NCBI RefSeq assembly: GCF_020621385.1
Contig: NZ_JAESVA010000005.1
Span: 124,001 to 188,000, forward strand
Reading direction: 5' to 3'
Length of the DNA: 64,000 bases
DNA from: Acidisoma cellulosilyticum
Lineage (GTDB): Bacteria; Pseudomonadota; Alphaproteobacteria; Acetobacterales; Acetobacteraceae
Positions 1-64,000 of the stretch are shown piece by piece. Position 1 is the first letter of the stretch. Each line of letters starts with the position of its first letter. The notes below the pieces were generated by a model that was not told where the DNA came from, ran no database searches, and was given only the letters and a program-made list of their open reading frames with translations. The position numbers and the translations under genes are program-made.

Positions 1-174
1 ATGCACCATCTCCTCGATGCCGACGACGGTGGTGAGCATGGCCACGACTTCCGTGACGAAGATCACCGGGTTGCGCATCAATGTGCGCGGGTTGAGTTTC
101 AAGACCGCGTCGCGCGCGGCGCGGGTCAGGATCGCGCGGTCAAACAGCGCGATCTGTTCTGCATTCTGCGTCAT
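1..174 (-). CDS. kdpB: KdpB, N-terminal fragment (runs off the window)
   Basis: Only the first 58 codons are present. The translation starts MTQNAEQIALFDRAIL and continues with KLNPRTLMRNPVIFVTEVVA, the conserved N-terminus and first membrane segment of the catalytic P-type ATPase subunit of the Kdp potassium importer. The gene follows kdpA by 28 bases on the same strand, the usual kdpFAB order. The phosphorylation and ATP-binding domains lie outside the window. Confidence 0.93.
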   Translation of the reverse strand, partial: MTQNAEQIALFDRAILTRAARDAVLKLNPRTLMRNPVIFVTEVVAMLTTVVGIEEMVH

Positions 175-202
175 GTTCTATGGCTTCTTTGCGAGTGCCA
201 GA

Positions 203-1900
203 TCAATAAGTCTTGCCGGCGAAGAGCTGAAAATGCTCCGCGATCGGGCCCAGCGTATCCGCCGGCATGAATTGCAGGCCGCCGAGGATGATGATGACGC
301 CGATCAGCAGACCGGTGAACAGCACTGTGTCGGTCGGGAAAGTGCCCGATGATGCCGGCAGTTTCGGCTTGGCAGCGAGCGATCCTGCGATGGCTAGCAC
401 CGGGATCAGGAAGGCGAAGCGGCCGAACAGCATGGCGGTGCCAAGGCCGTAGTCCAGCCAAGGCGTATCGGCGCTGATACCGGCCATGGCGGAGCCGTTG
501 TTTTCGCTCGCCGATGTCCAGGCATAGATCATCTCGCTCAACCCATGCGGCCCGGCATTGGCCATGGAACTGAGACCGGTCTTGCTGATCACGGTATAGC
601 CGGTGCCGACAAGGATGAAGAACGTCAGGATCAGGAAAGACAGCATCGCAAGCTTGATCTCCTTCGCCTGGACCTTCTTGCCGAGATATTCCGGCGTTCG
701 CCCGACCATGAGGCCGGCGACGAAGACACTGAGCAGCGCGAAGACGATGATGGTGTAAAAGCCTGACCCGACACCGCCGGGCGCGATTTCACCCAGCTGC
801 ATCATGAAGATCGGCACCAGCCCGCCGAGCGGCATATAGCTGTCGGTGAAGCTATTAACGGCGCCGGTGGAGGTGCCGGTGGCCGAGACATTGAAGGTTG
901 TGGACGCCGCAATGCCGAAGCGTGTCTCCTTGCCTTCCATATTGCCGGGCGCCGCGCTGATGCCGGCCGCGACATGCAGCGGGTTGGCGTGGGATTCGGC
1001 GGCATAGGCGCCGATAACGCCGGCGCCGAGGATGATCGCCATGGCGGCATAAAGCACAAAACCCTGGCGGGGTTTGCCGATCATGCTGCCGAAGGCGATG
1101 GGCAATGCGAAGCCGGTGACCAGCAGCAGCACGTTTTCAAGGATATTCGTCCAGATCGTCGGGTTTTCGAAGGGATGGGCGGAGTTTGCGTTGACAAAGC
1201 CGCCGCCATTGGTGCCGAATTCCTTGATCGCTTCCTGGAAGGCCATGGGGCCGATGCCGATGGTCTGCGCGCCACCGACGATCGGGTGAACCGTCGCGAA
1301 GGGCGCGAAACTCTGCGGCACGCCGGACCAGACCAGGAACAGGCCGGCGACGATGCTGACAGGCAGCAGCAGATACAGCGTGATGCGCGTCAGGTCGGCG
1401 TAGAAATTACCCAGCGAGGCGATGCTCGACGCCGTGAAGGCGCGCATGACGGCGCCGGCTACGGCAATGCCGGCAGCGGCCGAGACGAACATATGCACGC
1501 ACAGGCCGAACATCTGCGCGCCGTTGGAAATCTGGGCTTCCGGCACATAGGCCTGCCAGTTGGTGTTGGTCGCGAAGCTGACAGCGGTATTGAAGGCCAG
1601 ACGCGGCGACATGCCGCCAATATGCTGCGGATTAAAGGGCAGATATTGCTGCAGACGCAGGATGGCATAGAGAATAACGACGTGAATGACACTGAGGAGA
1701 AGCAGAGCCACCGTATATTCCTGCCACTGCATCGGCCGGTCAGGATTGATGCCGCAAATGGCGTAGATGCCGCGCTCGACAGGGGCGAGGAACCGCACCT
1801 GCCCCTTGAGGATGCGGGCGATGTAAAGGCCGAGCGGAATGGCCGCGCCCAGCGTAAGCAAGGTAATGAGGGCGATGTAAGCCCAACCCGAGACTGTCAT
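203..1900 (-). CDS. kdpA: Potassium-transporting ATPase subunit KdpA
   Basis: 565 residues, the normal length for KdpA, the membrane subunit that forms the K+ selectivity filter of the Kdp pump in the inner membrane. About ten hydrophobic segments are visible, with family sequences such as NTNWQAYVPE and EFGTNGGGFVNANSAHPFENP, which belong to the pore loops. It lies between kdpF and kdpB. In this family expression is normally induced at low K+ by KdpDE, but those genes are not in the window. Confidence 0.97.
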   Translation of the reverse strand: MTVSGWAYIALITLLTLGAAIPLGLYIARILKGQVRFLAPVERGIYAICGINPDRPMQWQEYTVALLLLSVIHVVILYAILRLQQYLPFNPQHIGGMSPRLAFNTAVSFATNTNWQAYVPEAQISNGAQMFGLCVHMFVSAAAGIAVAGAVMRAFTASSIASLGNFYADLTRITLYLLLPVSIVAGLFLVWSGVPQSFAPFATVHPIVGGAQTIGIGPMAFQEAIKEFGTNGGGFVNANSAHPFENPTIWTNILENVLLLVTGFALPIAFGSMIGKPRQGFVLYAAMAIILGAGVIGAYAAESHANPLHVAAGISAAPGNMEGKETRFGIAASTTFNVSATGTSTGAVNSFTDSYMPLGGLVPIFMMQLGEIAPGGVGSGFYTIIVFALLSVFVAGLMVGRTPEYLGKKVQAKEIKLAMLSFLILTFFILVGTGYTVISKTGLSSMANAGPHGLSEMIYAWTSASENNGSAMAGISADTPWLDYGLGTAMLFGRFAFLIPVLAIAGSLAAKPKLPASSGTFPTDTVLFTGLLIGVIIILGGLQFMPADTLGPIAEHFQLFAGKTY

Positions 1901-1927
1901 GATATGGTTGATCCGTGGCCGGGAAAA

Positions 1928-2014
1928 TCAAAAATCTTCGGGGCGCAGCAAGGCCCAGAAGAGGTAGACGAGCAGCAGGCCAGAAACGCCGCCGCCGAGA
2001 ATGAGATCGAGCAT
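1928..2014 (-). CDS. kdpF: KdpF small membrane subunit
   Basis: A 28-residue reading frame, MLDLILGGGVSGLLLVYLFW followed by ALLRPEDF. It has one hydrophobic helix and the typical KdpF ending LLRPEDF. It sits 27 bases upstream of kdpA, exactly where KdpF is expected. KdpF stabilises the KdpABC complex in other bacteria. The frame is too short for most gene finders, but the sequence pattern is clear. Confidence 0.9.
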   Translation of the reverse strand: MLDLILGGGVSGLLLVYLFWALLRPEDF

Positions 2015-2017
2015 GGC

Positions 2018-2101
2018 TCAGACCTTTCGACAAAATGTAACGAAACCGATCAGAAGCATGAAAATGACCGCCGTATAGGCGACCGTGATCACGTCCCCCA
2101 T
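2018..2101 (-). CDS. Possible 27-residue membrane microprotein upstream of kdpF
   Basis: Reads MGDVITVAYTAVIFMLLIGF then VTFCRKV. It is a single hydrophobic helix with a basic C-terminus, and its stop lies 3 bases before the kdpF start, suggesting translational coupling. I do not recognise a family. It resembles KdpF in size and topology but lacks the RPEDF ending. It could be an additional small Kdp-associated peptide or an unrelated leader peptide. Confidence 0.5.
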   Translation of the reverse strand: MGDVITVAYTAVIFMLLIGFVTFCRKV

Positions 2102-2193
2102 GATGAAACCCCACTCTTGAGACGATAGGCAGGGTGCCGGCCCGGGGCGTTAAAACGCCATTCGCGAAGCGGCAGCGCTGCATAAAAATGAAA

Positions 2194-2310
2194 TTAAAAA
2201 CGGCGCGGCGCGCGCTGCCTTTGCAGGCGCTGTTCTTCCCGGATCGCGGCCAGCGCCAGAAGGGCCAGCAGCGCGGATAGGCAGAGGATGACGACAATCA
2301 GGTTCAACAC
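2194..2310 (-). CDS. Possible 38-residue membrane microprotein, start of kdp operon
   Basis: A GTG-started frame (a TTG follows directly) encoding one long hydrophobic helix (LNLIVVILCLSALLALLALA) followed by a charged, Arg-rich tail (IREEQRLQRQRAPRRF). It has the layout of a small single-pass protein and lies upstream of the 27-residue frame and kdpF on the same strand. There is no ATG, so the start is uncertain. No family was recognised. Confidence 0.4.
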   Translation of the reverse strand: MLNLIVVILCLSALLALLALAAIREEQRLQRQRAPRRF

Positions 2311-2492
2311 GGCACCCTGTCCGATGGTTCAAACGGACAGTTTCAATACGCGGGGATTGCGTTAAAGCGCGATGCGGTTTGGGCTACCGGCGCGTTAAAG
2401 CGGAATTAAAGGGGCTGGCCTGCCCTTGCCTTAGCCCGGCAAAAGCCGATCTTGATTGGTAAGGAAGCCAGTCGGCGGCGCGGGAGCAGGAC

Positions 2493-4385
2493 TTGGATAA
2501 ATTGGATAGGAACCCTGCCGACCGGCCGCTGAAAGCCATCGGTGCGCTGACCGCCCTCGGCATCGTCTATGGCGATCTCGGCACCAGCCCGCTTTATACC
2601 TATCAGACCATCGTCGCGGATGCCGGCGGCCATCCTTCGGCCAGGGTTGCGCTCGGGCTGCTCTCGCTCGTCATCTGGGCGCTGATCGTCACCGTCTCGG
2701 TCAAATACTGCGTCTTCGTGATGCGGGCGGATAATAGCGGGGAGGGTGGCATTCTGGCGCTGATGTCCCTTGTCACCAAGCGTGTCGGCGGGGAGCGGTC
2801 AAAGACCACGGCGGCCCTTGTCGCCATGGGCCTGTTCGGCGCGGCGCTGATTTACGGTGACGGCATCATCACGCCCTCCATCTCCGTGCTCAGCGCGCTG
2901 GAAGGGGTGAATGTCGTCACCACCAGCCTGCAGCCCTATGTGCTGCCGGCGGCACTGGCCATTCTGGTCATTCTGTTCGTCGCACAGCGCTGGGGCACGG
3001 CGCGGATCGGCCGGTTGTTCGGCCCCATCATGCTGGTCTGGTTCGCGGTCATCGGCCTGCTGGGACTGATGGCCGTGATCCGCCATCCGGGCGTGCTGGC
3101 GGCGATCGACCCGACCTATGCCATCGGCTTTCTGGTCCGGCATGGCGCCCGCAGCTTGTTCGTCCTCGGCGGCGTCTTTCTGGCGATCACGGGCGGGGAG
3201 GCGCTTTACGCCGATATGGGGCATATCGGGCGCGCGCCCATTCGCGCCGCCTGGTCCTTCATCGTGCTACCCGCGCTGCTGCTGAGCTATGCCGGGCAGA
3301 CCGCGCTGATCATCTCAGACCCCGGTCTCAGCGGAAATCCCTTCTTCAGGCTCGCCCCCGGCTGGGCGATCATCCCGCTGGTTGTGCTGGCGACCTTCGC
3401 CACCATCATCGCCAGCCAGGCCATCATCACCGGGGCGTTTTCCTTGACCCGCCAGGCGATCCAACTCGGCTGGCTGCCCGGCGTCATCATCCGCCAGACC
3501 TCGGACGAGGAATATGGCCAGATCTATGTGCCTTCGGTGAACTGGCTGATGATGGTCGCGACGCTGGCGCTGACCTGGGGTTTCGGCAGTTCCGCGAAGC
3601 TGGCCGGCGCTTACGGCACGGCGGTTTCCACGACCATGCTGCTGACGACGGCACTGCTGTTCAATGCCATGCTCGACGTCTGGCGCTGGCCGCTCTGGGT
3701 TGCGGCTTCCGTCAGCGGGGTCTTTCTGCTGGTCGATCTTGGTTTTTTCACCGCCAATCTGCTCAAGATCGCCGAGGGCGGCTGGATTCCGCTCGTGCTG
3801 GGTGCCGCGATCTTCATCGCCATGCGGACCTGGCGGCGGGGCATTCAGGCCATGCGGGCAAGGATCGATGAGGAGGAGAAGGCCCCCAACCAGCTCATGG
3901 CCGATCTCGCTGCCGGGCGGGTAACGCGCGTGCCGGGCACGGCGGTCTTCCTCAGCCGCACGGACACGGCCGTGCCCATCATGCTGACGCGGCATGTGGC
4001 GCAGATGGGCGCGCTGCAGGAAAGGGTGGTGACGCTGACGCTCGTCTTCGAGGAAGTGCCGCGGGTGGCCGTGGCCGATCGGGCGCAGGTGGAGCAGATC
4101 GGGCCGGATTTCTGGCATGTCCGCGTGCATTTCGGCTTTGTCGAAGTGCCCAATGCCATGGTGGCGTTGGCCAGTGCCCGCGCCAATGGCTGCCCCATCG
4201 ACCTGGATCAGGCGGTTTTCTTTGCGGCGCGCGATCATGTGGTGCGCGGGGCGACAAGTCATCGGCTGCCGGCCTGGCGGCGTGCGATCTTCAGCGTCAT
4301 GTATCGCAACGCTGTCCGTTCGTCAGACCGGTTCGATCTGCCGGCCGACCGCTTTCTGGAAGTCGGCCGACAGGTGGAGTTGTAG
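2493..4385 (+). CDS. kup: Kup-type potassium uptake permease
   Basis: 630 residues from a TTG start preceded by GGAGCAGG. Low-affinity K+/H+ symporter of the inner membrane. The N-terminus ALTALGIVYGDLGTSPLYT is the family signature, followed by DNSGEGGILALMSL, about twelve membrane segments, and a C-terminal cytoplasmic domain from about residue 460. It is divergent from the kdp operon across roughly 180 bases, so both potassium systems share one control region. The TTG start is chosen because no ATG lies nearby in frame and the family N-terminus begins about 17 residues later. Confidence 0.95.
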   Translation: MDKLDRNPADRPLKAIGALTALGIVYGDLGTSPLYTYQTIVADAGGHPSARVALGLLSLVIWALIVTVSVKYCVFVMRADNSGEGGILALMSLVTKRVGGERSKTTAALVAMGLFGAALIYGDGIITPSISVLSALEGVNVVTTSLQPYVLPAALAILVILFVAQRWGTARIGRLFGPIMLVWFAVIGLLGLMAVIRHPGVLAAIDPTYAIGFLVRHGARSLFVLGGVFLAITGGEALYADMGHIGRAPIRAAWSFIVLPALLLSYAGQTALIISDPGLSGNPFFRLAPGWAIIPLVVLATFATIIASQAIITGAFSLTRQAIQLGWLPGVIIRQTSDEEYGQIYVPSVNWLMMVATLALTWGFGSSAKLAGAYGTAVSTTMLLTTALLFNAMLDVWRWPLWVAASVSGVFLLVDLGFFTANLLKIAEGGWIPLVLGAAIFIAMRTWRRGIQAMRARIDEEEKAPNQLMADLAAGRVTRVPGTAVFLSRTDTAVPIMLTRHVAQMGALQERVVTLTLVFEEVPRVAVADRAQVEQIGPDFWHVRVHFGFVEVPNAMVALASARANGCPIDLDQAVFFAARDHVVRGATSHRLPAWRRAIFSVMYRNAVRSSDRFDLPADRFLEVGRQVEL

Positions 4386-4586
4386 ACAAAACGCCGTCAC
4401 ACTTGGGCGGTTGTCGACCAACGCAGCCATCGGCAGTTTGCGCAGTTGACCGCAAAAGCGGTCAATTGCGATGCATGGATTGAATCCGCGAGCGCAAGAA
4501 GATCCATGAGCGTCCCGCTGCTGAGACGGTCTGTCCAAATTAACCCTCTTATCCTTGAAAGCGCATCGGATTATGCCTCGTTCATC

Positions 4587-5840
4587 ATGCCTGATCAGAG
4601 AGTGACATCACCGCCCGCCGCCCCAATCAGTTTGGGTGCGTCTGAGCATGCCTCGGCGGAGCCCGTTGGCCTGTCGAAAGCGATCGTTTTCCTTTTCGCT
4701 TTGGCCTGCGGTGCCACGACCGCCAATGTCTATTATGCGCAGTCGATCGCGGGACCTATCGCAGACAGTCTGCATCTGCCGAGAAGCCTGGCGGGTCTCA
4801 TTGTGACGACGACGCAGCTCGGTTATGGGCTCGGTCTGTTCTTTCTGGTCAGCCTCTCCGATCTCGTCGAAAATCGCCGTCTTGTCCTGATGACGACCTC
4901 CGGAACCGTCCTGAGCCTCGTTTGGGTCGCGATCAGCCTGTCGGCGCCGAGCTTCCTGGCCGCTTCGCTTGTTCTGGGCATCTGCGCGGTTGGCAGCCAG
5001 ATTCTCGTTCCACTCGCGGTCCACCTGTCGCCGGAGAAGCAGCGCGGGCAGGTTATCGGCAGCATCATGGGTGGCTTGGTGACCGGCATCATGCTGTCCC
5101 GACCATTGGCGAGTTTTCTGGCGGCGCAATTGGGTTGGCGCGCCATATTCGTCCTGTCAGCCGCCATCATGCTGAGCGTGCTGCTGTTACTGGCGCGCAG
5201 CCTGCCTGCCTGGAAGCCCCATCCCAGTCGCGGCTATTTGATGACCTTGCTCTCCACCCTGCGTCTGCTCGCAACGGTGCGCACGCTTCAGCGCCGGGCA
5301 GCCTATCAGGGCACATTGTTCGCGGTCTTCAACCTGTTCTGGACCGGCGTGCCGCTGATGCTGCACACACGGTTCGGCTTGGGAAAAATCGGCATCGCGG
5401 CTTTTGCCTTGGCCGGTGCGGCGGGCGCCCTGGCGGCACCCATCGCCGGTCGCGTGGCAGACAAAGGCGGATCGACCATCGGCACAGGCGTGGTCCTGTT
5501 GGGCTCAGCCATCGCACTTCTTATCAGCGGCTGGGGCCAAGCCGCCGGATCCATTCTCATCCTCGTGGCCGCGGCTTTGATTCTCGACGGTGCCGTCCAG
5601 GCCAATCAGGTCTTCGGCCAGCGCATCGTTCAGAGTATCGATCCCAGAGCGCGGGGGCGGCTCAATGCAGCCTATATGACGGTCGTCTTCCTGTGCGGTG
5701 CGGCTGGGTCCGCACTCGGGTCCCTGACCTATTATCATGGCGGCTGGTGGCTGACGGCCTCAGTCGGGGCGCTGATGGCCCTGGGCATCTTCCTGGTTTT
5801 CCTGACGGAATCTCCGAGGTCCCGCTTGCCGGTCCGGTGA
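4587..5840 (+). CDS. MFS transporter
   Basis: About 417 residues from the ATG at 4587. Upstream in-frame ATGs at 4506 and 4446 would give 444 or 464 residues and cannot be excluded, because none has a strong ribosome site. Twelve hydrophobic segments are visible, starting near VFLFALACGATTANVYYAQS, a pattern typical of a branch of the major facilitator superfamily that includes drug and sugar exporters. The loop after the second helix pair, SLSDLVENRR, fits the MFS loop 2-3 motif. Substrate unknown. The gene stands alone, with no adjacent regulator. Confidence 0.85.
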   Translation: MPDQRVTSPPAAPISLGASEHASAEPVGLSKAIVFLFALACGATTANVYYAQSIAGPIADSLHLPRSLAGLIVTTTQLGYGLGLFFLVSLSDLVENRRLVLMTTSGTVLSLVWVAISLSAPSFLAASLVLGICAVGSQILVPLAVHLSPEKQRGQVIGSIMGGLVTGIMLSRPLASFLAAQLGWRAIFVLSAAIMLSVLLLLARSLPAWKPHPSRGYLMTLLSTLRLLATVRTLQRRAAYQGTLFAVFNLFWTGVPLMLHTRFGLGKIGIAAFALAGAAGALAAPIAGRVADKGGSTIGTGVVLLGSAIALLISGWGQAAGSILILVAAALILDGAVQANQVFGQRIVQSIDPRARGRLNAAYMTVVFLCGAAGSALGSLTYYHGGWWLTASVGALMALGIFLVFLTESPRSRLPVR

Positions 5841-6062
5841 CCTGGCGCCATTGCCCTCTGCATCTGCCGCTACAGGCTTGGCAGCAAGGGCCAATGGCGG
5901 GCAGGCCCGGTGTTTGACGGAACAAATGCGTCGATATTGTCTTGTTTCAACGCCCGCTAAACGACGCTCGCACTCCCGAGCCGACAGTCTCCTTTCAAAT
6001 TGTGTGAGCCTTGGCTTACTGAGTTTTCACCGCAGCGCATTGCAGGCTAGAAGCTTCACTTC

Positions 6063-6620
6063 ATGGAAAGCTTGCCCGCACAACCGCTCCGCCTGTCCTC
6101 CCTCGCTTTGTTCGGGGCCTTTTTCCAGGCCGGGCTGATGGGTTTCGGGGGGGTATTACCGATGATCCGCCGCGTGATGGTGGAGGATCGGAAATGGCTG
6201 ACCCCGGCCGAGTTCAATGAGCTGATCAGCCTCTGCCAGTTCCTGCCCGGTGCCAATGTCGCCAATATGGCCGTCATCTTCGGCTCCCGCGTTTGCGGCC
6301 CGCAGGGCAGCGTGGCAGCGCTGCTGGGCCTGCTCGGCGCGCCGGTCGCCATCGTGCTGGTCATTGCCGAGCTATATGCCCGCTATGGGGAGTTGGCGCC
6401 GGTCAGGCATATGGTGACCGGCCTCTCCGCCGGTGCGGCAGGGCTTATTCTGGCGACGGCGCTGAAGATCGCCATGCCGCTACGCACATCGCCGCTCAAT
6501 CTGGTGGTGGCAGCGCTGGCCTTCGCGGCGCTCGGCATTGTCCGGCTGCCCTTTTTGCCCAGCCTCTGCGTCCTCGTGCCGCTCAGCATGGTGCTTGCCG
6601 GGTGGAAGCTGCGGGCATGA
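6063..6620 (+). CDS. Chromate transporter, first half (ChrA-like domain)
   Basis: 185 residues with the CHR-domain pattern: FGAFFQAGLMGFGGVLPMIRR, then EFNELISLCQFLPGANVANMA. In many bacteria ChrA is one protein of about 400 residues made of two such domains. Here the halves are separate genes (short-chain type) that should pair in the inner membrane. The stop overlaps the next start in ATGA, so the two are translationally coupled. Family members export chromate, but some have other anion substrates. Confidence 0.88.
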   Translation: MESLPAQPLRLSSLALFGAFFQAGLMGFGGVLPMIRRVMVEDRKWLTPAEFNELISLCQFLPGANVANMAVIFGSRVCGPQGSVAALLGLLGAPVAIVLVIAELYARYGELAPVRHMVTGLSAGAAGLILATALKIAMPLRTSPLNLVVAALAFAALGIVRLPFLPSLCVLVPLSMVLAGWKLRA

Positions 6621-7138
6621 GCCATCTTCTGGCGCTGGCGCTGATTTTCGCGGAACTGTCCTTCCTGGCCATTGGCGGCGCGTCGACGACGCTGCCAGCG
6701 ATGGAGCACGCGGTCGTCCATCAGCAGCATTGGATGAGCGCCACGGAATTCGTCCGCCTCTATGCGCTGGCCCAGGCGGCACCCGGGCCGAATATGCTGG
6801 CGGTGACGCTGTTCGGTTGGGAAGTCTCCGGCATCGCGGGCGCCATCGTCGCGACGCTCGCCTTCCTGCTGCCGGCCTGCGCGCTGGCTTTCGTCATGGG
6901 CCATCTGTGGGTGCGGTTCCGCGACCGGCAATGGCGCAAGGTGGTGCAGGCGGGGCTGGTGCCGGTGACGGCCGGGCTGATGGTCGCGGCCGCCTATCTG
7001 CTCGTGCGCGACGCGGCGGTGGATTGGCGAGCCTTGGTATTGTCAGCCGGTGTCGCGATCGGCTGTCTGTTCACCAAGCGCCACCCGCTCTGGTTCCTCG
7101 GGCTGGCAGCGCTGGCGGGGTTGATCGGTTTTCGCTGA
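6617..7138 (+). CDS. Chromate transporter, second half (ChrA-like domain)
   Basis: 173 residues from the ATG in the ATGA overlap with the first half. It shows the CHR pattern again: FAELSFLAIGGASTTLPAME, EFVRLYALAQAAPGPNMLA, then a run of hydrophobic helices. The APGPNM motif matches the PGANVA of the partner. Together the two genes form a split ChrA transporter. The hairpin at 7164-7189 ends the transcription unit. Confidence 0.88.
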   Translation: MSHLLALALIFAELSFLAIGGASTTLPAMEHAVVHQQHWMSATEFVRLYALAQAAPGPNMLAVTLFGWEVSGIAGAIVATLAFLLPACALAFVMGHLWVRFRDRQWRKVVQAGLVPVTAGLMVAAAYLLVRDAAVDWRALVLSAGVAIGCLFTKRHPLWFLGLAALAGLIGFR

Positions 7139-7163
7139 CCCTTTGATAAGAAACGAAAACCTT

Positions 7164-7189
7164 CCCATCAGGTGACGCCACCTGATGGG
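7164..7189. terminator. Bidirectional hairpin between convergent genes
   Basis: CCCATCAGGTG, a four-base loop ACGC, then CACCTGATGGG: a perfect 11-bp stem between the convergent chromate transporter and NIPSNAP genes. There is no long T run, so it is a likely but not certain terminator for both. Confidence 0.7.
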
Positions 7190-7197
7190 ATATCGCT

Positions 7198-7524
7198 TTA
7201 TTTCACGCTGGAAAATGACGTCGGCATCAGGAATTCATTGGCGATCGAGGCGACGATAGGCTTCTCACGCTCGGTCTCGTTACGTTGAGCCACCCAGTCG
7301 GCGTCAGCGCCGAAGGCGGCCCATTTCTGTTCGCGCTCGGCCAGGCTTTCCCAGGCCAGCATATAGGTCAGGCTGTGATTGCTCTCACCCACCAGGGTCG
7401 TCCAGAAGCCGGCCTGGCGGATGCCGTATTTTTCGAAATAGCCCAGTGTGATGGTTTCAAACCTTTGGAGCAGGGCAGGTAAGCGTCCGGGCAGGCAGTG
7501 ATAGGTACGGAGTTCGTAGATCAC
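7198..7524 (-). CDS. NIPSNAP family protein
   Basis: 108 residues beginning MIYELRTYHCLPGRLPALL, the standard start of NIPSNAP (ferredoxin-like alpha-beta barrel) proteins, with TYMLAWESLAEREQKWAAF in the middle. Family members are small soluble dimeric proteins of mostly unknown function. It is a single-gene unit facing the chromate transporter. Confidence 0.88.
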   Translation of the reverse strand: MIYELRTYHCLPGRLPALLQRFETITLGYFEKYGIRQAGFWTTLVGESNHSLTYMLAWESLAEREQKWAAFGADADWVAQRNETEREKPIVASIANEFLMPTSFSSVK

Positions 7525-7818
7525 GCGCGTTCATCCTTGAGATGGGGCGGATATCGCCCGACTTTTGAGATTTTTTCTAGCTTTTGTTCAAAAGAGCCAC
7601 CTGATCTTGGCAGCGCGGAACTCTAACGGCTCCAGCCGATTTTGCATAAAAAGAATGCGGCTTGCACATATGTGCGCCATTCGCATGAGAAAGATAAGCG
7701 GCGGCAGCGTTATGCTGCGCTGCCGCAACGGCTATCTCGGACCCAAGCCGATCACCGGTGTTCAAACGGTGGTCGAGGCCGGACACACAGGTGCCCGGCA
7801 TGGTTTGGAGATGATACT

Positions 7819-8109
7819 ATGAAGAGCATGATCCTCGCGGCCGTTGCCGCCGTTACCCTGGGCATGACCGGTTCGGCCCTGGCCGATGCGCCGGTTCGCC
7901 ACAGCCTGTCCGGCGCCGAACAGGCCCGTAACTCGACGGTGCTGCCGAGCCAGCGCCCGTCCTACCTCGCGCGCAACTCGACGGTGCTGCCGAGCCAGCG
8001 CCCGTCCTACCTCGCCCGTAACTCGACGGTGCTGCCGAGCCAGCGCCCGACCTATCTCGCGGGCAACTCGACGGTTCTGCCGAGCCAGCGTCCGGCCTAC
8101 CTCGCCTGA
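7819..8109 (+). CDS. Secreted protein of four 15-residue repeats
   Basis: 96 residues. The first 22 form a signal peptide ending SALADA. Residues 37-96 are four tandem copies of RNSTVLPSQRPSYLA with small changes (T or A for S, G for R). The 45-base units are also nearly identical in DNA. The mature protein should be small, hydrophilic and extended. I know no family for it. The GGAG at 7807-7810 supports the start. A strong terminator follows at once. Confidence 0.8.
   Translation: MKSMILAAVAAVTLGMTGSALADAPVRHSLSGAEQARNSTVLPSQRPSYLARNSTVLPSQRPSYLARNSTVLPSQRPTYLAGNSTVLPSQRPAYLA
7927..8106 (+). repeat. Four tandem 45-bp coding repeats
   Basis: Four head-to-tail units of 45 bp that encode the RNSTVLPSQRPSYLA peptide. 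The third positions are almost unchanged between units, so the array expanded recently or is kept uniform by recombination. Confidence 0.9.
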
Positions 8110-8127
8110 TCAATCCGGCGAGCGCAT

Positions 8128-8164
8128 GAAAAAGGCCGGTCCCTCGCGGGGCCGGCCTTTTTTG
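8128..8164. terminator. Strong intrinsic terminator
   Basis: AAAGGCCGGTCCC, loop TCGC, GGGGCCGGCCTTT with T run TTTTTTT on the plus strand and an A run on the other side. The 13-bp stem ends the repeat-protein gene and can also serve the convergent murA gene. Confidence 0.9.
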
Positions 8165-8179
8165 TCTGCGGTGAAGGTT

Positions 8180-9505
8180 TTAAGCGCTGCGGCGAATACG
8201 CGCGCCGCAGGCGATGAGCTTTTCCACCATCCCGTCATACCCACGGTCGAGATGGTCCAGTCCGTCCAGCACGGTCTCGCCCTCGGCGACCAGGCCGGCC
8301 AGCACCACGGCGGCAGCGGCCCGCACATCATGGCCCGTCACCCGCGCGCCCGTCAGCCGTTCGGCGCCGCGAATGAAGGCGACGCGACCCTGCACCTGGA
8401 TGCGCGCGCCCATTTTCCGCAGCTCATCGACATGCCGAAAGCGCTGCTCGAAGATCGTCTCGGTAATATCGCTGGCACCCTCGGCCATGGCCAGCAGCGC
8501 CATGGCAGGCGCCTGAAGATCGGTCGCGAAGCCGGGATAGGGACGTGTCTGCAGCGCAATCCCCTTCAGCCCGGCCGGGTTGCGGCGCGCGATAAGCCCG
8601 CCCGCCACTTCCTCCAGCACCACGCCGGCGGCCTCGAAGGCCGGGCCGGCGGCGCCGAGCAGATCCAACCGGGCATGGGTCAGGTGCAATTCGCCGTTCG
8701 TCATCGCGGCCGCACAGGCAAGCGTGCCGGTCTCGATCCGGTCCGGCATGACGGTATGAACGGCGCCGGTCAGCGGCGCGCCACCGGCGATGCGGATGAC
8801 GTCGGTGCCCGCACCGTCGATTTGCGCGCCCATGGCCTGCAGGCAAAGGGCGAGGTCGACAATCTCAGGCTCCAGCGCCGCATTGCGGATCGTGGTCTGC
8901 CCTTTTGCGAGGACGGCGGCGAGCATCAGGTTTTCCGTGGCGCCGACTGACGGCAGGGGCATGAGGATATCTGCGCCATGCAGGCCCTGCGGCGCGCGGG
9001 CGCGAATCTGCCCGGATTCCAGGGTGATCTCGGCGCCCATGGCCGTCAGTCCGGCGATGTGAAAGTCGATCCCGCGCAACCCGATGGCGTCGCCGCCCGG
9101 CATGGGCAGGCAGGCCTCACCCGCGCGGCCCAGCAGGGCGCCGAGGATCAGCACGGACGCGCGCATGCGGCAGACGAGCCCGGCATCGATTCGCGCCGGG
9201 TGGATCTGGTCGGCCGCGAAGGTGGCGGAGAGGCCGGCTGCCGTTTGCGACCAGGAGAGTTTGACGCCCAGACCTTCCAGCAGATTCGCCAGAACCGCGA
9301 CATCCAGGCTCGCCGGGATATTGTTCAGCGTGACCAGATGCGGCGTCAGCAGTGCCGAGACCATCAGCGGCAGCACGGCATTCTTGGCGCCGCTGATCGG
9401 ATAAGTGCCGACCAGCTTTTGGCCGCCCTCGATGATGAGCGACGTTTCAGGGCGCGGCTGCCACCAGGGCGAGGCGCGAAGCAGGGTCTGATCGAGAAGC
9501 GGCAT
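8180..9505 (-). CDS. murA: UDP-GlcNAc enolpyruvyl transferase MurA, Asp-type active site
   Basis: 441 residues. It carries out the first committed step of peptidoglycan synthesis, transferring enolpyruvate from PEP to UDP-N-acetylglucosamine in the cytoplasm. The Lys-Asn pair of the PEP site is in SGAKNAVLP (residues 41-42). The catalytic loop reads LPMPGGDAIGLRGIDFH, so residue 139 is Asp where most MurA proteins, such as E. coli Cys115, have Cys. Asp in this position is known in Mycobacterium and Chlamydia and gives fosfomycin resistance. The C-terminal HDVRAAAAVVLAGL is conserved. An about 20-residue N-terminal extension precedes the fold. Confidence 0.93.
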   Translation of the reverse strand: MPLLDQTLLRASPWWQPRPETSLIIEGGQKLVGTYPISGAKNAVLPLMVSALLTPHLVTLNNIPASLDVAVLANLLEGLGVKLSWSQTAAGLSATFAADQIHPARIDAGLVCRMRASVLILGALLGRAGEACLPMPGGDAIGLRGIDFHIAGLTAMGAEITLESGQIRARAPQGLHGADILMPLPSVGATENLMLAAVLAKGQTTIRNAALEPEIVDLALCLQAMGAQIDGAGTDVIRIAGGAPLTGAVHTVMPDRIETGTLACAAAMTNGELHLTHARLDLLGAAGPAFEAAGVVLEEVAGGLIARRNPAGLKGIALQTRPYPGFATDLQAPAMALLAMAEGASDITETIFEQRFRHVDELRKMGARIQVQGRVAFIRGAERLTGARVTGHDVRAAAAVVLAGLVAEGETVLDGLDHLDRGYDGMVEKLIACGARIRRSA

Positions 9506-10010
9506 CTTGTCCCTACGAACAAAAGGATAGCTGCCGTTCTTAACAACTCGCTTCCAGAAATCAAAGAGAGTTTCGCTATGTTACTGCCGCTCACGACCCC
9601 CTTTTTCGGACACGGTTGCGCGAGCGGACTGGGGCAAAGCGCGGATGACGGTGCGACTCATTCCGACAATCCAGGGGCATGTAAATGAAATTGCAGATTA
9701 AATCGAGTGGAAATTTCCCAATATTAAATGCGGCTAAAATAGGGTTATTCAAATCTGCCGCTTCGACTTCCGAACAGGCGTCATGACACGGGTATGTGAA
9801 GCATTGCGGGCGCCAATACTAGCCCCCGAAATTCCACAGAATGATGGTCGGATACTCGGCTAGTCCGCTGATATCAGAGGATTTTTTGTCAAGGTTTTGG
9901 GATGGTTTGGATTGCGCGATGGGCTTAACCGCCCGATCCTTGAAGAATATCCAGGCACTTACATATCCGATCACGAAACACGCTTCGGCCTCTTACACAA
10001 GGAGGACAAT
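9506..10010. other. 505-bp intergenic stretch without a gene
   Basis: Lies between the murA start and the Pro/Thr-rich protein. It is less GC-rich than its surroundings and contains no convincing reading frame on either strand. It should hold the promoters of the two divergent genes, but I see no clear -35/-10 pair. Confidence 0.5.
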
Positions 10011-10364
10011 ATGAAACGAGAAATTCTTGCCGCCGTGATCGGCGCCAGCTTTATCGCCGCACCGGCTTTCGCGCAGACGAGTTATCAGACGACGACAACA
10101 ACCGTGCCGACCCCGCCGCCTATGGTCATGCAGCCGGTACCGCCGCCCGGTATTCAGCCGGTGGCGCCCCCGCCGCCGGGCACGCTCAGCGTGACGACGG
10201 AGAAGAAATACCAGGATGCCTACGGCAATTCGCAGACATCGCAGCAGACAACATACGGAAATGCGAACGGCACTGTGTCGCAGAGCCAGTCGACCACCGT
10301 CACGCAGCCCGTGCCACCGCCGGTGACGACCACGACCCGGACCACGACCACATCCGTCAACTGA
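10011..10364 (+). CDS. Secreted Pro/Thr-rich protein
   Basis: 117 residues. The signal peptide ends APAFAQ and is followed by a low-complexity mature part rich in Thr, Pro, Gln and Ser, with blocks such as TTTTTVPTPPP, PVPPPGIQPVAPPPP and TTTTRTTTT. The ATG is preceded by AAGGAGGACAAT, a very strong ribosome site. No enzymatic domain is visible. It may be a disordered periplasmic or cell-surface protein. It is followed after 17 bases by a lipoprotein of similar composition, so the two form a pair. Confidence 0.75.
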   Translation: MKREILAAVIGASFIAAPAFAQTSYQTTTTTVPTPPPMVMQPVPPPGIQPVAPPPPGTLSVTTEKKYQDAYGNSQTSQQTTYGNANGTVSQSQSTTVTQPVPPPVTTTTRTTTTSVN

Positions 10365-10381
10365 TCAAACAGGAGCCCTTC

Positions 10382-10600
10382 ATGACCCGATTGAAAACAC
10401 GTCTCGCTTTTGGTGTCGCATTGCTGGGCGGCACTTGTTCGCTCGGCGGCTGCATCATTGCGCCGCCGCCGACGCCGAGCAGCAGCACGACGACGGAAAG
10501 CACGACGACCCAGGCTCAACCCATGACGCCGCCGCCGCCCGTGCTGACGCCGGGCCAGCCGGGAACGACGACCACGACGACCACACAGCCTTCACCTTAA
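10382..10600 (+). CDS. Pro/Thr-rich small lipoprotein
   Basis: 72 residues. The signal peptide carries a lipobox, SLGGC, with Cys near residue 24, so the protein should be lipidated and membrane-anchored. The mature part is Pro, Thr and Ser rich, like the upstream secreted protein. No family recognised. Ribosome site AGGAGCC upstream. Followed by two stem-loops. Confidence 0.75.
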   Translation: MTRLKTRLAFGVALLGGTCSLGGCIIAPPPTPSSSTTTESTTTQAQPMTPPPPVLTPGQPGTTTTTTTQPSP

Positions 10601-10608
10601 CCCGTATT

Positions 10609-10629
10609 GAGCAGGCATCCTGCCTGCTC
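10609..10629. terminator. Stem-loop after lipoprotein gene
   Basis: GAGCAGGCA, loop TCC, TGCCTGCTC: a perfect 9-bp stem just after the stop codon. No T run, so terminator or RNA-stability hairpin. Confidence 0.55.
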
Positions 10630-10646
10630 CGTCGGAGCATGTTTCG

Positions 10647-10690
10647 GCAGCCGATGCCGCAGATCGTTCAGGATCTGCGGCATCGGCTGC
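10647..10690. terminator. Long 19-bp stem-loop between convergent genes
   Basis: GCAGCCGATGCCGCAGATC, six-base loop, and its exact reverse complement, followed by TTT. It sits between the lipoprotein gene and the convergent PRC-barrel gene and probably terminates both. Confidence 0.75.
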
Positions 10691-10711
10691 TTTGCGACTA
10701 TTCGGATGGGA

Positions 10712-11122
10712 TCAGCGGATCGGCGCGGAACCAAGACCCGCGTCGCCGCCCCCGGGCGTGATGCCGCCATCGTAATAGGCATCGACCGCGCGGCTATGCC
10801 CACCGCTCCAGCGGCCGATATCATCGGCATCGTAGTGTGGTGCGGTTTCAAGCTGCGCCCTGTTCATATCGACAACATAGCCGCCGAGCCGCGTGTGGTA
10901 TTGCAGTTGCTGCCAGGGCAAGGGGTGATAGCGGTCGCCGATGCCCAGAAAGCCGCCGAAGCTCAGCACGGCGTAATCGGTTTGGCCGGAAACCTTGTCG
11001 ATGACGATGTCATAGACCTGGCCGAGCTTTTCGCCCGCCGGATCGAAGACTGCCGTGCCGCTCACCTGGCTTGCCGCAATCTTGTCGCCGCTGGGATCGT
11101 GCGGAGCCTGAATTGAGGCCAA
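10712..11122 (-). CDS. PRC-barrel domain protein
   Basis: 136 residues from a TTG start. The TTG is chosen because AGGAGG lies 5 bases before it; an ATG start 26 codons upstream has no such site. The PRC-barrel region runs from SGTAVFDPAGEKLGQVYDIVID to DYAVLSFGGFLGIGDRYHPLPW. These proteins are small beta-barrels often linked to stress or surface roles. The C-terminal tail is Gly-rich. The TetR gene lies just upstream on the same strand. Confidence 0.82.
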   Translation of the reverse strand: MASIQAPHDPSGDKIAASQVSGTAVFDPAGEKLGQVYDIVIDKVSGQTDYAVLSFGGFLGIGDRYHPLPWQQLQYHTRLGGYVVDMNRAQLETAPHYDADDIGRWSGGHSRAVDAYYDGGITPGGGDAGLGSAPIR

Positions 11123-11196
11123 GTTATCCTCCTGTCGCGGCAAAAGGCCGCTGCCTCCGAATTGGTCAGCATCGACCGTCGCGGCAAGCATCCTCA

Positions 11197-11868
11197 TCAC
11201 AAGTTGAGTGCGGATCTTTCTAATGACTCGTCAACATTGTCCGGATCGAGATGGCTGAGATAGGCAGAGAACATATCGGCCATGGCCTCGGCATAGGTGG
11301 TGATATCCGCGTCGGTTCGTGGGGATTCTGAGAACTGCTTGCCCGCCGCGCTCAATGTCGTCGTTATCAGCGTGCTGACCGAATGGCGCTGGGCATCCGT
11401 CGCCTTGGGCAGAACGACCTGCATGAAGCGCCGGACCGTATCGCTGCCTGACACGCGCACCGCTTGTGCCTCGGGCGCGTCGCGATACAGCGGCGCTGCG
11501 TCGTTCAAGGCAACCCGCATCGCGGCTTCCTCGCATTCCGAACGGATGAATGCATGGACAAGCCGGCGCAGGCGCAGCAGCGGCGGCGTTTGCTCATCTT
11601 CCAGAATATCGCGCAGCATGTCCGTGGTTTGCCGCCATTCGTCGCTTTGCAGGCGGAATAGGATTGCCGCCTTATTGGGGAAATACTGATACAGCGACCC
11701 GATACTGACGCCGGCCTTCTCGGCCACCCGCGCGGTGGTGAAGCGCGGCGCGCCCTCCTTCGCCAAAACCTGAGCCGCCGCTTCCAGAATGGCGGCGACA
11801 AGCTCGGACGATCTTGCCTGTTTGGGCTGCTTTCGCGAGGAAATCCGGGGTTTTTTGGGGTCTGTCAT
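11197..11868 (-). CDS. TetR family transcriptional regulator
   Basis: 223 residues. The N-terminal helix-turn-helix lies at about residues 24-66, with the signature FTTARVAEKAGVSIGSLYQYFPNKAAIL. The C-terminal ligand domain has no recognisable specificity. It is divergent from the O-methyltransferase gene across 92 bases, the classic arrangement in which a TetR protein represses itself and its neighbour. Confidence 0.92.
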   Translation of the reverse strand: MTDPKKPRISSRKQPKQARSSELVAAILEAAAQVLAKEGAPRFTTARVAEKAGVSIGSLYQYFPNKAAILFRLQSDEWRQTTDMLRDILEDEQTPPLLRLRRLVHAFIRSECEEAAMRVALNDAAPLYRDAPEAQAVRVSGSDTVRRFMQVVLPKATDAQRHSVSTLITTTLSAAGKQFSESPRTDADITTYAEAMADMFSAYLSHLDPDNVDESLERSALNL

Positions 11869-11880
11869 GATGCGCCGCTG

Positions 11881-11915
11881 AATGCGAATAGAGAATGCGA
11901 CGGATTAATCGTATT
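11881..11915. promoter_or_regulatory. Candidate TetR operator in the divergent gap
   Basis: AATGCGA occurs twice (11881 and 11894) and the second copy forms an imperfect inverted repeat with TCGTATT at 11909. It lies between the TetR and methyltransferase genes. Weak by itself; supported by position only. Confidence 0.3.
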
Positions 11916-11960
11916 TCTGGCGGCGCGCAAGAACGCGCATCGCTTTGACCGGAGACCTGC

Positions 11961-12626
11961 ATGACCACGCTGACGACTGCCCCCGTCGCTTCCTTGCTCG
12001 AACGCTTGTTCGAAACGGATGCTGCATCCTGGTCCGGGGCCAGCCCGGACCTCGCCGCGATGTCCGAGGACGAACAGAACCGCCTGATGCGGAGCAAGAC
12101 CGAGTATCGCGATTTCTACGGCCGTATGAAGGACCTGCCGCTGGCGGTCAGCCGGGAGACGGGTGCGCTGCTCTATATGCTGGCGCGCAGCACGCGCGCG
12201 AAGGTGGTCGTCGAATTCGGCACGTCCTTCGGCATTTCCACGCTGCATCTCGCCGCCGCCCTGCGGGACAATGGCGGCGGTCGGCTCATCACGTGCGAGT
12301 TCGAGCCTTCCAAGGTGGCGCGGGCGCGCGACCATCTGACCGAAGCGGGCCTAATCGATCTGGTCGAGATACGCGAAGGGGACGCGCTGCAGACGCTGAG
12401 TGTGGATCTGCCCGAGACGATCGATTTTCTTCTGCTGGACGGCGCCAAGTCGCTCTATCCGGAGGTTTTAAGCCTGGTCGAAAGCCGGCTAAGGCCGGGC
12501 GCCCTGATCATTGCTGATAATGCGGATTATGCCCCGGATTATCTGGCGCGCGTACGCTCGCGCGCCAAGGGCTATATCTCCACGCCTTTCGGTGATGAGG
12601 TTGAACTGTCCATGCGCATCGGCTAG
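11961..12626 (+). CDS. Class I SAM-dependent methyltransferase (O-methyltransferase type)
   Basis: 221 residues. SAM-binding motif I is VVEFGTSFGISTLHLAAAL, followed by the acidic residue of LITCEFEPSK and by IDFLLLDGAKSLYPEVL. This pattern fits the caffeoyl-CoA/catechol O-methyltransferase group. Substrate unknown. The divergent TetR gene suggests control by a small aromatic or toxic compound, but that is inference. Confidence 0.85.
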   Translation: MTTLTTAPVASLLERLFETDAASWSGASPDLAAMSEDEQNRLMRSKTEYRDFYGRMKDLPLAVSRETGALLYMLARSTRAKVVVEFGTSFGISTLHLAAALRDNGGGRLITCEFEPSKVARARDHLTEAGLIDLVEIREGDALQTLSVDLPETIDFLLLDGAKSLYPEVLSLVESRLRPGALIIADNADYAPDYLARVRSRAKGYISTPFGDEVELSMRIG

Positions 12627-12633
12627 AGCATAT

Positions 12634-12661
12634 CACAGTCAGATGACATCATCTGACTGTG
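12634..12661. terminator. 13-bp stem-loop after methyltransferase
   Basis: CACAGTCAGATGA, two-base loop, TCATCTGACTGTG. It lies between the convergent methyltransferase and SPFH genes. No T run follows. Confidence 0.6.
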
Positions 12662-12726
12662 TGAAGATGCTCGCAAAAACAATAATCTAGAGCGGTATCT
12701 GTGAGCGTAAGCGAACAGGAAACGCT

Positions 12727-13641
12727 TTAGCGCCCGGGCGTGGCGCCGATGAAGGGCAGGGGCGTATTGCCGGTCAGATAGGTCGGCATCACGCCATTCC
12801 AGCGCGACAGCGCACGGAGTTGCAGAATCTCAGGCGTCAGAGAGGCATTCACCAAAGCATTGGCCTTCGCCTCTGCTTGAGCCTGCAAAACGGTCGCCTG
12901 CGCGCTGCCGGTGGCGGTCTCCACCGCCGCGTCGGCTGCCGCTTTGGCCTGCACCACCTGTTGCTGCGCGCTGATCTGGGTCTGCTGCAGCGTGTACTGG
13001 GCCTGCAGGGCCTGCTGCTGCGCCACCTGTTTTTCCTCGATCGCCTGTTCATAGGCCTGGGAGAAGGCGAAATTCGCGACGTTCACGCTCTCGACCGTCA
13101 GGTGATAGGGGGCGAGAGACGCGACCACCAGATCCTTGATCTCGGCGTCGATCCTGTCGCGTGAGGTGACGAGTTCCTGTGCATCGTAGCGGGCGGTGAT
13201 CGCCTTCACGTCATTGCTGACCGAAGGCGTGATGATGCGTTGCCCGACCGTGTCGAAGGAGCGGAAATTCTGCCAAAAATAGGATGCCTCGGCCGGATCG
13301 ACATGGAAGGTCACCGCGATCGCCGTCTGGACGGTCTGCAGGTCATGCGTCGCCGCCGTCTCATTGCTGGTCACGGTCTGCGGCTGTGTCGAGACCGTGA
13401 CCACCGTCTGATAGAACGGAATGGCGAAATGCAGGCCGGGCTGCAGCGCCTCCGGCTGAACGGACCCGAAGGCGGTCTTCAGCCCGACCGTGCCGGATTG
13501 TACGGTATAGAAGGGATTCAGGGAGACGATCACGACAATGACCACAAGAACGGCAATCGCCCCGATGATAAGCCGGCGGAACGGAGCGGGAGTCGGAGAG
13601 GGAAAGGAGCCCGCGGACGGGACGGAGGTCGGGAGACGCAT
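12727..13641 (-). CDS. SPFH/prohibitin-type membrane protein
   Basis: 304 residues. A Pro-rich N-terminus is followed by one membrane segment at about residues 24-41 (LIIGAIAVLVVIVVIVSL) and an SPFH/band-7 domain (YTVQSGTVGLKTAFGSVQPEALQPGLHFAIPF). A Gln/Ala-rich coiled coil follows at about 195-265. Prohibitin-like proteins form ring oligomers at the inner membrane. No partner protease gene is adjacent. Confidence 0.87.
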   Translation of the reverse strand: MRLPTSVPSAGSFPSPTPAPFRRLIIGAIAVLVVIVVIVSLNPFYTVQSGTVGLKTAFGSVQPEALQPGLHFAIPFYQTVVTVSTQPQTVTSNETAATHDLQTVQTAIAVTFHVDPAEASYFWQNFRSFDTVGQRIITPSVSNDVKAITARYDAQELVTSRDRIDAEIKDLVVASLAPYHLTVESVNVANFAFSQAYEQAIEEKQVAQQQALQAQYTLQQTQISAQQQVVQAKAAADAAVETATGSAQATVLQAQAEAKANALVNASLTPEILQLRALSRWNGVMPTYLTGNTPLPFIGATPGR

Positions 13642-13775
13642 GACGTTCCTCTGGTCATTGCTGGCCCGCCCATCATACAGGCTGGCCTACCGTTAGGCGA
13701 CTGGCCGGGCCGCGCTGACGGGGCTAGGGTCGCCTAGAAGCCGGGGCCGGCCCATATCAGGCGAGAGACCGAAGC

Positions 13776-14507
13776 ATGCTGGTTCATCAGGGCGAACAGC
13801 GCAGCTACAAGGCGGATCAGGGCCTGGCCTGGTGGCTGGCCGGTGTCGCCGGGGCTTTGAACACGGCGGGTCTTTATGCGGTCGGCATGTTCTCGGCCAA
13901 TATGACGGGCAATGTATCTGCCTTCGCGGATCGCTTCGGCGTGGGCGATCTGCTCGCGGCCATCCCCTATCTGGGGCTTGTCCTCACATTCATTGCGGGG
14001 GCGACGATATCGACGGTCTTGATCAATTACGGCCGGCGGCGGGGGATCACCCGTATCTTTGCCTTGAATATCGTGGTGGAGGCATTGCTGCTGATGGCCC
14101 TGAGCCTGGCCGATTATTGGATGCCGCCGCTGGTCCACAGCACGGTGCTGGCTTTCGGCCTGGCTTTCGTTCTGGGGCTGCAGAATGCCGTGGTGACGCG
14201 CATCTCCAACGCCCGCGTCCGCACCACGCATGTCACCGGCATGGTCACCGATATCGGGATCGAGCTTGCGAATCTTCTCGAATTTCGCGGGGTGGCGTCG
14301 CCGGATGCCCGCGCCAATCGGGACAAGCTGCGGCTGCATCTGCAGACCGTCACATCCTTCGTCTTTGGCGGCATTATCGGCGTGATCGCCTATCGCCGCA
14401 TCGGCGTCGGATTGCTGCTCGCCGCCGCGACCATCCTTCTGGTGCTTGCGATCCGTGGCCTCGTCCAAGCGGGGCATCTCCGTCAGGATGGCCTCGCCGC
14501 GCGATAG
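13776..14507 (+). CDS. DUF1275 (YoaK) family membrane protein
   Basis: 243 residues with six hydrophobic segments and the family pattern WWLAGVAGALNTAGLYAVGMFSANMTGNVS, then VLGLQNAVVTRISNARVRTTHVTGMVTDIGIELA. Function of the family is unknown. It stands alone between convergent neighbours. Confidence 0.88.
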   Translation: MLVHQGEQRSYKADQGLAWWLAGVAGALNTAGLYAVGMFSANMTGNVSAFADRFGVGDLLAAIPYLGLVLTFIAGATISTVLINYGRRRGITRIFALNIVVEALLLMALSLADYWMPPLVHSTVLAFGLAFVLGLQNAVVTRISNARVRTTHVTGMVTDIGIELANLLEFRGVASPDARANRDKLRLHLQTVTSFVFGGIIGVIAYRRIGVGLLLAAATILLVLAIRGLVQAGHLRQDGLAAR

Positions 14508-14525
14508 AGACAGCGCAAATTGCCG

Positions 14526-15998
14526 CTAATGCTTCACAAGGTTCATTGTGCTATCGCCAGGACGCTCCGGGAAGCTCATGGCCGTCCCTGCCGGCAGACG
14601 AGCAAATACCTTGGCGTCATGATGGAACGCGCGATAGGTCGCCTGGGGCAGCGGTGGCAGTCCCCAGTCTGACGGCACCGCCAGTAGGACGGTGCAAGCG
14701 AGAAGAGCCGAGCCGAGCCAGCGCGCTGATCCGATACGGCTGCAGGCGCAGGCGACCAGGACGACGAGCCAAGCGCAGATCGGGTGGAAGGCGTAGCGAT
14801 ACGCGATATTCGCCTCAAAACTTTGCCATGCGGGAATATTTGCCAGACGCAGGCTGTCGATCAGGCCGGCTGCAAATTCGCAGGAGACAAAAATCAGAAA
14901 CAGTCTGAGAATCAGCGGGCCGCGCAGAAAAGCCGTCAATACGGTGCCGAGAGCTGCGAGCGTCAGACACAGGGACAAAGCGACGGAAACAGGATCGCCA
15001 TTGGATATCCAGCCAAAGCCATATCCCCAACCATTGCTGACGATACGTTGCGCGCCGAAAGTGGCGACCCCGACGACGTTGATGAGCAGAATATTGGCGA
15101 AGGCAGGAATACTCGCACCAAGGCCCGCCCCGGCGCCGCCCCGGCTCGCGTGATGAAGAACAATAAGGCTCAGCTGGACCAGGGCCGTCGCGATGACAAG
15201 GCAGGCGCGCCAGAAATTCCAGCGGGAGCGTCGCCAAAACCACCAGATCAAGGCGGGTGGCGCAAGGAATGCCGAAAATGGCCCGCTCAGGCCGGCAATG
15301 AGGAGAACGAGTGTATCGAACAGTTTTTCGACGCTGTTGCGGGGCGTGGCGGCGGTCAAGACAAGGAAAGCCAACAGCGATAGGTGCCATTGGCTATCGG
15401 TTGTATTGACATAGACTTCATGCATGCCTGGAACGGCGATGAGCAGGGCGGCCAGAAAGAGGCGTTTACCCTGTGACGGTATCGCTTCTGCCATGCGGCG
15501 CGACAGGAGAAAGGCGGCCGGAGCCGCCTGGATCACAAGCGCAACCCAGGCAAAGACGATCGGCGCATTGATCAGAGAGACAGCCTGGCTGATCCAGGCT
15601 GTGAGCATCGAAACGGTTTGCAAATAGCTGCTTTGGTCGATCAGCAGACATTTCCAACCATTCGCATAGCAGCTTGGATACCAAACCCAGCCATCCTCTG
15701 CCCAAAAAGTCGCTCGGGACAATATTGTGGGGCAGCGCAGCCAAATAAGAAACATGACAATGCAAGTGATGGCCAGAGGGCGCCAATAGAACCGATCCGG
15801 AATTGCATTGAGCTTTGTCAAAAGAAAGCTGAGGCCGCTCTCCGTGTCGACAGAGAATTTGATGTCGAGGCCTAGGAGTCGAACAGACCGGAATGGATGT
15901 TTTATTGGTAAGGCCGAAGCTTTTGCGATGGTCCCAAATGCGGTCTGGGACGGATTGTCTTCCGCGATTTTGTTCAGCATTTGACGCCAGTTGCTCAC
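14526..15998 (-). CDS. Polytopic membrane protein, possible GT-C-like
   Basis: 490 residues with about ten hydrophobic segments from residue 70 on. The first periplasmic loop has RATFWAEDGWVWYPSCYANG. Large hydrophobic proteins with acidic residues in this loop resemble GT-C glycosyltransferases or their O-antigen relatives, but I see no decisive motif. The first 55 residues are hydrophilic and the start could lie further in. Confidence 0.65.
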   Translation of the reverse strand: MSNWRQMLNKIAEDNPSQTAFGTIAKASALPIKHPFRSVRLLGLDIKFSVDTESGLSFLLTKLNAIPDRFYWRPLAITCIVMFLIWLRCPTILSRATFWAEDGWVWYPSCYANGWKCLLIDQSSYLQTVSMLTAWISQAVSLINAPIVFAWVALVIQAAPAAFLLSRRMAEAIPSQGKRLFLAALLIAVPGMHEVYVNTTDSQWHLSLLAFLVLTAATPRNSVEKLFDTLVLLIAGLSGPFSAFLAPPALIWWFWRRSRWNFWRACLVIATALVQLSLIVLHHASRGGAGAGLGASIPAFANILLINVVGVATFGAQRIVSNGWGYGFGWISNGDPVSVALSLCLTLAALGTVLTAFLRGPLILRLFLIFVSCEFAAGLIDSLRLANIPAWQSFEANIAYRYAFHPICAWLVVLVACACSRIGSARWLGSALLACTVLLAVPSDWGLPPLPQATYRAFHHDAKVFARLPAGTAMSFPERPGDSTMNLVKH

Positions 15999-16639
15999 AC
16001 AGTGTCGACGTTAAACTTGCTGAAGCGGGTCAGTTGTTCAGTCTCTCCATTCATCTGAAAGACCAAACAAGCTATCCTTAATATAATTTTGTGGACCAAA
16101 CAAGCTGTTGACCTTGTCGACTTTCTGCCAGTTTTGCTGTTACAAAGCAGGCCAAATTTTGTAAGGCCTTCATACCGTTCCGCTCTTTGCACGGAGGCTG
16201 CGGAAAGGAACGGCATGGGGTGAACCTTCGACGCTTTCGCTGGGGGGACGTGACCTGGACGCAGGTGCAGCGACTCGTTGAGGAGGCGCGGGGCCAGGCG
16301 ACAGAGGCCGATCGCCGTGGCGAGCCTCTGTCAAAAAGGTCGGTTGTCAGTGCTCATTTGTCTGGATCGCTCGGCGCGAAGCGCTTTCCGGTCGATTGTG
16401 TGCAAGGCCCATGAACAGAAGGACGGCCACCCCCAAATCTGTCATGCGCGGGCCTGGCCGGCCCGCCCCCCGACCCGCGCATCTACCCGCTTGCGCAGGC
16501 AAACGGCCGTCTGGGTGGGGCGGCGGCTAGGTGCGGCCGGCTAGGTGCGACCGGGTAGGTCCGGGGCGCGCGGCCCGCGCAACAAGTGCGGGGATGACGA
16601 GTTATCTCTTAAAACCTGACAGGCTCTAGCGTGAGGAAC
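15999..16639. other. 641-bp stretch without a supported gene
   Basis: The left part is AT-rich and carries a direct repeat GACCAAACAAGCT at 16061 and 16093. The right part is very GC-rich, with short repeats of GGCTAGGTGCG around 16527-16550. A frame around 16220-16350 (VQRLVEEARGQATEADRRGE) looks protein-like but is short and has no ribosome site. Possibly gene remnants. Confidence 0.45.
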
Positions 16640-16819
16640 TTATGGCTCCCGGCCAAACATCGCCCGATAGACTTCCTTATACGTGAGGATGACATCGGGA
16701 ATGGTATCGGCCGATCTGATGGTTTCAAGCACATGGGCCGTAAGGGTCGCCGCCGCCTGAGCTTCACCGGCGCGGATCAAATGCTGTAACTCGGCCGCGT
16801 TCTGGCTGGAACTAGTCAT
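16640..16819 (-). CDS. Small hypothetical protein
   Basis: 59 residues, MTSSSQNAAELQHLIRAGEA followed by QAAATLTAHVLETIRSADTI and TYKEVYRAMFGREP. The start is fixed by AAAGGAAACGTC upstream. Predicted mostly helical. Unknown function. Confidence 0.6.
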   Translation of the reverse strand: MTSSSQNAAELQHLIRAGEAQAAATLTAHVLETIRSADTIPDVILTYKEVYRAMFGREP

Positions 16820-16959
16820 GACGTTTCCTTTTTTGTTTGTTCTTGGCCGGATCCTAGGCTTGTGACATCGAACTGTCACGGATATCTGTTTGTGCAGTGC
16901 AAGCCAATCAGCGGGCGACTGGCGGCAAGGGCTCACCGCTGGATCAAGACGCGCGATTT

Positions 16960-17181
16960 TCAGCGCGAACCCGCGCGGCTCGCGCGGCGCCAGGTGCTTT
17001 CCAGCAGAATCGCGGCGAGGCCCAGAAACAGAAAAGGTCCTTTCCAGGTCAGCGATATGCCCAAGCGCGGTAGAGCGAGCCAGACAATCAACAGCCAGAC
17101 GATGATGGCGACGGCGAAGCGGCCATCATCCACGAACAGGCCCCAAACTTCCCGCAGGATGGTTCTGATCCAGGACATCAT
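16960..17181 (-). CDS. Small two-helix membrane protein
   Basis: 73 residues. Two hydrophobic stretches, AVAIIVWLLIVWLALP and GPFLFLGLAAILL, with Arg-rich ends. It follows the COG4280-like gene by 6 bases on the same strand, so it is probably cotranscribed with it. No family recognised. Confidence 0.65.
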   Translation of the reverse strand: MMSWIRTILREVWGLFVDDGRFAVAIIVWLLIVWLALPRLGISLTWKGPFLFLGLAAILLESTWRRASRAGSR

Positions 17182-17187
17182 GTGCTC

Positions 17188-17949
17188 CTAACCGGTCGCG
17201 CGGGAGGTGGCAGCCGCTCTCGACCGACAGAGCGGCACCGCAAGAAGGGCGATCGCCAGGAAGCCCGCGACCAGAAACAGAATCGACCGATCCTGGCCCG
17301 GCCAGGGGGCACCGATCCCCTCGCCGACCCAGAAGGTGCCGAAGGCCGAGAGCAGCACGCCGACCATGAATTTCAGCGCATTCTCCGGCACACGGGACAG
17401 CGGTCGGTGAAGGATGACACCAAGCATCCCGACCAGGACCAGGGCCGCGAATGCGCCGATGCTGGCCGATAGAAGCAGGCCGCGTCCACCCGCGCCGACC
17501 GCGATGACGATGAAGACGACCTCTACCCCCTCCAGCATGGTGATCTGAAAGGCCGCACCGAAAGCGACCTTATCCCAGCCGGAAGCAGCGCCGTGATGCC
17601 CCATGGCCTTGGTCTGCCGTTCGAACGCCGCCGTTTCATCGTGGAGAGGAATGACGCCGCTTGCGCGCAGGATCGCCTTGCGCAGCCAGCGCAGGCCAAA
17701 CAGCAGCAGCAGCGCGCCCACGGTCAATTGGATGATGTCGAGCGGCATCCTTGTCAGGGTCGTGCCAAGCACGCCGACCAGAAGCAGCAGCACGCAGAGA
17801 GCGGCGGCCGTGCCTGCCAAGGCATCGCGCCAGCCGCGCATACTGCCGACCGCAAGGATGACTGTCAGCGCCTCGACGAACTCGACCGTCGAGGCCAGGA
17901 AGGCGGCCAGCATGGACGGACCGATATGGGTCCAGGCGAGATCGGTCAT
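17188..17949 (-). CDS. COG4280-like membrane protein with ExxE repeats
   Basis: 253 residues with about six membrane segments. Two halves share the pattern STVEFVEALTVILAVG (about residue 20) and MLEGVEVVFIVIAVG (about 138), an internal duplication with acidic ExxE cores. Such cores occur in metal/cation transporters of the GDT1 and FTR1 type, so an ion transport role is plausible but not shown. It lies in an operon with the membrane genes on each side. Confidence 0.7.
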   Translation of the reverse strand: MTDLAWTHIGPSMLAAFLASTVEFVEALTVILAVGSMRGWRDALAGTAAALCVLLLLVGVLGTTLTRMPLDIIQLTVGALLLLFGLRWLRKAILRASGVIPLHDETAAFERQTKAMGHHGAASGWDKVAFGAAFQITMLEGVEVVFIVIAVGAGGRGLLLSASIGAFAALVLVGMLGVILHRPLSRVPENALKFMVGVLLSAFGTFWVGEGIGAPWPGQDRSILFLVAGFLAIALLAVPLCRSRAAATSRATG

Positions 17950-17964
17950 CCGAAATTCCCTTGT

Positions 17965-18756
17965 TTATTCGGCTGGGGCCGTGACCCGGTCAACATCGCG
18001 CCGGGTGACGGACAGATAGAAGACAAGCAGAACAATGCAGGCCGTCAGCAGCAGGCTGAGATGGCCGGTGCCGAAGCCCAAGCCGCCAAAACCTGTCGGC
18101 TTGCCGATCCAATCCGCGAAGGACGCCCCGAGCGGACGCGTCATGACATAGGAAAACCAGAAAGCGACGATCGGGTTCAAGCCGAATTTCCAGAAGCCAA
18201 GGCCCGGTAGCAGAAACAGGCCGAGGAAGACAAAGCCGGACAGCAGATTGCCGAGGTGAAGCGTGACGGCTGTCCAGTCCCCAGCCGCAGTGCCAAGCGT
18301 GAAGCTGGTCATGACCGTCACCCAATAGAAGACCTCACGCCGGCTCGCATCGATGCTGTGGACAGACAGCGTGCCTTCGACCCGATACCAGGCGAAGAAG
18401 ATGACTGCCAGAAGGCTGGCGAAGACGACGGTGGAGATTGTCAGAGGTAAGCCGAATAAATGTAGCGCATCCGCGAACATGGTGCCGAAGATTGCGATCA
18501 TCGAGACCAGGAACCAGTAGCTCCAGGAGTTATAACGCGTGGTGGAAAACTGAATGAGAAGGGCGATGACAAAGCCCGTGGCACCCAGGCCGACCGCCAG
18601 AATAGGGTCCATATGCTTCACGAGGTAGTCGGAGGCCGCTTCGCCCATCGCGGTGGAGAGGATCTTCACGGTCCAGAAATTCAAAGTTGTGAGCGGAACC
18701 TTAGATGCGCCGATGACGCGCGGCCTCTCCTCCAATGTCGTTACTAATGAACTCAT
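17965..18756 (-). CDS. COG4705-like membrane protein
   Basis: 263 residues from the ATG preceded by GGAAGGATC; a longer frame upstream has no such site. Eight hydrophobic segments, with the duplicated motif KILSTAMGEAASDYL and TSFTLGTAAGDWTA. Similar proteins are annotated only as membrane-anchored proteins of unknown function. It is followed after 15 bases by the ExxE membrane protein. Confidence 0.7.
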   Translation of the reverse strand: MSSLVTTLEERPRVIGASKVPLTTLNFWTVKILSTAMGEAASDYLVKHMDPILAVGLGATGFVIALLIQFSTTRYNSWSYWFLVSMIAIFGTMFADALHLFGLPLTISTVVFASLLAVIFFAWYRVEGTLSVHSIDASRREVFYWVTVMTSFTLGTAAGDWTAVTLHLGNLLSGFVFLGLFLLPGLGFWKFGLNPIVAFWFSYVMTRPLGASFADWIGKPTGFGGLGFGTGHLSLLLTACIVLLVFYLSVTRRDVDRVTAPAE

Positions 18757-18954
18757 GATCCTTCCTTTATCGGTCGGGGACTGCGCAGGGCATTTCCTAG
18801 GAAGCGCGCCGTGAAACGCGCTTCGCCCCAATATGAACCAGGCGTTAGATGAGTGGGCAGCGCCTATGAAGCGGCCTTATCAACCAGCCCGAGTGGGGTG
18901 TTGAGGAATTCTGTCGCCTGGGCCTCGGCTAGGCTCGCCATGGGAGACTCATGA

Positions 18955-19221
18955 TTGAAGATGTGCCAAAGCGTCGCGATCAATACCAAGACGGACCTGC
19001 GGCTTGTTCTGGCGAAGAACATACGCCGCGCGCGCCAGCATGCGGAGCTCAGCCAACGCGACATTCAGAAGCGGACAGGGATCGCGCAAGCCTATCTGAG
19101 CCAATTGGAAGGCGGTCGGTGGAGTGTCGGGCTTGACACTATCGCGAAAATTGCAGAATCATCTGGATTTGTCTGGCATGAGCTGTTGAATCCCGACTTC
19201 AATCCAGTGATGAGCGCTTAG
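18955..19221 (+). CDS. XRE-family helix-turn-helix regulator
   Basis: 88 residues. The HTH lies at about residues 21-77: NIRRARQHAELSQRDIQKRTGIAQAYLSQLEGGRWSVGLDTIAKIAESSG, the standard Cro/CI-type pattern. No partner toxin or methylase is next to it. The unit is divergent from the membrane-protein operon, which it might control. Confidence 0.85.
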   Translation: MKMCQSVAINTKTDLRLVLAKNIRRARQHAELSQRDIQKRTGIAQAYLSQLEGGRWSVGLDTIAKIAESSGFVWHELLNPDFNPVMSA

Positions 19222-19358
19222 CGCGATGCCCAGTCCCACCTTCAGCTTGTGCAGGGTCAGCGATGGCACCTGACCGATCTGCTCGGCGATGAAGGCGCGC
19301 TGCCAGTCGCAAAGCTGGATGAAAACCAGACCTTGGTGATTTGTCCTCGGACCATTGC

Positions 19359-19817
19359 CTAAGCGCGGGTATGCGTGTGGTCGCTGCCCCGCCCGCCGTG
19401 CTCATGCCGGTCGTGCGTCACCGCCACCGGCACGACATGAAGATTGGCATGACGCACGCCGCGCTGGCTGGTCAGGCTGTCCGCTAAGCCGCGCACATCG
19501 CCCACCGGCCCGCGCAGGACCGACACTTCCAGGCAAGTATCATGGTCTAGATGCACATGCATGCCCGCGACGCTCAGATCGTGATGGTCATGCAGCGTAT
19601 GGGTCAGCCGTTGCGCCAGGGCCCGCGTCTCATGGTCATAGACATAGCCGAGTATTGCCACGCAGGGCGTCTGGTCCGCGATTGCCGCTTCTTGTGTGGC
19701 GGCAGCACGAATCATGTCGCGAATGGCTTCCGATCGGCTTGCATAGCCTTTGGCGGCCATGAGCGTATCGACCGCCTCAAGCAGATCGTCGTCGATCGTG
19801 ATGGTGAAGCGCTGCAT
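19359..19817 (-). CDS. nikR: Nickel-responsive regulator NikR
   Basis: 152 residues from MQRFTITIDDDLLEAVD. An N-terminal ribbon-helix-helix DNA-binding domain is followed by the ACT-like nickel domain. The nickel ligands known from E. coli NikR are present at the same numbers: His76, His87, His89 and Cys95 (in HDLSVAGMHVHLDHDTC). The C-terminus is His-rich. It is divergent from the NiCoT gene across a 34-bp palindrome, its likely operator. Confidence 0.95.
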   Translation of the reverse strand: MQRFTITIDDDLLEAVDTLMAAKGYASRSEAIRDMIRAAATQEAAIADQTPCVAILGYVYDHETRALAQRLTHTLHDHHDLSVAGMHVHLDHDTCLEVSVLRGPVGDVRGLADSLTSQRGVRHANLHVVPVAVTHDRHEHGGRGSDHTHTRA

Positions 19818-19853
19818 CGGGTTCGATCTCCACATTGGTGTCTTCGGGCGCTG

Positions 19854-19887
19854 GACGTCATATTATCTTTATGAATAGTATGACGTC
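19854..19887. promoter_or_regulatory. NikR operator
   Basis: GACGTCATAT, 14 bases, GTATGACGTC. The arms match the GTATGA/TCATAC half sites of NikR operators (arms differ at one base). It lies 6 bases before the NiCoT ATG and 36 bases before nikR, so NikR with nickel should repress the transporter and possibly itself. Confidence 0.85.
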
Positions 19888-19893
19888 GAGCGC

Positions 19894-20967
19894 ATGGGCG
19901 AGGCGGTTTTGCGACAGGTCATCTCTCGGATCTTCAATGACCGCAGCGGCAACCTGCCTATCAAGGTCATCGGCCTCTATACGATCCTGATCGGCGCCAA
20001 TCTCGCGGCCTGGGCCTGGGCGATCATCGCCTTTCGCCATCACCCGGTCCTGCTCGGCACCGCGCTCCTCGCCTATAGTTTCGGCCTGCGGCACGCGGTC
20101 GACGCGGATCATATCGCGGCCATCGACAATGTGACGCGCAAGCTGATGCAGGAAGGGAAGCGGCCGGTTTCGGTGGGCTTTTTCTTTTCCTTGGGCCATT
20201 CGACCATCGTCATCTTAGCTTCCGTCGCGATCGCGGCGACCGCGACCGCCTTCAAAAGCCAGATCGATGGGCTGCACACAATCGGCGGCGTCATCGGCAC
20301 CTTGGTCTCGGCGCTGTTTCTGTTGGCGATCGCGGCCATGAACCTCGTCATTCTATTGGGCGTCTACCGCACCTTCCGGCGCGTGAAGGCGGGCGCAGCC
20401 TATGTGGATGATGATCTGAACGCTTTGCTCGCCGGGCGGGGGCTGTTTGCCCGCCTGTTCCGGCCGATGTTCGGGCTGATCCAGCGCAGTTGGCACATGT
20501 ATCCGCTCGGTTTCCTCTTTGGTCTTGGTTTTGATACGGCGACGGAGGTCGGGCTGCTCGGCATATCGGCGGCCCAGGCCTCGCAGGGCCTCTCGGTCTG
20601 GTCGATCCTGGTCTTTCCAGCCCTGTTCACGGCCGGGATGTCCTTGGTCGATACGACCGACAGCATCCTGATGCTGGGGGCCTATGGCTGGGCTTTCGTG
20701 AAGCCCATCCGCAAGCTCTATTACAACCTGACCATTACCCTGGTCTCCGTCGTCGTCGCGGTTCTGGTCGGCGGCATCGAAGCGCTCGGCCTGATTCAGG
20801 GCCAGCTCAACCTGACGGGTCCGTTCTGGCGCGGCATCAGTGCGCTGAACGACAATTTCGGCAGCATCGGTTATCTCATCATCGGTGTCTTCGTCGCGAG
20901 CTGGATCATCGCCGCGGTCATCTACCGTGCGAAGGGATACGACCGTCTGGACGTCGAGATCGGCTGA
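19894..20967 (+). CDS. NiCoT family nickel/cobalt permease, NikR-controlled
   Basis: 357 residues, eight membrane segments. The signature HAVDADH (His67, Asp72, His73) in RHAVDADHIAAIDN is the metal-binding HX4DH motif. GLGFDTATE and GMSLVDTTD are also typical. The adjacent NikR operator points to nickel as substrate. The ATG lies so close to the operator that the mRNA may be leaderless or the start lies slightly downstream. Confidence 0.93.
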   Translation: MGEAVLRQVISRIFNDRSGNLPIKVIGLYTILIGANLAAWAWAIIAFRHHPVLLGTALLAYSFGLRHAVDADHIAAIDNVTRKLMQEGKRPVSVGFFFSLGHSTIVILASVAIAATATAFKSQIDGLHTIGGVIGTLVSALFLLAIAAMNLVILLGVYRTFRRVKAGAAYVDDDLNALLAGRGLFARLFRPMFGLIQRSWHMYPLGFLFGLGFDTATEVGLLGISAAQASQGLSVWSILVFPALFTAGMSLVDTTDSILMLGAYGWAFVKPIRKLYYNLTITLVSVVVAVLVGGIEALGLIQGQLNLTGPFWRGISALNDNFGSIGYLIIGVFVASWIIAAVIYRAKGYDRLDVEIG

Positions 20968-21084
20968 CCGCCGATGATGGTGCCAGCCGCGCGCCCTATA
21001 CCACGGGCGTGCTGACGGTTTTGAGCGCACTTGCTTAAGGCAAGGCGGGATGGCGGCGCAGGACGCGGCCATCCCGATCAGACC

Positions 21085-22164
21085 TTAGAGGCCGCTGCCT
21101 CCGGTCTGGCTGATCTCGATATCGTCGAGCTTCTTCACGCGGTAGATGACGAAGGAGATGCTCCAGGCGGCGGCAAAGATACCGATGATGCCATAGCCAA
21201 GCAGGCCGAAATTATTGTTGAGGTCGTTCATCCGATCCCAGAACCAGCCTTGCAGGTTCAACTCTCCCGCGATGAGGCCGAGCGTCTCGATCCCACCAAT
21301 CAGTATGGCGACGATGGCGGAGACGATGGTGATGGTGAGGTTGTAATAGAGCTTGCGGATGGGCTTCACGAAAGCCCAGCCGTAGGCGCCGAGCATCAGG
21401 ATGCCGTCCGTCGTGTCGATGAGCGACATCCCGGCCGAAAACAGGGCCGGGAAAGCCAGGATCGACCAGACCGGCAGGCCCTTGCTCGCTTCGGTCGCGG
21501 CGACCGTCAGCAGGCTGACCTCCGTCACCGTGTCGAAGCCGAGGCCGAACAGAAAGCCGACAGGCAGCATCTGCCAGCTATGGTCGATGAGCCGGAACAG
21601 CGGGCGCAGCAGGCGCGCGATCACCCCACGATTATTGAGCAGGATGTTGAAGCTGTCGTCGTCATAAGCGCCACCACGCCGCACGTGGCGGTAGGTCTGC
21701 CAGACCCCGCGCGCGATCATCAGGTTCATGACCGCCATGATCAGCAGGAAACTGCCCGAAACGATGGTACTGATGATGCCTGCGTAGGTGTTGAAGACGT
21801 CGAAGCCCTTCTGCAGGCCGACGACCGCGACGGCGATGATGGCCGTTCCGATCAGCAGCACCAGGGAATGACCGATGGAGAAGAAAAACCCGACCGTCAC
21901 CGGGCGCTTGCCTTCCTGCATCAGCTTGCGCGTGACGTTGTCGATGGCCGCGATATGGTCGGCGTCGACCGCATGACGCAGTCCGAAGCTGTAAGCCAGC
22001 AGCGCGGTGCCGAGCAGAACCGGGCGGTCGTGAAAGGCGACGATGGCCCAGATCCAGGCCCCGATATTGGCGGCGATCAGGAATGTGTACATTCCGACGA
22101 CCTTGCCGCGCACATCGGCTGAGCTGTCGTTGAAGACGTGTTTTAACGTTCTAAGCATGAGCAA
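21085..22164 (-). CDS. NiCoT family permease under a cobalamin riboswitch
   Basis: 359 residues, clearly paralogous to the permease at 19894, with the HX4DH motif (His64, Asp69, His70), GFDTVTE and GMSLIDTTD. Its mRNA leader is a cobalamin riboswitch, so it should be shut off by vitamin B12 and probably imports cobalt for corrin synthesis. Convergent with the first permease. Confidence 0.93.
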   Translation of the reverse strand: MLMLRTLKHVFNDSSADVRGKVVGMYTFLIAANIGAWIWAIVAFHDRPVLLGTALLAYSFGLRHAVDADHIAAIDNVTRKLMQEGKRPVTVGFFFSIGHSLVLLIGTAIIAVAVVGLQKGFDVFNTYAGIISTIVSGSFLLIMAVMNLMIARGVWQTYRHVRRGGAYDDDSFNILLNNRGVIARLLRPLFRLIDHSWQMLPVGFLFGLGFDTVTEVSLLTVAATEASKGLPVWSILAFPALFSAGMSLIDTTDGILMLGAYGWAFVKPIRKLYYNLTITIVSAIVAILIGGIETLGLIAGELNLQGWFWDRMNDLNNNFGLLGYGIIGIFAAAWSISFVIYRVKKLDDIEISQTGGSGL

Positions 22165-22254
22165 TCTGCCCTCAATCGGCGTTTGTCTCTACAAACCGGC
22201 TCAGGAGAGCAGATCCTGAACCCACCGAGGCACCCCGCCCGGTGTGAATGCGTC

Positions 22255-22435
22255 GACGCCTGTCGATGGCAGGTCTCCTGGCTCACGGGTCTTTGTCCAA
22301 CATCGCCTTCCCGGGTCACCCCAGTGGCATTTTGACGAAGGACTCGCCGCTTACAGTTGCGGGGGCAGCCGTGGCATTGGGCTCGCCGCCCGCACCACAT
22401 TCCCGTTTAATCCCCTCTCGGGGAACCATCTCCTC
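22255..22435 (-). ncRNA. Cobalamin riboswitch
   Basis: On the minus strand the leader contains GCTGCCCCCGCAACTGTAAG, a CCACTGGGGTGACCCGGGAAGG segment in two parts, and the B12 box AGCCAGGAGACCTGCC at 22283-22268. These are the conserved core elements of the cobalamin (AdoCbl) aptamer in the right order. The riboswitch ends about 90 bases before the permease start. Confidence 0.95.
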
Positions 22436-22790
22436 CGGCTTAGCCGGAAAGACGCGATCGTCGCAAGCGGCAGGTCAGCCATCATCAGCCATCAAAAGAA
22501 AAGGCTCCGGCATTGCCGAGGCCTTTCATCAGTCCGGTGAGGACGGTTAGCGCCAAGCGAGCTTCGGGCTTAGGCGCGGACGATCCAGACGGCCGGGAAA
22601 TCAGACGGCACTTCGTTGATCGGCGGCAGGATCGCGGCCACCACAACGACGGCGACGAAGTCGGAGAGATGAGATGCTGCTATTTTCGAAAAATGAGTCC
22701 GCGGTGAGTTCGGGCGACGAACCCACTAGTCACTGTCGAACTTATTTAGGGAAAATCCACCACATAACCCAATCAAATCCGAGGGCTACG
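22436..22790. other. 355-bp stretch between riboswitch and tRNA-Ala
   Basis: No convincing reading frame. It should hold the promoter of the riboswitch RNA and the 3' flank of the tRNA-Ala gene. Nothing else recognised. Confidence 0.5.
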
Positions 22791-22866
<76 letters not shown>

Positions 22867-22947
22867 GCCGTGCGGTGAGCGGCATATAGACGGGCCTTAT
22901 CCTGCCGATCAAGCCCCCTCTTTCCGAAACCTGTCACATTCAGATGC

Positions 22948-23406
22948 ATGGCTGACACCCTATCCTCCTCCATTTCCCGACAGGCCCTGATGGAATCAGA
23001 GGCCTGTTCCAACCTCTGGGCGCTCCACCTCTGGGCGGTAGCGTCTGGGACCAGGATTCCCCCTTGCGACGCCTATGGCAGCGATTCGGTATTGCAACTG
23101 ATCCAGGGATTCGCCGGTCGGGCCGATATCCCGGCTCATCTGCTGGCCGGGCTGCTGCTGGCAGCCGATCTACGGCCCGACGACCGGTTATGGGTGGAGG
23201 GGGCATCGCCCGTCTGGCTGCCGCAGGCTCTGTCTCTCATTGCGGGGCGAGCGGCGTCCTATGAGGCAGCCCACGTGCTGGTGACGGACGCCTGGCCCGC
23301 CATCCTGCTGCCCACCGTCCGGAGGATCATTCTGACCGGCGACGGGGCAGGGCAGGGGGAAGCCCCGCCCGGCGTCACGGTCAGTCTCTCAAAAGACTGG
23401 TCTTAG
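22948..23406 (+). CDS. Hypothetical protein
   Basis: 152 residues, soluble, Ala and Leu rich, with no recognised motif. Its end overlaps the convergent ruvX gene by 4 bases. Codon use fits the host. Confidence 0.6.
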   Translation: MADTLSSSISRQALMESEACSNLWALHLWAVASGTRIPPCDAYGSDSVLQLIQGFAGRADIPAHLLAGLLLAADLRPDDRLWVEGASPVWLPQALSLIAGRAASYEAAHVLVTDAWPAILLPTVRRIILTGDGAGQGEAPPGVTVSLSKDWS

Positions 23407-23864
23407 GGTCGGGAATCGAGGGCCGATTGCAGGATGCGGGCGGCGGCCATCCTATCCACCACGGCGGCTCGGCGCTTGCGGCTGAGATCGGCCTCGCCGA
23501 TCAGGATCTCATGCACGGCGGAGGTCGTCAGCGTCTCATCCCACAGCGCCGCCGGCAGTTCCAGCGCGTCGGAAATGGCCCAGGCCCAGTCCCGTGCCGC
23601 TTGTGCTGCCGGACCCATGCGCCCGTCCTCACCCAAGGGCAGGCCGACGATGAGCCCGCCGACCTCCTCCCGCATGATCAATTTGCCCAGCTGTTCGACG
23701 ATGCCCGACAGCTTGCCCCGCCGAATGCTGCCATAAGGGCTGGCGACTTTCAGCCTTACATCGGACAAGGCGACGCCAATCGTCTTCGACCCGGGGTCGA
23801 GCCCGATGAGCCGTTCGTTATGCGCGAGCCCCGCGCATAGGTCCTCGAAGTTGATGACTGTCAT
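23403..23864 (-). CDS. ruvX: RuvX/YqgF Holliday-junction resolvase-like protein
   Basis: 153 residues from the ATG at 23864, a normal length; a longer frame would run into the gatC start. RNase H-like fold: RLIGLDPGSKTIGVALSD carries the first Asp, LIVGLPLGEDG the second strand, ALWDETLTTSAVHEIL the catalytic Glu region, and VVDRMAAARILQ the final Asp. Known roles are in pre-16S rRNA 5' end processing and possibly Holliday junctions. Divergent from gatC. Confidence 0.93.
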   Translation of the reverse strand: MTVINFEDLCAGLAHNERLIGLDPGSKTIGVALSDVRLKVASPYGSIRRGKLSGIVEQLGKLIMREEVGGLIVGLPLGEDGRMGPAAQAARDWAWAISDALELPAALWDETLTTSAVHEILIGEADLSRKRRAAVVDRMAAARILQSALDSRP

Positions 23865-23916
23865 GCTGCCCTTTATGGTCCGCGCCCATTCAAACCCCAA
23901 GGACCGTTTTTGCTCC

Positions 23917-24219
23917 ATGGCCTCCTCATCCTCCCCCCTCGACCCTGCCGTCGTCCGCCGCATCGCCCGGCTGGCGCGTATCCGTCTGGCCGATGAGGAT
24001 GTCGCCCAATTGCAAACCGAGCTCGGCTCCATCATCGGCTGGATCGAACAGCTGGATGAGGTCGATGTCTCGGGCGTCGATCCGCTCGCCAATATCGGGG
24101 CGGCGTCGATGACGTTGCGCGATGACGTGGTGACGGACGGCGATCAGGTCGATGCCGTGCTGGCCAATGCGCCCGCCCGTTCCGGGCCTTTCTTCACCGT
24201 GCCCAAGGTCGTGGAATAA
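23917..24219 (+). CDS. gatC: Asp-tRNA(Asn)/Glu-tRNA(Gln) amidotransferase subunit C
   Basis: 100 residues: [44 protein letters not shown] is the GatC family pattern. The small subunit holds GatA and GatB together in the transamidation complex. gatA starts 4 bases after its stop. Confidence 0.95.
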
Positions 24220-24223
24220 GACG

Positions 24224-25705
24224 ATGACATTGGAATTCACCCTCGCCAGCGCGCGTGACGCGCTGCGCAGCCGCCGCATCTCCTCCCGCGAACTGACACA
24301 GGCGCATCTGGCCTCCATCGCGGCGCTGGACCCCAAGCTGCACGCCTTCATCACCGTGACGCCGGACCTCGCACTCGCCCAGGCCGATGCGGCGGATGCC
24401 GCACTCGGCCGTGGCGAGGCCGGGCCGCTCACCGGTCTGCCGGTCGCCATCAAGGACGTCTTCTGCACCAAGGGCGTGAAGACGACGGCGGCCAGCAAGA
24501 TTCTGGAACCCTTCGTGCCGCCGTACGAAAGCACGGTGACCAGCAACATGCTGCGCGACGGCGCGGTCTTCCTCGGCAAGCTCAATCTGGATGAGTTCGC
24601 CATGGGCTCGGCCACCACCAATTCGGCCTTCGGCGCCACCATCAATCCCTGGCAGCGCCAGGATAGCGATGTGGCGCTGGTCCCCGGCGGCTCCTCCGGC
24701 GGTTCGGCCGCCGCTGTCGCCTCCGGCATGGCCCTCGCGGCCACGGGCACGGATACCGGCGGGTCCATCCGTCAGCCGGCCTCCTATTGCGGCATCGTCG
24801 GCATCAAGCCGACCTATGGCCGCTGCTCGCGCTACGGCATCGTGGCCTTCGCCTCCTCCCTCGACCAGGCCGGACCCTTCGGCCGCACGGTGGAGGATAC
24901 CGCCATCCTGCTCGGCTCCATGGCCGGGCACGATCCCAAGGACAGCACCAGCGTTCCCCGCGCGGTGCCGGATTTTGTGGCGGCCGCCAAGCGTGGCGTG
25001 AAGGGCCTGAAGATCGGCGTGCCGCGCGAATATCGCGCCGAGGGCATGCCGGCTGAGATCGAGGCGCTATGGGCGCAGGGTCTGGATTGGCTGCGCCAGC
25101 AGGGCGCGGAAATCGTCGATGTCTCCCTGCCGCATACCAAATATGGTCTGGCGACCTATTACATCGTCGCCCCGGCCGAGGCCTCGTCCAACCTCGCGCG
25201 CTATGACGGCGTGCGTTACGGCCTGCGCGTGCCGGCCAATGACCTCAAGGATTTGTATGAGGAGACCCGTGCTGCCGGCTTCGGTAAGGAAGTGCGCCGC
25301 CGCATCCTGATGGGCACCTACGTCCTCTCGGCCGGCTATTACGACGCCTATTACCTCAAGGCACAGAAGGTCCGTGCCTTGATCCTGAAGGATTTTACCG
25401 AGGTTTTTACCAAGGTTGACGCCTTGCTCACGCCGACGGCGCCGTCGGCCGCTTTCGCCATCGGCGAGAATGCGGATGACCCGGTGAAGATGTATCTGAA
25501 CGATATCTTCACGGTCCCGGCCTCCATGGCCGGCGTGCCGGGCATGTCGGTGCCCGCCGGGCTGGACGCCCACGGCCTGCCGCTGGGCCTGCAGGTGCTC
25601 GGCCGGCATTTCGATGAGGAGACGGTCTTTGCGGTCGGCGCTGCCTTGGAAAAGGCCGCCGGCTTCACCGGCCTGCCGCAGATCCGCATGGGGGAGGGCG
25701 CCTAA
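24224..25705 (+). CDS. gatA: Asp/Glu-tRNA amidotransferase subunit A
   Basis: 493 residues. Amidase-signature enzyme that frees ammonia from glutamine or asparagine. The catalytic Lys is in LPVAIKDVF and the Ser-cisSer pair in [12 protein letters not shown] and [12 protein letters not shown]. The stop overlaps the gatB start by one base (TAATG). Confidence 0.97.
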
Positions 25706-27153
25706 TGTCCTATATCATCGAAGGCCGCACCGGCCCCTGGGAACTGGTCATCGGTCTTGAAGTCCATGCCCAGGTTGTCTCCAACGCGAAACTGTTCAGC
25801 GGGGCCTCGGCCACATATGGCGGCGAGCCCAATGCGCAGGTGAGTTTCATCGATGCCGGCTTCCCCGGCATGCTGCCGGTCATCAACGGCGAATGCGTGG
25901 CGCAGGCGGTGCGCACAGGTCTGGGTCTGAATGCCGAGATCAATCTCGTCAGCCGTTTCGACCGCAAAAACTATTTCTATGCGGACCTGCCGCAGGGCTA
26001 TCAGATCAGCCAGTTCGCCCATCCCATCGTGGGCAAGGGCATCGTCGATATCGAGCTGGAGAGCGGCGAGGTTCGCCATATCGGTGTCACGCGCCTGCAT
26101 CTGGAGCAGGACGCCGGCAAGTCGATGCATGATCAGCATCCGGCGGAATCCTTCATCGACCTCAACCGGGCCGGCGTCGCGCTGATGGAAATCGTCAGCG
26201 AGCCCGATATGCGCTCGCCCGAGGAGGCTGGTGCTTACCTGCGCAAGCTGCGCACCATCCTGCGCTATCTCGGCACCTGCGACGGCAATATGGAGGAGGG
26301 CTCCATGCGCGCCGACGTGAACGTTTCCGTCCGCAAGGCGGGCGAAGAATTCCGCACGCGATGCGAAATCAAGAACGTCAATTCCGTTCGCTTCGTCATG
26401 CAGGCGATCGAGGTTGAAGCCCGCCGTCAGGTCGAGATCTGGGAATCGGGCGCGAGCGTTGACCAGGAGACGAGGCTGTACGACCCGGCGCGGAGCGAGA
26501 CGCGGTCCATGCGCAGCAAGGAAGACGCGCATGACTATCGCTACTTCCCGGACCCGGACCTGCTGCCGCTGGTCATCGAACAGGCTTGGGTCGACCAGCT
26601 TGCCGCGATGCTGCCGGAACTGCCGGACGCCAAGAAGGCCCGCTTCATCAGCGACTATGGCATTCCGGCCTATGACGCCCGCGTGCTGGTGATGGAGCAG
26701 GCGAGCGCCGATTTCTATGAGACGCTGGCAAAGGGCCGCGACGGCAAGGCCGCGTCCAACTGGATGCTGGGCGATTTCTTCGCCGGGCTGAACCGGCTGG
26801 GGAAGGGCATTGAGACCAGCCCCATCTCGGCTGCCACGCTGGGCGGTCTGCTGGACCTGATCGCGGATGCGACCATCAACGGCAAGATCGCCAAGGAGGT
26901 CCTGGAGGCGATGATGGAGACGGGCGAGAGCGCGGCCGCCATCGTCGAGGCCAAGGGCTTGAAGCAGGTGACGGATACCGGCGCGATCGACGCGGCGGTG
27001 GATGCGGTTCTGGCTGCCAACCCGGATAAGCTGGCCGAATACAAGTCGGGCAAGGAAAAACTGTTCGGATTCTTCGTGGGTCAGGTGATGAAGGCCATGG
27101 CCGGCAAGGGCAATCCGGCGCTGGTGAATGAGGCGATCAAGCGCAAGCTTTGA
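25705..27153 (+). CDS. gatB: Asp/Glu-tRNA amidotransferase subunit B
   Basis: 482 residues. Kinase-like domain that activates the mischarged t[50 protein letters not shown] and [14 protein letters not shown] are all present. The C-terminal helical and YqeY-like domains follow from about residue 300. Last gene of gatCAB. Confidence 0.97.
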
Positions 27154-27317
27154 TCGCCTGCTGTCGCGGCCTGGGGCGCTATGCCGTCCCGGGCCAGCCT
27201 CCGGCCAGCTATGCATCCTGACCGCAAAATGAGGCGTTCAGGGTGCATTGACCGGGGTAAAACCCGCCGCTAGAAGAGGCCTGCAAACGTCGTGCAAATG
27301 GCATTGCTTCTCCCGGC

Positions 27318-27410
27318 GGAGGGGTGGCCGAGTGGCTGAAGGCGGCGGTTTGCTAAACCGTTGTACAGGGTCAACCTGTACCGTGAGTTCGAATCTCATC
27401 CCCTCCGCCA
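27318..27410 (+). tRNA. tRNA-Ser (anticodon GCT); phage attachment gene
   Basis: 93 bases with an encoded CCA and the long variable arm of class II tRNA. Anticodon GCT in GGTTTGCTAAACC. The integrase gene ends 107 bases downstream and faces the tRNA, so the 3' part of the tRNA is the likely attachment core. Confidence 0.97.
27385..27410. other. Probable attL core in tRNA-Ser 3' end
   Basis: Inferred from the position of the integrase next to the tRNA-Ser 3' end and the sharp change of base composition. The right copy would restore or repeat this stretch beyond the window, so the exact core cannot be set here. Confidence 0.55.
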
Positions 27411-27458
27411 ATTATCTGCACCTTTGGAAAGTGCGCACAGGCCGTTTACAACGGTTTT

Positions 27459-27516
27459 TGCTACACCTGTGACACCTTCTGCTACACCCCCACACCGTTT
27501 GCCACACCCCCACACC
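27459..27516. repeat. Direct repeats next to attL, possible integrase arm sites
   Basis: TGCTACACC (27459), TGTGACACC (27468), then two near-identical 17-bp units, TGCTACACCCCCACACC (27480) and TGCCACACCCCCACACC (27500), 20 bp apart, ending at the integrase stop. Position and spacing fit arm-type binding sites. Confidence 0.6.
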
Positions 27517-28707
27517 CTACTTCAGAGCGGCCGGAAGAGACCCGAAAAGGTCAGTCCGACGCCCGTATTGCCGATGGGCGCCCATCCCCCGTAGGAATCG
27601 GGTGTATTTCTCGGTGGTCTTGATCGAGCTGTGCCCCAAATGCTCAGATAGACGATAAAGGCATGTGTCATCGTCGAGGACCGACGCGATTGCGAACGAG
27701 TGTCTAAAATCGTGGATGCGGAATTTCTGCAGAGTCTCCGGATCCCGCCCCTCATCAGCGGCTGATTTTTCTTCGCGCCCCTGCCGCTGGCGCCGCCATT
27801 GTCCGTAACGCGTGCTGACCACGGCGCTATCTGCGTGAAGACGCGCGAACAAGCGCCCACGCTTCGGAAGCACTGGAAGCAGTTCAGCCGCTCGACCTAA
27901 ATTAATTATCCGGGTCTTGAGGCCATCCCTGTTGCGCTTTACGCCTCGGATGAGGGTCGCCCTAACCACATCGGGGTGGATATCCTCGGCATGCAGATGG
28001 AGAGCCTCAGCCAAGCGCATACCGGTCTCGCGTAGGAACCGAAACAGCGTCGCCATATCTGCGCTCCACTCAGCGACCTCGTCGATGAGGGCCTGGGCCT
28101 GCTCGTCGGTCGGGGGATCTAAGTCGTCGACAGTCGTTCCCACAAACATATCCCGATCGAATGTCTTCGCGACATTCTGCTCAACCCAGCCCGAAACCAC
28201 GGCGAACTGCAACGCGCGGCTCATCGCCGTGAGGTCGTTCAAAATTGTCGATGTCGACCGTCCTTCTTCGAACCTGGCCTTGGAGTAGTCCTTTAGTGTG
28301 CCAACTGTGATGGCTGACAGAGGCACCGGCGGGAACACACCGTTCTCGTCTGGATCACCGGCGAGTGCCAGCGTGAGCTGCACTAAGCTCACCCCGTAGC
28401 GCTGGACCGTCTTTTCAGATAGCGAGCGATTAGCAACAAGCTGCTTTGTGTGGTCAAGGTAGCCATTCACGGCATCCTGCCAAGTTTTCTCGGCCTCGCG
28501 GACGATGCCACTTCTGAGCGCCTTGTTCTCCTTCAGGATTTTGTCGCGCGCACGCCTCGCCGCTTTGACATCAGCAGTGCCAAGGGACTGGAGCTGGGGC
28601 TTTCCCCCGAGCTTAAAGCGGACGTACCATGTCGACCCGCGAAGCTGGAGGTTGTGATTCGGGTCGGCGGACGGACCTTTAGCGGGCTGGATGAGGGGCG
28701 GGGGCAT
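27517..28707 (-). CDS. Prophage integrase (tyrosine recombinase)
   Basis: 396 residues. The N-terminal arm-binding part has HNLQLRGSTWYVRFKLGGK, the core-binding domain runs at about 75-175, and the catalytic domain has Arg231 (ETGMRLAEALHL), His332 and Arg335 (IHDFRHSFA), His359 (LGHSS) and Tyr368 (TTEKYTRF). It should integrate the phage into the adjacent tRNA-Ser. Its start lies inside the end of the upstream excisionase-like gene. Confidence 0.95.
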   Translation of the reverse strand: MPPPLIQPAKGPSADPNHNLQLRGSTWYVRFKLGGKPQLQSLGTADVKAARRARDKILKENKALRSGIVREAEKTWQDAVNGYLDHTKQLVANRSLSEKTVQRYGVSLVQLTLALAGDPDENGVFPPVPLSAITVGTLKDYSKARFEEGRSTSTILNDLTAMSRALQFAVVSGWVEQNVAKTFDRDMFVGTTVDDLDPPTDEQAQALIDEVAEWSADMATLFRFLRETGMRLAEALHLHAEDIHPDVVRATLIRGVKRNRDGLKTRIINLGRAAELLPVLPKRGRLFARLHADSAVVSTRYGQWRRQRQGREEKSAADEGRDPETLQKFRIHDFRHSFAIASVLDDDTCLYRLSEHLGHSSIKTTEKYTRFLRGMGAHRQYGRRTDLFGSLPAALK

Positions 28708-29036
28708 TTGGGTGTAGCAATCCTGTTCTCTAAACCATTGATGTAGATCGAAATCTGTCGCGAGATAACGGTTTTGTCAAACAACCACACGTTTGCCCCA
28801 GGATATTTAAAGGCTGGCAAACTTCCCTCGGCAGCCATCTGCTCAATTTGGCGAACAGAAAAGGGCAAGATTTCCGCGACCTGATGGGATCTAATGAGCT
28901 GTGGGCCCTCGGAAATTTGGACGCACCTCGAGCTATCGTCGATCGCCTCAGCGTCGGGGATGGCTCGGAAGGAAGACATTAGGGTCCAAAATTTAGCGGG
29001 TAATCTAATGCTCTCCTGTAAACCTATATTCGTCAA
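28533..29036 (-). CDS. Excisionase-like HTH protein
   Basis: 167 residues. Residues about 47-100 (LIRSHQVAEILPFSVRQIEQMAAEGSLPAFKYPGANVWLFDK) fit the winged-helix excisionase/MerR-like fold. The last 58 residues are Ser/Pro/Arg-rich and are read from the same DNA as the integrase N-terminus in another frame; they do not look like a domain. It lies directly upstream of the integrase, as excision factors often do. The start may be at the second Met (residue 20). Confidence 0.75.
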   Translation of the reverse strand: MTNIGLQESIRLPAKFWTLMSSFRAIPDAEAIDDSSRCVQISEGPQLIRSHQVAEILPFSVRQIEQMAAEGSLPAFKYPGANVWLFDKTVISRQISIYINGLENRIATPKCPRPSSSPLKVRPPTRITTSSFAGRHGTSALSSGESPSSSPLALLMSKRRGVRATKS

Positions 29037-29132
29037 TGAATTATTTTGAGATTTCCAAGAATCTGGTCGAATTAGTCCGTTGGAGAAGTTTTACTTAATC
29101 TATGTTGACATCGTTGCTTAGGATTTATCGAC

Positions 29133-29164
29133 AAAAAAGGGGGCCATCTTTACGATGAGCCCCC
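29133..29164 (-). terminator. Intrinsic terminator of the left early operon
   Basis: On the minus strand GGGGGC, 14-base loop, GCCCCC, then TTTTTT. It lies after the gene ending at 29207 and before the excisionase-like gene, so the two are separate units. Confidence 0.8.
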
Positions 29165-29206
29165 GTTTCTGTTCGCCGGAACTGACTGGTCTGAGATACC
29201 AAGATC

Positions 29207-29458
29207 TTAGTGAATCGCGGACGCTCCGGATTTCAGGAGATCTGAAAGGCTGCCGTCGAAAAGTAGGACTTCTTCTCCAGGAATTCCTCTCTCCAAAACC
29301 TTCTCAGCTAGTTGATGCGCAGACTCAAGAATGTCGTCAGTCAACGAATCAAACCCGACATCATCAGCATCGCGAGCAATCGACAGTGTGTATTCTTCGT
29401 GAGTGATGCCATCGATCACCCGAGTTTTTCTGGTCTGTGGCATAAGCGTAATTTTCAT
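29207..29458 (-). CDS. Small phage protein
   Basis: 83 residues from the ATG preceded by GGGAGGAAACT. Reads MKITLMPQTRKTRVIDGITH, then an acidic helical part (DDVGFDSLTDDILESAHQLAEKVLERG). Unknown function; not related to its neighbours. Confidence 0.7.
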   Translation of the reverse strand: MKITLMPQTRKTRVIDGITHEEYTLSIARDADDVGFDSLTDDILESAHQLAEKVLERGIPGEEVLLFDGSLSDLLKSGASAIH

Positions 29459-29489
29459 AGTTTCCTCCCAAAATTCGGCCCCAGACAAT

Positions 29490-29517
29490 CAGGGCTCACT
29501 ATAATAAGTGAGCCCTG
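29490..29517. terminator. 11-bp stem-loop between early genes
   Basis: CAGGGCTCACT, loop ATAATA, AGTGAGCCCTG. Located between two minus-strand genes, without a T run. It could be a weak terminator or an RNA processing site. Confidence 0.5.
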
Positions 29518-29551
29518 GACTATGGAAATTGCAAGAAAGTCGTGATTTATT

Positions 29552-30166
29552 TTAGATCGACACGATTTCCTCATCCTCATCTTCGTTAACAATTTTGTTT
29601 GAATATCCATTTGCAAGCACGTCTGCCAGGTCTTCATCATTCCAAGAGTTGTTGTCAGACCAATCAGACCATTCGTAGCCGTCCGTAAGTTTGGAGATAG
29701 CATCTAGATCTCCGTTTACCGCAGCGACCAGGTCTCTGCCGATATCGCTGCCTACAGACGTGTAGTTGAGCAAAATTGTATAGTCGTAGTTCTCTCTGAA
29801 TTCTGCTTGCGCAACGAATTCTCCTTGACCCTCGTAAACTAAATTAAATGAAAACGCGATTGTGTCGAGCGGCTCTTCTTCTTCGATTGCCTCAGCTTCT
29901 GCGGCCTTGCGCTCAGCGATGGCTTTCTGAATTGCGATGTCGCAAGCCACGTTAATGCGATTCCAGATCTCACCCCTACTCACAATGATGAACCCGGGGA
30001 TCTCTTTTGCCGTGAACTTCGACTCTGATGAGCCGGTCTGTGCAAGCATGTCGTCAACGTTTTTATATCCAGCATCAACCATCGCGGCATCGATAGCCAG
30101 CGCTTCTGTGTCTGCCTGGAAAATTCCGTAGCTGTTGTTATTTGCAAAAACTTCAAATTTAGTCAT
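29552..30166 (-). CDS. Acidic phage protein of unknown function
   Basis: 204 residues from an ATG preceded by GGAGACTAAG. Very acidic toward the C-terminus (NEDEDEEIVSI) with an EEEEP run at about residue 95. The N-terminus FEVFANNNSYGIFQADTEALAIDAAMVDAGYKNVDD resembles small phage DNA-mimic or hypothetical proteins. A role as an anti-host or anti-restriction protein is possible because of the charge, but this is only inference. Confidence 0.65.
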   Translation of the reverse strand: MTKFEVFANNNSYGIFQADTEALAIDAAMVDAGYKNVDDMLAQTGSSESKFTAKEIPGFIIVSRGEIWNRINVACDIAIQKAIAERKAAEAEAIEEEEPLDTIAFSFNLVYEGQGEFVAQAEFRENYDYTILLNYTSVGSDIGRDLVAAVNGDLDAISKLTDGYEWSDWSDNNSWNDEDLADVLANGYSNKIVNEDEDEEIVSI

Positions 30167-30201
30167 CTTAGTCTCCATCTGTGGGGTCTGAAAGCTTCAT
30201 C

Positions 30202-30305
30202 GCTCTCTTAATATTATGAAACCATGGGTTCATCAGAATTACCTAGAAAATCAGCACTTCCAAATCATCAAGGCTTGCATGCAATTTACTCAGTGAACAA
30301 ATTTT
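30202..30305 (-). promoter_or_regulatory. Regulatory leader, copy A of a duplicated element
   Basis: This gap upstream of the 204-residue gene is similar over about 100 bases to the gap at 42206-42307. Shared blocks include TTATGAAACCA, TTACCTAGAAA, AGCACTT, TGCAA and CTCAGTGAACA. Both precede minus-strand phage genes in the same orientation, so it probably contains a shared promoter and regulator site. Confidence 0.6.
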
Positions 30306-30312
30306 CCAACGT

Positions 30313-30591
30313 TTACTGAACAACGTAGTCAGCCGGAAGCTCTGAGTCGCATAGTAGCTGATACAACACAAATATTCCAGGCCGCTTGTCGGGTCCGTCT
30401 TGCCAGAACATCCGGTGCCTGACTAAACCGATGCCTTTCCCGATCTGGCTCCAGTGCATCTGAGATAGCTCATACTGAATCAGTGCCCACAAAATCCCCC
30501 TCGAGCACCGACGGTCTCCGTAGAAAGCAGAATTTAGCCTCGCAATTTCCCACGCTTCCGTCGGCGTCCATCCGTCAGCCATCCGATTCAT
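30313..30591 (-). CDS. Small phage protein, possibly the 3' part of a longer gene
   Basis: 92 residues, MNRMADGWTPTEAWEIARLN, ending ELPADYVVQ. The frame stays open for about 60 further codons upstream without ATG, GTG or TTG, and this upstream part also looks protein-like (ADRDRQLEFLEILIDRDPEI). So it may need a frameshift from the overlapping 47-residue frame or use a rare start. Unknown function. Confidence 0.5.
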   Translation of the reverse strand: MNRMADGWTPTEAWEIARLNSAFYGDRRCSRGILWALIQYELSQMHWSQIGKGIGLVRHRMFWQDGPDKRPGIFVLYQLLCDSELPADYVVQ

Positions 30592-30641
30592 GGCGACTGT
30601 AACGGCAGATAGATGCCGATAAATTTCAGGATCCCTGTCGA

Positions 30642-30785
30642 TCAGGATTTCCAGAAATTCAAGCTGCCGGTCACGGTCTGCGATGGTGTTCCTACTCGGA
30701 ATTTGTTGACTGCTTTGAGTGTAGATTCCCAGGTGCGTCGGATATCCGAGGATCTGCCGAGGGTCTCGTTTTTTGGGGTGCGCAT
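30642..30785 (-). CDS. 47-residue phage protein
   Basis: MRTPKNETLGRSSDIRRTWE, then STLKAVNKFRVGTPSQTVTG and SLNFWKS. ATG with GGAGG 10 bases upstream. Its 3' end overlaps the open upstream part of the next frame. Basic, unknown function. Confidence 0.5.
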   Translation of the reverse strand: MRTPKNETLGRSSDIRRTWESTLKAVNKFRVGTPSQTVTGSLNFWKS

Positions 30786-30809
30786 GTTGTTGAAGTCCTC
30801 CGGAGAGGG

Positions 30810-30840
30810 TAAGGGTCTCCGCGTGATCAGGAGACCCTTA
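30810..30840 (-). terminator. Stem-loop between early genes
   Basis: TAAGGGTCTCC, nine-base loop, GGAGACCCTTA: an 11-bp perfect stem just after the gene ending at 30854 on the minus strand. Likely terminator or attenuator. Confidence 0.6.
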
Positions 30841-30853
30841 GTTTGGGCGGACG

Positions 30854-31318
30854 TTAGAAGGGGAGGTTGTCATCATCGCTGTGATCACGAGGCTCTTCTG
30901 GCTTCCAACCCCTGCATATGTCGATGCACCGGCGCGACTTATGAGCGTGCATGGGTAGACCCATCTTCTCGAACGCCGAAGCCTCTTTCCCGAAGAATTT
31001 GATTTGCCGGGCGTTGACTACTGCCATTTCATCATCGCCGTACGGATTAAAGCAGCCGTAGCTCGCAAAATATGCATATATGCACCGCTCTACGATCTGC
31101 TCTGTTACATCAACAATTTCCTTAGATCCGTTCAGCTTAACCAGGATTTTATAGTTCTGGGCATTCTCAAGGCGCTCTCTTGTGTCGCTTTTGAAAATCC
31201 GAAAATACAGGTCCTCCTCGAAATTCTTGTGCGCTACGCTGCGGCCGATACTGCCGGGTTTAGCAAAAATACTAATCGCACGCATACTTGTGATTGCATC
31301 TAAATTCACGATTTCCAT
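30854..31318 (-). CDS. Phage protein with an SSB-like acidic C-tail
   Basis: 154 residues. The C-terminus reads HSDDDNLPF, closely matching the DDDIPF tip by which bacterial SSB proteins recruit repair and replication enzymes. The body (MEIVNLDAITSMRAISIFAK, with FRIFKSDTRERL and FFGKEA) could be a divergent OB fold but I do not recognise it with certainty. It may be the phage SSB or a protein that mimics the SSB tail. Confidence 0.65.
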   Translation of the reverse strand: MEIVNLDAITSMRAISIFAKPGSIGRSVAHKNFEEDLYFRIFKSDTRERLENAQNYKILVKLNGSKEIVDVTEQIVERCIYAYFASYGCFNPYGDDEMAVVNARQIKFFGKEASAFEKMGLPMHAHKSRRCIDICRGWKPEEPRDHSDDDNLPF

Positions 31319-31361
31319 GATAAATTCTCCATATCTAAAAAGGGTTGGGCAACTTCAGGGT

Positions 31362-31610
31362 TTAGGATTTTAAAATTGCCAGGGTTTCTGTATTCGAAGC
31401 CATCTCAGCTTCGACGAGATCTACGAGTGCCTGGTGGATCCAGACCGGGACCGGTCTCTCACCTCGATCCAGTTTCCAGATCATCGATGGCGCCAGAGAC
31501 CGTCGGGGTTTTCTCGGGTGTCGGGCACCCAGCTCTCTCGCGAGAGCTGTATGCCAACGATCACCGTAGAGTCTGATGCCGATAGCTCGAAGGGTCTCCG
31601 CGGTGATCAT
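31362..31610 (-). CDS. Small HTH-like protein (LYG-W family), copy 1
   Basis: 82 residues: IGIRLYGDRWHTALARELGARHP, then SMIWKLDRGERPVPVWIHQAL. The LYG.RW..LAR.LG segment followed by a Trp-containing second helix is typical of small alphaproteobacterial HTH proteins. Two relatives lie at 42490 and 42726. Ribosome site GGGAGTG. Probably DNA-binding. Confidence 0.7.
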   Translation of the reverse strand: MITAETLRAIGIRLYGDRWHTALARELGARHPRKPRRSLAPSMIWKLDRGERPVPVWIHQALVDLVEAEMASNTETLAILKS

Positions 31611-31621
31611 GGTTCACTCCC

Positions 31622-32083
31622 TTACGCGTGGGCTTCTGGGGAGGATGGCTTCCTGGTCACGCGGGCCTGCACCTTCGCGGCCGCCTTGGTTTTGCGGGCG
31701 TGAACCTCTGCGCGTTGAGTTACTGACAGAGCTACGCTATCAACGCCGCCTTCGCGGGGACACATTTTCACTGATTCGACGCTCTCAAGATACCAACCAA
31801 CGCTATCGCGTTTAACGGTGGCGTACGTAGACTTAATCGGATACCGATAAGCCTTGGCTGATGCACCGCCGCGAACAAATTCTGCGGTCGCACCGGCACG
31901 GCGCCGCTTTGCGATTTTTAGGTCAGCCAGACCCTCTTCTGCATTGCGGGCGACTACCATTACATCAATAAAACTCAGGTCATTCTGGCCGCGACCGGTC
32001 TGCACGGTCCTCAGCATCGCGAGAATACCTTCGCGATTAGCCACAGCGATGCGGACGCGCTTGCGTGTGCCTGGTGTCGTCAT
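31622..32083 (-). CDS. Basic phage protein of unknown function
   Basis: 153 residues with a Lys/Arg-rich N-terminus (TRKRVRIAVANREGI) and tail. AGGAGACTGAAG precedes the ATG. First gene of the leftward early operon, facing the control region. No motif recognised; nucleic-acid binding is plausible from charge. Confidence 0.65.
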   Translation of the reverse strand: MTTPGTRKRVRIAVANREGILAMLRTVQTGRGQNDLSFIDVMVVARNAEEGLADLKIAKRRRAGATAEFVRGGASAKAYRYPIKSTYATVKRDSVGWYLESVESVKMCPREGGVDSVALSVTQRAEVHARKTKAAAKVQARVTRKPSSPEAHA

Positions 32084-32714
32084 CTTCAGTCTCCTGGGTA
32101 TAATCTGGGGGAGGCGCTTGATTGCGTCCTCTTAATATTATGAGAACACACATTTCCCAAAAAACAATAATAAATCGAACACACATAGTACGCATAGCTA
32201 ACTATATTTTTTGCGGTGACTTATCTGTTTACAGTACGCATATTCTGATGTCGTCAAACTATGTTGACAATTACTTGGGTAGCCCGTGACAACATTGTCA
32301 ACATTGGGCCTAGGCGACCCACACACTCCTATATCCCCATTTTTGTCATCCCATCCCGAAAGTCATGCCCAGAAAACGGCCACTGGTGAGCAAAACAACG
32401 CATTGATGCCCGATATTCTTCACAGACACCCAAAACGCACCAGCGAGCCATACGGAGGCATTGGCGGCCATTCTCCCATTTTGTTGACCTCTACAGCCCT
32501 CCATAGGCGCCTGAGGGGGCCATATGAGCCATTGTCAACATAGTTTGGCGATGCTGGAGGGGCGCTGACGACCAATTATTGGTCGGCGTGGATGATGTTC
32601 TTCTGGAGGCCCTGATTCGCTCTGGCGGGCTTAAAAACGGGTATGGCTGGCTTTTGGGTATTTTGTTGACGACTTGGGACCGTCAATAAGGGGTGTACGG
32701 TGTTGGGTTTGGAT

Positions 32715-32763
32715 ATTTGAAAGTCAGTTATTGTCAATATTTGGCACTAGCCGACTTTCAAAT
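32715..32763. repeat. Inverted repeat in control region
   Basis: ATTTGAAAGTC at 32715-32725 and its exact reverse complement GACTTTCAAAT at 32753-32763, separated by 27 bases that include GTCAATA. Confidence 0.75.
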
Positions 32764-32855
32764 AGTCGACCGGGCCATGTTGAGATCCTGATGGCGTGAT
32801 AATCTATGCCGGTGAGGAAACCAGATCCAAAGATCGCCTAGGTGTCGGTCCCCGT

Positions 32856-32898
32856 AGATATCAGGTACACTATGTCACCACTGGTGCACCTGATATCT
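32856..32898. repeat. 15-bp inverted repeat in control region
   Basis: AGATATCAGGTACAC and GTGCACCTGATATCT, arms of 15 bases with one mismatch and a 13-base loop. Candidate operator or RNA hairpin. Confidence 0.75.
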
Positions 32899-33133
32899 GC
32901 AGCCCATCCTGATCCCAGGAGGTGACCATTTGACCGGGTTTCTGAACCAATTTTGGGACCTAAAACACATTTATGTTCTACTAAGTAGACATCCCCGCCT
33001 ATCCAGCTCACCCATGATACGTCAACAAATTAGCTTTCCCAAACCGAATCTACACGCAAAATACCGTAAAAATACCGTAAAACTACCGCATCCCACCGTG
33101 ATCTAGTGCGCCCTTGCATCCAGCTTTCCTATT

Positions 33134-33207
33134 TGTGTTGCAGAACCAACAAGATGTGTTGCACGACCGATGCATTTGTGTTGCACAACTCTCAAAATGT
33201 GATGCAC
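33134..33207. promoter_or_regulatory. Four iterated sites upstream of second recombinase
   Basis: TGTGTTGCA at 33134, 33155 and 33177 and TGTGATGCA at 33198. Spacing 21, 22 and 21 bases, two helical turns each, so proteins would bind on one face. They lie 58-130 bases upstream of the recombinase start. Confidence 0.7.
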
Positions 33208-33264
33208 GCAAAACTACAAGTTTTGCATCTTGCAGTGGTATTCTACAAACATCGGAGAAATACC

Positions 33265-34296
33265 ATGTTGAGTTTAGCAAAACAAAATCTGTTGACGCGT
33301 GCAGTATCTATAATGCGGTCGGTAAAATTCGGGCCGATTTCCGCATCCTCAGATGCCAAATATGCCGAGGTCGCCGCTCAGATCGAGGCACATATGATGC
33401 GAGATGGTGATCTTTGGACAGGTATAGAAAGCCTGGCATCTACTCATCGCTATGCGTATCTGCAGCGTGCAGCCTGGTCGAGGCATGCTCACAGCATGGT
33501 ATCTCGACTGATCAAGGATCTCCACGCTCAAAGGATTCCCGCGAAGGATGGTCTGGCTCAGCTGGAAATTTGGGTTCCGGAAGCTGAGAGATATCCACCG
33601 CGCCAGGCAATCCCTCGGCAAGAGAGGACCAAGGCGGGCGATTGGCTGACTGCAGTCCGGGCTTCGGGAATCAAAATCCCTCCGAGCAGATCGAAGAGGC
33701 GTGGAATTCTATCGCTTCCGGATGATTGGCTAGATCAGATTTGGTCCGTCGCGGTCGACAAGGAATTCAAATATCTCGATAGCCTGGCGGTTTTGATCAC
33801 CACCGGCTGCAGGCCTGCTGAAATCTGCGATGGTGTCGAGATCGAAGTGGTCGACGACCATCTGACGATCACTGTGACTGGTCGGAAAACTACGGATGTA
33901 AACGGTCAGCCCTGGCGTAGATTGACCGTTTCGACCGATAGCTCTCCGGCCGCACACCTGGCCGAGCAATTTCGTTTGGGGCAAACGAAAATCCGGTGCA
34001 CAGCAACCCCGTGCGCCATCAGTTTAGCAATTGCCGACCTGGCTGTCGGTCTGAATTTCGGCCGCCGCATTTCAGCATATGATATCCGTCATCAAAGGTC
34101 AGCTGATATCAGGAATTCCTTTGATGATATGGCAATCGTATCTGCGTGGCTGGGGCATGCATCAACATCAACAGCACGCTACTATGGTCGCGCCCCAAAA
34201 TCATCAGGATGCCGTGGACCTCGACCGATATCTGCGATTGCTGCGCGGATGGTGAGAACGAATAAGCCAAGTGTTGTCAACAAATTAGATTGCTGA
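33265..34296 (+). CDS. Second tyrosine recombinase-like protein
   Basis: 343 residues from the ATG preceded by GGAGAAATACC. The C-terminal half has Arg183 (LITTGCRPAEICD), Arg275 in ISAYDIRHQRSAD, His298 in WLGHAS and Tyr306/307 (TARYYGRA), the order of a tyrosine recombinase. The first His of the HxxR box is Tyr272 here. It may be active in resolution or have become a DNA-binding regulator; its place in the control region favours a regulatory or telomere/dimer role. The N-terminal 130 residues are not recognised. Confidence 0.75.
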   Translation: MLSLAKQNLLTRAVSIMRSVKFGPISASSDAKYAEVAAQIEAHMMRDGDLWTGIESLASTHRYAYLQRAAWSRHAHSMVSRLIKDLHAQRIPAKDGLAQLEIWVPEAERYPPRQAIPRQERTKAGDWLTAVRASGIKIPPSRSKRRGILSLPDDWLDQIWSVAVDKEFKYLDSLAVLITTGCRPAEICDGVEIEVVDDHLTITVTGRKTTDVNGQPWRRLTVSTDSSPAAHLAEQFRLGQTKIRCTATPCAISLAIADLAVGLNFGRRISAYDIRHQRSADIRNSFDDMAIVSAWLGHASTSTARYYGRAPKSSGCRGPRPISAIAARMVRTNKPSVVNKLDC

Positions 34297-34368
34297 GATC
34301 ATGGCAATCCATCAGTATTTCTGATAACTTATACATAAGTAATCAAAAATTCCGATGGAGTGCGTTTA

Positions 34369-34938
34369 ATGGGGCGTCGACAACAAACATCTTCAGAAGA
34401 TAAAATTGATAAGGCGCCCAGAGAACGCTGGCAGCATGGCACTCAGGGAATCGAAATTGAGATAGGTAAACCGGGTGATGCTGTTCTCGCAAGAAGAGTT
34501 CAACGCATCGACACACCAGTTCTCTCACTGCATAGATCCCGTAAAATCGGGGATGCAGAAGTGGTCGCGGCCGCCCGCTGGCTAGCTGACTATGAGTCTG
34601 GTCGTCGATCACGGTATGTCCACCCCGCGACTGCAGGGATCGGAGGAGGTAGCGCGGCTGGTGCGGATGGTGTGCTACTGTGGGGTCTAGATGCGTCAAC
34701 AAAATTGAGGGCGGCTAATCAGGCAATCGGGCGCGATGGTGAGGCTCTCTTGATACAAGCGGTTCATCTTGGCATGTCTATAGATTCTATCCGCAAGGAC
34801 TGGCAGTGCCGGTGGGGCGACGTATGCCATGCCCTGAAAACTACACTTCTTGCGTTGAGCACTCACTATCAAAATGTGGATAGATTCTCGTTTGATGGCC
34901 GGATTCGGCGTGAATTTGAACTTGAATCATCAACATAG
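34369..34938 (+). CDS. DUF6456-like phage protein
   Basis: 189 residues. HRSRKIGDAEVVAAARWLADYE in the middle and AIGRDGEALLIQAVHLGMSIDSI with LKTTLLALSTHY near the end fit the pattern of DUF6456 proteins, which occur in alphaproteobacterial prophages and regulators. Possibly DNA-binding. An ATG three codons upstream is also possible. Confidence 0.6.
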   Translation: MGRRQQTSSEDKIDKAPRERWQHGTQGIEIEIGKPGDAVLARRVQRIDTPVLSLHRSRKIGDAEVVAAARWLADYESGRRSRYVHPATAGIGGGSAAGADGVLLWGLDASTKLRAANQAIGRDGEALLIQAVHLGMSIDSIRKDWQCRWGDVCHALKTTLLALSTHYQNVDRFSFDGRIRREFELESST

Positions 34939-35009
34939 ATCGTGTTCACGAAAAAAAGATGATATCATAAAATCAACGACGATATCCGGCAAATTTTAGA
35001 GGAAATCTC

Positions 35010-35456
35010 ATGCTCAATAATGAAAATATCAATTTTACAGCAAAAGTCGTGAACAGTGCGCGACCGTTCGAGGATGCAATCGAAGCACTGATTTCGGGAC
35101 CTGATCCGATGACGATTTCTTACACTTTGGGCTACGGTCTGGAATCCGTTCCCGAGCTCGCCGGGCTGACGGACATTCAGTTATCGACGTTAAATATTCG
35201 GACGCTTCTACTGTCGGTATCTGTCGCGAAAGAACTCGCATTTCGTGACGCGGCGCCGATCCGCGCAGTCTTGGCATCTAGTCCGCATGATCGGGAGGCT
35301 AACAGAGCGCTCTGGGATGCTGAAGACAGGCACGGGAAGGACTTCAAGGATCGGATGGGAGTCTGGGAGGGTGGATGGTTTCACTACGCAGATGGATCGG
35401 ACTTAAGAGTGAGCGCTACCGGCGGATTTCCGGTGATTGCTGTGAAGACTACGTAA
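35010..35456 (+). CDS. Phage protein of unknown function
   Basis: 148 residues, MLNNENINFTAKVVNSARPF, with GGAAATCTC before the ATG. Mixed alpha/beta, one aromatic-rich tail (WEGGWFHYADGSDLRV). No family recognised. Confidence 0.65.
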   Translation: MLNNENINFTAKVVNSARPFEDAIEALISGPDPMTISYTLGYGLESVPELAGLTDIQLSTLNIRTLLLSVSVAKELAFRDAAPIRAVLASSPHDREANRALWDAEDRHGKDFKDRMGVWEGGWFHYADGSDLRVSATGGFPVIAVKTT

Positions 35457-35465
35457 AGCTGGCGG

Positions 35466-35540
35466 ATTGGATGCGTCAACAAAATTAAGATCATCAAAAG
35501 GGAGTCGACAGATTCTCTTTTGATGGTCGGATTCGTGATA
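35466..35540. repeat. Decayed partial copy of the DUF6456-like gene
   Basis: GATGCGTCAACAAAATT at 35470 repeats 34690, and the stretch at 35510-35535 repeats 34882-34907 with two changes (AGATTCTC, TTTGATGG, CGGATTCG). The sequence in between was lost. It indicates a duplication followed by a deletion. Confidence 0.65.
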
Positions 35541-35550
35541 GGGTGTCAGC

Positions 35551-35922
35551 GTGATGGAACAGTTTTCTTATATTGTCGATAGGTTTTCTAAACGATCGGA
35601 TTATGAGCCCTATCCTCCAGGGCATCTGCAGTCGTATTCGGATGCCGGGATTCGTTTGGAAATCAGGTTGGCGGAGGCGATCAGAGATGATGGGCGACCC
35701 AGGCCGGATGGAGAACGTTTACGGGAGGAGGCCGATATAAGGCTGCTGGCTCTGGGGGATGAGTGGGAAGCTCGGGCTGTGCTGAGGCAAGCTGGTGTTT
35801 TTCTTGGTTTGCTATCTGCAGTTCGTGAGCTGCCGGAAGCTGCCAGGGCTGGCAATGAGGAGGGTCGGGCGGCTGTGGAGAGGGTTTTGGATCAGCTGGA
35901 TAAGTGGATTGCGGTGATATAG
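35551..35922 (+). CDS. Small phage protein, predicted helical
   Basis: 123 residues from GTG (or the adjacent ATG). Tyr/Pro-rich N-terminus, then long charged helices (RLEIRLAEAIRDDGRPRPDG, ERVLDQLDKW). It starts just after the decayed repeat. Unknown function. Confidence 0.6.
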   Translation: MMEQFSYIVDRFSKRSDYEPYPPGHLQSYSDAGIRLEIRLAEAIRDDGRPRPDGERLREEADIRLLALGDEWEARAVLRQAGVFLGLLSAVRELPEAARAGNEEGRAAVERVLDQLDKWIAVI

Positions 35923-36096
35923 TCTGCATACTTTGTTGACATGACTACAAAATATTGCAAACCTATGCGCGTTTTGCTTGCGATCGGCGGTGGCTTGTAT
36001 CACTATTAGTGTCAAGTCACAGGAATGTGGCGCAATAAAAAGATCCGGATCATCGCGATTGGCGTCGCTCCCCGGATCTTAGCGCAGGAGTTTATT

Positions 36097-38748
36097 ATGT
36101 CCGATACCCAAAAATTTGTCAATACATCTGCATCCATCGGAATCGATGAGGGTGTAGAGTTACTCAACGGCATGAGCGAAAGCGTGTTCGCCGGTGTGGC
36201 TCAGAATATGGTCGACCTGGGCTGGTCGATATTCCCACAAATGACGTCTGGCGAGCGTCGCCTCCCGGGCAAAATCGATGGCGGGGTTATAAAGTGGAAG
36301 GAGGATTACAATCTCTCTTTGGTCCGCCCGACACAAGATTTTCTCGACAGATGCATTTATCAGTGCGCATCACTGAACGTCGCGACCGTTTTTGGTCCCG
36401 CAAGCGGAAATACCTTCGCGGTTGATATCGATGTGCTAGATGAAAAACTTGCAGACGAGGTCGCCGAAATCGCCGAGGAAATCCTTGGCGATACTCCATT
36501 TGTCAGAGTCGGAAACAAACCAAAGCTCGCTCTTATTTATCGGCATGCTGAAGACGATGTTGTGGCTAGTGTGTCTCGCCGCCTTGCGGACGAAGAAGGT
36601 ATGCCGTCTCAACATGGTCTTGAAATCCTCGGCGCCGGAAAGTTGCTTACCTTCCACGGCCGCCATCACAAGACAGGCCAGTATTTCAAATGGACTGGAT
36701 TGGCGACACCACTTTTGGACGGCCCAGAAAAGGCACTTCTGGTAACGTCAGCACAGGTTGTCGATTTCCTTGCAGCCGTCGATACGAAGCTTGGATTTGC
36801 TCAGGCGCAGGTAATCAAGGCAAATTTTTCCTGGACCGAGGGAGAAGAGGGCGAAGTCCGCACCGCGATCATCGACACCGGTGTGAGTGGCAGACTGACC
36901 GACGGCCGCGAGGAATACCTGGGCAAGCTGGTTTGGGCGATGGTATGTGCCAACTCGCAGGAAATCTGTGCGGCGCGAGACCTTGGTGATGATGCTCTCC
37001 GGCCATTGTTGGCTGGTGTGTGCCAGGCGGTTTTCGATGAATTTGTTGTCAAGGCTGAGGCGAGTGGGCGCTGGGAGCCAAAGATGCTTCGGCAGGAAAT
37101 TAGATCTCGTGTTGCTCGGGCGGCAGCAAAGGTTGAGCCGCCTCGTCCGAGGATGATCGCAAGCGGGGCATCTAAGAGCCATTTAGACTCCGACCTGCCG
37201 ATCATCGAAATCGTGACTGGTGATGTAGAAAGCGCAGCAAATGCGGCCGAGCTAGCCCTGGTCGCCTCGGGTAGGGGCATCTATCAGCGTGGCGGTGCAA
37301 TCGTGAGCATCGGGGAAACCTGGTCGCACACGGCGTCTGGACGCGAAGTATCGACTCAGAGGATCTTCCCGGTCGGTGAGCATGCCCTGGTCGAACACCT
37401 ATCCGCCTCTGCGATCTGGATGAAATATGATGCCCGAAGCAAAGGGATGGCACGAACCTCGGCGCCGATGTGGATCGCGCAGACGCTCATGGATCGCAAA
37501 GGCCGCCTAGGACTTCCAGTGCTCTCGGGCGTAGTGGGGGCTCCCACGCTTCGCGGCGATGGCAGCATCCTGGATCAGCCTGGCTTCGACGAGACTACTG
37601 GGCTCCTTCTAGATCACCGCGGCGTTCAGTTTCCTGAGGTGCCTCAGGCGCCATCGCGTGATGATGCCTTGGTCGCTCTGGGGGCCCTGAAGGCGTTAAT
37701 TAAGGATTTCCCGTTTGTAGCGAACGCTGATCGCTCGGTGGCCCTTTCTATGCTGTTGACAGCATGCGTAAGGCGTTCTCTCCGTACGGCTCCTCTCCAT
37801 GCTTTCTCGGCACCAACCGCAGGAACGGGTAAATCCAAACTGGTCGATATCGCCTCAATCCTTGCCACGGGTCGTGAGGCTGGCGTTTTAGCGCAAGGCA
37901 AAACAGACGAGGAAACCGAAAAGCGCCTGGCATCCGCACTCATCGCGGGCGACCAAATCATCACACTCGATAACTGCGTTCTCCCTGTTGATGGCGACCT
38001 TCTTTGCCAGATGCTGACCCAATCGACCGTCCGCCCCAGGATCCTTGGTCGGTCTGAGACGCCGGATATCCCAGCATCAGCTCTGATGGCCGCCACCGGC
38101 AACAGCCTCATAATCGCCGGTGATGTTACGCGCCGCGCTATCTACTGCAGTCTAGATGCTAAGGTTGAGCGTCCCGAGGATCGGGAATTCGACATCGATG
38201 TTATCGCCGAGACAAAAAAACGCAGGCCAGAACTGGTTGTTGCCGCACTTACAGTTCTGAGAGCGTTCATTGTGGAGGGTAGCCCGAAGCAGAAGAATCC
38301 ATTGGGCTCATTTGAAGACTGGAGCCGCACGGTCCGCGACGCTCTCGTTTGGGCCGGTGAAGCAGACCCATGCGAAACCATGGTAAGGATGCGCGAACTG
38401 GATCCAAAACTGGAGGCGCTGACAGCAGTTCTGTCGGGATGGGCAAAGGCTCTCAACGACAATCGGGTCACAACAAGTGCCATCGTCGAAGCTGCGACGG
38501 CCCAGGCCCACAATGAAGATGGCCAGATCGTATTTCGGAATCCTGAGTTGAGGTCGGCTCTTATGTCCGTGGCCTCAGCCGGATCGTCATCGGCGCTGAG
38601 TGCTCGCTCCCTTGGGAGGTGGCTTGGAGCCAACGCTGATCGGCGTGTCGGAGGCCTCCGCATCGTGAGGCTGGGTCTTTTGGATGGATCTCCGACCTGG
38701 AGGCTGGAGTCTGATGAGCCCGGTATCCTCGGACCAGCGAATTGGTAA
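36097..38748 (+). CDS. Phage primase-polymerase/helicase
   Basis: 883 residues from the ATG with GCAGGAGTTT upstream. The N-terminal prim-pol domain has the DxD metal motif VDIDVLD at about 109-115 and HGLEILGAGKLLTFHGRHHKTG near 195. The C-terminal part is an ATPase with Walker A APTAGTGKS (572-580), an acidic ITLDN Walker B-like motif near 624 and ATGNSLIIAGDVTRRAI as a sensor-like segment. It should prime and unwind phage DNA. The repeat region right after it is a likely origin. Confidence 0.85.
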   Translation: MSDTQKFVNTSASIGIDEGVELLNGMSESVFAGVAQNMVDLGWSIFPQMTSGERRLPGKIDGGVIKWKEDYNLSLVRPTQDFLDRCIYQCASLNVATVFGPASGNTFAVDIDVLDEKLADEVAEIAEEILGDTPFVRVGNKPKLALIYRHAEDDVVASVSRRLADEEGMPSQHGLEILGAGKLLTFHGRHHKTGQYFKWTGLATPLLDGPEKALLVTSAQVVDFLAAVDTKLGFAQAQVIKANFSWTEGEEGEVRTAIIDTGVSGRLTDGREEYLGKLVWAMVCANSQEICAARDLGDDALRPLLAGVCQAVFDEFVVKAEASGRWEPKMLRQEIRSRVARAAAKVEPPRPRMIASGASKSHLDSDLPIIEIVTGDVESAANAAELALVASGRGIYQRGGAIVSIGETWSHTASGREVSTQRIFPVGEHALVEHLSASAIWMKYDARSKGMARTSAPMWIAQTLMDRKGRLGLPVLSGVVGAPTLRGDGSILDQPGFDETTGLLLDHRGVQFPEVPQAPSRDDALVALGALKALIKDFPFVANADRSVALSMLLTACVRRSLRTAPLHAFSAPTAGTGKSKLVDIASILATGREAGVLAQGKTDEETEKRLASALIAGDQIITLDNCVLPVDGDLLCQMLTQSTVRPRILGRSETPDIPASALMAATGNSLIIAGDVTRRAIYCSLDAKVERPEDREFDIDVIAETKKRRPELVVAALTVLRAFIVEGSPKQKNPLGSFEDWSRTVRDALVWAGEADPCETMVRMRELDPKLEALTAVLSGWAKALNDNRVTTSAIVEAATAQAHNEDGQIVFRNPELRSALMSVASAGSSSALSARSLGRWLGANADRRVGGLRIVRLGLLDGSPTWRLESDEPGILGPANW

Positions 38749-38774
38749 ACTAAAATAGCTCAGATTGTTCTTTC

Positions 38775-38803
38775 AAGGCTCACTCTCAAAAGGGGTGGGC
38801 CTT
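38775..38803 (+). terminator. Terminator of the primase-helicase gene
   Basis: AAGGCTCACTC, seven-base loop, GGGTGGGCCTT, an 11-bp stem with two G-U pairs, followed by CTTCTTTT. Confidence 0.7.
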
Positions 38804-38851
38804 CTTCTTTTGGTGGTCGCTTCCCACGGAAAGGATGGTTCAAGAGGTCAT

Positions 38852-38996
38852 GTCAACAGATTAGGTGGGTTAAGTGGGTTAAGTGGGGTAGTTTCGGAGA
38901 GATTGCTGAAAGTGTCACAGATAGTAGTCTGACAGTTTTCCGTGGGGTATCAGAAATAGCCCCCTATAACCCACTTAACCCACCTAATCTGTTTAC
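38852..38996. repeat. Origin-like palindromic unit 1
   Basis: Left arm 38852-38881 (begins GTCAACAGATTAGGTGGG) and right arm 38967-38996, 30 bases each, 29 pairing. The 85-base centre holds a second imperfect inverted repeat (GAAAGTGTCACAGA / TCTGACAGTTTTC). A folded single strand would form one long hairpin. Confidence 0.85.
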
Positions 38997-39070
38997 ACAC
39001 CCGTGGGATGGGTGGTGATTCTTCTTTTTACAGGTCGTTTTCCTTCGAAAAGGGTGTTCAAGATATCCTT

Positions 39071-39215
39071 GTCAACAGATTAGGTGGGTTAAGTGGGTTA
39101 AGTGGGGTAGTTTCGGAGAGATTACTGAAAGTGTCACAGATAGTAGTCTGACAGTTTTCCGTGGGGTATCAGAAATAACCCCCTATAACCCACTTAACCC
39201 ACCTAATTTGTTTAC
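39071..39215. repeat. Origin-like palindromic unit 2
   Basis: The same 145-base structure, 219 bases downstream of unit 1, with arms 39071-39100 and 39186-39215. The flanks (TTCTTCTTTT and GGTTCAAGA/GTGTTCAAGA) are also repeated, so the whole 219-bp unit is tandemly duplicated and partly continues into a third copy after 39215. Candidate replication origin of the phage. Confidence 0.85.
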
Positions 39216-39345
39216 ACATCCCGTGGCAGGGGTGGGTGATTCATTTACATGCATCAGAATAGTATACCGGTGAAATAAAAGGCGCGACTTCCTTGCTTTT
39301 TAGTCCTCGCGTGTGTGCACAATACAAATACGGGAGGACTACAAC

Positions 39346-39657
39346 ATGAAGAAAGCAAACAAACATTCGCGTATCATCAATCGTGGAATCGACACTATCC
39401 AAGATCTCGAAAAGCAGGTCGCAAGCCTCAAAGATCTGCTATCAAATACGGAAATGGAAAACACGATTTTGCGCTGCCGAGCGCCAGATCCAGCTCTCAC
39501 AATCGTCGGCACAATCCATCTAGAAGGCCTTACGATCACGTTTTCTGATGCGTCGGATTTCCGCGAAGTTGCGGGTCATTTGGCGGAATCGATTGCGGCG
39601 TACGGCTACGGTGGCGGCTCGATGGAGAGAAACATGCCAGAGGAGTGCAAGTTATGA
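39346..39657 (+). CDS. Small phage protein with coiled coil
   Basis: 103 residues from the ATG preceded by GGGAGGACTACAAC. Residues 14-42 (IDTIQDLEKQVASLKDLLSNTEMENTIL) form a heptad coiled coil; the rest has HLEGLTITFSDASDFREVAGHL. Unknown function. Confidence 0.65.
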   Translation: MKKANKHSRIINRGIDTIQDLEKQVASLKDLLSNTEMENTILRCRAPDPALTIVGTIHLEGLTITFSDASDFREVAGHLAESIAAYGYGGGSMERNMPEECKL

Positions 39658-39714
39658 GCGAGCGGCAATAGAAGCCCGATCCAGGATTGAAATTTCTTCG
39701 AAATCATCGCATAC

Positions 39715-39752
39715 AACTCCGATTCGTAACCCAAATACGAGTCGGAGTTTTT
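39715..39752 (+). terminator. Hairpin overlapping the HU ribosome site
   Basis: AACTCCGA and TCGGAGTT form a stem with an inner CGT/ACG part and end in TTTT. The second arm contains GGAG, the likely ribosome site of the HU gene, whose ATG is at 39754. It may act as an attenuator or translation switch. Confidence 0.6.
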
Positions 39753-39753
39753 C

Positions 39754-40023
39754 ATGTCCAAAGCTTTCCTAGCTCAAGTGATCCAAGAATCACTCGAAAC
39801 CACGGGCGTCGCAGCCAATCGAGCGGCCGCCGATGTAATCGATGCTATCGTGAAGGAACTAAAAAAGGAAGGCGGCTTCACCCTGCCAAGCTTCGGCACC
39901 TTCACCGTGAAGAAGACCAAAGCGCGCAAGGCTCTCAATCCCCGCACCGGCGAGCCTGTGAAGGTGAAGGCTAGTAAGACCGTGCGGTTTAAGGCGTCGC
40001 CCTCGCTGAAGACGGCGGTCTGA
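39754..40023 (+). CDS. HU-like DNA-binding protein
   Basis: 89 residues: MSKAFLAQVIQESLETTGVA, GGFTLPSFGTFTVKKTKARKALNPRTGEPVKV and the beta-arm pattern of HU/IHF proteins, including the NPRTGE turn. Bends and compacts DNA. A phage copy next to the candidate origin may assist initiation or integration. Confidence 0.92.
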   Translation: MSKAFLAQVIQESLETTGVAANRAAADVIDAIVKELKKEGGFTLPSFGTFTVKKTKARKALNPRTGEPVKVKASKTVRFKASPSLKTAV

Positions 40024-40028
40024 TCCAG

Positions 40029-40703
40029 ATGAGCGGCGACCTTTATGATTTCTTTCGCGACCAAGGCGGCATCATAGCTGGTGTCTTGGCGTTGGGCGCC
40101 GCTCTCATTGCTAACCGTGGAGCCAAGTCTGCTGCAAAGCATCAGGTCGATGCGATGGAGAGGCAGGCAAAGAGGGTGTTGGCGCGTGACAATAAAATTG
40201 CTGAAAACCGTCTTTTGGGAATGCTTTCGAAGACGGATGACGACATCCAGATACTAAAGAAGCGTCTCGAGGCATCAAAATATTATATTGAGAATGCGCC
40301 TGTCGTAAGAGAGGTTCGCCAAACTATACGGAAACCAAATTTGGATATCGTTTGGAACGATATTGGTCGCTTCGGAGAGGAATTTGTCGCTCTCTATATG
40401 ACACTAGATAACCGCGTTGACGATTTCATTAATTCCGACATCACCGAAATTAATGCCGTCAAAAATGAGCTTGCGGAATTCGATACGTTCGTCACAGTCT
40501 TAGAAAACCATCTCAAGGCCGCAGCGAAGAAGACGAACGGTATGATTCTGGAGACGGAAAAGGCTCCTGCGCGTTGGCGCGGTGTGTCAATTAAGCGGCT
40601 TGTGCCCTTCCGTGTCGTTCGGATATCCGATTCCAACCCGATCTCAGCCGATCCAAAACGCCTGGAACGGGTCGACAAACCCTCAAACCACGGCGAGCTA
40701 TAA
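40029..40703 (+). CDS. Membrane-anchored coiled-coil phage protein
   Basis: 224 residues. One hydrophobic segment near the N-terminus (GGIIAGVLALGAALIA), then long charged helices at about 40-180. Starts 5 bases after the HU stop and is likely cotranscribed. The last 113 bases overlap the oppositely oriented HExxH gene. Topology resembles phage exclusion or tether proteins, but I do not recognise a family. Confidence 0.6.
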   Translation: MSGDLYDFFRDQGGIIAGVLALGAALIANRGAKSAAKHQVDAMERQAKRVLARDNKIAENRLLGMLSKTDDDIQILKKRLEASKYYIENAPVVREVRQTIRKPNLDIVWNDIGRFGEEFVALYMTLDNRVDDFINSDITEINAVKNELAEFDTFVTVLENHLKAAAKKTNGMILETEKAPARWRGVSIKRLVPFRVVRISDSNPISADPKRLERVDKPSNHGEL

Positions 40704-41427
40704 GCTCAGCCTGCCGTGGCGTATTGCCAGCTAAAATTTCCGCATCAGCAAGCTGACCTGTCCAGATCTCTTCAAAAATTTGGGCGACGCAGAGCCTGCC
40801 CGAATACCAAATTGCCGATGGCATGCCTTCGATCTGAGCCGCGCACCATGATTCAAACAGTCGGCAAGCGCGTTCTTCCGCTGATCCATAGTATGTGCCT
40901 GGCATCTCCACGCCGGTCGCCACGGCCTCGCCGATCACCGTCAAAGCCGCCTGGCTCAAATGCCCTCTGAGCAGCCTATGCATAATCTCGTGCGCTAACG
41001 CCGTGAGCATAGATGAGGGATTAGTTTCGGCGACGAGGATGATATTACCATCGCACGGGGCCAGGCCGCCAACGGCTTTGTAGGTTGCACCATCTATATC
41101 GTAGCTAGCTCGTGTAACGCCGAAATCGTTGACGTTACTATCAACTCGGTAAATTTTGGGTGCTACGATCACGGTAAGCCATGGTGCGATGCGGTCAGCC
41201 AGCTCGGCCATAGTCCCCAAAACAGCTCTACCGTCAGCATCTCCGGCGCCAGGCCCCACCGCTACTCGGCCGATCAGATGCTTGGGAAGACTGTAATCAC
41301 TCAAAGAAAACCTAGTAACAACGCCATCCTTTATTTCATAGACATCTGTAGACCTATCTGCCGATTTTACGATTTTGGGTGCCTCTAGCAAAACCCCAGT
41401 GGATCTATACTTGCTCTCCGTTTCCAT
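40591..41427 (-). CDS. Putative zinc metallopeptidase (HExxH)
   Basis: 278 residues. SMLTALAHEIMHRLLRGHL contains the zinc-binding HEIMH (His146, Glu147, His150) at the end of a hydrophobic helix, as in zincins. A Glu follows in GEAVATGVE, a possible third ligand. Domains on either side are not recognised. It may act on host or phage proteins. Convergent overlap of 113 bp with the membrane protein gene. Confidence 0.65.
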   Translation of the reverse strand: METESKYRSTGVLLEAPKIVKSADRSTDVYEIKDGVVTRFSLSDYSLPKHLIGRVAVGPGAGDADGRAVLGTMAELADRIAPWLTVIVAPKIYRVDSNVNDFGVTRASYDIDGATYKAVGGLAPCDGNIILVAETNPSSMLTALAHEIMHRLLRGHLSQAALTVIGEAVATGVEMPGTYYGSAEERACRLFESWCAAQIEGMPSAIWYSGRLCVAQIFEEIWTGQLADAEILAGNTPRQAELIARRGLRVCRPVPGVLDRLRSGWNRISERHGRAQAA

Positions 41428-41555
41428 TATTATTATTTCCTTGATTTACATTAGTTTACCCGACACTAATACTCGCAATCCAGGCTCCATCTATAACAAG
41501 CCAAAATTGGCCGATTAAACCCGAAAACCAAGGTTAACCAGCCAATTTTGGCGTC

Positions 41556-41855
41556 TTATGCAACAGTGAGTTTACCAACTTGCCGAGCAAACTCAGTCCG
41601 ACCGGCAATCAACTGCCGCCGATATTCGATACCATCAGCATTGTTGATATCGATCCAAACAGAATGCCAAATTGCCTTGCTACCCTTTTTGGTTGACGTC
41701 TTCGACGCGGCATAGTCAGCCACACTCAAAGTCGAATCCAACACAACAACCCGGTGTGCACCATTGTTGGCCGACCAATCCTTTGGCACCCTCACAGTAG
41801 ATAACACAACTCGATGGCCGTCGCTTAATTCATGGGTTTCGTGGATAATAGGCAT
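41556..41855 (-). CDS. Small phage protein
   Basis: 99 residues from the ATG with AGGAGGTGTAAG upstream. MPIIHETHELSDGHRVVLST, with an Lys/Ser-rich middle (TSTKKGSKAIWH) and a DIN-NADGIEYRRQLIAGRTEF stretch. Starts 1 base after the preceding gene, so it is coupled to it. Unknown. Confidence 0.65.
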   Translation of the reverse strand: MPIIHETHELSDGHRVVLSTVRVPKDWSANNGAHRVVVLDSTLSVADYAASKTSTKKGSKAIWHSVWIDINNADGIEYRRQLIAGRTEFARQVGKLTVA

Positions 41856-41856
41856 C

Positions 41857-42177
41857 TTACACCTCCTGGCCGACCGTACGTTTGGCCTGCCCGATAAGGT
41901 CGGTAGCCCAAGAAACAAGGCTCTCAACAGCATACGCTTCGCTCGCCACGATCTCCGCGTAGTCATCGTCCATGTCGGTGTAATCGACATCATCTGCATC
42001 GATACCGACAACTACATATGCCGCAACACGCTTAGGAATGCGATGCCCGGAGCTCAGCATAAGCTCGTGCTGGCCATCTTCAATAGTCAGGGACAGCACG
42101 GATGGATTGTTGCTGACTAGGTTCTCACCGGCTAGCTTTTCTCCGATCAGCTGCTGCAATTCAAATTTGGATATCAT
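41857..42177 (-). CDS. Acidic small phage protein
   Basis: 106 residues from an ATG preceded by GGAGACCGAGTATC. A strongly acidic segment (GIDADDVDYTDMDDDYAEIVASE) lies in the middle. First gene behind the duplicated regulatory element. Unknown function; charge resembles DNA-mimic proteins. Confidence 0.6.
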   Translation of the reverse strand: MISKFELQQLIGEKLAGENLVSNNPSVLSLTIEDGQHELMLSSGHRIPKRVAAYVVVGIDADDVDYTDMDDDYAEIVASEAYAVESLVSWATDLIGQAKRTVGQEV

Positions 42178-42205
42178 GATACTCGGTCTCCACAGGCCTG
42201 GGTTA

Positions 42206-42307
42206 GCTCTACAATTATGAAACCACGACTCATTCATAATTACCTAGAAACTAAGCACTTGCAAAACAGAATACGTCCACTGCAAATTCCTCAGTGAACA
42301 TATTTTG
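42206..42307 (-). promoter_or_regulatory. Regulatory leader, copy B of a duplicated element
   Basis: Similar to 30202-30305 over about 100 bases, same orientation, and again directly upstream of a minus-strand gene. Part of the pattern (GAGCACTT, CCTGCAAAATTC, AGTAAACAAAAT) recurs more weakly at 43050-43112 before the third minus-strand unit. Confidence 0.6.
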
Positions 42308-42321
42308 CTCAGATATCTGTG

Positions 42322-42355
42322 GACAAAAAGAAACCCCAGTAATGCCGGGGTTTCT
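42322..42355 (-). terminator. Intrinsic terminator
   Basis: On the minus strand AGAAACCCC, loop, GGGGTTTCT and then CTTTTTG. It ends the three-gene unit 43001-42359. Confidence 0.8.
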
Positions 42356-42358
42356 AAT

Positions 42359-42487
42359 TCAATTTGGATATCTGTAGTCTGGGTCTACCATTTCGAGTTC
42401 GACGGCCTCAGTATCGGGGTAGTCAGGATCATAGATCCTTGATTGCTCGGCCAGGAAATCTTCATACCAACTCTCAGAAATCTCCAT
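42359..42487 (-). CDS. 42-residue acidic phage protein
   Basis: MEISESWYEDFLAEQSRIYD, then PDYPDTEAVELEMVDPDYRY PN. The ATG is 2 bases after the stop of the upstream gene and GGGAGCA precedes it, so it is coupled. Very acidic, Tyr-rich. Confidence 0.6.
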   Translation of the reverse strand: MEISESWYEDFLAEQSRIYDPDYPDTEAVELEMVDPDYRYPN

Positions 42488-42489
42488 CG

Positions 42490-42726
42490 CTAGAGTGCTC
42501 CCAGGGATTCTAGGCTTGTGTTTATGCGCGTGCGAGACTTGATTTCAGCGCAGATTACCATCGGCAGGGCTCTCCGGATCCAGGTGGGGGTTGGCATGGC
42601 ACCATGAGCTATCTGCACCAGCTCAGCCAGCTCAATGCGATTATGTTGACACAAGGCTTTGGTCAGCCGCTCGGGATAGCCAGCGCCGTAGAGTGATTTG
42701 CCGATTTGTGAGATTGCCGTGCTCAT
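42490..42726 (-). CDS. Small HTH-like protein (LYG family), copy 2
   Basis: 78 residues: ISQIGKSLYGAGYPERLTKALCQHN, then PTPTWIRRALPMVICAEI. Related in layout to the proteins at 31362 and 42726. The start overlaps the preceding stop in TAATG, with GAGGAG upstream. Confidence 0.65.
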   Translation of the reverse strand: MSTAISQIGKSLYGAGYPERLTKALCQHNRIELAELVQIAHGAMPTPTWIRRALPMVICAEIKSRTRINTSLESLGAL

Positions 42727-43001
42727 TATGCGCACTCCTCAGATGCGATTTCCTTGGCGGCCGCACGCATAGCAATTGAGGTTTTCTCGGCGCTGATTGC
42801 GGCGGACTCCAGAATCATGGGTAGGCTGGAGGAAACCCAGCCCGGCACTTCATCCTTTGCGCGCCAGACTTTAATGGAGCGCGGGCTGAGACCGTGACCG
42901 GTGTATTTCACGCGTGTGCCCGCCAAATCCCGCGATAGCCCATCGAGCCATCGTTTTCCGTACATTAATGTCGCGGCGTTTTCGAGTATTTTGAATTTCA
43001 T
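42726..43001 (-). CDS. Small HTH-like protein (MYG-W family), copy 3
   Basis: 91 residues: LENAATLMYGKRWLDGLSRDLAGTRV, then LSPRSIKVWRAKDEVPGWVSSSLPMIL. AAAGGAGAACTCAC before the ATG. This copy shows the most typical HTH helix pair (SPRSIKVWR). Confidence 0.7.
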   Translation of the reverse strand: MKFKILENAATLMYGKRWLDGLSRDLAGTRVKYTGHGLSPRSIKVWRAKDEVPGWVSSSLPMILESAAISAEKTSIAMRAAAKEIASEECA

Positions 43002-43163
43002 GTGAGTTCTCCTTTAGATCAAGGATAACCCTGGGATGCCGCAAATACAGAGTAAATGAGCACTTCGTTATTTACATTGGTAACCTGCAAAATTCACAGT
43101 AAACAAAATAGCAGTGTTCGACTTGCTGGTATTTTACATGCTCAATAGAGTAAGATTAATTAT

Positions 43164-43182
43164 GTTTGGGGCAAACGAAAAT
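43164..43182. repeat. 19-bp repeat also found at 33974-33992
   Basis: GTTTGGGGCAAACGAAAAT occurs identically inside the second recombinase gene (33974) and here, before the acidic ORF and the AAA+ protease operon. The 33974 copy is preceded by C, giving the palindrome CGTTTGGGGCAAACG; here the preceding base is T. Confidence 0.7.
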
Positions 43183-43315
43183 GAGCCAAGAAACTGATGC
43201 TGAAAAGCTCGCCGAAAAGCCGGAGCTGGCTTACATGGTGCTGCCGCACGTTGCGGATGATGATGATGGTGATGAAATCGAGTGGCACCTCCTGACCGGC
43301 GGCCTGGCCCGGTAA
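43181..43315 (+). CDS. 44-residue acidic protein, tentative
   Basis: MSQETDAEKLAEKPELAYMV, then LPHVADDDDGDEIEWHLLTG GLAR. No clear ribosome site, and the start codon overlaps the end of the repeat GTTTGGGGCAAACGAAAAT, so it may be leaderless or not translated. Confidence 0.4.
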   Translation: MSQETDAEKLAEKPELAYMVLPHVADDDDGDEIEWHLLTGGLAR

Positions 43316-43504
43316 GCTATCCAATTTGGATCATAGTCGACATGATCTAAACGCGGATTGCCAAACCAAGGGTCACCGAGGTATCAAGCTCGCTATGACC
43401 AATATGGCAAACCTCGCTTCGTTCATACGAGCCTGATTCCTCAAGGGTTTCAGTGTGGCGCAATCGCGCCCTGGGTTTGCTATAGAATATAAGGTCATCC
43501 CATC

Positions 43505-45514
43505 ATGACTACGAAAACACGTTCGATCGGTAAACGTCGGCCGCCGAGCACTCTGCATGCAGCTCTGGAAGCTGCGAAAGCGCGGCCGACCATTGTGCAG
43601 GGCTATGATGAATGCGGCGACCCGCTCGATGTAAGCTCAACACAGAAACCGGATATCCGAGAAGCGGCTGCGACCATGATGGTGATGGACGCGCTGACTG
43701 ATAGGGATATCGAGCGCATCCGGATGCTGGATTCGTGTGTTGTTATTGAGTGCGAGGTCGCTTGGGAGAAGTGGCTTTCTGAGCCGATCTGGAATCTTGT
43801 TGACAAGGAGATTTCGCGACTCAATGTGATTCCTTCGTCTAAAGCTGACATCCCACCCGAGGATCGCCTGAGGAGTTTTCCGGAAACGACGGTTGTTCTG
43901 TGCCGCAATATCGAGGAGATCGCTCCGGAATATGCTGGAGCTTACGATGTCCGACTCAGGATTTCTGGACTTAGCGCAGATCAACTCAAGCGTCTCATCG
44001 GAACCTCGCCTATCATCGAACGCGAGCTCACGGATGAGATTGCTCTCTCTGTGAGTGCTGTCCGGCTCTTTATGTCGGCGCACAAGGAGGCATCGGGTGA
44101 GGCGATTTTCCAAAAGTTGCTCACGATTTACGCGGCCGAGAAGGGTGTGACTTCTAAAAGCGCAGTGAGCCACAAGTCGAAGAGCAAACCATACCTTGAT
44201 CTCGACTACATTCACGGCATGCCGGAAGCAGTAAAATGGGGTCGCGATCTGGCCGAGGATATCCGGGCTTATAAAGCGGGTCAGCTTGACTGGTCGGACG
44301 TTGATCCTGGTGTGCTAATCGGTGGTCCGCCTGGCACCGGGAAAACCATTTTCGCCCAGGCTCTCGCAGAAAGCTGTGGAATTCCGTTGATCGCGACTTC
44401 CTATGGCGCTTGGGGGAGAGCTGGTCATCAAGGCGAAGTTCTCAAAGCTATGCGTGCAGATTTCAAACGAGCCAGGGAATCCGCGCCATGCATTCTTTTC
44501 ATTGATGAACTGGATTCCATTCAAAGCCGAGGAAACTCAAAGAGAAGTGATGACTGGTGGTCGACAATCGTAAATGCCCTACTGGCTGAACTCGATGGCG
44601 CCGAAGCTCGTGATGGTGTTGTCGTGGTCGCGGCGTCTAACTATCCGGACAAGGTCGACCCCGCCATCCGGCGTGCCGGTCGATTAGATCGCGTGATCAA
44701 GATTGGTCTGCCAGATCGTGTTGCGCTGGCTAAAATCCTGCGCGACCATTGCTACGAGTCTGACGTAGATTTCGATCGGATTGCTCAACGCATGGTCGGC
44801 AAAACAGGTGCGGATTGTAAGGCCCTAGCTCGCACTGCAGGTCGGAGAGCGCGACGTGAAAAGCGCGAACTGAAAACTGAAGATTTCCTGCAGGAATTGA
44901 AGTCATCGCAAAAACCGAGAGCTCCCGAACTTCAATACAGGATTGCAATTCATGAAGCGGGCCATGCTCTGCTTGGGAGTCTTCAAGGGTCGCTGCATTC
45001 TGTGTCGATTCTGAGTTCGGGTATCACGTCGGGTGGCGCAATTTTCGATGACCGATCTGCAGGTAGCGTTCGAGACATCGACGACATGATTCGTGACTGG
45101 CTTGCTGGACGTGCTGCTGAGGAAGCCATTCTTGGCAGGGTTACAATCGGAAGTGCTGGCCATGCGTCAAGCGACCTGGGATTGGCGACGGTTTTCGCAG
45201 CGAGTTTGGAAACCGAGTGGTGTGTGGGTGACTCCGGTTTGAGCTGGCGAGGCGAAGTGAACCAACACAATATCGGAAATCTACTTGCCATGAATCGCGA
45301 TGTTGCGGGTCGTGTTGAAGCTCGGCTGCAGAGACTCTATTCGGAGGCTTTGGAAATCGTCCGGCATCGGAGTAACGCGGTCGTCGCGATTGCAGAGGTT
45401 CTTATGGATCGAGAAATCCTGGATGGGCATGAGGTCGCTGAGATTATCCGGATCAACAAGCCCATCATGGTTTCGAAGAGAGCTAAGGCGACTGACGTGA
45501 TGGGCATGCACTGA
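43505..45514 (+). CDS. Soluble FtsH-like AAA+ zinc protease
   Basis: 669 residues. AAA+ module: Walker A GGPPGTGKT (273-281), pore loop around AWG (302-304), Walker B ILFIDELDS (330-338), second region of homology with NYPDKVDPAIRRAGRLDR (379-396). M41-type peptidase: zinc site AIHEAGHAL (His483, Glu484, His487), third ligand Asp558 in SAGHASSDLGLAT. Unlike cellular FtsH, the N-terminal 230 residues have no membrane segments, so it should be cytoplasmic. The N-terminal domain is unrecognised and may choose substrates. Coupled to the next two genes. Confidence 0.88.
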   Translation: MTTKTRSIGKRRPPSTLHAALEAAKARPTIVQGYDECGDPLDVSSTQKPDIREAAATMMVMDALTDRDIERIRMLDSCVVIECEVAWEKWLSEPIWNLVDKEISRLNVIPSSKADIPPEDRLRSFPETTVVLCRNIEEIAPEYAGAYDVRLRISGLSADQLKRLIGTSPIIERELTDEIALSVSAVRLFMSAHKEASGEAIFQKLLTIYAAEKGVTSKSAVSHKSKSKPYLDLDYIHGMPEAVKWGRDLAEDIRAYKAGQLDWSDVDPGVLIGGPPGTGKTIFAQALAESCGIPLIATSYGAWGRAGHQGEVLKAMRADFKRARESAPCILFIDELDSIQSRGNSKRSDDWWSTIVNALLAELDGAEARDGVVVVAASNYPDKVDPAIRRAGRLDRVIKIGLPDRVALAKILRDHCYESDVDFDRIAQRMVGKTGADCKALARTAGRRARREKRELKTEDFLQELKSSQKPRAPELQYRIAIHEAGHALLGSLQGSLHSVSILSSGITSGGAIFDDRSAGSVRDIDDMIRDWLAGRAAEEAILGRVTIGSAGHASSDLGLATVFAASLETEWCVGDSGLSWRGEVNQHNIGNLLAMNRDVAGRVEARLQRLYSEALEIVRHRSNAVVAIAEVLMDREILDGHEVAEIIRINKPIMVSKRAKATDVMGMH

Positions 45515-45515
45515 G

Positions 45516-46025
45516 ATGGCCAAAACTTGGTTTGTGGCAGACACACATTTCGGGCATCGGGGAATCATTGAGATGTGCTTCCGGCCGTTCGCGAGTATCG
45601 AGGAGCACGATGCGGCGTTGATCTCGAATTGGAATTCGAGGGTTGGCGGCAGCGATACCGTATATCATCTCGGGGATTTTAGCCATCGATCCGGCCGGGA
45701 TTGCTCGCACTATTTAGATAGGCTCAAAGGTAAGGTCCATCTGATCCACGGCAATCATGATCGTGAAGCAACCCGCGCTGATGAAAGATGGCTGTCGTCA
45801 ACACCGATGATGCATATCAATCATCAAGGCCACCACATTACACTATGCCATTACGCAATGCGGGTTTGGCCCAAAAGTCATCGCGGTTCCTTACATCTGT
45901 ACGGTCATTCTCATGGTCGATTGTCTGGTGACCGGCAATCTCTAGATGTCGGGGTAGACTGTTGGGGGTATTACCCGATTTCGCTCGATGAAATCCTTGA
46001 GCGTCTGCAAACTCAGCCTGATTGA
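45516..46025 (+). CDS. Metallophosphoesterase
   Basis: 169 residues. Motifs in order: VADTHFGH (Asp9, His11), HLGDFS, HGNHDRE, and YGHSHG near the C-terminus, a full two-metal calcineurin-like active site. Small phage-type enzyme. Starts one base after the protease stop. Substrate unknown; relatives act on nucleotides, phosphoproteins or RNA ends. Confidence 0.9.
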   Translation: MAKTWFVADTHFGHRGIIEMCFRPFASIEEHDAALISNWNSRVGGSDTVYHLGDFSHRSGRDCSHYLDRLKGKVHLIHGNHDREATRADERWLSSTPMMHINHQGHHITLCHYAMRVWPKSHRGSLHLYGHSHGRLSGDRQSLDVGVDCWGYYPISLDEILERLQTQPD

Positions 46026-46033
46026 GGCCAGCC

Positions 46034-46543
46034 GTGAGAAATGTTTTCATTGGTGTTGAAGTTTCATCTGACCTAAAAATGGCAGCCAAAATTGCCTTGT
46101 GTTTTGAAGATGGGATTAGGATCTCGTATTCGATCAAGCCACGTAAACCCGTGGATATCTCTGCAGTCGAAGGCGGCCGCGATGCAGAGGATGTCGCGCT
46201 TCTTGTCGACGCCCTCATTAATCACGATGATATCCAACTCGTGTCGGAGCACCCTAATGCGGATGCCAGATTGCTTAAAATTCTTCTGCAAGCATCGCAC
46301 TTGAGAATGCCAAAACGTGAGATCGCTGACATCGACGAAATCCTACGGCTTGAATGCGTCAGCCTATACGATCTGGATCTTCCAGAGGATGAGGTTGACG
46401 TTGAGATTCGCCATGTCATCGCACGCGCGAAAGATAACCTTCGCGGCACCAGCGACGATACTCATGGCGCGCTCGCTAAGGCTAAAAGGCTGTCTGAGCT
46501 GCTTACGGAAACCAAAAGACTAGTCGACGAACGCCTGAGCTGA
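46034..46543 (+). CDS. Degenerate DnaQ-like exonuclease relative
   Basis: 169 residues from a GTG just after the phosphoesterase stop; a TTG at 46022 inside that stop is the alternative. The layout VFIGVEVSS, LVSEHPNADARLLKIL and THGALAKAKRLSELL resembles the ExoI, ExoII and ExoIII positions of DnaQ-fold exonucleases, but the first Asp and the last Asp are replaced (Gly and Lys). If the match is right, it is catalytically dead. Third gene of the protease operon. Confidence 0.45.
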   Translation: MRNVFIGVEVSSDLKMAAKIALCFEDGIRISYSIKPRKPVDISAVEGGRDAEDVALLVDALINHDDIQLVSEHPNADARLLKILLQASHLRMPKREIADIDEILRLECVSLYDLDLPEDEVDVEIRHVIARAKDNLRGTSDDTHGALAKAKRLSELLTETKRLVDERLS

Positions 46544-46570
46544 CCCTATTTTCGTCAACAAAACACGAAA

Positions 46571-46924
46571 ATGCCCGCTAATGCAGTTCTAAGGCCCACT
46601 GACGCGTTTCTGGTGTCTGTGAGGGATATTGTAGTCCTAGAACACAAATTGCTAACCAGCGACCGTTTGCTGATGATGATTTTGTTGACAGAAGACGAAA
46701 GTCGTCAACAAAGTATCGCCATCAATAATAAACAGATGACTTGCTTGATATTTGCGCACTGTATTGAGACCATGGATTACGCGCTAGAAATAGCGTCAAA
46801 TCCCGGGAAGGAATCAAATAATGCGCAGTTTCTTGGCCAGTTTGGCATCCATAATCTCAAAGCTAATCTCAATGCCGGTTACCACCTTCAAATTTGTTGG
46901 CGGCAAATTCATAGCCGTCACTGA
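46571..46924 (+). CDS. Doubtful ORF carrying paired GTCAACA motifs
   Basis: 117 codons. The first 85 look protein-like (VSVRDIVVLEHKLLTSDRLLMMILLTEDESRQQS), but the end overlaps the next gene by 104 bases. TTTTGTTGAC (46680-46689) and GTCAACAAAG (46704-46713) face each other inside it. It may be a control region rather than a gene. Confidence 0.25.
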   Translation: MPANAVLRPTDAFLVSVRDIVVLEHKLLTSDRLLMMILLTEDESRQQSIAINNKQMTCLIFAHCIETMDYALEIASNPGKESNNAQFLGQFGIHNLKANLNAGYHLQICWRQIHSRH

Positions 46925-47663
46925 GGCTGTGTTTTCGACGGCGTGGGATATCGTCACCTTGCCGATCACTATCGCATCTGGTCTTGCGCAGTCGCTCATT
47001 GGCAAGCCCTCCAATCCAGACCAAGCCGCCCATGACGCTCGGGCGGCCGAGGAGGAGCACCAGGCAAACCTATCGAAAAACGAGAACGCAAAGCTTGATA
47101 AGCAACGCACTCTTCGGGAAATCCACGCCCTGGCGACGGCCTATTCCGGAGGGCAGGGGATTCCCTATGAGCCGGAGCATTCTTGCTTGGCAAAGTCGGA
47201 CTACACGTATTTTGGATGCCTCTCTCGCGAGGAGGCGCTTAAACTGGCTAGCTTAAAGCCGGATGAGCTGGCTGAGTTTTGGTCAGGCTCACATGTTGAA
47301 GGTGTTCGCTCCAGGGTTGAGATTGCCGATCTGCAGAAGGCTGCCCTGGTCGTAAGAGAGGTGGCGAAGGCGAGGGCGGTCGGCCAACCACCCAAGGAAC
47401 GCGATTTGGCACGGCTATCGGGCCCTCAGAAGGCATACGTCATTTCGGCTAGGGCGCTGGACTGCGATGCGATCGTCGAGATGTCGCCACGGGAGCTGGT
47501 AGCGGTCCTCGGTCGACTGGATCATGGTTTAAAGGAGGTATCCGAGCCCGAGGATACCGTGGATCCCGTAGCGGCTAGAAAAGCTGAACTCCGGGCTATG
47601 GTTCGGCAGTCCTTAATCTCGAAGCCTGATGAATCGACGGTTTCCCGGCGTTTCGGAATCTAA
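46821..47663 (+). CDS. Phage protein of unknown function
   Basis: 280 residues. An amphipathic/hydrophobic N-terminus of about 60 residues (SLASIISKLISMPVTTFKFV, WDIVTLPITIASGLAQSLI) may bind membranes. A Glu/Ala-rich linker follows, then a helical domain. AAGGAATC precedes the ATG. Not recognised. Confidence 0.6.
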   Translation: MRSFLASLASIISKLISMPVTTFKFVGGKFIAVTEAVFSTAWDIVTLPITIASGLAQSLIGKPSNPDQAAHDARAAEEEHQANLSKNENAKLDKQRTLREIHALATAYSGGQGIPYEPEHSCLAKSDYTYFGCLSREEALKLASLKPDELAEFWSGSHVEGVRSRVEIADLQKAALVVREVAKARAVGQPPKERDLARLSGPQKAYVISARALDCDAIVEMSPRELVAVLGRLDHGLKEVSEPEDTVDPVAARKAELRAMVRQSLISKPDESTVSRRFGI

Positions 47664-47682
47664 ATTTGGTCGGCAAGACATG

Positions 47683-47714
47683 AAAAAGCCGCCCAGGATT
47701 TCCTGAGGCGGCTT
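47683..47714. terminator. Bidirectional terminator
   Basis: AAAGCCGCCCAGGA and TCCTGAGGCGGCTT form a stem with A and T runs, between the convergent 280-residue gene and the coiled-coil gene. Confidence 0.8.
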
Positions 47715-47738
47715 AACTCATATAAAGAAGCCTAGATC

Positions 47739-48074
47739 TCAGGCAGCCATCTCAGCCGCGATCTCCTGCATCAGGCCTAAGTCAACCTGGGCACTCGCCA
47801 GCTGACCACGAACCAACGCCAGTTGCGAACGAAGGAAATCACGCTCGGTTTGGACATCGCTCAGTGCGACGCGAGCATGACTCAGCTCGGTCCGCATATC
47901 GCTGAGCGTCCGCCTCAAAACGTCCTCGCGAGCACCGGTCGATGCAGCGGCCGCACGAATATGCGACCGCTCAACAGATTCGCGACCTGCTGCGAGCAAG
48001 GCAAGGCCAATTCCGGCGACGCCGACATTGATGGTCGAGTGCATCTGGTGAGAAACATTATCAGCGTAGCTCAT
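47739..48074 (-). CDS. Small membrane/coiled-coil phage protein
   Basis: 111 residues from the ATG preceded by CAGGAGGCCCATC. A short hydrophobic stretch (INVGVAGIGLALLAAG) is followed by a long heptad coiled coil (VLRRTLSDMRTELSHARVALSDVQTERDFLRSQLALVRGQL). Just upstream of the late promoter, on the opposite strand. Unknown function. Confidence 0.65.
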   Translation of the reverse strand: MSYADNVSHQMHSTINVGVAGIGLALLAAGRESVERSHIRAAAASTGAREDVLRRTLSDMRTELSHARVALSDVQTERDFLRSQLALVRGQLASAQVDLGLMQEIAAEMAA

Positions 48075-48191
48075 GATGGGCCTCCTGAGTCCTGGATCCA
48101 CTTCGTCAGTGGCCAATGCTTATATCGGTAATCCCATTTAGATCGGTTTGTCAACTAATTTTGCATAAGATATTGATTTAGATCGGAAAAC

Positions 48192-48220
48192 TTGACTCGG
48201 GATGAGCTGAGCGTTATATT
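48192..48220 (+). promoter_or_regulatory. Late promoter
   Basis: TTGACT (48192-48197), 17-base spacer, TATATT (48215-48220): close to the sigma-70 consensus with ideal spacing. It points toward the terminase and structural genes. Confidence 0.75.
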
Positions 48221-48294
48221 TTAGTAGACTCCTCTCCGCGTGTCCGCTGATACGTCGCGACGCCAAGAGGTGTTTTCGTTTCCTCCCGGAACGT

Positions 48295-48327
48295 GGCCGC
48301 CTTGGGATCTACCAAGGCGGCCTTTAT
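48295..48327 (+). terminator. Intrinsic terminator in the late leader
   Basis: GGCCGCCTTG, loop GGATCTAC, CAAGGCGGCC, then TTTAT. It lies between the late promoter and terS, so late transcription would need antitermination or read-through. Confidence 0.8.
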
Positions 48328-48362
48328 AATTTAGCGCTCTGTAGATGAGGGGGCAAAACGAG

Positions 48363-48860
48363 ATGCCCCTGAATCCTCAGCGCCAACGTTTTGTTGACGA
48401 ATATTTGGTGGACCTATCACCGAGTCGAGCATCGATTAGAGCTGGCTATTCCGCCAAGACGGCTCCGCAAATTGGCCAAAATCTGATCAAGCGACCCGAT
48501 GTCAAAGCCGCAATCGCGGAAGCAATGGCTCACAGGGCGAAGAGAACTCATATTAGTCAGGATCGCGTTCTTAGAGAGTTAGCCAGAATCGCTTTTGCAG
48601 ACATCAGGGACACCGTTGAGTGGTCCTCATCAGGCATAAGCATCCGTGACTCTTGGGATATCTCCGATGATGCGGCCGCCGCCATTTCTGAGGTATCGGA
48701 AACCCGGACAGGCAAAGAAGTCCGAACCAGCGTCAAGCTCCGGGATAAAATGGGTGCGCTCGCAGTGTTGAGTAAACATCTTGGCATTGGTTTGGCTCCG
48801 GTGGACGAGGACGACGGATCAAGGATTGCTGACGATGTCGATCCGGAAATCCAAGAATAA
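48363..48860 (+). CDS. Terminase small subunit
   Basis: 165 residues. LNPQRQRFVDEYLVDLSPSRASIRAGYSAKTAPQIGQNLIKRPDVKAAI is the DNA-binding start of the Terminase_2 family, followed by AFADIRDTVEW. The ATG at 48363 follows GAGGGGG; an ATG 18 bases upstream is less well placed. Recognises the packaging site. Confidence 0.92.
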   Translation: MPLNPQRQRFVDEYLVDLSPSRASIRAGYSAKTAPQIGQNLIKRPDVKAAIAEAMAHRAKRTHISQDRVLRELARIAFADIRDTVEWSSSGISIRDSWDISDDAAAAISEVSETRTGKEVRTSVKLRDKMGALAVLSKHLGIGLAPVDEDDGSRIADDVDPEIQE

Positions 48861-50163
48861 GAAGTCCTTCATAAAACGTGAAAAGCTCTCCAAGCCGCAA
48901 TATGAGATCTACTCCTGGGGATGGAGATCTGAAGCGAGATTTCGCACAGCAGTTTGCGGCCGTCGCTTTGGAAAAACTTTTCTAGCAGTTGAGGAAATCC
49001 GCAGAGCTTGCCGTGAAGCGGTGAGACTGAACATCAACACGGACAACGAAATCTGGTATGGCGCGCCTACATTTCGCCAGGCTAAGCGTGTCTTCTGGCG
49101 CCGACTGAAAAAGGGGTTGCCGCAATCCTGGTTAGCATCGAAGCCTAACGAAACCGACTGCAGTATTGTGCTCAAATCAGGGCATGTAGTTCGATGCGTA
49201 GGACTCAACGAATACGATAACCTCCGTGGAAGCGGACTCTGGTTTTTCCTTGGTGACGAGTGGCAAGACGCACCGCCCGAGGCATGGACGGAAACCATTC
49301 GCCCCATGCTTTCCACCGCCGGTGGGCACGCATTATTTATAGGAACACCGAAGGGTTTTAACCACTTTCGCGACAATTATATTGACGGCCAGCCAGGCGG
49401 AGAGCCCGATTGCAAGAGCTGGAAGTATACAACTCTTGAAGGTGGAAACGTCCCAGCAGACGAAGTAAAGCAAGCCCAGCGGACCCTAGATTCCCGCACA
49501 TTTGAGCAAGAGTACTGCGCGGACTTCAAAACTTTCGAGGGTCGCATATTTTACGCATTCACTCGTGATGCAAACTCAAACGATTTGGGAAGCATTAGGG
49601 CTAAGGCCTACGATCCTGCGAAACCCATCGAACTGGGCATCGACTTTAACATCAATCCAATGTCATGCGCTGTGCTTCAAAATCACGATGGCGCGGATTA
49701 TCAGATTGATGAAATTGTAATCAAGACATCGAATACCGATGAGCTGGTTACCGAGATTAGAAATAGGTATTCCAGAAATGGTTCGCTAACTCACATAACA
49801 GCCTATCCTGATCCTGCCGGTGCCCAGAGACGAACGTCAGCTCAAGGTCGGACGGACATCAGCATTCTGCAAGGCTCTGGCATGCGGGTAATCGCGATGT
49901 CTAGTCATCCGCTTGTGCGAGACCGCGTTAATGTCGCGAATTCTCGCGCTAAATCCGGGGATGGCGCTCGTCGGTTCTTCGTTGACCCACGCTGCAAACA
50001 CAGCATCGATAGCTATGAGCGCCATGTATACAAAGACGGCACAAGCGAGCCTGACAAAGGCACCGGATTCGACCATCAATTCGACGCCGTTTCATATCTT
50101 CTTTTCGGCAAATACGCCTATAAGCCACCGCAACAGCATGCAATCAACATAATGGGTCGCTAA
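48835..50163 (+). CDS. Terminase large subunit
   Basis: 442 residues. ATPase Walker A VCGRRFGKTF (about 39-48), Walker B LWFFLGDEWQDAP, coupling region LFIGTPKG; nuclease domain with GIDFNINPMS and DHQFDAVSYLLF. Packages DNA into the head. Start overlaps terS by 26 bases. Confidence 0.95.
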   Translation: MSIRKSKNKKSFIKREKLSKPQYEIYSWGWRSEARFRTAVCGRRFGKTFLAVEEIRRACREAVRLNINTDNEIWYGAPTFRQAKRVFWRRLKKGLPQSWLASKPNETDCSIVLKSGHVVRCVGLNEYDNLRGSGLWFFLGDEWQDAPPEAWTETIRPMLSTAGGHALFIGTPKGFNHFRDNYIDGQPGGEPDCKSWKYTTLEGGNVPADEVKQAQRTLDSRTFEQEYCADFKTFEGRIFYAFTRDANSNDLGSIRAKAYDPAKPIELGIDFNINPMSCAVLQNHDGADYQIDEIVIKTSNTDELVTEIRNRYSRNGSLTHITAYPDPAGAQRRTSAQGRTDISILQGSGMRVIAMSSHPLVRDRVNVANSRAKSGDGARRFFVDPRCKHSIDSYERHVYKDGTSEPDKGTGFDHQFDAVSYLLFGKYAYKPPQQHAINIMGR

Positions 50164-50182
50164 AAAGGGGAGGGGAGCTTAC

Positions 50183-51652
50183 ATGGATTGGCATGCTCTC
50201 ATCTCGCAGCATCCCAAGGACTCGGGTCTTCCTGACAGATGTCACCGCATTTCGGCGCTCACCAGCGTTCTCGATGGGACCTTATACAATGTCATTCGGC
50301 ACCCATTCAGCATGGAGATGTCGGACGGCGGTGAGTATGTGCCACTGCACAAGCGGAGACCATCCGTTAAAAGCGGTCTATGCCGCACGGTGGTCGATGA
50401 TTCGGTTGCGCTCCTCTTTTCTGAGGGGCATTTTCCATCCTTTCGGGGTGACGAAAAGGCGGTCGAGGCAATCCAGGCTTTCGTGAAAGCTTCCAAGCTG
50501 AACGAGATCATGATCGACGTGGCGACCCGTGGCTCAGTCGGATCGGTTGCTGTGTTGTTTCAGATCCTAAAAGGCGTTCCGTATCTAAAGGTCATGCCAA
50601 CGGCGTGTTTGACGCCCGAATGGGACCCTGAAGCGCCGGATCAGCTACTCCGGGTGACCGAGAAATATAAAGTCCGTGGCCGCGATTTACGTTTACAGGG
50701 ATACAATATTCCTGTCGATGCCGACGCTGAGAAATTTTGGTTTCAACGCTGTTGGGATGATCAGGACGAAACGTGGTTTCAGCCAATTCCATGTTCGGAA
50801 ACCGAAAGGCTTCCTGCTGTCGATTCCGAGCGTTCGCTCACCCATGGCCTAGGTTTCCTTCCGGTTGTTTGGGTCAAAAACTTGCCAGGCGGAGATGCTG
50901 TTGACGGTGCATGCACTTTTGAGGCGGCCATAGATACGGTAATCGAAATTGACTATCAGCTTTCGCAGGCTGGACGTGCTCTCCGTTATGCCGGTGACCC
51001 TAGACTGATGGTCCGTGATGCCGGTGGTGAAAACAGACCAATCACAGGTGGCGCTTCCAACGCCATCGTGCTGTCCGATCCGGCTGCCGATGCGAAATTT
51101 CTGGAAATCAATGGGACGGCGGCAGCGGCGGTTGAGAGCTACGTTCGATATCTCAGGCATCTAGCCCTGGAAAGCATCCACGGATCTCGGGCCGACCCAG
51201 AGAAAATGAGCGCTGCTCAATCCGGACGCGCAATTGAAATGTTGAACCAGGGCTTAATATGGCTCGCCGACCGTCTCCGGATTTCCTACGGGGAGGGCGC
51301 ACTCATGGCCATCGCTCGCATGCTTTGCCTGGCATCTAGCAGGGTTAAAGGCGGCCTGATCATTGGTGGGAAGGCTTACCGTGATCTGGGTGCCGATGGG
51401 CTGTCGTTGGCTTGGCCCAGATGGTACGCTCCTACGGCTGAGGACAGGCGGAGCGAGGCGACCACACTGGGTAGCCTGGTGAACAGTGGCCTGATGAGCC
51501 ATCAGACGGCAGTTTCCGTGTTAGCACAGACGTACGACATCGAAGACATTGATGCCGAGATGTCGCTCATTGCTGCTGAGAAGGCTAAGGCTTTGAAGCA
51601 GGCACAGGCTGCGGCGGCGACGATTGCGGCGACGGAGCCACTGGCGGGCTAG
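50183..51652 (+). CDS. Portal protein
   Basis: 489 residues. Follows terL directly with AGGGGAG before the ATG. Segments such as CRTVVDDSVALLFSEGHFPSF, GSRADPEKMSAAQSGRAIEMLNQGL and EDRRSEATTLGSLVNSGLMSHQTAV fit SPP1 gp6-like portal proteins. Forms the ring through which DNA enters the head. Confidence 0.88.
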   Translation: MDWHALISQHPKDSGLPDRCHRISALTSVLDGTLYNVIRHPFSMEMSDGGEYVPLHKRRPSVKSGLCRTVVDDSVALLFSEGHFPSFRGDEKAVEAIQAFVKASKLNEIMIDVATRGSVGSVAVLFQILKGVPYLKVMPTACLTPEWDPEAPDQLLRVTEKYKVRGRDLRLQGYNIPVDADAEKFWFQRCWDDQDETWFQPIPCSETERLPAVDSERSLTHGLGFLPVVWVKNLPGGDAVDGACTFEAAIDTVIEIDYQLSQAGRALRYAGDPRLMVRDAGGENRPITGGASNAIVLSDPAADAKFLEINGTAAAAVESYVRYLRHLALESIHGSRADPEKMSAAQSGRAIEMLNQGLIWLADRLRISYGEGALMAIARMLCLASSRVKGGLIIGGKAYRDLGADGLSLAWPRWYAPTAEDRRSEATTLGSLVNSGLMSHQTAVSVLAQTYDIEDIDAEMSLIAAEKAKALKQAQAAAATIAATEPLAG

Positions 51653-52010
51653 GCGACATCTGCATTTCCTGAACAGAAAGTGCAGACTGAACAACCGATC
51701 CCATCAATATGGAGAGCCCAATACTGCAGCCGACATAGATGGCCGCAGCGGGCAATCCCACTACCAGCACCCAAGGCCTGATAGGGAAGTGGCGAGATTC
51801 AAGGTCAATTCGCCCAACGGTGTTCACTAGCAAGTAAAAGACAAGCCATTCCTGAAGACCTAGACCAATCCAATGAAATATTGGGCGGTGAATAACCGCG
51901 CCGATGAATTCGATGCCAGCAACAACAACTAGCCACTGAATGAAATCAAAGACGACTCTTGTGATTTCGTTCAGCCGAGTAGGTGGCTTCCGATAGTTAA
52001 ACAGCGGCAT
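51585..52010 (-). CDS. Membrane protein, antisense to the late operon
   Basis: 141 residues with three hydrophobic segments (VVFDFIQWLVVVAGIEFIGAVI, LQEWLVFYLLVNTVG, PWVLVVGLPAAAIYVGCSIG) and a Pro/Ser-rich tail. Its 3' end overlaps the portal gene by 68 bases. Oriented against the structural genes, so probably expressed in the lysogen. Possible superinfection-exclusion or other conversion protein; not recognised. Confidence 0.65.
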   Translation of the reverse strand: MPLFNYRKPPTRLNEITRVVFDFIQWLVVVAGIEFIGAVIHRPIFHWIGLGLQEWLVFYLLVNTVGRIDLESRHFPIRPWVLVVGLPAAAIYVGCSIGLSILMGSVVQSALSVQEMQMSPSPPVAPSPQSSPPQPVPASKP

Positions 52011-52120
52011 CGTGTCACACCTAAATTACTGTCCCCTTTCTTAGCAGGGCAGTCTTCACAGCGGAAGAGTCCGCAACAACCTAACAGCCCAACAGCCAGA
52101 CGGCTCAAATTAAGGACCAG

Positions 52121-52738
52121 ATGTCCATGAGTATTCGTGCCCTAATCAATCCCGCTACCCATGATGCTGAAGGAAACCCTGGTGGAAGCCCGACACCAAT
52201 GGCAACCACTCCGCCTGCTCAGCCGACGCAAAGCGAAGAGAAAACCTTCACATTGGAATACGTGAAGTCTCTACGCGCCGAAGCGAAGGCGAACCGTGAG
52301 GAAGCGGCAACTTTCAAGACCAAGCTTGCCGAAATTGAAACGATGACCGCAGCGCAAAAGGCAGATGCCGAAGCTGCATTAGCTAAGTCCGACAAGCGGT
52401 TTTCTGATTTCCAGAAGGCGCTGAGTGACAAAGCAATCCGATCTGAAGTCAAGCTAGGCGCTAAAGAGCATGGCCTAATTGACGTGGATCTCCTCAAGGT
52501 GCTGGACACCTCAGGATTCAAGGTTGACGAAGACGGTGAAGTGGTTGCGCCAGAAGGATTCTGGGACGCGCTCAAGACTACAAAGCCGCATTTCTTTCAG
52601 GTGACCGGTGCTCAGACGGGCACAACATCAAACACGCGTGGAGCACCTCCTCCCGCAAAGCTATCCGGCAAGAAAGCCAGTGAGCTGTCCGATGAGGAAT
52701 TCACGCGCGAACTAGCCGCACTAACAAGCGGTAGATAA
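52121..52738 (+). CDS. Capsid scaffold-like protein
   Basis: 205 residues between portal and capsid genes. A Pro/Thr-rich start is followed by a charged coiled coil (YVKSLRAEAKANREEAATFKTKLAEIETMTAAQKADAEAALAKSDKRF) and GFWDALKTTKPHFFQ, the layout of phage scaffold proteins (DUF4355-like). Confidence 0.8.
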   Translation: MSMSIRALINPATHDAEGNPGGSPTPMATTPPAQPTQSEEKTFTLEYVKSLRAEAKANREEAATFKTKLAEIETMTAAQKADAEAALAKSDKRFSDFQKALSDKAIRSEVKLGAKEHGLIDVDLLKVLDTSGFKVDEDGEVVAPEGFWDALKTTKPHFFQVTGAQTGTTSNTRGAPPPAKLSGKKASELSDEEFTRELAALTSGR

Positions 52739-52803
52739 CACAATATTATCGGACACTGGGTTCGACCCCCATGCCGACTTCACACACATAAGGAGAACCC
52801 AGC

Positions 52804-54171
52804 ATGGGTATCGAAAACTTCCCCTCTCAGCTTCAGCCAATCATTCAGCAAGGCTTTCTTTCCCGTACTTTCCGGAAGCCACTTACGAGCATTCTAGGAT
52901 ATCGAAAGGTCGCCGAACGCCGGGTCTTCCAGAATCGGGTTGGCCAGACAATCACTGACACAAAGCGCGGTTTGAAGAAGCCGTCGACGACTCCGATTGC
53001 GGCAACCGCAAATACGGGCCTCGACAACGGAATGACCTCTAGTCAGTGGTCGGTTGAGCAGTATACACTTGGCATCGACATGTATGCCGACACTGAAGAC
53101 TTGAATATGGTAACTCAGGGTGTTGGTCTAGCCGCTCAGTTCGTCCAAAACGCAGAAGTGAACGCAACTCAGGCCGCCCAGTCCCTGGACGAGATTGCGC
53201 GCAACACGCTATTTTATGGCTCATCCTCTCCTTTGGTTACCGATACGGGCGGATATCTCGGCGGCAATACGCGCGTTGTCGCAGCCCTCACGGCAGATGG
53301 TCTTTCCCTGGAAGTCGACGACATCCGTGGGTTCAAAAACTCTGTTTCGCAGGTCCTGAACTCCACTGGCGAGGGTACCGTAGTCGCGATTTCCTCGGCT
53401 AATCCGGCCAGCGTTTCCGTAAACGGCGTCGTATACACCTGCATTGGTGCCGTTCCCGATGCAACAAATGTTTCGACCGCTCCCGGTGGAATCTCTGGAA
53501 CCCTTACGTTCTCGGGCACAAATGTTGCCGAGGCCAATGGTGTTTTGGCTGCCCCCGTGGTTATCAGCACTGCTCCGGTTGTGCTTCGCCCAAATGGCCG
53601 GACAACCACGGCAGCCCTGCAGGCTGGCGACACCCTGACGATGTCCATGATTCTGAGAGCGGTTGCGACGCTTCGCAAGAACGCGGTTCCCACGATTGAT
53701 GGAATGTATAACTGCTATATCGAGGATGACCAGCTTTTGGAGCTGTTCAACGATCCTCAGTTCCAGCATCTGTTCCGCGGCGCCTATAACAGCACGGAAT
53801 TCAGACAAGGTCAGGTTTTCGAATTGTTGGGTGTGCGTTACATTCCTACAACCGAAGCCCCTCAGCAGGCCTCTCTGGGCGCGGGTCCAATCCTGCGCGC
53901 GATCATTGTCGGAGGTGGAGCACTCATCGAAGGAGATTTCGAGAACACGGCTTACTCGGACGTTCCTGATGCAAGCCGCTCGCTCATCGAGATGATTGAT
54001 GGCGTTGCGATGGTTACGCGCGCACCGCTTGACCGCCTTGATCAGATCATCTCTCAGTCTTGGTACTGGATCGGTGGATTTGCGCTTCCAACGGATGTTA
54101 CCAGCACTGGTATTATTCCAACGGCCACGAACAGCGCCCTGAAAAGAGCGGTTATATTGGAATCACTATAA
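52804..54171 (+). CDS. Major capsid protein (N4 gp56 family)
   Basis: 455 residues. Begins FLSRTFRKPLTSILGYRKVAERRVFQNRVGQTITDTKRGL and later has QAAQSLDEIARNTLFYGS and YNCYIEDDQLLELFNDPQFQHLF, the pattern of HK97-fold capsid proteins of the N4 gp56 group. An about 80-residue stretch near 195-275 looks like an inserted beta domain. Strong ribosome site AAGGAGAA. Confidence 0.85.
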   Translation: MGIENFPSQLQPIIQQGFLSRTFRKPLTSILGYRKVAERRVFQNRVGQTITDTKRGLKKPSTTPIAATANTGLDNGMTSSQWSVEQYTLGIDMYADTEDLNMVTQGVGLAAQFVQNAEVNATQAAQSLDEIARNTLFYGSSSPLVTDTGGYLGGNTRVVAALTADGLSLEVDDIRGFKNSVSQVLNSTGEGTVVAISSANPASVSVNGVVYTCIGAVPDATNVSTAPGGISGTLTFSGTNVAEANGVLAAPVVISTAPVVLRPNGRTTTAALQAGDTLTMSMILRAVATLRKNAVPTIDGMYNCYIEDDQLLELFNDPQFQHLFRGAYNSTEFRQGQVFELLGVRYIPTTEAPQQASLGAGPILRAIIVGGGALIEGDFENTAYSDVPDASRSLIEMIDGVAMVTRAPLDRLDQIISQSWYWIGGFALPTDVTSTGIIPTATNSALKRAVILESL

Positions 54172-54219
54172 TCGACTAAGAACAAGGGAGGGGAGGGGTT
54201 CTTCCCCTCCCAAGTTCAC

Positions 54220-54420
54220 ATGGCTAGAAAACCAAACAACCCAATTTCTCAAGAAACCGAGATACTACCCACGGTTTCTTCAGCAATTAGGTTCTTGCGT
54301 CCATACGGATTCGCCGACGAGTTTGGCGACCAGTGGCACTGGCATGCCGGGCAGACGGTGAGAAATCCGTATGTGCTTAGCCTGCTATCGGGACGAAATC
54401 CGCCGGTCGAGGCTGTCTAA
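54220..54420 (+). CDS. Small phage protein after capsid
   Basis: 66 residues: IRFLRPYGFADEFGDQWHWHAGQTVRNPYVLSLL. Such short proteins with a YGF and WHW core follow capsid genes in several phages. Function unknown; may be a head decoration or connector factor. Confidence 0.7.
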   Translation: MARKPNNPISQETEILPTVSSAIRFLRPYGFADEFGDQWHWHAGQTVRNPYVLSLLSGRNPPVEAV

Positions 54421-54432
54421 AAGGAGGGCGTG

Positions 54433-54855
54433 ATGTCTGACACACTAAGCAGCTTCGGCGCCGCCCAGTCCACAGACCCTTTAACTGACACCGAGAAATC
54501 GGATATCCGATTTTTTTGCGGCTACGAGATGTATGGAAACTCGGCCGCAGGTTTCCTAGGTTACCGATTCTTCCAAGAGCAAGGCTTCCTGGAATACCGT
54601 TTGACTAATGCCGCCCCATCCGAGTGCGCCTCGATCCGGCAGATGCTCTCTGAAATGCAGACCCTACGAACGGCGATTCTAGGCGCCTCTACGATGATGG
54701 GCACTGACCAAGCCGCCGTGTGGACCCGCAATAGGAACGAGGCCAGGGATAGAACGGCACTCTATGATCAATGGCGCACTCAGCTCTGCAGATATCTCGG
54801 CGTTCCAGCGGGCCCGGGCATTGCCAGTGCCCAGGCCGGTCGGATTATTGTCTAG
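54433..54855 (+). CDS. Head-tail connector-like protein
   Basis: 140 residues with AAAGGAGGGCGTG upstream. DIRFFCGYEMYGNSAAGFLGYRFFQEQGFLEYRL and a helical C-terminus. Position after the capsid protein suggests a connector; no motif is decisive. Confidence 0.65.
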   Translation: MSDTLSSFGAAQSTDPLTDTEKSDIRFFCGYEMYGNSAAGFLGYRFFQEQGFLEYRLTNAAPSECASIRQMLSEMQTLRTAILGASTMMGTDQAAVWTRNRNEARDRTALYDQWRTQLCRYLGVPAGPGIASAQAGRIIV

Positions 54856-55158
54856 CTAAATCGAGCGCAGTTTATAACGCATAGTGGATACCGCCGATGA
54901 GCAAAACTCTTCGACGGCATCCTGAAACTGAATAGCTAGCGCCTTGCTCGGAAACACAAAACGTAGGTATCCCTTCTTATCAAAGAGATCGTTCGTCTGG
55001 TGTTTCTTCAGCGTAAAGCCGAGTCTGCCACCAATGACGGTATCAAGAAGACGTCGGGCTTGGTCGAGAAGTATGTAGATATTTCTATTTGAGCGACGGA
55101 CCTTCACTCGTACAGAGCGCCTTGATCGGTTGTTGCGAAGTCTAGACGGCGTTTTCAT
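54856..55158 (-). CDS. Small basic protein, antisense to the late operon
   Basis: 100 residues, strongly basic N-terminus (SRLRNNRSRRSVRVKVRRSNRN), then LLDQARRLLDTVIGG and LRFVFPSKALAIQFQDAVEEF. Lies exactly between two structural genes on the other strand, abutting the connector gene. Unknown; likely cargo. Confidence 0.6.
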   Translation of the reverse strand: MKTPSRLRNNRSRRSVRVKVRRSNRNIYILLDQARRLLDTVIGGRLGFTLKKHQTNDLFDKKGYLRFVFPSKALAIQFQDAVEEFCSSAVSTMRYKLRSI

Positions 55159-55199
55159 TCTAATCTCCTATTTATTGGATTTCTCTAGGCGGGGTCATC

Positions 55200-55877
55200 A
55201 TGAGTCAATCTCAGGCGGCTCTTATACAGGCCCAAATCTACGCAGGGGCTGCGATCGCAGCGTCGGTGATTGGAAGCCCTTTTACAGTGTTCCGAGCTAC
55301 CTCGGCAACTGAGAAACCTATGGACTCCACGCCAATCTTGGGAGGGCTAAACGTAGTTTCGGCTGTTGACAGAGGGTTTGCCAGGACCCAAACATTCGGC
55401 AAACCTGCATGGCTCCTATACGCAGATGGAACCCAACTTCAGCCAGGTGACATCCTTGTCGAGCAGACTCCATTTGGACCCGGACAACAGGCCCGCACGT
55501 TTTTCATAAACTCGATGAATCCAATGAGCGACATCGTAGGAACCCTCTGCAACACCCAGCTCACTATCAAGCGAGAGCAGGCCAATCCATCCGTCGGCAC
55601 CCAGGGATACGGAGGCGACACCAAAGTCTCAGAATCCACCATAATGGACAACTTCCCTGCATCAGTTCTCCAGGGATCCAAAGGTGAGAAATCTGACCTG
55701 GGATTGCCCGACCAGACCCGTCAGCCTTGGTATAGTGTGCTGATGCCAGCTATCGACGGTGTAGCAATACTCACTGATGATTTGGCATACGATGCCGATG
55801 GAAACCGATACAAAATATCGAGCTGTGAGTTGAGCAATCTCGGTTGGCGGTTATCTATGATGTATTCGCAGCCGTAA
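55200..55877 (+). CDS. Phage structural protein (head-tail region)
   Basis: 225 residues. IQAQIYAGAAIAASVIGSPFTVFRATSA start, then beta-rich segments and LLYADGTQLQPGDILVE. Position suggests a head completion or neck protein. Not assigned further. Confidence 0.65.
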   Translation: MSQSQAALIQAQIYAGAAIAASVIGSPFTVFRATSATEKPMDSTPILGGLNVVSAVDRGFARTQTFGKPAWLLYADGTQLQPGDILVEQTPFGPGQQARTFFINSMNPMSDIVGTLCNTQLTIKREQANPSVGTQGYGGDTKVSESTIMDNFPASVLQGSKGEKSDLGLPDQTRQPWYSVLMPAIDGVAILTDDLAYDADGNRYKISSCELSNLGWRLSMMYSQP

Positions 55878-55893
55878 TCAAGGATTCGCCAAC

Positions 55894-56319
55894 ATGCTCA
55901 GTCGTCGTTCCGCTGCAGGCCTTATCGCAGCAACCCCATTTCTCGCCGGTTGCTCAGCACTCACCTGCGCCCTGACATCTGCGGCATCTACAGCTAACAC
56001 GGTTTCAACCACGGCCACGGCGGCCGCAGCATTGTCGGCGTCCGCCACGACGGCGAGTACGACCACGCTTTGGGGTATAATTAAAGGTGTAGGTCAGGTC
56101 GCCCTCGGTGTTCTGGAAACCGTTGACCCTGGGGTGACCGTGATTGTAGATGGCATCACGGCGGTTGATGCTTTGATGGCTCAGCTACCTGCGCTGGAGA
56201 GTGACGCAACGGCATTTGCTTCGGCGATTTCGAGCATTCATACCAGTGCGCATGCCGTGCTTATTGCCAGTGCGCCAGTTGTGCAGGTGACTCCGAATGG
56301 TCAGACGACTACTGGGTAG
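55894..56319 (+). CDS. Phage lipoprotein
   Basis: 141 residues. The signal peptide ends in the lipobox FLAGC (Cys near 20). The mature part is Ala/Thr/Ser rich with one hydrophobic region (TTLWGIIKGVGQVALGVL). It may modify the host envelope (superinfection exclusion) or act in lysis; no family recognised. Confidence 0.65.
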   Translation: MLSRRSAAGLIAATPFLAGCSALTCALTSAASTANTVSTTATAAAALSASATTASTTTLWGIIKGVGQVALGVLETVDPGVTVIVDGITAVDALMAQLPALESDATAFASAISSIHTSAHAVLIASAPVVQVTPNGQTTTG

Positions 56320-56345
56320 GAAACGTGGCGCTTCGTATGTCAGAA

Positions 56346-56561
56346 CTAACCAAGCTTTGTCTTATTTGAATCGATCCATTCGACAAACTTGTCACGCATA
56401 GCCTGCTTCGCCGTAAGCTCGATTGAGACAATGTGATAACCACCACCAGAGATATCGCGATCTGTTATCTTCCTCTCGAGAGCATATTCGATACGCGCCA
56501 TTACCGTAGCGTCCTGAAGTTCTTCTCTCGGCAATACAAATCTAAGGCCAAACCGTTTCAT
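56346..56561 (-). CDS. Small antisense phage protein
   Basis: 71 residues: MKRFGLRFVLPREELQDATV, ending VEWIDSNKTKLG. Follows the secreted-protein gene by 1 base on the minus strand, so they form a small cargo operon. Confidence 0.6.
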   Translation of the reverse strand: MKRFGLRFVLPREELQDATVMARIEYALERKITDRDISGGGYHIVSIELTAKQAMRDKFVEWIDSNKTKLG

Positions 56562-56562
56562 A

Positions 56563-56949
56563 TCAAGTAGATGGATTCGTCACCGACATAACGGATTCAA
56601 TATATTGCCTAGCTGGGTGCGCTCTGCAGTAGTTTTCAGCAACGTCCATTGCAGTATCAATAGTAACTGAGAATGACTTGTTGACCGAAAAACTCGTCAA
56701 TGTCAAAGCGCCCGCCATATATTGCAAATAACCAATATAAGCCGGGTAGAGGGCCTCCCCACCTTGCCGCGGATGCCCCGACTGTATCCAAGCTGCGCGT
56801 TCGTTTTCAACTGCAAGCAGGTAGTCCGAACACTGAAGTCCGCCGACGCCAAAAATCTGGAATTCGCCCGGTGGGTTTTCTCTTGCCAATGCCGGGCTAG
56901 ACGTCGCCAGGCCCGCGACGAAACCAAACAACAAGGCTTTCCTGAACAT
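56563..56949 (-). CDS. Secreted protein, prophage cargo
   Basis: 128 residues. Signal peptide (LLFGFVAGLATSSPALA), then a helical domain with two Cys (LQCSDYLLAVE and ENYCRAHPARQ) that can form a disulfide. The layout recalls small periplasmic proteins of the Rap1a or HdeA type, but the match is weak. It is likely a lysogenic conversion gene. Confidence 0.65.
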   Translation of the reverse strand: MFRKALLFGFVAGLATSSPALARENPPGEFQIFGVGGLQCSDYLLAVENERAAWIQSGHPRQGGEALYPAYIGYLQYMAGALTLTSFSVNKSFSVTIDTAMDVAENYCRAHPARQYIESVMSVTNPST

Positions 56950-57085
56950 TTAGAGAATCCCGGCAAACTGTATAGAACGGCCAATTAGATAGCCAAAACT
57001 CAGGTTAGTCAACCGATTTTAGGGCATAAATACTGTCCTATTTAACATGAAGATAAATTCTGCGGGTTTTGGCTCGCTCGGCGCC

Positions 57086-57235
57086 CTAGTGAAACAATTT
57101 TTCCACGGTTTCTATAATTCTCAGCGTACCGAACACGAATTCGACCGCGAGGACGAACGACGCGAAACCTGCAAAAGCCTTTGTTTTCCAACCGCCACGT
57201 TCAGTCGCTATTAGCCAATGAAATCCGACGACCAC
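57086..57235 (-). CDS. Possible small two-helix membrane protein
   Basis: From a GTG, about 49 residues: VVVGFHWLIATERGGWKTKA, then FAGFASFVLAVEFVFGTLRI. Two hydrophobic stretches split by a charged loop. No ATG. It would extend the minus-strand cargo cluster. Tentative. Confidence 0.3.
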   Translation of the reverse strand: MVVGFHWLIATERGGWKTKAFAGFASFVLAVEFVFGTLRIIETVEKLFH

Positions 57236-57290
57236 TACATAAAAAACGAGCGCAAAAACCCGATTACAATCGACACGGAGGACTCCTCAA

Positions 57291-58118
57291 ATGGCAGACA
57301 TCTCCGATGTGCAGGATGCCCTGGTTACTCAGATAACCAAGGTTGTCTACCCAAATGGACCCAGCTTGCCAAGCGCACTCCCAGGCAAGCAAGGCGTAAA
57401 AATCTACCCTGGGTGGCCGAATAGCGCGGGTCTGAACAACGACATCGCCGCAGGCATCCTAAACTGCTCAGTTTTCGCCTTGCCGAGCCATTCCAAACTC
57501 ACGACCCGATACCCACGCGACTGGCATCCTGCTGGTCCAGCAGCACCCCTCGCGCTCGCTGTGGCCCAGACCAAGACCCAGACGACCTTCACCGGCACGC
57601 CAGCCGTCAACCAAATCATCGGCATCCGATGCGCCAAAGCCGTCTACAGCTACGCCGTGGCGACCACGGACACTCTGGAGACCATCGCCACGGCCATCGC
57701 CAGCTTGGTGCCTGGCGCCTCGGCGGATGGAGCAACCGTAACGGTCCCCGCAGCCCCAGATTTCCTCGTTCGCTTGGGTCAGATGAGGCTTATCGAGCGG
57801 GAAATACGACGCCAACAGCAAATGGTCGCGGTGACGCTCTGGTGCACAAGCCCAGACACCCGAAATAAGCTTGGAAGCTTAATCGACGGTGCGCTCGCCG
57901 ACGTCGACTGGCTGCCCCTGCCTGACGGCACCTATGGCTGGCTCAAGTACGCAAGCACCGCCAATGACGACGTTCCCACGAAGGATGCGTTGTGGAAGCG
58001 GACGCTGCAGTATTTGATTGAGTATCCGACGATGCAAACACAGGTGGCGCCACCACTACTGTTCGAAATCATCGACAGAACGGCCAACAATTCGACGGTT
58101 TCAGAAACCGTTCTCTAG
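57291..58118 (+). CDS. Phage tail-region protein
   Basis: 275 residues. ADISDVQDALVTQITKVVYP start, an Ala/Thr-rich middle, and a C-terminal part with TLWCTSPDTRNKLGSLIDGALAD. Located between the neck and the sheath, so perhaps a tail completion or tail terminator protein. Not recognised. Confidence 0.65.
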   Translation: MADISDVQDALVTQITKVVYPNGPSLPSALPGKQGVKIYPGWPNSAGLNNDIAAGILNCSVFALPSHSKLTTRYPRDWHPAGPAAPLALAVAQTKTQTTFTGTPAVNQIIGIRCAKAVYSYAVATTDTLETIATAIASLVPGASADGATVTVPAAPDFLVRLGQMRLIEREIRRQQQMVAVTLWCTSPDTRNKLGSLIDGALADVDWLPLPDGTYGWLKYASTANDDVPTKDALWKRTLQYLIEYPTMQTQVAPPLLFEIIDRTANNSTVSETVL

Positions 58119-58131
58119 AGGATTTCTCAAT

Positions 58132-58419
58132 ATGACAACTGCAAACCAAGCTGCAACTGCGGCATCTTCAACCACGCCTACTGCTCTGATGGTTACCTCG
58201 GATTTCGGGACCTATAAACGCGGCCAGCTCATCACAGACGCGGCGGCGATCGCAAAAGTGGTTGCGTCCGGACAAGTCCGACACACTGTAAGGGTTAGCC
58301 GTCCAGCGGTAAAGCCCGTTGTTGTTGCGGCTCCAACTGAAACATCGGCATTGGCAGCTGCAGCATCAGCAATCGCAGCCGCCGAGGCAATCATCAAATC
58401 GGCGCCAGCCAAAGAATAA
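58132..58419 (+). CDS. Small Ala-rich phage protein
   Basis: 95 residues. MVTSDFGTYKRGQLITDAAAIAKVVASGQVRHTVRVSR in the middle and an Ala-rich helical end. Starts 13 bases after the previous gene. Similar short proteins occur next to tail genes; function unknown. Confidence 0.6.
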   Translation: MTTANQAATAASSTTPTALMVTSDFGTYKRGQLITDAAAIAKVVASGQVRHTVRVSRPAVKPVVVAAPTETSALAAAASAIAAAEAIIKSAPAKE

Positions 58420-58442
58420 GCAATCCAAATAGGGAGGCGAGC

Positions 58443-59063
58443 ATGATCATAGACACGATTTCGCCTCTCAGCTCCGGGGCGCTTAATGAATTTAAGTCGG
58501 CCGGTGGGACTGGAGTAATCAAATATTACTGCCCGAACACTGCAATTCCGAGCAAGCGACTGACGCGTTCAGATGCCGAGTTAATCATAGCTGCCGGATT
58601 AACTGTAGGCGCCGTCTATGAAGTGGGCGCAGCATATGCCGATTTCTCATCTGACCTTGGCAGCCAAGCTGGCGAATACGCACTGGAATATGCATCCACA
58701 GTCATTGGACAGCCTCAGGGTTCGGCCATCTATTTTGCGATCGATTACGATGAAACAGGTGCTCATCTACAGAGCAATGTCGCCCCTTATTTCCAGGCAA
58801 TCAAAACGATAATTGGCGGCTATTACAAAATCGGTTGCTACGGAAATGGTTTGGTTCTCCAGACTTTGCTCGATGCTGGCTTGATTGATTATGCGTGGCT
58901 TTCCGAGAGTTCGGCTTTCACCGGCACCAAGGATTTCTTGGCATCTGGTCGCTGGCATCTCCATCAGTCGGTGAGCAAGCCCCTGTTCGGGCTCGTAGTT
59001 GATACGAATACTGTCGGAAACAGCGGCATCTGGGGCGGTTTCTCAGCGCTGAGCCCAATCTAA
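58443..59063 (+). CDS. DUF1906-type endolysin
   Basis: 206 residues. The start (IIDTISPLSSGALNEFKSAGGTGVIKYY) and IYFAIDYDE, YYKIGCYGNGLV and WHLHQSV fit the DUF1906 glycoside-hydrolase-like TIM barrel related to Rv2525c and GH25. Acidic residues after the strands match the expected catalytic site. No signal peptide, so it needs a holin. Likely the lysis enzyme. Confidence 0.85.
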   Translation: MIIDTISPLSSGALNEFKSAGGTGVIKYYCPNTAIPSKRLTRSDAELIIAAGLTVGAVYEVGAAYADFSSDLGSQAGEYALEYASTVIGQPQGSAIYFAIDYDETGAHLQSNVAPYFQAIKTIIGGYYKIGCYGNGLVLQTLLDAGLIDYAWLSESSAFTGTKDFLASGRWHLHQSVSKPLFGLVVDTNTVGNSGIWGGFSALSPI

Positions 59064-59141
59064 ATTTTAGTTACCCATAAACGAAAATAAGCCAACCTCG
59101 CCAGCGCGGGGATTTCGGCATGTACGAAGGAAATCCCCAAA

Positions 59142-60695
59142 ATGGCTTCTCAGCTTTATCAGTCAACCGCGTTAAATCAGGCGGCGTTAGTTGTCCCCGA
59201 CCTCTATGTCGATATCGTGCCCCCGGCTGTTGCGGCTATCAATGCGGCCTCTACGGATACCCTAGGTCTTGTTGGCGCGGCCTCCTGGGGACCGGTTGAG
59301 GTGCCAACAGTCGTCGGTTCTCTATCGGAATACGTCAACAATTTTGGTCCAGTGATTGCTCGTTTATATGATATCGGAACTCATGTTTCGATTGCTCAGC
59401 TCCAAGGAGCCACCAGTTTTGTGATCGTTCGCCACACAGATGGCACTGATACCGCTGCTACTAGCGTTGTTGCTTCGGATGATCTCACGGCGGCTTCGGA
59501 TTTCTATGCTGCGGTTGCAATTGCTATCAATTCCGGAATTCCCAACGTAAGCGGGAAATCTAATCTTGTAAGTTTCGATGTCACATCCGGGACTTTCGCA
59601 ACCCTCTACACCGGAATCTACGGCGATAGCCTGGTTACGACCATTTCCAAGGGTTCGAAAGCTGGCACTTTCAGGGTAACTAACCAGCTCGGAAGCTTGA
59701 GTGAGTCCTTTGATAACATCGCAATCGGAGCCGGAACCGCACCCACATCGACAGCATTTGCTTACACCGGCGGCACCGATGGCTACACAGGAATCACTGG
59801 CGCAAGCCTCATGGGTGAGGATGTTTCACCTCCCACGGGCATGTATGCGCTCCAGACCACTGATGCCAGCGTCGGAATCCTCGTTGATTGCTCGGACTCC
59901 GACACTTGGAGTGAGCAGTCTGCTTTCGGGCTCGAATTCGGAATCTACATGATTCTCTGCAGCCCAAGCGGCGATACCGTAGCCAATGTTTTGACCTCTA
60001 AAGCCACAGCAGGCCTAGACTCTTACGGCGCAAAGCTGATGTTTGGCGACTGGTTGTCTTGGTATGACACCAACAATGGCATTACCAGATTGGTAAGTCC
60101 TCAGGCATTTGCTGGTGGCGAACTAGTTGCGTTGACACCGAACAACAGCTCTCTGAACAAGAGTTTGACTGGAATCGTTGGATCTCAGCGCAGCGCAAGC
60201 GGTCAGGGTTCTTATACGAAAGCGGATCTCACACAGCTAATCAGCGCGGGCATTGACGTGATCGCTAACCCTTCGCCGGGCGGGAAATATTGGTCTTGTC
60301 GGAGTGGACATAACTCGTCCTCCGACAGCACGAGATATGGCGACAATTACGTTCGGATGACCAATTTCATCGCGGAATCCATTGCAGGCTCAATGGGTAT
60401 CTATGTGGGATTGCCGATTAGTGTGACGCTGCTGCAGAATATCACAGCAAGCTTGGTTGACCTTCTCTCCACAATTCAGAGCCTGGGCTACATCGGTTCG
60501 CCGAACAACGGAACTGGTGCGCTTCCTTACAGCGTAATCTGCAACCTGTCGAATAACCCGCAAGCCAGGACGGGCAAGGGCTTTGCGACTGCTGATGTAG
60601 CTGTCCAGCTTCAGGGTATCAACGAGAAATTCGTGGTCAATCTGCAAGACGGCGCGACCGTGACGATTGCGACGACTGGTTCAACGGACTCCTAA
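59142..60695 (+). CDS. Contractile tail sheath protein
   Basis: 517 residues. LGLVGAASWGPVEVPTVVGSLSEYVNNFGP at the start and NYVRMTNFIAESIAGSMGIYVGLPIS near the C-terminus are typical of phage tail sheath proteins. It shows that the phage is a myovirus. Confidence 0.92.
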   Translation: MASQLYQSTALNQAALVVPDLYVDIVPPAVAAINAASTDTLGLVGAASWGPVEVPTVVGSLSEYVNNFGPVIARLYDIGTHVSIAQLQGATSFVIVRHTDGTDTAATSVVASDDLTAASDFYAAVAIAINSGIPNVSGKSNLVSFDVTSGTFATLYTGIYGDSLVTTISKGSKAGTFRVTNQLGSLSESFDNIAIGAGTAPTSTAFAYTGGTDGYTGITGASLMGEDVSPPTGMYALQTTDASVGILVDCSDSDTWSEQSAFGLEFGIYMILCSPSGDTVANVLTSKATAGLDSYGAKLMFGDWLSWYDTNNGITRLVSPQAFAGGELVALTPNNSSLNKSLTGIVGSQRSASGQGSYTKADLTQLISAGIDVIANPSPGGKYWSCRSGHNSSSDSTRYGDNYVRMTNFIAESIAGSMGIYVGLPISVTLLQNITASLVDLLSTIQSLGYIGSPNNGTGALPYSVICNLSNNPQARTGKGFATADVAVQLQGINEKFVVNLQDGATVTIATTGSTDS

Positions 60696-60720
60696 CTTTT
60701 ATTAGATTACACAACAAATA

Positions 60721-60750
60721 GGGCGCCTCGTTGGTGGGGCGCCTTTTTTT
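60721..60750 (+). terminator. Intrinsic terminator between sheath and tube genes
   Basis: GGGCGCC, nine-base loop, GGGCGCC, T7. It may lower transcription of downstream tail genes. Confidence 0.75.
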
Positions 60751-60767
60751 ATTAGGAGGCCTCAACA

Positions 60768-61202
60768 ATGGCATCGTCAACAAAATTTAGCATTGGTAAA
60801 GACATTTCTGCGGTGGTCGTCGGACCTTATGGCACGATTGACCTGGGAAATGTCATCGATTTTCAGTCGAAACCCAAATATAAGGCTACGACATCTGCCG
60901 TTTTGGATGGTCCAGAAATCAGGATTTCCGAGCCAAATGGCCACGATTGCACAATCACGATTGACCGGACAAAGCGAAACATCGATGATTTGGTAGCTCA
61001 AATTGAAGCCGCGTATTGGGCTGGTGGTGGATTCATCACGCTTGGTAGCGCATACAAATATGTGACCGAGCGCGATGGGACACAGAGTGCGTGGTCGTTC
61101 ACCGATTGTGACTTCCAGTTCGACTTGGGTCAGTGGAAATCTGAGCAGACGGTAGCTCTGAAAATCGAGTTTTTCGCCAGATATATGCAAGTGATTTCCT
61201 AA
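60768..61202 (+). CDS. Tail tube protein
   Basis: 144 residues, directly after the sheath. GTIDLGNVIDFQSKPKYKATTSAVLDGPEIRISEPNGHDCTITIDR is the beta-sandwich of contractile tail tubes. Strong ribosome site AGGAGG. Carries one GTCAACAAA motif at its start codon region. Confidence 0.85.
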   Translation: MASSTKFSIGKDISAVVVGPYGTIDLGNVIDFQSKPKYKATTSAVLDGPEIRISEPNGHDCTITIDRTKRNIDDLVAQIEAAYWAGGGFITLGSAYKYVTERDGTQSAWSFTDCDFQFDLGQWKSEQTVALKIEFFARYMQVIS

Positions 61203-61253
61203 TCACTTGCAGTTGCCACAAATTAATAAGCGTAATTTCGGGAGTTAACTAAA

Positions 61254-61673
61254 ATGGCACGTAAGCCACAATCATTTTCATCGGCTCCAGCAAATCCTGG
61301 TCAGCCGCGTACTATGCCAGCCATCGTTCAGCAGCCACAGCTACAGACACCATCACAGTCAATGATTGAAGAACAAACAACGCTTGAAGTCGTCGACCGT
61401 GCGGGTCGTAAAATTGTCTGGCATTCTCTGGACTTTTTGGAAGAATTCAAATTGCTTCGAGTCGTTGGAGACGCTGCGGATGGCTATAAAGGTCTAGCGC
61501 GCTTGGTGTGCGGTGTGCGCCAAATTGGTGAGATGCCCCTGTCGTTTCCGTCATCCGAATCCCAACTCGATGCGCGTGTAAAGCTCGTTGGCACGGCGGG
61601 AGCGAACGCTCTTTATGTAGCAATCACAGCAGAATCCGAGACCGCCGACGAAGATGAAGGCTCTGATGAGTGA
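61254..61673 (+). CDS. Tail assembly chaperone-like protein
   Basis: 139 residues. Gln/Pro-rich start, then VVDRAGRKIVWHSLDFLEEFKLLRVVG and an acidic end (SETADEDEGSDE). Lies between tube and tape measure where tail chaperones are found. Overlaps the next gene. Confidence 0.75.
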   Translation: MARKPQSFSSAPANPGQPRTMPAIVQQPQLQTPSQSMIEEQTTLEVVDRAGRKIVWHSLDFLEEFKLLRVVGDAADGYKGLARLVCGVRQIGEMPLSFPSSESQLDARVKLVGTAGANALYVAITAESETADEDEGSDE

Positions 61674-61890
61674 GGAAACGGAAGGCCGGAGGTTCTTTGA
61701 TTCAGTAAAAGCGATCTGCGAAGATCCGCGCTTTTCCCAGTCGGTTTTTCTCGTTCATCATGGCATCCCCTTCGATATCGCTTTCGGCACCGACGCTTAT
61801 TTCCGCACTGCACTCTACATCAAAATGTGTGAAATCGAAGGCTCAAAATTCGACTTCGACACGATGGAATTCCAAAAACCGGAGGCCTGA
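61666..61890 (+). CDS. Second tail chaperone-like protein
   Basis: 74 residues from ATG at 61666, overlapping the first chaperone by 8 bases; an ATG at 61654 is also possible. RRFFDSVKAICEDPRFSQSVFLVHHGIPFDIAFGTDAYF. In many phages the two chaperones are joined by a ribosomal frameshift; the frame here is +1 to the first gene and no clear slippery site is visible. Confidence 0.7.
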   Translation: MSEETEGRRFFDSVKAICEDPRFSQSVFLVHHGIPFDIAFGTDAYFRTALYIKMCEIEGSKFDFDTMEFQKPEA

Positions 61891-61892
61891 GC

Positions 61893-62408
61893 ATGCCTAA
61901 GATATCTATTGCTCAAGCCATTTCCAGGTTCACAGAAATCGGTTTGCGGGTTCACCAGAACAACGTGAGAGCTCTTGATAAGGGTGCGTCAATTATCCAA
62001 AAAGAAGCCAAGTCCTCGCTAGGACACTATCAAGATGGCTGGCCAGAGCTTGCCGAGTCAACAAAAGATGAGCGTGAGCGCCAAGGTTTTCCTGCTGACG
62101 AGCCTCTAGAGCGCGACGGCATCCTGAAGAAGAATATTAAACGCCAAGTTGACGTTGAGAGCATGTCCGCCAGCGTTGGTGTTCCCTCAAAGATGGTCGA
62201 ACATTCCTATGCCATGAAGGCTGTTGATATTGCAACTATAGCCAAGGCTCATGAGCACGGAACTGATCGCATCCCTCCACGCCCATTCCTGGGTCCTGCC
62301 GCTCACCGCAAAGGCGATGCCGTCGCCAAGGTCGTCGGCCAGGCTACCAAATACGCTATCAAAAATCATCAGTATCCTCGCACGCCGGAAGATGCCGATT
62401 TGGATTAA
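61893..62408 (+). CDS. Virion morphogenesis protein
   Basis: 171 residues. HYQDGWPELAESTKDERERQ and AHEHGTDRIPPRPFLGPAAHRKGD are typical of the phage virion morphogenesis/HK97 gp10 family. Unusual place, between chaperone and tape measure. Confidence 0.8.
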   Translation: MPKISIAQAISRFTEIGLRVHQNNVRALDKGASIIQKEAKSSLGHYQDGWPELAESTKDERERQGFPADEPLERDGILKKNIKRQVDVESMSASVGVPSKMVEHSYAMKAVDIATIAKAHEHGTDRIPPRPFLGPAAHRKGDAVAKVVGQATKYAIKNHQYPRTPEDADLD

Positions 62409-62421
62409 GGATGCATAGCCA

Positions 62422-64000
62422 ATGATGGAAGAACTCTTCGAGATTGGCGTAAAGCTCAGTCTGGATAACCGACTTTCGTCAGGCCTACATGTTATCTCCC
62501 GTGATCTTATCGGTGTGCAAGGCCACGTTGACGAGACCGAAAAAGGCCTGAAGCGCCTAAGAACTGCCGCCGTTGCTGCAGGTGCTGCTGCAGCTGGAAC
62601 GGGCATTGCCGCTGGAATGTGGGATGCTGCGAAAGCGGGCGCGCAGCTTGTGAGCATACAAGCCAAAATCAGCTCTGCGGGCAAATCCCAAGCGGATGTA
62701 GCAGCGATGACGGCCGCAGCATGGAGGACCTCTGGGCAAGTGATGGGCACATCCATCACTGATAACCTTAAGCTTGCGGCTGACCTGCGTGACACATTTG
62801 GAAGCCTTGGCGAATCCATCTCCTCTCTGCCGCAGATGGCAAAAGCTGGCGTAGTAATCCACAGGTTCACCGGCACAGACGCGGAAAACGGCGCAAACAC
62901 ACTTGGTAAATTCCTCGAAAACCGGGGCGCTTTGATAGATCCGGCGACCGGAAAGGTTTCGGAATCCAGATTCCTCTCGGAATCCTCTCTGGCGCAGGGC
63001 ATCATCGCAGGCACAAACGGACGCGTAGACCAGAATAAGCTGTATGGCCTCTCAGTAACAGGACGTGGCGCTCTTACTCAGATGTCCGATCAAGGTTTGA
63101 TTGACCTTGCACCATATCTGCAAACTCAAGATGGTCAGCGAACCGGCACGACCCTGACAGCATTGCAGCGTCAGCTTTTTGGCGGCGGTAGAAATCTGAC
63201 TCTTGGCGCTGCGGAAGCTCTTCAAAAAGCTGGCGTTTTGAAAAAGGGGTTTTGGCATCAAGTAAAAGGAAAAGGCATTGTCATCGATCCAGGTGCCTAT
63301 GTCAACGAAGATCATATGCAGTCTGACATAGCCGGATGGACCTGGGATACGCTACTTCCTGGGTTGCAAGCCGAGGGTGTAAACACAAAAGATCCAAAGG
63401 CATTGCTCCGGGCCGTTTTAGGTCTTCATTTGAATTCCAACGTGGCGGGAATGCTGTTTGAGCTCATAAACAACAAGGATTCCTACCAAAAGGACATTGC
63501 TAACAACATCGTCCCAGCAACTAAAACAGATCAATACAAAGCTCTGCTTAATGGCAATCCTATTCTAAAAATGCAGGCTTTGACGACGGCGTTTGACAAC
63601 CTGATCACTGCAATCGGAAGCCCGTTAGTCGGCAAGGGAAGCGATTTTCTTTTGGGTTTAGCTGCAGATATTGATAAGCTCACTGCCGTCGCCGTGGCTC
63701 ATCCCGAGGCTGTCAAGTTCCTCGATAAAACCGCGCTGGCTCTTGCCGGACTCATGATAGCCGGTGGAGCGATCACGGTTTTCACATTGTCAGTATCTCC
63801 ATTTCTAGCCGCACTGAAGCTCCTGATCGGCGGTCTCAAAGCTGGTGAAGAAGAGGCTCTTCTGCCAGGTGTCGGAGTTCCGTTCAAGGATTCGAGCGGA
63901 AGGTGGCGAGCCGGAAATGGTCGTTTCTTATCCGAAGCGGAGTCCGCAGCAGCTCAAGCGGCGGAGGTCGGCGTCGGGGCTGGTGGTTCGGCCGCAGCAA
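62422..64000 (+). CDS. Tape measure protein, N-terminal part (runs off the window)
   Basis: 526 codons without a stop. Begins MMEELFEIGVKLSLDNRLSS, with a long Ala-rich helical region (TAAVAAGAAAAGTGIAAG) and a hydrophobic part near 435-470 (ALALAGLMIAGGAITVFTLS). Size and position after the tail chaperones identify the tape measure protein that sets tail length. Confidence 0.88.
   Translation, partial: MMEELFEIGVKLSLDNRLSSGLHVISRDLIGVQGHVDETEKGLKRLRTAAVAAGAAAAGTGIAAGMWDAAKAGAQLVSIQAKISSAGKSQADVAAMTAAAWRTSGQVMGTSITDNLKLAADLRDTFGSLGESISSLPQMAKAGVVIHRFTGTDAENGANTLGKFLENRGALIDPATGKVSESRFLSESSLAQGIIAGTNGRVDQNKLYGLSVTGRGALTQMSDQGLIDLAPYLQTQDGQRTGTTLTALQRQLFGGGRNLTLGAAEALQKAGVLKKGFWHQVKGKGIVIDPGAYVNEDHMQSDIAGWTWDTLLPGLQAEGVNTKDPKALLRAVLGLHLNSNVAGMLFELINNKDSYQKDIANNIVPATKTDQYKALLNGNPILKMQALTTAFDNLITAIGSPLVGKGSDFLLGLAADIDKLTAVAVAHPEAVKFLDKTALALAGLMIAGGAITVFTLSVSPFLAALKLLIGGLKAGEEEALLPGVGVPFKDSSGRWRAGNGRFLSEAESAAAQAAEVGVGAGGSAAA

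Follow-up and report, generated by a model that had tools for sequence, protein, structure and literature searches.

A tandemly doubled array of inverted 9-bp iterons behind a primase-helicase gene as the probable replication origin of an Acidisoma prophage

The analysed DNA (64,000 nucleotides, hereafter the window) includes a prophage in which a 907-aa gene and an HU-like gene enclose an inverted-repeat unit of 152 nt in two direct copies. The question raised by this locus is what such a doubled and highly symmetrical element is for. The copies, located at 38851-39002 and 39070-39221, are 97% identical and follow each other at a spacing of 219, which agrees with the two near-identical tandem units of the preliminary description. 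In copy 1, a centre of 85 bases is flanked by arms (38852-38881 and 38967-38996) of which 29 of 30 positions can pair, also as described; in copy 2, it is 28 of 30. The position given earlier, after a primase-helicase gene and before HU, was likewise confirmed: the upstream gene occupies 36025-38748, and the HU/IHF-like gene at 39754-40023 on the plus strand matches PF00216 (E 1.7e-23). The first arm of copy 1 starts 104 nt past the stop codon of the upstream gene, with 103 nt in between. A partial third unit had also been reported, and this has to be withdrawn. Self-blastn revealed that the duplicated segment extends beyond the hairpin, copy 1 covering 38793-39021 and copy 2 39010-39242 on the plus strand with 89% identity. 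Because the repeat is longer than the hairpin, the trailing sequence is the tail of copy 2. No second place for the element was found in the 6.0-Mb genome.

The arms possess an internal organisation which the earlier description missed. The window iteron is TTARGTGGG, a 9-bp sequence, and three direct repeats of it face three others across a spacer. Each left arm reads TTAGGTGGG TTAAGTGGG TTAAGTGGG, and the right arms read the same in reverse with a degenerate inner unit. The left iterons of copy 1, of 9 bp each, lie at 38861-38887 on the plus strand, where the repeat detector described below gave a spacing of 9 and a score of 26 out of 27, and the inverted right iterons at 38961-38987 on the minus strand; in copy 2 they are found at 39080-39106 (plus) and 39180-39206 (minus). 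Since the arms consist of tandem 9-bp repeats, the sequence suggests that the "giant inverted repeat" reads better as inverted iteron arrays than as a hairpin. The spacer of copy 1 (38888-38960) may be the melting region; its core (38889-38958) has 41% GC, compared with 52% for the prophage stretch. In the Rhodobacterales-type relatives the spacers have 53-63% GC, i.e., they are not AT-rich. The spacers also enclose an inner inverted motif, AAGTGTCA ... TGACAGTT at 38910-38937 in copy 1 and its counterpart at 39129-39156 in copy 2. The pattern NTGTCR..YGACAN, picked after looking, occurred in 31 of 42 centres, about half of them from close Rhodobacterales-type relatives, and in 4 of 840 shuffled ones. 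The inner TGTCA..TGACA persists in these 31 spacers while the iterons vary, and it is perhaps a priming site or a site for a second protein.

The outer edges of the units are marked by a further sequence, GTCAACAGATTAG, which stands at 38852-38864 on the plus strand of copy 1 and recurs at 39071-39083, with GTAAACARATTAG on the minus strand at 38984-38996 and 39203-39215. The TTAG of GTCAACAGATTAG overlaps the first iteron. The preliminary description had noticed GTCAACA(A/G)ATTAG elsewhere in the phage, and rightly so: exactly four copies exist genome-wide, all of them in the prophage, and two are the left outer edges of the units. As judged from its sequence, GTCAACAGATTAG is a possible regulator site. 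The shorter form GT[AC]AACA[AG]A was counted 21 times in the prophage stretch (27500-64000) and not once in the host stretch (1-27500); 15 of the 21 copies lie outside the listed ORFs, which leave 23% of the prophage stretch uncovered, and four copies are the outer edges of the origin units. These copies look like scattered phage regulator sites, and in this they resemble mycobacteriophage stoperators.

The gene in front of the units (P0001, 36025-38748, plus strand) encodes a 907-aa protein with a Prim-Pol-like N-terminus, a predicted SF3-type helicase and a predicted C-terminal winged helix. No Pfam match above the cut-off was obtained, the Prim-Pol match (E 0.011) falling under it, and the PHROG matches were phrog_29234 (E 1e-175) and phrog_1156, DNA primase (E 5e-8). 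The full-length AlphaFold2 model was set aside as too poor (pLDDT 49.6). The model of aa 390-907, made with 57 sequences, reached pLDDT 93.8 and pTM 0.89; its structural matches were SF3 helicases, with E values around 1e-6 but low TM-scores (0.3-0.4). The matched structures are ASFV PrimPol, MPXV E5, NrS-1 and PriRep1 with dsDNA (7pds, presumably from a SaPI). On the basis of this model, an SF3 helicase fold is predicted for the C-terminal half; the terminal winged helix is predicted from the secondary structure and the sequence pattern. Among the relatives, the C-terminal helicase/winged-helix module is common and the N-termini vary, with Prim-Pol matches in some and none in the 576-aa frame of locus L057. 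In three loci (L035, L038 and L046) a PRK07078-like, TOPRIM-looking N-terminus replaces Prim-Pol and the same origin type lies downstream; these are natural primase swaps on one helicase/winged-helix module. The inverted-iteron layout goes with the C-terminal helicase/winged-helix module and not with one type of N-terminus.

DNA-level matches to the units were absent from the phage collection, and among 60 genomes (own included) they were confined to the own genome; therefore, homologues were sought via the protein. The 700 nt 3' of each homologous gene were scanned by a detector that requires a pair of neighbouring direct units of 8-11 bp and, 20-200 bp beyond them, an inverted partner, the maximum score being 27. 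The threshold of 22 was fixed after the first set had been seen, and a held-out set was scored at the unchanged setting. The first set comprised 7 genome contigs, 14 viral contigs, 30 order-level loci (30 loci were taken from 105 matching genomes), 14 class-level loci and 4 plasmid loci, minus 6 that were too short. Dropped were the loci with less than 150 nt downstream (L007, L062, L067, L070, L073 and L074), one without a hit (L075) and three comparators. With the window included and duplicates kept, 38 of 63 loci scored at least 22, a score that shuffles attained in 2 of 189 cases and other stretches of the same loci in 5 of 258; at 24 or more, the values were 29/63, 0/189 and 0/258. Without three duplicates and the window, 34 of 59 loci remained at the lower and 26 of 59 at the higher score. 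The spacing among the 35 distinct passes was 9 bp in 32, 10 bp in two and 8 bp in one. The held-out set was drawn from IMG/VR and counted 60 loci, which were left of 79 new ones after removal of 12 already present in the first set, 3 repeated within the set itself and 4 whose 3' end was too short. It gave 52/60 at ≥22 against 6/238 stretches elsewhere in the same loci, and 40/60 against 0/238 at ≥24; the winning spacing among the 52 passes was 9 bp in 42, 10 bp in 8 and 8 bp in 2. At least one of these passes, in L094 at 453 nt past the stop, looks like chance. Below the threshold within the 700 nt were 25 of 63 first-set loci (9 distant class-level ones and 16 others) and 8 of 60 held-out loci. 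Of eight additional records from plasmids and phages, five reached 22 and L078, L082 and L083 failed. Over both sets and with the window counted, 87 of 120 distinct loci had the element 3' of the gene; the loci are related, and therefore these counts are not independent.

The iterons vary widely from one element to another (AAGTGCCTT, GGTGGGTTT, TTGGTGAGC and GGTTGGGGAT are examples), and the arms of one element agree. The layout is also found 3' of the primase gene on two small plasmids, the 6.5-kb Psychrobacter plasmid pA32H2 (spacing 10) and the 12.6-kb Methylobacterium plasmid pMNOD06 (spacing 8), where, as far as their incomplete gene tables tell, the primase gene is the only evident replication gene. 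Nothing relevant on pA32H2 or pCM32 was found in the literature.

Taken together, the window element is very probably the replication origin of the prophage, present in two tandem copies and acted on by the initiator encoded upstream. The preliminary description had preferred a phage replication origin, and this preference is supported because the position and the layout recur behind homologous initiator genes and because footprints and replication assays have been published for a distant homologue, in the accessible part of the pWTY27 report (PMC3583192). The anatomy, the recurrence, the 9-bp period, the absence of RNA-type covariation and the predicted SF3 fold were computed here. The best reading is a replication origin of the self-loading-helicase type, by which the element joins a kind of origin that is already known. 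It has the features of an inverted-iteron SF3 Rep origin: a 3' position, inverted sets of direct repeats, an AT-richer spacer, and a predicted SF3 helicase with a winged helix. The GC skew of the prophage stretch showed no turn at 39 kb, its minimum lying at 32.5 kb and its maximum at 51.7 kb.

The strongest competitor of this reading supposes that the initiator recognises an extruded stem-loop (cruciform) and not the sequence of the arms, as has been proposed for pRN1 and pWTY27. The folding that the preliminary description had recommended as a check speaks for it, as copy 1 is far more stable than its shuffled versions (−81 vs −41.2 ± 3.9 kcal/mol as RNA, z −10.3, reached by 0 of 200 shuffles; z −9.9 as DNA and −9.5 as minus-strand RNA). 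In pRN1, a change in the stem that stopped replication was rescued only by a change in the opposite arm which restored symmetry (PMC4234260, in the part available), and a folded form of the origin is proposed by the pWTY27 authors too (PMC3583192). Against it stands an internal period of the arms. Arms were selected by inverted repetition alone and their internal periods measured afterwards, so that the test is not circular. The lag-9 identity was 0.551 vs 0.331 after shuffling (z 8.4) for 19 distinct arm types of the first set, which include the comparators pRN1, BPP-1 and P4 and of which L044, L048, L049 and L071 are probably false; for the 22 held-out arm types it was 0.533 vs 0.328 (z 8.0). 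Lag 10 ranked second in both tests (z 3.6 and 5.1). Such a 9-bp period is needless for a stem. Moreover, unpaired arm positions are kept in the relatives (alignment columns 98/257 in 12 of 14 and columns 113/242 in 11 of 14), and the covariation check suggested earlier revealed none in the arms of the 14 relatives, since 90.1% of positions paired vs 89.6% after shuffling and 148 of 500 shuffles reached the observed score. In SCCmec, the binding of Cch2 was abolished by deletion of the direct repeats and kept after deletion of inverted repeats, according to the available text of PMC7581432. Recognition of a cruciform is therefore unlikely, and the pattern of the arms fits inverted protein-binding sites better than a stem, as far as sequence can tell.

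The other option of the preliminary description was a structured non-coding RNA, to which a long terminator hairpin ending the replication operon may be added. Its attractions are the strong fold on both strands, the position just after a gene, and an 84-pair RNAalifold structure of the 14 relatives in which seven pairs are kept through two-sided changes in some sequence. None of the seven, however, belongs to the iteron arms, and covariation accounts for only −1.55 of −99 kcal/mol. G-U pairs were not in excess among the arm mismatches (19 GT/TG, 29 AC/CA and 94 other in 46 arm pairs), nor among those of the held-out arms (7 GT/TG, 19 AC/CA and 51 other in 22 arm pairs), and no Rfam family matched the units at the gathering threshold. 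Because arm covariation is absent and G-U is not in excess, the RNA reading is disfavoured; with the missing Rfam match, the structured RNA was rejected, and an RNA or terminator function is highly improbable. A packaging start site, a partition site or a cluster of regulator sites in place of an origin deserves equally little credence. Packaging genes do lie within about 2 kb of the element in an Azospirillum prophage and in BPP-1, and the outer edges bear the phage-specific 13-mer that is found elsewhere in the prophage too. Against this, the two small plasmids with the same layout have no phage structural gene listed in their incomplete tables, and the equivalent stretch of pWTY27 is reported to be required for replication and bound by Rep (PMC3583192, in part).

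For the replication origin as the preferred reading, a mechanism can be outlined. The binding of iterons, the need for replication and the bidirectional mode would follow published homologues and analogues, and P0001 itself presumably acts at the units of the window. Its product, with a Prim-Pol-like primase, an SF3-type ring helicase and a winged helix, would bind the TTARGTGGG iterons, and the helicase may be loaded there as a ring. Since the three iterons of each side face each other, two helicase assemblies would be placed head to head. These would open the spacer that separates them, the primase part would prime both strands, and by analogy the forks would depart in both directions. The two copies of the unit might provide redundancy or a higher local dose of the initiator. 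Thereby, for an initiator that lacks a match above the Pfam cut-off, the origin becomes predictable from sequence. As each element has its own iteron, comparisons between relatives could locate the part of an SF3 initiator that reads the origin. The winged helix was tried as the part that tracks the iteron sequence and was not supported (partial correlation 0.03 over 50 loci); the partial correlation of iteron similarity with the ATPase core was 0.23 over the same number of loci.

The doubling itself is rare. Among 43 loci (40 of the family and 3 comparators), all of which had been picked as positive or near-positive, a second copy was seen only in the window and in P4, that is, in one of the 40 family loci (the window), and in none of the 60 held-out loci. 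Two copies are not needed in general because doubling is absent from the other family loci tested, and our guess is that they serve redundancy or dosage control.

Other features of the window were also recorded. At 27318-28707, a tRNA-Ser(gct) adjoins an integrase of phage type, encoded on the minus strand; this is a possible attachment site. The prophage gene at 43505-45514 has AAA and peptidase M41 (FtsH-like) domains, and a cobalamin riboswitch lies in the host part on the minus strand at 22251-22445.

Among known systems, the Streptomyces plasmid pWTY27 is a distant homologue, as its RepA shares 29% identity with aa 494-824 of P0001 (E 1e-27). Like the window, it has a helicase-type Rep whose gene is directly followed by short repeats in inverted arrays. 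In the accessible part of the report (PMC3583192), replication depends on, and is restored by, 300 bp of non-coding DNA 3' of repA. RepA binds this DNA specifically, its footprints covering both arms of the GTGGGAAC inverted repeat and leaving the loop open; a 149-bp piece spanning the footprinted repeat failed to restore replication, and bidirectional replication was inferred. The detector, applied to pWTY27, lands on this footprinted GTGGGAAC repeat with a 9-bp spacing. Unlike the window, pWTY27 is a plasmid and not a phage, has a separate primase gene (repB) and three inverted repeats, and tandem doubling of one unit is not among the features described in that part of PMC3583192. In SCCmec, Cch2 is a helicase of the self-loading type whose C-terminal domain binds AAGTG iterons immediately past the end of the gene (PMC7581432, in part), so that short direct repeats just behind the gene are shared with the window. 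The differences are a separate primase-polymerase and inverted repeats that are dispensable for binding (PMC7581432). Three 5-nt iterons in 23 bp are, by arithmetic, what a 9-bp spacing yields.

The PICI/SaPI Rep-ori resembles the window in that the origin stands immediately 3' of pri-rep. Two iteron sets flank an AT-rich stretch, the cloned replicon is functional, and the organisation is stated to be unmatched by other known bacterial replicons, in the part of PMC6092414 available. PICIs are without phage structural genes, whereas the prophage of the window has terminase, portal, capsid and sheath genes. The closest parallel to the doubling is crr of P4, whose annotation shows a pair of 120-bp direct repeats right behind the 3' end of the alpha (primase-helicase) gene. 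As in the window, two tandem direct copies with inverted iterons adjoin a primase-helicase gene; the iterons of crr are 9 and 18 bp apart and part of them are inverted, and its detector score was only 20.0, under the threshold. The type I iteron of P4 is of the GGTGAACA type, in contrast to TTARGTGGG in the window, an additional ori of P4 lies about 4.5 kb from crr, and the alpha primase is of the TOPRIM type, unlike that of the window (PMC4234260, in part).

The archaeal plasmid pRN1 and the phage BPP-1/BIP-1 share with the window an AEP primase, an SF3 helicase and a winged helix, with an inverted repeat 3' of the gene (PMC4234260 and PMC3869888, in their available parts). Their helicases match D5_N and DUF5906, and P0001 does not. 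The pRN1 origin was published as a stem-loop without iterons, an inverted repeat of about 100 bp 3' of the gene which is necessary for replication and to which specific binding was not seen (PMC4234260, in part). In its loop, the few single substitutions that had been tried were tolerated, but every one of eight 3-bp deletions within a 24-bp stretch was not (PMC3869888, in part). Conservation of the stem by compensatory change, as expected of the pRN1 type, was not found in the 14 relatives of the window, to which that test was confined. The pRN1 stem is TTATGTCCATAGTGTCCAACT, in which TGTCCA occurs twice, 9 bp apart. A similar protein was found in eight plasmid records, and the five that belong to the pRN family were examined. 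The sequences of their stems are not alike; at lag 9, the left arms had an identity of 0.48 vs 0.28 after shuffling, a value reached by 0 of 5000 shuffles (2 of 5000 when any lag from 4 to 12 was allowed). Lag 9 was the top lag in four of the five stems and second in pRN2, and it was weak in pSSVx (0.29). These plasmids are related and therefore do not represent five independent cases. The protein of BPP-1 matches 927 phage records, and all three that were examined (BPP-1, Acinetobacter phage 4316 and mycobacteriophage Urkel) have 9-bp repeats in the arms, with a lag-9 identity of 0.85-0.90; in BPP-1 they sit 466 nt past the stop. No report of iterons in pRN stems was found in the open-licence literature, outside which most subscription journals lie, and the available part of PMC3869888 has no mention of "direct repeat".

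These likenesses suggest a broader proposition, for and against which we see the chances evenly balanced. One grammar, 9-bp iterons inverted around a spacer 3' of the gene, may serve the winged-helix SF3 initiators of phages and plasmids in at least two bacterial phyla and of archaeal pRN plasmids; the archaeal "stem-loop origins" would then be inverted iterons, and the doubling in the window an invention parallel to crr of P4. If this grammar is true, the pRN1 loop would tolerate substitutions and not 3-bp deletions because of the phasing between two bound arrays. Against iterons in pRN1 speak the stem change that was rescued by restored symmetry and the lack of specific binding. The published work on pRN1 and BPP-1 leaves open how their "stem-loop" origins are recognised, and for these the iteron view would offer an explanation based on sequence.
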